Assembly: GCA_937859855.1 (NCBI GenBank)
Contig: CALMAR010000446.1
Location: forward strand, 1 to 7,294
From: an uncultured Kineosporia sp.
GTDB taxonomy: Bacteria; Actinomycetota; Actinomycetes; Actinomycetales; Kineosporiaceae
Reading direction: 5' to 3'
DNA length: 7,294 bases
Shown here: positions 1 through 7,294 of the stretch, piece by piece
Layout: each line of letters begins with the position of its first letter
Numbering within the stretch: position 1 is the stretch's first letter
Notes under the pieces: model-generated
Seen by the model: only the letters and a program-made list of their open reading frames with translations
Told to the model about the DNA's origin: nothing
The model's database searches: none
Translations under genes and position numbers: made by a program

Positions 1-13
1 GAGTAGGTGCGGC

Positions 14-1285
14 GTGAGCGGGCGGTCCGGGACGGCCCGGACGCTGAGCGGCGCCGAGCAGGACGCGTTCCGGCTGGCCCGCCTGGCAGCCGCCGAACAG
101 GCCCCGTACTTCATGCATGCCCTGTTTGCTGCCAGCCCGGTAGCGGTCCCCGGCTTGGGGACGTTCGCCGTGGACGGCGCGTGGCGGCTGTACCTCGATC
201 CCGCGCTGCTGATCGGGCCGGATCGGTGGGAGCCAGTGACGGCGGGCGCGGTGTTGCAGCACGAGGTCGGTCATCTACTCCGCGACCATGCGGCGCGGGC
301 TGCGGTGCTGGCCCCGCCGCTGGACCACCTGGCGTGGAACCTGGCCGGAGATGCAGAGATCAACGACGACCTGCTGGCGGCAGGAGTGCCGCTGCCCGAA
401 GGGGCCGTGACCCCTTCCGCGCTGGGATGCCCGCCGGGGGAACTGGCCGAGCAGTACTACGCGGTCCTGCGTCCACCGTCGCACGGAGAGCCGAAAGGCG
501 AACCGGGCCTGCCGGACGACGGCGGCGGGGGCTGCGGTTCGGGCGCTGGGTGCGAGAGCGTGCGCGGCGAGTTGCCGGCGCAGGCGGGATTGCCCGCCGG
601 GGACGGTGCGCCGCTGTCACCTGCGGAGGCCGACCTGGTGCGCCGCCAGGTCGCCACCGATGTGCAGGCTGCCAGCGCGGCGGCGGGGCGAGGCAACATG
701 CCCGTCGGCCTGACCCGGTGGGCGGATGCCGTTCTAGCCCCTCCGTCCGTCTCCTGGGATCGCCTGCTGCGAGCGGCAATTCGTCGCGCCGTGGCCGACC
801 GTGCTGGGCGGGTGAACTACAGCTACGCCCGACCATCTCGTCGTCCGATACCAGGGATCATCACTCCCGTCATGCGAGCGCCGTCCGTCAGGGTGGCGGC
901 GGTCGTGGACACCTCCGGGTCGATGAGTTCTGGTGATCTGACCGCCGCCATGAGCGAGGTCCAAGGTGTGCTGCGCTCCTGCGGGCTGGCGCGAGACCGG
1001 CTCACCGTGGTCTCGTGCGATGCCGCCGCGAGCACGGTGCAGCGCATCCGCTCCGTCTCGGAACTGCGACTCAGCGGCGGCGGCGGGACGGACATGAGAG
1101 TCGGTATCCGCGCGGTCGAGCAGGCCCGACCCCGCGCCGACGTGGTGATCGTGTTCACCGATGGGGACACGCCGTGGCCGGATCGGCCAACCCGGGCGCG
1201 GCTGATCTGCGCCGTCATCTCGCCCTGGCCCGCCTCGGGGGCACCATCGTGGGCAACGACGGTTCAGATCCCCCCGGCTGCCTAA
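14..1285 (+). CDS. VWA-like putative metallopeptidase (DUF2201 type)
   Basis: This 423-aa protein has the two-part layout of DUF2201 proteins. The N-terminal half carries the zinc-metallopeptidase motif HEVGH at residues 83-87, followed by GDAEINDD at 112-119, the place where the family supplies a further acidic or metal-binding residue. A Gly/Cys-rich linker spans about 164-185. The C-terminal half is a VWA-like domain with a complete MIDAS: DTSGSM at 299-304, GGGTD ending at D360, and TDG at 382-384. Related proteins are normally encoded next to MoxR-family AAA+ ATPases, and the pair is thought to act as a remodelling or maturation machine; no substrate can be inferred here. The GTG start is preceded by a weak AGGTG. 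An upstream gene may end at the TGA of 15-17, overlapping as GTGA, so the partner gene probably lies just outside the window. All catalytic and metal motifs are intact. The family call is firm; peptidase activity is inferred from the motif. Confidence 0.9.
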   Translation: MSGRSGTARTLSGAEQDAFRLARLAAAEQAPYFMHALFAASPVAVPGLGTFAVDGAWRLYLDPALLIGPDRWEPVTAGAVLQHEVGHLLRDHAARAAVLAPPLDHLAWNLAGDAEINDDLLAAGVPLPEGAVTPSALGCPPGELAEQYYAVLRPPSHGEPKGEPGLPDDGGGGCGSGAGCESVRGELPAQAGLPAGDGAPLSPAEADLVRRQVATDVQAASAAAGRGNMPVGLTRWADAVLAPPSVSWDRLLRAAIRRAVADRAGRVNYSYARPSRRPIPGIITPVMRAPSVRVAAVVDTSGSMSSGDLTAAMSEVQGVLRSCGLARDRLTVVSCDAAASTVQRIRSVSELRLSGGGGTDMRVGIRAVEQARPRADVVIVFTDGDTPWPDRPTRARLICAVISPWPASGAPSWATTVQIPPAA

Positions 1286-1296
1286 CCGCACGTCAT

Positions 1297-1336
1297 CTGC
1301 GGGCAGCGCTGATCCCCGAGTGAGCGCTGCCCGCAG
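1297..1336 (+). terminator. Perfect 14-bp stem-loop after the VWA gene
   Basis: The arms CTGCGGGCAGCGCT (1297-1310) and AGCGCTGCCCGCAG (1323-1336) are perfectly complementary around a 12-nt loop. The hairpin begins 11 nt after the VWA gene stop codon and ends 72 nt before the damage-type promoter. This fits a terminator separating the two transcription units. The downstream flank (TCCATTTCACG) has no real T-run. Many actinobacterial terminators lack one, but efficiency is therefore uncertain. Confidence 0.72.
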
Positions 1337-1408
1337 TCCATTTCACGGCGGCGGCCGGTGCGCCAGTACACCCCACGATCGCGAGTTCGCTGGCCCGACA
1401 AGGGGACT

Positions 1409-1431
1409 TTGTCGGTGCCCGCAAGTAGACT
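1409..1431 (+). promoter_or_regulatory. RecA-NDp (PafBC-type) DNA-damage promoter
   Basis: The sequence reads TTGTCGGTG (1409-1417), then 8 nt, then TAGACT (1426-1431). This matches the published actinobacterial RecA-NDp consensus TTGTCRGTG-N8-TAnnnT at every specified position, including the spacer. In mycobacteria such promoters drive the LexA/RecA-independent damage response through the activator PafBC. Transcription should start near 1437-1439, leaving a leader of about 50 nt before the ATG at 1487. A 7-bp inverted repeat, CCGACAA (1395-1401) and TTGTCGG (1409-1415), overlaps the upstream box. Confidence 0.8.
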
Positions 1432-1486
1432 GGAACTACCAACCGCAAGGGGCCTGACCAGCCCCAATGCACAGCGAGGACTCGCT

Positions 1487-1678
1487 ATGCCTGATCCAAT
1501 TGATCTTCCCCTGGCCTATCTGGCGCACATCCTGACCGGTACCGGGATCACTCCCGACCACGCTGGTGCGGTCGCCTCGGGGGCCTGTTCGAGTGACACC
1601 GCCGCCGGGGCTGCTCTGCGCGCAGGATGGTGCGCCGCAGGTCTGGTGCTGCTGTCCGACGACGGTGAGCAGTCATGA
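1487..1678 (+). CDS. Small unknown protein, first gene of the damage-promoter operon
   Basis: This 63-aa protein is not recognised. It begins MPDPIDLPLAYL and is rich in Ala and Gly, with Cys34 and Cys49 and a short acidic tail (DDGE). There is no convincing signal peptide or membrane helix; the moderately hydrophobic stretches could form two or three short helices. The ATG at 1487 was chosen over an in-frame ATG at 1358 for two reasons: AGCGAGGA lies 6 nt upstream, and the damage promoter at 1409-1431 would fall inside a longer reading frame. The stop codon overlaps the next gene's start as ATGA (1675-1678), which indicates translational coupling. A role as partner or regulator of the 393-aa protein is a guess from this coupling only. 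Confidence 0.7.
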   Translation: MPDPIDLPLAYLAHILTGTGITPDHAGAVASGACSSDTAAGAALRAGWCAAGLVLLSDDGEQS

Positions 1679-2856
1679 CCGTCGACTGGTTCGACCTCGG
1701 GCAGCGGCTGCGGGCCGCTCACACCGGCCAGGTCGTGGCCCGGCTCGCCGGCGCCCCCATCGTCGCGGCCGCTCATCCGGTCGCTGTGCGCATCACGGGC
1801 GTCGGCGTCGGCTGTACCGTCCAGGCTGCCGCCGGGGGACGAGGCCCCGTCTCAGCGAGCGGTGCCGATGCACTCAGAATGCTGGGCGACCTCGGAGTCA
1901 GGATCAGCGCGCCGTCCCCGGCCACGCTGGTCATCGACTCGTCCACAACCCTGGTGCAGCTCCTGGCCCTGGCCCGTGCGTTCAGCACTCCCGGCGGCCA
2001 GCAGGACGACGTTGCCGCACACATCGCGTGGTGGTGCGACCGTGCCGACTTCCCCGGCGGGCGGGCGGTAGCGGACCTGCCCACCGCCTGCCGAGCCCGC
2101 TGGGCAACCGGCACGCTCCCGGCCGCCGAGAACAATGCGGCGACCTGGCGGGCATGGCTCAACATCAGCGACGACTACGCTGCTGGCCTGATCTACCTGC
2201 ACGCACGGGTCAGCGAAGGTCACCCCCTGGCTTGGCTCAGCGACCTGGCCGAGGACAGCATCTACTCCTGGCAGGCCGCCCAGAGCCAGTACAGCGACGG
2301 GTTGGACTGGCGTCGTCCCGACTCCACCGCCCGCGCAGCAACCGGCCTGCGCGCCCGCTGCGACGCCGCCGACCTGTACGCCGCCGCCCTGCTGTCCGAC
2401 CCGCTGCACCGGCTTCGAGGCGTACACACCGGCCACGTCACGACCGGCCTCCTCGTTCCGTCCGCCAGCACTGCCGGGCGGCAGCTGAGGCACCAATGCG
2501 TGCTCTGCGATCGTCCCGACACGCGCCTGCGGCCCGGGACCGACGTGATCGGCTGGGCCGGACGCCCGGAACAGTCCGGCGCCCCTCGCTTCCGGGCAAC
2601 CGTCGCCGCCTCGGCCATCACCGCAAGCCAACTGTCCCTAGCGCTGACCGGCGTCAGCGGGAACGTCCCGGCAGCCCACCTGCCCGTCACGCTCATCCCG
2701 GCACCGCCCAACGTGCGGCAGCAGATCAGGGGACGCAGCAACTACCGAAGCCTCTACGCGGCTCGCCGCTCCTGGCTGACCGCCGGGCGCACTCCGACCC
2801 TCACGCGCCGTGAAGTACCTCTGGCCGTGCTCGTCGCCGCCGCCACCGACGACTAA
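1675..2856 (+). CDS. Unknown 393-aa protein, coupled to a small ORF and an SF1 helicase
   Basis: I do not recognise a family. The start ATG overlaps the preceding stop, and GGTGAG sits 5 nt upstream. Visible traits are an Ala/Arg-rich soluble sequence without membrane helices; a Trp/acidic central part (about 115-215, with AWWCDRADF and WLNISDDYAAGLIYL); one CxxC pair, CVLCDRPDT at 275-283, followed by RLRPGTDVIGW; and a basic C-terminal part (about 347-380) with many Arg residues. A single CxxC is not a complete zinc finger unless Cys121, Cys229 or a His joins it. The helicase gene follows after 51 nt in the same direction, so the products probably act together. A nucleic-acid-binding or helicase-loading role would suit the basic tail and the neighbour, but no motif proves it. 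The gene appears intact. Confidence 0.85.
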   Translation: MTVDWFDLGQRLRAAHTGQVVARLAGAPIVAAAHPVAVRITGVGVGCTVQAAAGGRGPVSASGADALRMLGDLGVRISAPSPATLVIDSSTTLVQLLALARAFSTPGGQQDDVAAHIAWWCDRADFPGGRAVADLPTACRARWATGTLPAAENNAATWRAWLNISDDYAAGLIYLHARVSEGHPLAWLSDLAEDSIYSWQAAQSQYSDGLDWRRPDSTARAATGLRARCDAADLYAAALLSDPLHRLRGVHTGHVTTGLLVPSASTAGRQLRHQCVLCDRPDTRLRPGTDVIGWAGRPEQSGAPRFRATVAASAITASQLSLALTGVSGNVPAAHLPVTLIPAPPNVRQQIRGRSNYRSLYAARRSWLTAGRTPTLTRREVPLAVLVAAATDD

Positions 2857-2907
2857 CCGGACGACACGAGACGTCGCCCGGGTCCCTCACCTGAATCGAG
2901 AACGATC

Positions 2908-4221
2908 ATGCGCACCATTCCGAAGTCCTCGCCAACCGGCGCCGAACCGGAGGCGGCTCCCGGCCAGCCACGCCCCGGCCAGCCAGGCCAACTATCCCAG
3001 GCAGCAGCGCCGCTGCCGTGGCGCGCCGCGCAGATCATGGACGACCCCACTACCGCCGGAGTTCTGCATTCCGCATGGTCAGGTGACCCCGCCGTCGTGG
3101 TTCCCTCCCCTCCGGGCGCCGGCAAGACCCGGCTGGTGGCCCTCCTGGCAGCCACGCTGGCCGACCGCGCCGACCTCCGGGTCGGTGTAGCCGCCCAAAC
3201 CCGCCAGCAGGCCATCGAAATCGCCTCCAGGCTGGGCCACCTGAGCGAGGCGCCACGCCTGATCTGGCCCGCGAAAAGCGAGCGACCGCAACTGCCCGGG
3301 ACGGCGCTGGCGGTCAGCGGTCGGCTGGCCCGCTTCGCTACCTCCGGGGGAGGCGTAGTGATCGCCACCACGGCCCGGTGGCTCTACGCCAACCCCTCCG
3401 ACCTGGCCTGCGATCTCATGATCGTTGATGAGGCGTGGCAGGCCACCTACGCCGACCTTGGAGCGCTCGGAGCCTTCGCCCCGCAGATCGTGTGCGTGGG
3501 CGACCCCGGTCAGATCGAGCCGGTCGTGACGGGGCAGACCCGGCGCTGGGCCGACGACCCGGCAGGACCGCACCGCCCATCCCCAGCTGCCCTTCTTGCC
3601 GCCCACCGTGACGCCGTATCCGTGGTGACCCTGAAGCACACCTGGCGCCTCGGGGCCGACACCACGGCGCTGATTCAGCCCGCCTTCTATCCGGGCCTGC
3701 CCTTCACGTCACGTCGGCCCCCAGAGCACCTCACGACCTCTGGCGGGCAGCAAACGCCGGAAGTGACCTACCGACCGCTTACCTGCCCGTCTGGACCCAC
3801 CGACCCAAACCTCCTGACCGCCTGCGCAAATCGCGTGCGCGAGCTGCTCACCCACAGCCTGACCACCCCCACCGACACGCGACCTCTACGACCCGAAGAC
3901 GTGGCCGTGATCTGTTCCCACGTCGCTCAGGCCGCTGTCGTACGCGCGTTGCTGGCGGACCTGCCGTCCGTCTTGATCGGCACCGCCAACCAGCTGCAAG
4001 GCATGGAACGGGCCGCCGCCGTCGCGCTGCACCCTCTGGCTGGATACCGAGTGTTCAGCGGCTTTGCCGCCGACCCCGGTCGAACGTGCGTGATGTTCTC
4101 TCGCCACCGTGCCCACTTGACCGTCATTGGAGACGTCAGCATCGCGGCCTTGCTGGCCCAGGCTGAACCCGTTCCAACTGCGATCGCTCACCGCCGCGTC
4201 CTGGCAGCCTTAGAGACATAA
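2908..4221 (+). CDS. Compact SF1 helicase of the Upf1/DNA2 type
   Basis: This 437-aa ATP-dependent nucleic-acid helicase or translocase has all core superfamily 1 motifs in order: a possible Q-motif around Q42; Walker A PPGAGKT at 68-74; motif Ia around 92-109; Walker B with IVDEAWQ at 172-178, the DEAxQ form typical of Upf1-like helicases; motif III GDPGQIEP at 198-205; motif IV region LKHTWRL at 242-248; motif V GTANQLQGMER at 358-368; and motif VI FSRHRAHLTVIGD at 397-409 with candidate arginine fingers. The first 35 residues are Pro/Ala/Gln-rich and probably disordered. It is small for SF1 and shows no large accessory insertions, nuclease domain or zinc cluster, so specificity may come from the two upstream products. 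The ATG at 2908 has only a weak GAGAA before it. Enzyme class is firm; polarity and DNA versus RNA substrate cannot be told. Confidence 0.9.
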   Translation: MRTIPKSSPTGAEPEAAPGQPRPGQPGQLSQAAAPLPWRAAQIMDDPTTAGVLHSAWSGDPAVVVPSPPGAGKTRLVALLAATLADRADLRVGVAAQTRQQAIEIASRLGHLSEAPRLIWPAKSERPQLPGTALAVSGRLARFATSGGGVVIATTARWLYANPSDLACDLMIVDEAWQATYADLGALGAFAPQIVCVGDPGQIEPVVTGQTRRWADDPAGPHRPSPAALLAAHRDAVSVVTLKHTWRLGADTTALIQPAFYPGLPFTSRRPPEHLTTSGGQQTPEVTYRPLTCPSGPTDPNLLTACANRVRELLTHSLTTPTDTRPLRPEDVAVICSHVAQAAVVRALLADLPSVLIGTANQLQGMERAAAVALHPLAGYRVFSGFAADPGRTCVMFSRHRAHLTVIGDVSIAALLAQAEPVPTAIAHRRVLAALET

Positions 4222-4259
4222 AGAAGAGATGTTCCCGGTCTCCGCTTATGGTACGAAAC

Positions 4260-4283
4260 CATCACGGGCTTAGCCCGTGGATG
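4260..4283 (+). terminator. Stem-loop after the helicase gene
   Basis: CATCACGGGC (4260-4269) pairs with GCCCGTGGATG (4273-4283) around a TTA loop, with one bulged G. It lies about 40 nt after the helicase stop codon and is a reasonable terminator for the operon. No T-run follows, so this is inference from position and shape. Confidence 0.5.
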
Positions 4284-4315
4284 TCGTTCTCTCGGCTTGT
4301 CAGCTTAGCTTTTCC

Positions 4316-4332
4316 CATCAGCTTTGCTGATG
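4316..4332. repeat. Small inverted repeat (hairpin) in the intergenic gap
   Basis: CATCAGC (4316-4322) and GCTGATG (4326-4332) form a perfect 7-bp stem with a TTT loop. It may help terminate transcription arriving from either side, since the flanking genes converge. No T-run lies beside it on either strand. Confidence 0.4.
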
Positions 4333-4430
4333 CCGTCAGCGGAGCGGAACTGGTTGCCAGTCTGGGGGCCGCGTCGGAGAAACGCTGCCGACGAGGCGGC
4401 TGCTTGTCATCCAGTCAGTAAGTATACAAA

Positions 4431-4823
4431 TTACGGTGGAGGCTTAGGCTTCATGAATTTGTACACGTAGATTGCGGCAAGCAAAAGACCTGAAACTATC
4501 ACCGATATGAAAAGATCTCGCAGAGCATCCAACATTGCATGCGCGGGAATCGCGCCGAACTCATCCCAATAACTTGGTACCGGCTGCAGCGGCGGTAGAG
4601 GCGGGGAAGACAATTTACCATCGGCGGTGAGCGTGAACGCGGGCCAGTTAATTGGTTCGTTCGTCTCCGTGCTGGATTCTACGATAGCTAGAAACACAAC
4701 GATATACAGGAGGTGCTCTCCAATCCAATCCGCCTTTTCGGCAATTTCATGCCACTTAAAAGCCCAGGCAAAGCCGAGGACAATAGCGCACAAAATGCTT
4801 AAACCGGTCAAAAGTGCTTCCAT
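4431..4823 (-). CDS. Hypothetical three-helix membrane protein in low-GC DNA
   Basis: The 130-aa product is not recognised. It has three hydrophobic segments at about residues 3-23, 33-49 and 104-123, a polar Pro-rich stretch between the second and third (about 50-95), and a short basic, Pro-rich tail (KPKPPP). The start is uncertain. ATG at 4823 puts the first helix at the N-terminus and has a leaderless-type promoter before it on the minus strand (TTGCGC, 18 nt, CACAAT, 7 nt, ATG). In-frame ATGs at 4847 and 4865 would add 8 or 14 residues; none has a good ribosome binding site. The DNA from 4441 to 4860 is about 50% G+C by hand count, far below the neighbours, so it was probably acquired separately. 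It converges with the helicase gene and shows no operon link. It could be a small phage, plasmid or island protein, but nothing in the sequence decides this. Confidence 0.55.
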   Translation of the reverse strand: MEALLTGLSILCAIVLGFAWAFKWHEIAEKADWIGEHLLYIVVFLAIVESSTETNEPINWPAFTLTADGKLSSPPLPPLQPVPSYWDEFGAIPAHAMLDALRDLFISVIVSGLLLAAIYVYKFMKPKPPP

Positions 4824-4884
4824 AACAACAATTGTGTCGCAAGACATGTCACGAGCGCAAACCATCAAGAGCTTTTTTCTCGTC

Positions 4885-4901
4885 AGGCCGCGCAGCGGCC
4901 T
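4885..4901. repeat. Perfect 7-bp inverted repeat
   Basis: AGGCCGC (4885-4891) and GCGGCCT (4895-4901) form a stem with a three-base GCA loop, just beyond the bidirectional terminator. It may act as a back-up stop for minus-strand transcription. No T-run follows on that strand. Confidence 0.4.
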
Positions 4902-4911
4902 AGAGCCTTGT

Positions 4912-4950
4912 TGCGAAAAATCGGGCCGGCTCGCCGGCCCGGCTTTTTTT
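4912..4950. terminator. Bidirectional rho-independent-type terminator
   Basis: A GC-only hairpin, GGGCCGG (4923-4929), loop CTCG, CCGGCCC (4934-4940), is flanked by seven T on the + strand (4944-4950). On the other side is a five-A run that reads as T on the minus strand. It lies 35-60 nt beyond the stop of the minus-strand membrane protein gene, so it should end that transcript. It can also stop + strand readthrough. Confidence 0.75.
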
Positions 4951-4984
4951 ACGAAACAGAGATGCCCCGGCGTCGGGTGGCATG

Positions 4985-6082
4985 TCAGGCATTGCCGAGG
5001 TTGGGTTCGATGACTGCACCCGGGGCCGTGCCGGTGGTGCTTCGGCGGCTGAGGATGGTTGCGCCGGCGAGCGTTACGACAATTCCGACGGCAGCCCAGA
5101 GCGCGAGGACGGTGACATGGCCGCCGATTCCGTCGGCCCCGAAGTAGACGATTCGGCGCACCGTGTCAGTGCCTGCGCCGCTAGGAAGGGCGCTGGAGAT
5201 AGCGCGCCAGAACGGAGGCAACAGCGGCGTCTGATATGCACCCCCGGCGCTGGGGTTGCCGAGCACGACGAACAGCAGGACAGCGGCGCCGATACCGAGG
5301 ACGCCGAGGAGCACCTGGAGCGCCATGGTGACGGTTGCGGCACCAAAGACGATCAAGGTGCCAATCGCCCAGAGCGCAGCGAAGTGGCCGGTCAGCGCAC
5401 CGAGCACCGGCCCGACGATGATCGCGCCACCAAGTCCAGAGAAGATGGCGTACGGGATCATGGCCAGGATGCGGATGAGTGCCCGGCGTGTTGTGGCGGG
5501 CCGTGCGCCCTTGGACATTGCGAGCAATGCAGCCACCAGGTACCCGCCGACGATCCAGCCAATCACCAGGTAGAAGCCTGTGAGGCCGCGGGCGTCGCCG
5601 CTTTGCAACGGCACGATGTCCGAAACTTGAAGCGTGCGGTGCTGCGACGCGTCGACCCGCGTCAAGACAGTCTGTGCCGCTGTGACGACCGACGCCCCAC
5701 CGCCGGAGGCTACAAGCAAGGTGTCCGTCTGTGAGCTGGGGTTGATCAAGAAAGCCGCGCTGACCTTGTCCTGCGCTATCAGACTGCGAGCAGCCGCTTC
5801 GCTCGCTACGGGAGTGACGTGGAGCGGGTCGGAAGGCAGGGCATTGAGTTCTGTCACGACCTCCGCAGGCGCAAGTGCAGCCATCGCGATGCGGTGAGGT
5901 TTTGGTGCATGAAAGGCACCGACGTATGACAACACGAAGCCCAGCTGCAGGACCAGTACGCCTACCACCAGGGCGATGGTGCGCCCCGACACTGCATCGC
6001 GCACCTCCGCCATAAAGGACTGCGGCGGCTCGGGAGGGACGGTCGCACCCGAGGTCATGGACACGTTGCCCTGGACACTCAT
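4985..6082 (-). CDS. DUF3533/YhgE-Pip type membrane protein (ABC-2-like permease fold)
   Basis: This 365-aa integral membrane protein has a cytoplasmic N-terminus, one helix at about 35-57, a large extracytoplasmic domain (about 58-165), and then about five helices (around 168-188, 203-225, 233-255, 258-275 and 322-344). The stretch NPSAGGAYQTPLLPPFW at 276-292, followed by SALPSGAGTDTVRRIVYF, is the characteristic signature of the DUF3533/YhgE family. This family resembles ABC-2 permeases but lacks its own ATPase. The role is uncertain; members are linked to export or to cell-envelope stress and are often paired with TetR regulators, as here. ATG at 6082 is preferred because a near-consensus promoter puts the transcription start at this codon. 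An ATG at 6058 with AGGG ten nt upstream is an alternative. No ATPase gene lies beside it, so an ordinary ABC exporter pair is not seen. Confidence 0.82.
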   Translation of the reverse strand: MSVQGNVSMTSGATVPPEPPQSFMAEVRDAVSGRTIALVVGVLVLQLGFVLSYVGAFHAPKPHRIAMAALAPAEVVTELNALPSDPLHVTPVASEAAARSLIAQDKVSAAFLINPSSQTDTLLVASGGGASVVTAAQTVLTRVDASQHRTLQVSDIVPLQSGDARGLTGFYLVIGWIVGGYLVAALLAMSKGARPATTRRALIRILAMIPYAIFSGLGGAIIVGPVLGALTGHFAALWAIGTLIVFGAATVTMALQVLLGVLGIGAAVLLFVVLGNPSAGGAYQTPLLPPFWRAISSALPSGAGTDTVRRIVYFGADGIGGHVTVLALWAAVGIVVTLAGATILSRRSTTGTAPGAVIEPNLGNA

Positions 6083-6094
6083 GCACACTAAGAT
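6066..6094 (+). promoter_or_regulatory. Candidate promoter of the TetR gene
   Basis: TTGCCC (6066-6071), a 17-nt spacer and TAAGAT (6089-6094) lie upstream of the repressor gene. Transcription would start near 6101 and give a leader of about 33 nt. The -10 box overlaps that of the divergent gene on the other strand. The match is moderate. Confidence 0.45.
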
Positions 6095-6118
6095 ACGTCG
6101 GTGTATCGGATACGTCAA
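6090..6118 (-). promoter_or_regulatory. Promoter of the membrane protein gene, leaderless
   Basis: On the minus strand, TTGACG (6118-6113), a 17-nt spacer and TATCTT (6095-6090) form a near-consensus housekeeping promoter. Seven nt separate the -10 box from the ATG at 6082, so the mRNA should begin at or next to the start codon. This explains the absence of a ribosome binding site. Confidence 0.65.
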
Positions 6119-6124
6119 TGTACG
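6092..6124. promoter_or_regulatory. Tandem TetR operator candidates in the divergent gap
   Basis: Two related palindromes lie in tandem, with start points 17 bp apart: GATACGTCGGTGTATC (6092-6107) and GATACGTCAATGTACG (6109-6124). The first is a GATAC/GTATC inverted repeat and the second is a weaker copy. A third, overlapping palindrome GTATCGGATAC (6103-6113) joins them. The sites cover the minus-strand promoter from -35 to -10 and the start and leader of the plus-strand transcript. Bound repressor would therefore shut off both genes. Confidence 0.68.
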
Positions 6125-6133
6125 GAGACTGGA

Positions 6134-6787
6134 GTGACAACCGAGAGCCAGCAGCCACACCGCACGCCGGGCCACGCCACCAGCAGCACACCAAGACGCA
6201 CCACCCGGCGACGGGCTGAGACTCGCGGCCGCCTCTTGGCGGCCGGCTTCGCAGTGTTCGCCCAAAAAGGTTTCGGAGCCACCCGCATCGAGGACGTCTG
6301 CGAGGCGGCCGGCTACACAAGGGGAGCGTTCTACTCCAACTTCAGCAGCCTCGACGAGTTGTTCTATGCGATCTACCAGCAACGAGCCGCGGTCATTTCG
6401 GGGCAGATCACGGCCGCGTTGGCCGGCGACAACCTCCAGAATTCTGTGCGGTCGATCCTCGATGCCCTGATCGTTGACCGCGACTGGGTCTTGATAAAGA
6501 CCGACTTTCTGCTGTACGCGGCGAGGAACCCACCGGTAGACCGGGAATTGCGGGCCCATCGGGCAGGTCTGCTCGATTCAGTCGCGGGCGCGTTGAGCCC
6601 ACTCGTGGACGCGACACGGTTACCGAAAACCCTTCGCAAGCCCAATGACCTTGCTCAAGCCGTGATCGCACTTTACGACGGCGCCATGGAACTCCTGCTT
6701 CTCCAACCCGACATGCCACATCTACGCGCGTGGCTGGCGGACGCGATCATGGCGATGCTCGACGACGCCCATAATCAGGGCCAATGA
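6134..6787 (+). CDS. TetR-family transcriptional repressor
   Basis: This 217-aa protein has a basic, disordered N-terminal tail (about 1-27) and then the TetR DNA-binding domain: helix 1 at about 29-46 (ETRGRLLAAGFAVFAQKGF) and the helix-turn-helix at about 50-70 (TRIEDVCEAAGYTRGAFYSNF), followed by SSLDELFYAI. The rest is the helical ligand-binding and dimerisation domain; its ligand is unknown. GTG at 6134 was chosen because GGAG (6124-6127) stands 6 nt upstream, whereas an in-frame GTG at 6101 lies inside the operator and has no ribosome binding site. Divergent to the DUF3533-type gene with shared operator candidates, it most likely represses that gene and itself. Length and domains are normal for the family. 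Confidence 0.92.
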   Translation: MTTESQQPHRTPGHATSSTPRRTTRRRAETRGRLLAAGFAVFAQKGFGATRIEDVCEAAGYTRGAFYSNFSSLDELFYAIYQQRAAVISGQITAALAGDNLQNSVRSILDALIVDRDWVLIKTDFLLYAARNPPVDRELRAHRAGLLDSVAGALSPLVDATRLPKTLRKPNDLAQAVIALYDGAMELLLLQPDMPHLRAWLADAIMAMLDDAHNQGQ

Positions 6788-7294
6788 TCCCAGGCTGCGG
6801 TGGACCGGGCGCCATTGGATCTCACTGCGCCCCTCGTCAGGGCTCACTACGTGCGGCTCCTCGGTGAATGGGTGGGGCGCTGTCTTGCAGTCCCTGTGCA
6901 AGCGGCAGGGGCTGGTGCACACGTCCGCGAACCAGGGGAGCTTCTGGAGGTCAGTGCGGCCCCAGTCAGTGCGGCCCCAGCGTTCATCCTTCGTCCACGC
7001 AGCAAGGTGCTACCACCGCGCCGGCGGCGGCCATTAGCGCCCCCAGACTGAGGGAAGCCGGTACGGCCTTCTGCTCCCAGGGCCCCGTAACAACATTTCA
7101 ATAACAGGCTGTTGCTGTACAGACTTGGGTTTTTCGTACTTGGAGTGACCGGCCGCCAGGATCCCCAACTCGCCCGTGATCCTATTCCGCGCGAGGCCAG
7201 CCGGGGCGCTCGGCCCAGACGAGAGTTCCGAATCAGTGGAGATTTTCGCGAGCCCCTCTTTACAGGACATGAAACGAACCGTGCCTTTCGGAAC
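6788..7294. other. Region without a supportable gene
   Basis: Short open frames exist on both strands, but none has a good start, a recognisable domain or a clear link to a neighbour. It contains a 15-bp tandem duplication. On the minus strand, an open frame at about 7110-7270 reads like ordinary protein (for example ARNRITGELGILAAGHSKYE) and may be a gene remnant or the left-reading part of something outside the window. No terminator with a T-run was found after the TetR gene. Confidence 0.5.
6950..6979. repeat. 15-bp perfect tandem duplication
   Basis: GTCAGTGCGGCCCCA occurs twice without a gap, at 6950-6964 and 6965-6979. As a multiple of three it would preserve a reading frame, but no gene is supported here. 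It may be a slippage product. Confidence 0.85.

What the first reader, a model, noticed from the sequence alone, without database searches (positions are those of the whole stretch)
1409..1431. Exact RecA-NDp/PafBC promoter in front of an uncharacterised operon
TTGTCGGTG-N8-TAGACT matches the actinobacterial LexA-independent damage promoter at every fixed base and in spacing. Known targets are mostly DNA repair genes, so the downstream unknown-unknown-helicase operon is predicted to be induced by DNA damage. This ties two unrecognised proteins to genome maintenance or to a damage-triggered defence or mobile element.
Basis: partly seen in the sequence, partly recalled or inferred. Interest (0 to 1): 0.78.

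Follow-up and report, generated by a model that had tools for sequence, protein, structure and literature searches.

The report
Plasmid DNA-damage promoter with RNA hairpin
The DNA-damage promoter is real and is one copy of a repeated promoter-plus-hairpin switch that heads several operons on actinobacterial plasmids, here driving what looks like a helicase encoded in two separate genes, so plasmids may be tapping the host's single-stranded-DNA alarm.

Summary
The motif at 1409-1431 is exact and above chance. It recurs in relatives: 19 of 35 cassette loci carry it upstream of at least one cassette gene. Over the whole loci there are 61 sense and 3 antisense sites. It is absent from 16 of 35, including all Rhodococcus and both Promicromonosporaceae loci.

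The promoter is half of a composite leader. Starting 45 nt after the motif start lies a hairpin with loop CTGACCA (window 1449-1465); its stems covary strongly and Rfam lacks it. In non-mycobacterial loci outside one distant clade, 15 of 16 promoter sites have this loop at 45-49 nt (0.0012 expected per site). The hairpin also heads cassettes lacking the promoter and, on pXCEL01, an ArdC anti-restriction gene.

The operon belongs to a plasmid cassette: MoxR ATPase, DUF2201 metallopeptidase/VWA, small protein, unknown 393-aa protein, helicase. The unknown protein's C-terminal half resembles the stalk and 1B barrel of Upf1-like helicases, which the downstream helicase lacks: possibly a split helicase.

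Best explanation: a plasmid maintenance/establishment regulon transcribed by ssDNA-activated PafBC and tuned by a leader hairpin. Induction, PafBC dependence and hairpin function are untested; the window's host genome is not held.

The parts
1409..1431 (+). PafBC-type (RecA-NDp) promoter: TTGTCGGTG 1409-1417, spacer 1418-1425, -10 element TAGACT 1426-1431
   Evidence: exact match; NTGTC-type sites in 19 of 35 cassette loci; consensus seen in PMC5656591
   Evidence: not mapped
1449..1465 (+). leader hairpin GGGGC-CTGACCA-GCCCC, loop 1454-1460, with a further GCA/TGC pairing at 1445-1447/1468-1470
   Evidence: fold; covariation among leaders; loop 45-49 nt from the promoter motif start at 15 of 29 non-mycobacterial sites, 15 of 16 outside L024-L027
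1473..1486 (+). second predicted hairpin AGCGA-GGAC-TCGCT that holds the Shine-Dalgarno-like GAGGA and abuts the ATG at 1487
   Evidence: conservation of this second hairpin was not tested
1487..1678 (+). small ORF, 63 aa, no Pfam/NCBIfam/PADLOC match; recognisable in 28 of 35 cassette loci
1675..2856 (+). unknown 393-aa protein; C-terminal half resembles the stalk + 1B beta-barrel of Upf1-like SF1B helicases
2908..4221 (+). SF1 helicase core, 437 aa (AAA_30/AAA_12/AAA_19), without an N-terminal barrel domain
14..1285 (+). upstream cassette member: DUF2201 metallopeptidase (HEVGHLLRDH) + VWA (DTSGS); its MoxR ATPase partner, seen in relatives, would lie outside the window
   Evidence: order in relatives

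Best explanation
The site is a PafBC-dependent, sigma-A-type promoter that forms, with a leader hairpin, a composite regulatory module. Copies head several operons on actinobacterial plasmids and plasmid-like regions and so define an element-wide regulon. ssDNA, from damage or perhaps from DNA entry, would activate host PafBC, which lets RNA polymerase use these promoters; the mRNA hairpin just upstream of the start codon would then tune translation or stability. In the window the module drives a small protein, the barrel subunit and the RecA-like core of a split Upf1/Dna2-like helicase, working with the MoxR ATPase and the DUF2201 metallopeptidase/VWA protein encoded upstream, to keep plasmid DNA intact or help it establish. 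SHOWN here: motif, recurrence, near-constant promoter-hairpin spacing, hairpin covariation, cassette conservation and plasmid location in relatives, ArdC under the hairpin on pXCEL01, fold resemblance. INFERRED: PafBC use, ssDNA/damage induction, hairpin function, subunit assembly, biological role, and that the window itself is plasmid DNA.
Confidence: 0.55

Rival explanations
1. The promoter simply joins the plasmid's repair genes to the host's LexA-independent damage response; the cassette repairs damaged plasmid DNA (for example removing DNA-bound proteins with the metallopeptidase, MoxR ATPase and helicase) and has nothing to do with establishment.
For: HExxH is kept in 34 of 34 metallopeptidase/VWA homologues; helicase in the operon; PafBC motif; no relaxase found on the records tested; sliding clamps behind two promoter+hairpin units and an SRAP peptidase near the cassette on pXCEL01.
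Against: ArdC anti-restriction and a gene followed by a DNA methylase carry the same hairpin; the hairpin persists where the PafBC site is absent.
Confidence: 0.4
2. The cassette is an anti-phage or anti-plasmid defence system with damage-inducible expression.
For: MoxR and VWA domains occur in described conflict systems (PMC7159879, search listing and abstract start only); PADLOC helicase matches to MkoA/MkoC (E 1.3e-11 and 1.8e-9).
Against: The PADLOC matches cover short helicase stretches of large proteins; the metallopeptidase/VWA and small proteins have no match and the 393-aa protein only Csx19 at E 0.027. On pXCEL01 the hairpin heads ArdC rather than known defence genes.
Confidence: 0.12
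3. The hairpin is a DNA-level operator or a single-stranded-DNA structure (like the F-plasmid ssDNA promoters), not an RNA element.
For: It lies close to the promoter at near-fixed spacing; ssDNA promoters head operons of F and ColIb-P9 (PMC8708921, section 4.1).
Against: Stem sequences vary while the non-palindromic loop is fixed, unlike a dimer operator; the hairpin lies 3' of the -10 inside the predicted transcript and a near-fixed distance before the start codon.
Confidence: 0.2
4. The promoter-like site is used by another regulator (for example ClgR, reported to recognise the P1 region) or by sigma-A alone.
For: The PMC5656591 passages report that ClgR recognises the P1 promoter region.
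Against: The motif is the consensus that PafBC uses (PMC6789036 passage). No ordinary sigma-70-type promoter was found in 1200-4500, but only 0.1 was expected by chance there, so this says little.
Confidence: 0.1

Closest known systems
PafBC / RecA-NDp (recA P1-type) promoters of mycobacteria
   Same: Consensus and spacing identical.
   Different: The passages seen deal with host DNA-repair genes; here copies head plasmid operons and many are followed at near-fixed distance by a conserved hairpin.
Establishment gene regulatory sequences (EGeRS1/2) of Bacillus pLS20-family plasmids
   Same: Repeated regulatory sequences in front of several plasmid operons including ardC; EGeRS1 has inverted repeats (PMC8708921, abstract, outline and section 4.1).
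   Different: EGeRS1 is 400-600 bp without a strong sigma-A promoter upstream of ardC; here the whole leader from motif to start codon is 78 bp in the window and joins a PafBC-type promoter to one short hairpin.
Single-stranded-DNA promoters of F and ColIb-P9
   Same: Inverted repeats in front of several operons with anti-restriction genes (as told in PMC8708921, section 4.1).
   Different: There the hairpin forms the promoter; here it lies downstream of the -10. No relaxase was found on the plasmids tested by two families.
Upf1-like SF1B helicases (Ighmbp2, Upf1, Senataxin/Sen1, Dna2)
   Same: The order stalk - 1B barrel - RecA1 - RecA2 (recalled) is recovered when the two products are read in tandem.
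   Different: Encoded by two genes; no natural fusion found among the candidates scored; the N-terminal half of the 393-aa protein has no assigned fold.
MoxR AAA+/VWA partner pairs (NorQ/NorD, RavA/ViaA; search listings)
   Same: Adjacent MoxR ATPase and VWA genes.
   Different: The VWA protein carries a DUF2201 metallopeptidase domain and sits with a helicase core and its proposed second subunit, on plasmids.

Membership tests
PafBC (RecA-NDp) promoter | TTGTCRGTG-N8-TANNNT upstream of a gene in sense orientation | tested here: met
   61 sense against 3 antisense over 35 whole loci
PafBC (RecA-NDp) promoter | PafB/PafC present in the host | tested here: inconclusive
   window host not held; 15 of 15 genomes of relatives have WYL proteins, each with a tandem pair about 0.9-1.1 kb apart by my reading of the coordinates; not identified as pafBC by synteny
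PafBC (RecA-NDp) promoter | damage induction lost in a pafBC mutant | not testable with these tools
   needs an experiment
LexA/SOS regulon | LexA box near the cassette genes | tested here: not met
   no strict box (patterns recalled) in the window, and none of the printed boxes lies within 250 nt upstream of a cassette gene in the 35 loci; degenerate boxes were not scanned
Upf1-like SF1B helicase | RecA1/RecA2 core of the SF1 AAA_11/AAA_12 type | tested here: met
   AAA_12 and AAA_30 above, AAA_11 just below Pfam cut-off
Upf1-like SF1B helicase | 1B beta-barrel with stalk directly N-terminal to RecA1, in the same complex | tested here: inconclusive
MoxR/VWA pair | MoxR AAA+ gene adjacent to a VWA gene | tested here: met
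   relatives; in the window itself the place of MoxR is cut off
Rfam cis-regulatory RNA | leader matches a described family | tested here: not met
   window 1380-1520: two matches far below gathering, E 5.2 and 8.6; L022 5600-9300: three below gathering, all on the other strand; 10 sources at gathering: only a Transposase-2 sRNA in L030
Establishment regulon of conjugative plasmids | repeated regulatory sequence in front of several operons including anti-restriction genes | tested here: met
   pXCEL01, (hairpin; no PafBC site on that plasmid)
Establishment regulon of conjugative plasmids | located next to oriT/relaxase, transient expression on entry | tested here: inconclusive
   PF03432 0 of 12, PF08751 0 of 11 plasmid records; yet PLSDB types five of the records as MOBP; expression not testable

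The most novel reading that the evidence does not exclude
Actinobacterial plasmids use the host's ssDNA sensor PafBC as an entry alarm: incoming or damaged ssDNA switches on a whole set of plasmid operons (anti-restriction, methylation, clamp, split Upf1-like helicase with a MoxR/metallopeptidase machine), each through the same compact module of PafBC promoter plus a covarying translational hairpin, a new way to run an establishment regulon.
Probability: 0.3. Interest if true: 0.88.

Novelty: new variant of a known kind. Interest (0 to 1): 0.74.

Why it matters
It would tie plasmid life to the actinobacterial ssDNA/damage sensor, add a structured mRNA leader with strong covariation that Rfam lacks, give a searchable signature (promoter + CTGACCA hairpin at 45-50 nt) that marks plasmid regulons and their unknown genes, and suggest a genetically split Upf1-like helicase in bacteria. 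How actinobacterial plasmids regulate their establishment genes becomes directly testable.

Tried and rejected

Papers: PMC5656591, PMC6789036 and PMC12803027 passages; PMC11804915 abstract and passages; PMC8708921 abstract, outline and section 4.1; all others search listings only. I found no paper on this leader or on PafBC-driven plasmid regulons in searches (open-licence PMC only; lists capped at 20).

Full report
1. The observation. TTGTCGGTG-N8-TAGACT at 1409-1431 is exact, ending 55 nt before the ATG at 1487. At up to two mismatches the window holds 2 matches, 0.17 expected. The consensus in print is tTGTCRgtg-8 nt-TannnT (PMC5656591, passage). No ordinary sigma-70-like promoter was found in 1200-4500, though only 0.1 was expected by chance.

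2. The genes. The window carries a DUF2201 metallopeptidase/VWA protein (14-1285), a 63-aa ORF, a 393-aa protein with no Pfam match, and a 437-aa SF1 helicase core. The 393-aa protein has 143 homologues at E <= 0.001 among the 7998 candidates scored and occurs on 45 plasmid records, on none of the phage records and in no viral contig. In genome draws it is sparse: 17 of 401 in the family draw around G009, 6 of them weak partial matches and G009 itself known before; in the phylum draw only the centre genome itself, 1 of 396; 4 of 186 in the family of G003, two of them known before and one in two pieces. Relatives show one order: MoxR ATPase, metallopeptidase/VWA, small gene, 393-aa gene, helicase; the small gene was recognised in 28 of 35 loci, and the helicase was not found in L009. 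HExxH is present in 34 of 34 metallopeptidase/VWA homologues, and DTSGS in 28 of 34.

3. Is the promoter conserved? Over 35 cassette loci, 19 have an NTGTCRGTG-N8-TANNNT site within 250 nt upstream of at least one cassette gene, and 13 of the 28 loci with a recognisable small gene have it in front of that gene; over the whole loci there are 61 sense and 3 antisense sites (L020/L021 and L022/L031 are near-identical pairs). In the two Mycolicibacter loci each of four transcription units has its own exact site. Such sites are rare genome-wide: 4 of 8 exact sites of G008 and 5 of 8 NTGTC sites of G012 lie in this cassette locus; 2 of 15 genomes have no exact site. Over whole plasmid records (forward/reverse): 0/10, 0/9, 0/3, 0/2, then 3/7 and 3/6 with both strands, 1/0 on pRHL2 away from the cassette, and none on four records; the plasmid contig G015:C2 has 0/7. 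All Rhodococcus and both Promicromonosporaceae loci lack the site at the cassette. The reversed-pattern control gave 2 matches against 137 and 5 against 184.

4. The hidden half: a hairpin leader. Reading the leaders showed hairpins ahead of many start codons. In the window it is GGGGC-CTGACCA-GCCCC (1449-1465), followed by a second predicted hairpin holding the Shine-Dalgarno-like stretch and abutting the ATG (z-score -1.9, 6 of 200 shuffles as good). The word CTGACCA has a stem of at least 4 Watson-Crick pairs at 30 of 140 occurrences in the loci, against 44 of 3417 for 60 permuted words (near-identical loci included). Between 10 and 90 nt upstream of cassette genes, 22 of 22 exact occurrences have at least 5 of 6 pairs (G-U allowed) and lie 21-31 nt before the start codon. 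Counting pairs on 13 distinct rows: 92.3% of cells paired (shuffled 53.8%), 28 cells changed on both sides (9.1), 0 of 500 shuffles as high on these. Of 29 distinct promoter sites in 23 non-mycobacterial loci, 15 have the loop 45-49 nt after the motif start (14 with at least 5 of 6 pairs, one with 4), 0.0012 expected per site; the 14 without are 13 sites in the distant clade L024-L027 and one in L008 (the six L072/L074 sites come from a contig picked for its hairpin hits). Many mycobacterial leaders carry a different, bulged hairpin in the same place.

5. The leader defines a regulon. A covariance model of the hairpin (R1) found 44 hits at E <= 1 over 473,653 bases of loci, its own 18 rows among them. 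In G001, 13 of 16 hits lie on the 90-kb contig that carries the cassette. On Xylanimonas pXCEL01, 9 of 13 hits lie 8-38 nt upstream of annotated starts in the same orientation, two of them training rows; the genes include ArdC (Pfam ArdcN) and a small gene followed by an N-6 DNA methylase. Of the other four, one overlaps an annotated 5' end, one lies about 110 nt before a WhiB gene, one was not looked at and one lies inside a long annotated gene. In Tetrasphaera (G003) 6 of 17 hits, one a training row, lie directly 3' of a PafBC site. On Cellulosimicrobium pCPRO01 five leaders have the loop variant CCGACCA with six of six pairs (six pairs were required for a variant loop). Genes behind promoter+hairpin units include DNA polymerase III beta clamps in two places. 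On mycobacterial plasmids a promoter site directly precedes a methyltransferase-SNF2 helicase gene (M. vanbaalenii) or the small gene before its counterpart, whose helicase match is below cut-off, and a gene followed by a cytosine methyltransferase (M. alvei).

7. How it most likely works. PafBC is activated by ssDNA and redirects sigma-A polymerase to such promoters (PMC11804915, abstract and passages). WYL proteins occur in 15 of 15 genomes tested, each with a tandem pair spaced like pafB-pafC. The likely chain is: ssDNA, active PafBC, transcription of plasmid operons, hairpin-tuned translation, and a MoxR/metallopeptidase/split-helicase machine plus anti-restriction and replication helpers. 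Whether the natural trigger is damage or entry of the plasmid is open: no relaxase was found by the two families tried, though PLSDB types five of the records as MOBP; PMC12803027 passages report no TraA relaxase on linear M. avium plasmids but still hold them to be conjugative. All functional steps are inferred.

8. What is known and what is new. The promoter class is known. Repeated regulatory sequences for plasmid establishment genes are known in Bacillus (PMC8708921). The composite of a PafBC promoter and a covarying hairpin at near-fixed spacing, its spread over actinobacterial plasmids, and the split Upf1-like helicase were not found in the searches made (open-licence PMC only; no search was made for split helicases as such) or, for the leader, in Rfam.

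Noticed in passing
window 4985-6079 (-) and 6134-6784 (+): A YhgE/Pip-like membrane protein (below the model's cut-off) diverges from a TetR-type regulator; unrelated to the cassette as far as seen.
   Followed up: no
window 4431-4868 (-): 145-aa protein with only a sub-threshold TrbC/VirB2 match.
   Followed up: no
L030 3466-3534: Transposase-2 sRNA (RF03015) above gathering score beside an IS607 TnpB gene.
   Followed up: no
L024 1555, 4155, 6271, 7908, 9327: Five ATGTCGGTG promoter sites, each followed by a nearly identical ATGAATGTCAGATTCAC stretch in a Microbacterium locus: another leader type.
   Followed up: partly
G011 (Actinopolymorpha) genome: The 23-mer TTGTCGGTGGTCGGGTCTAGGGT or near copies recurs many times over the chromosome, suggesting a repeat family that carries a PafBC site.
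   Followed up: no
L045-L050: Weak matches to residues 113-162 of the 393-aa protein inside 536-757-aa open frames of six genomes.
   Followed up: no
L062 12994-17691 (-), L032 11042-15311: Very long methyltransferase proteins (SNF2 helicase domain above cut-off in L032) behind promoter sites on mycobacterial plasmids.
   Followed up: partly
L001 4615-5325 (-): SRAP-domain (SOS response-associated) peptidase close to the cassette on pXCEL01.
   Followed up: partly
L033 3965-6283 and 8240-9498: IS elements inserted inside the cassette of Rhodococcus pRWAY03 while the genes stay recognisable.
   Followed up: no
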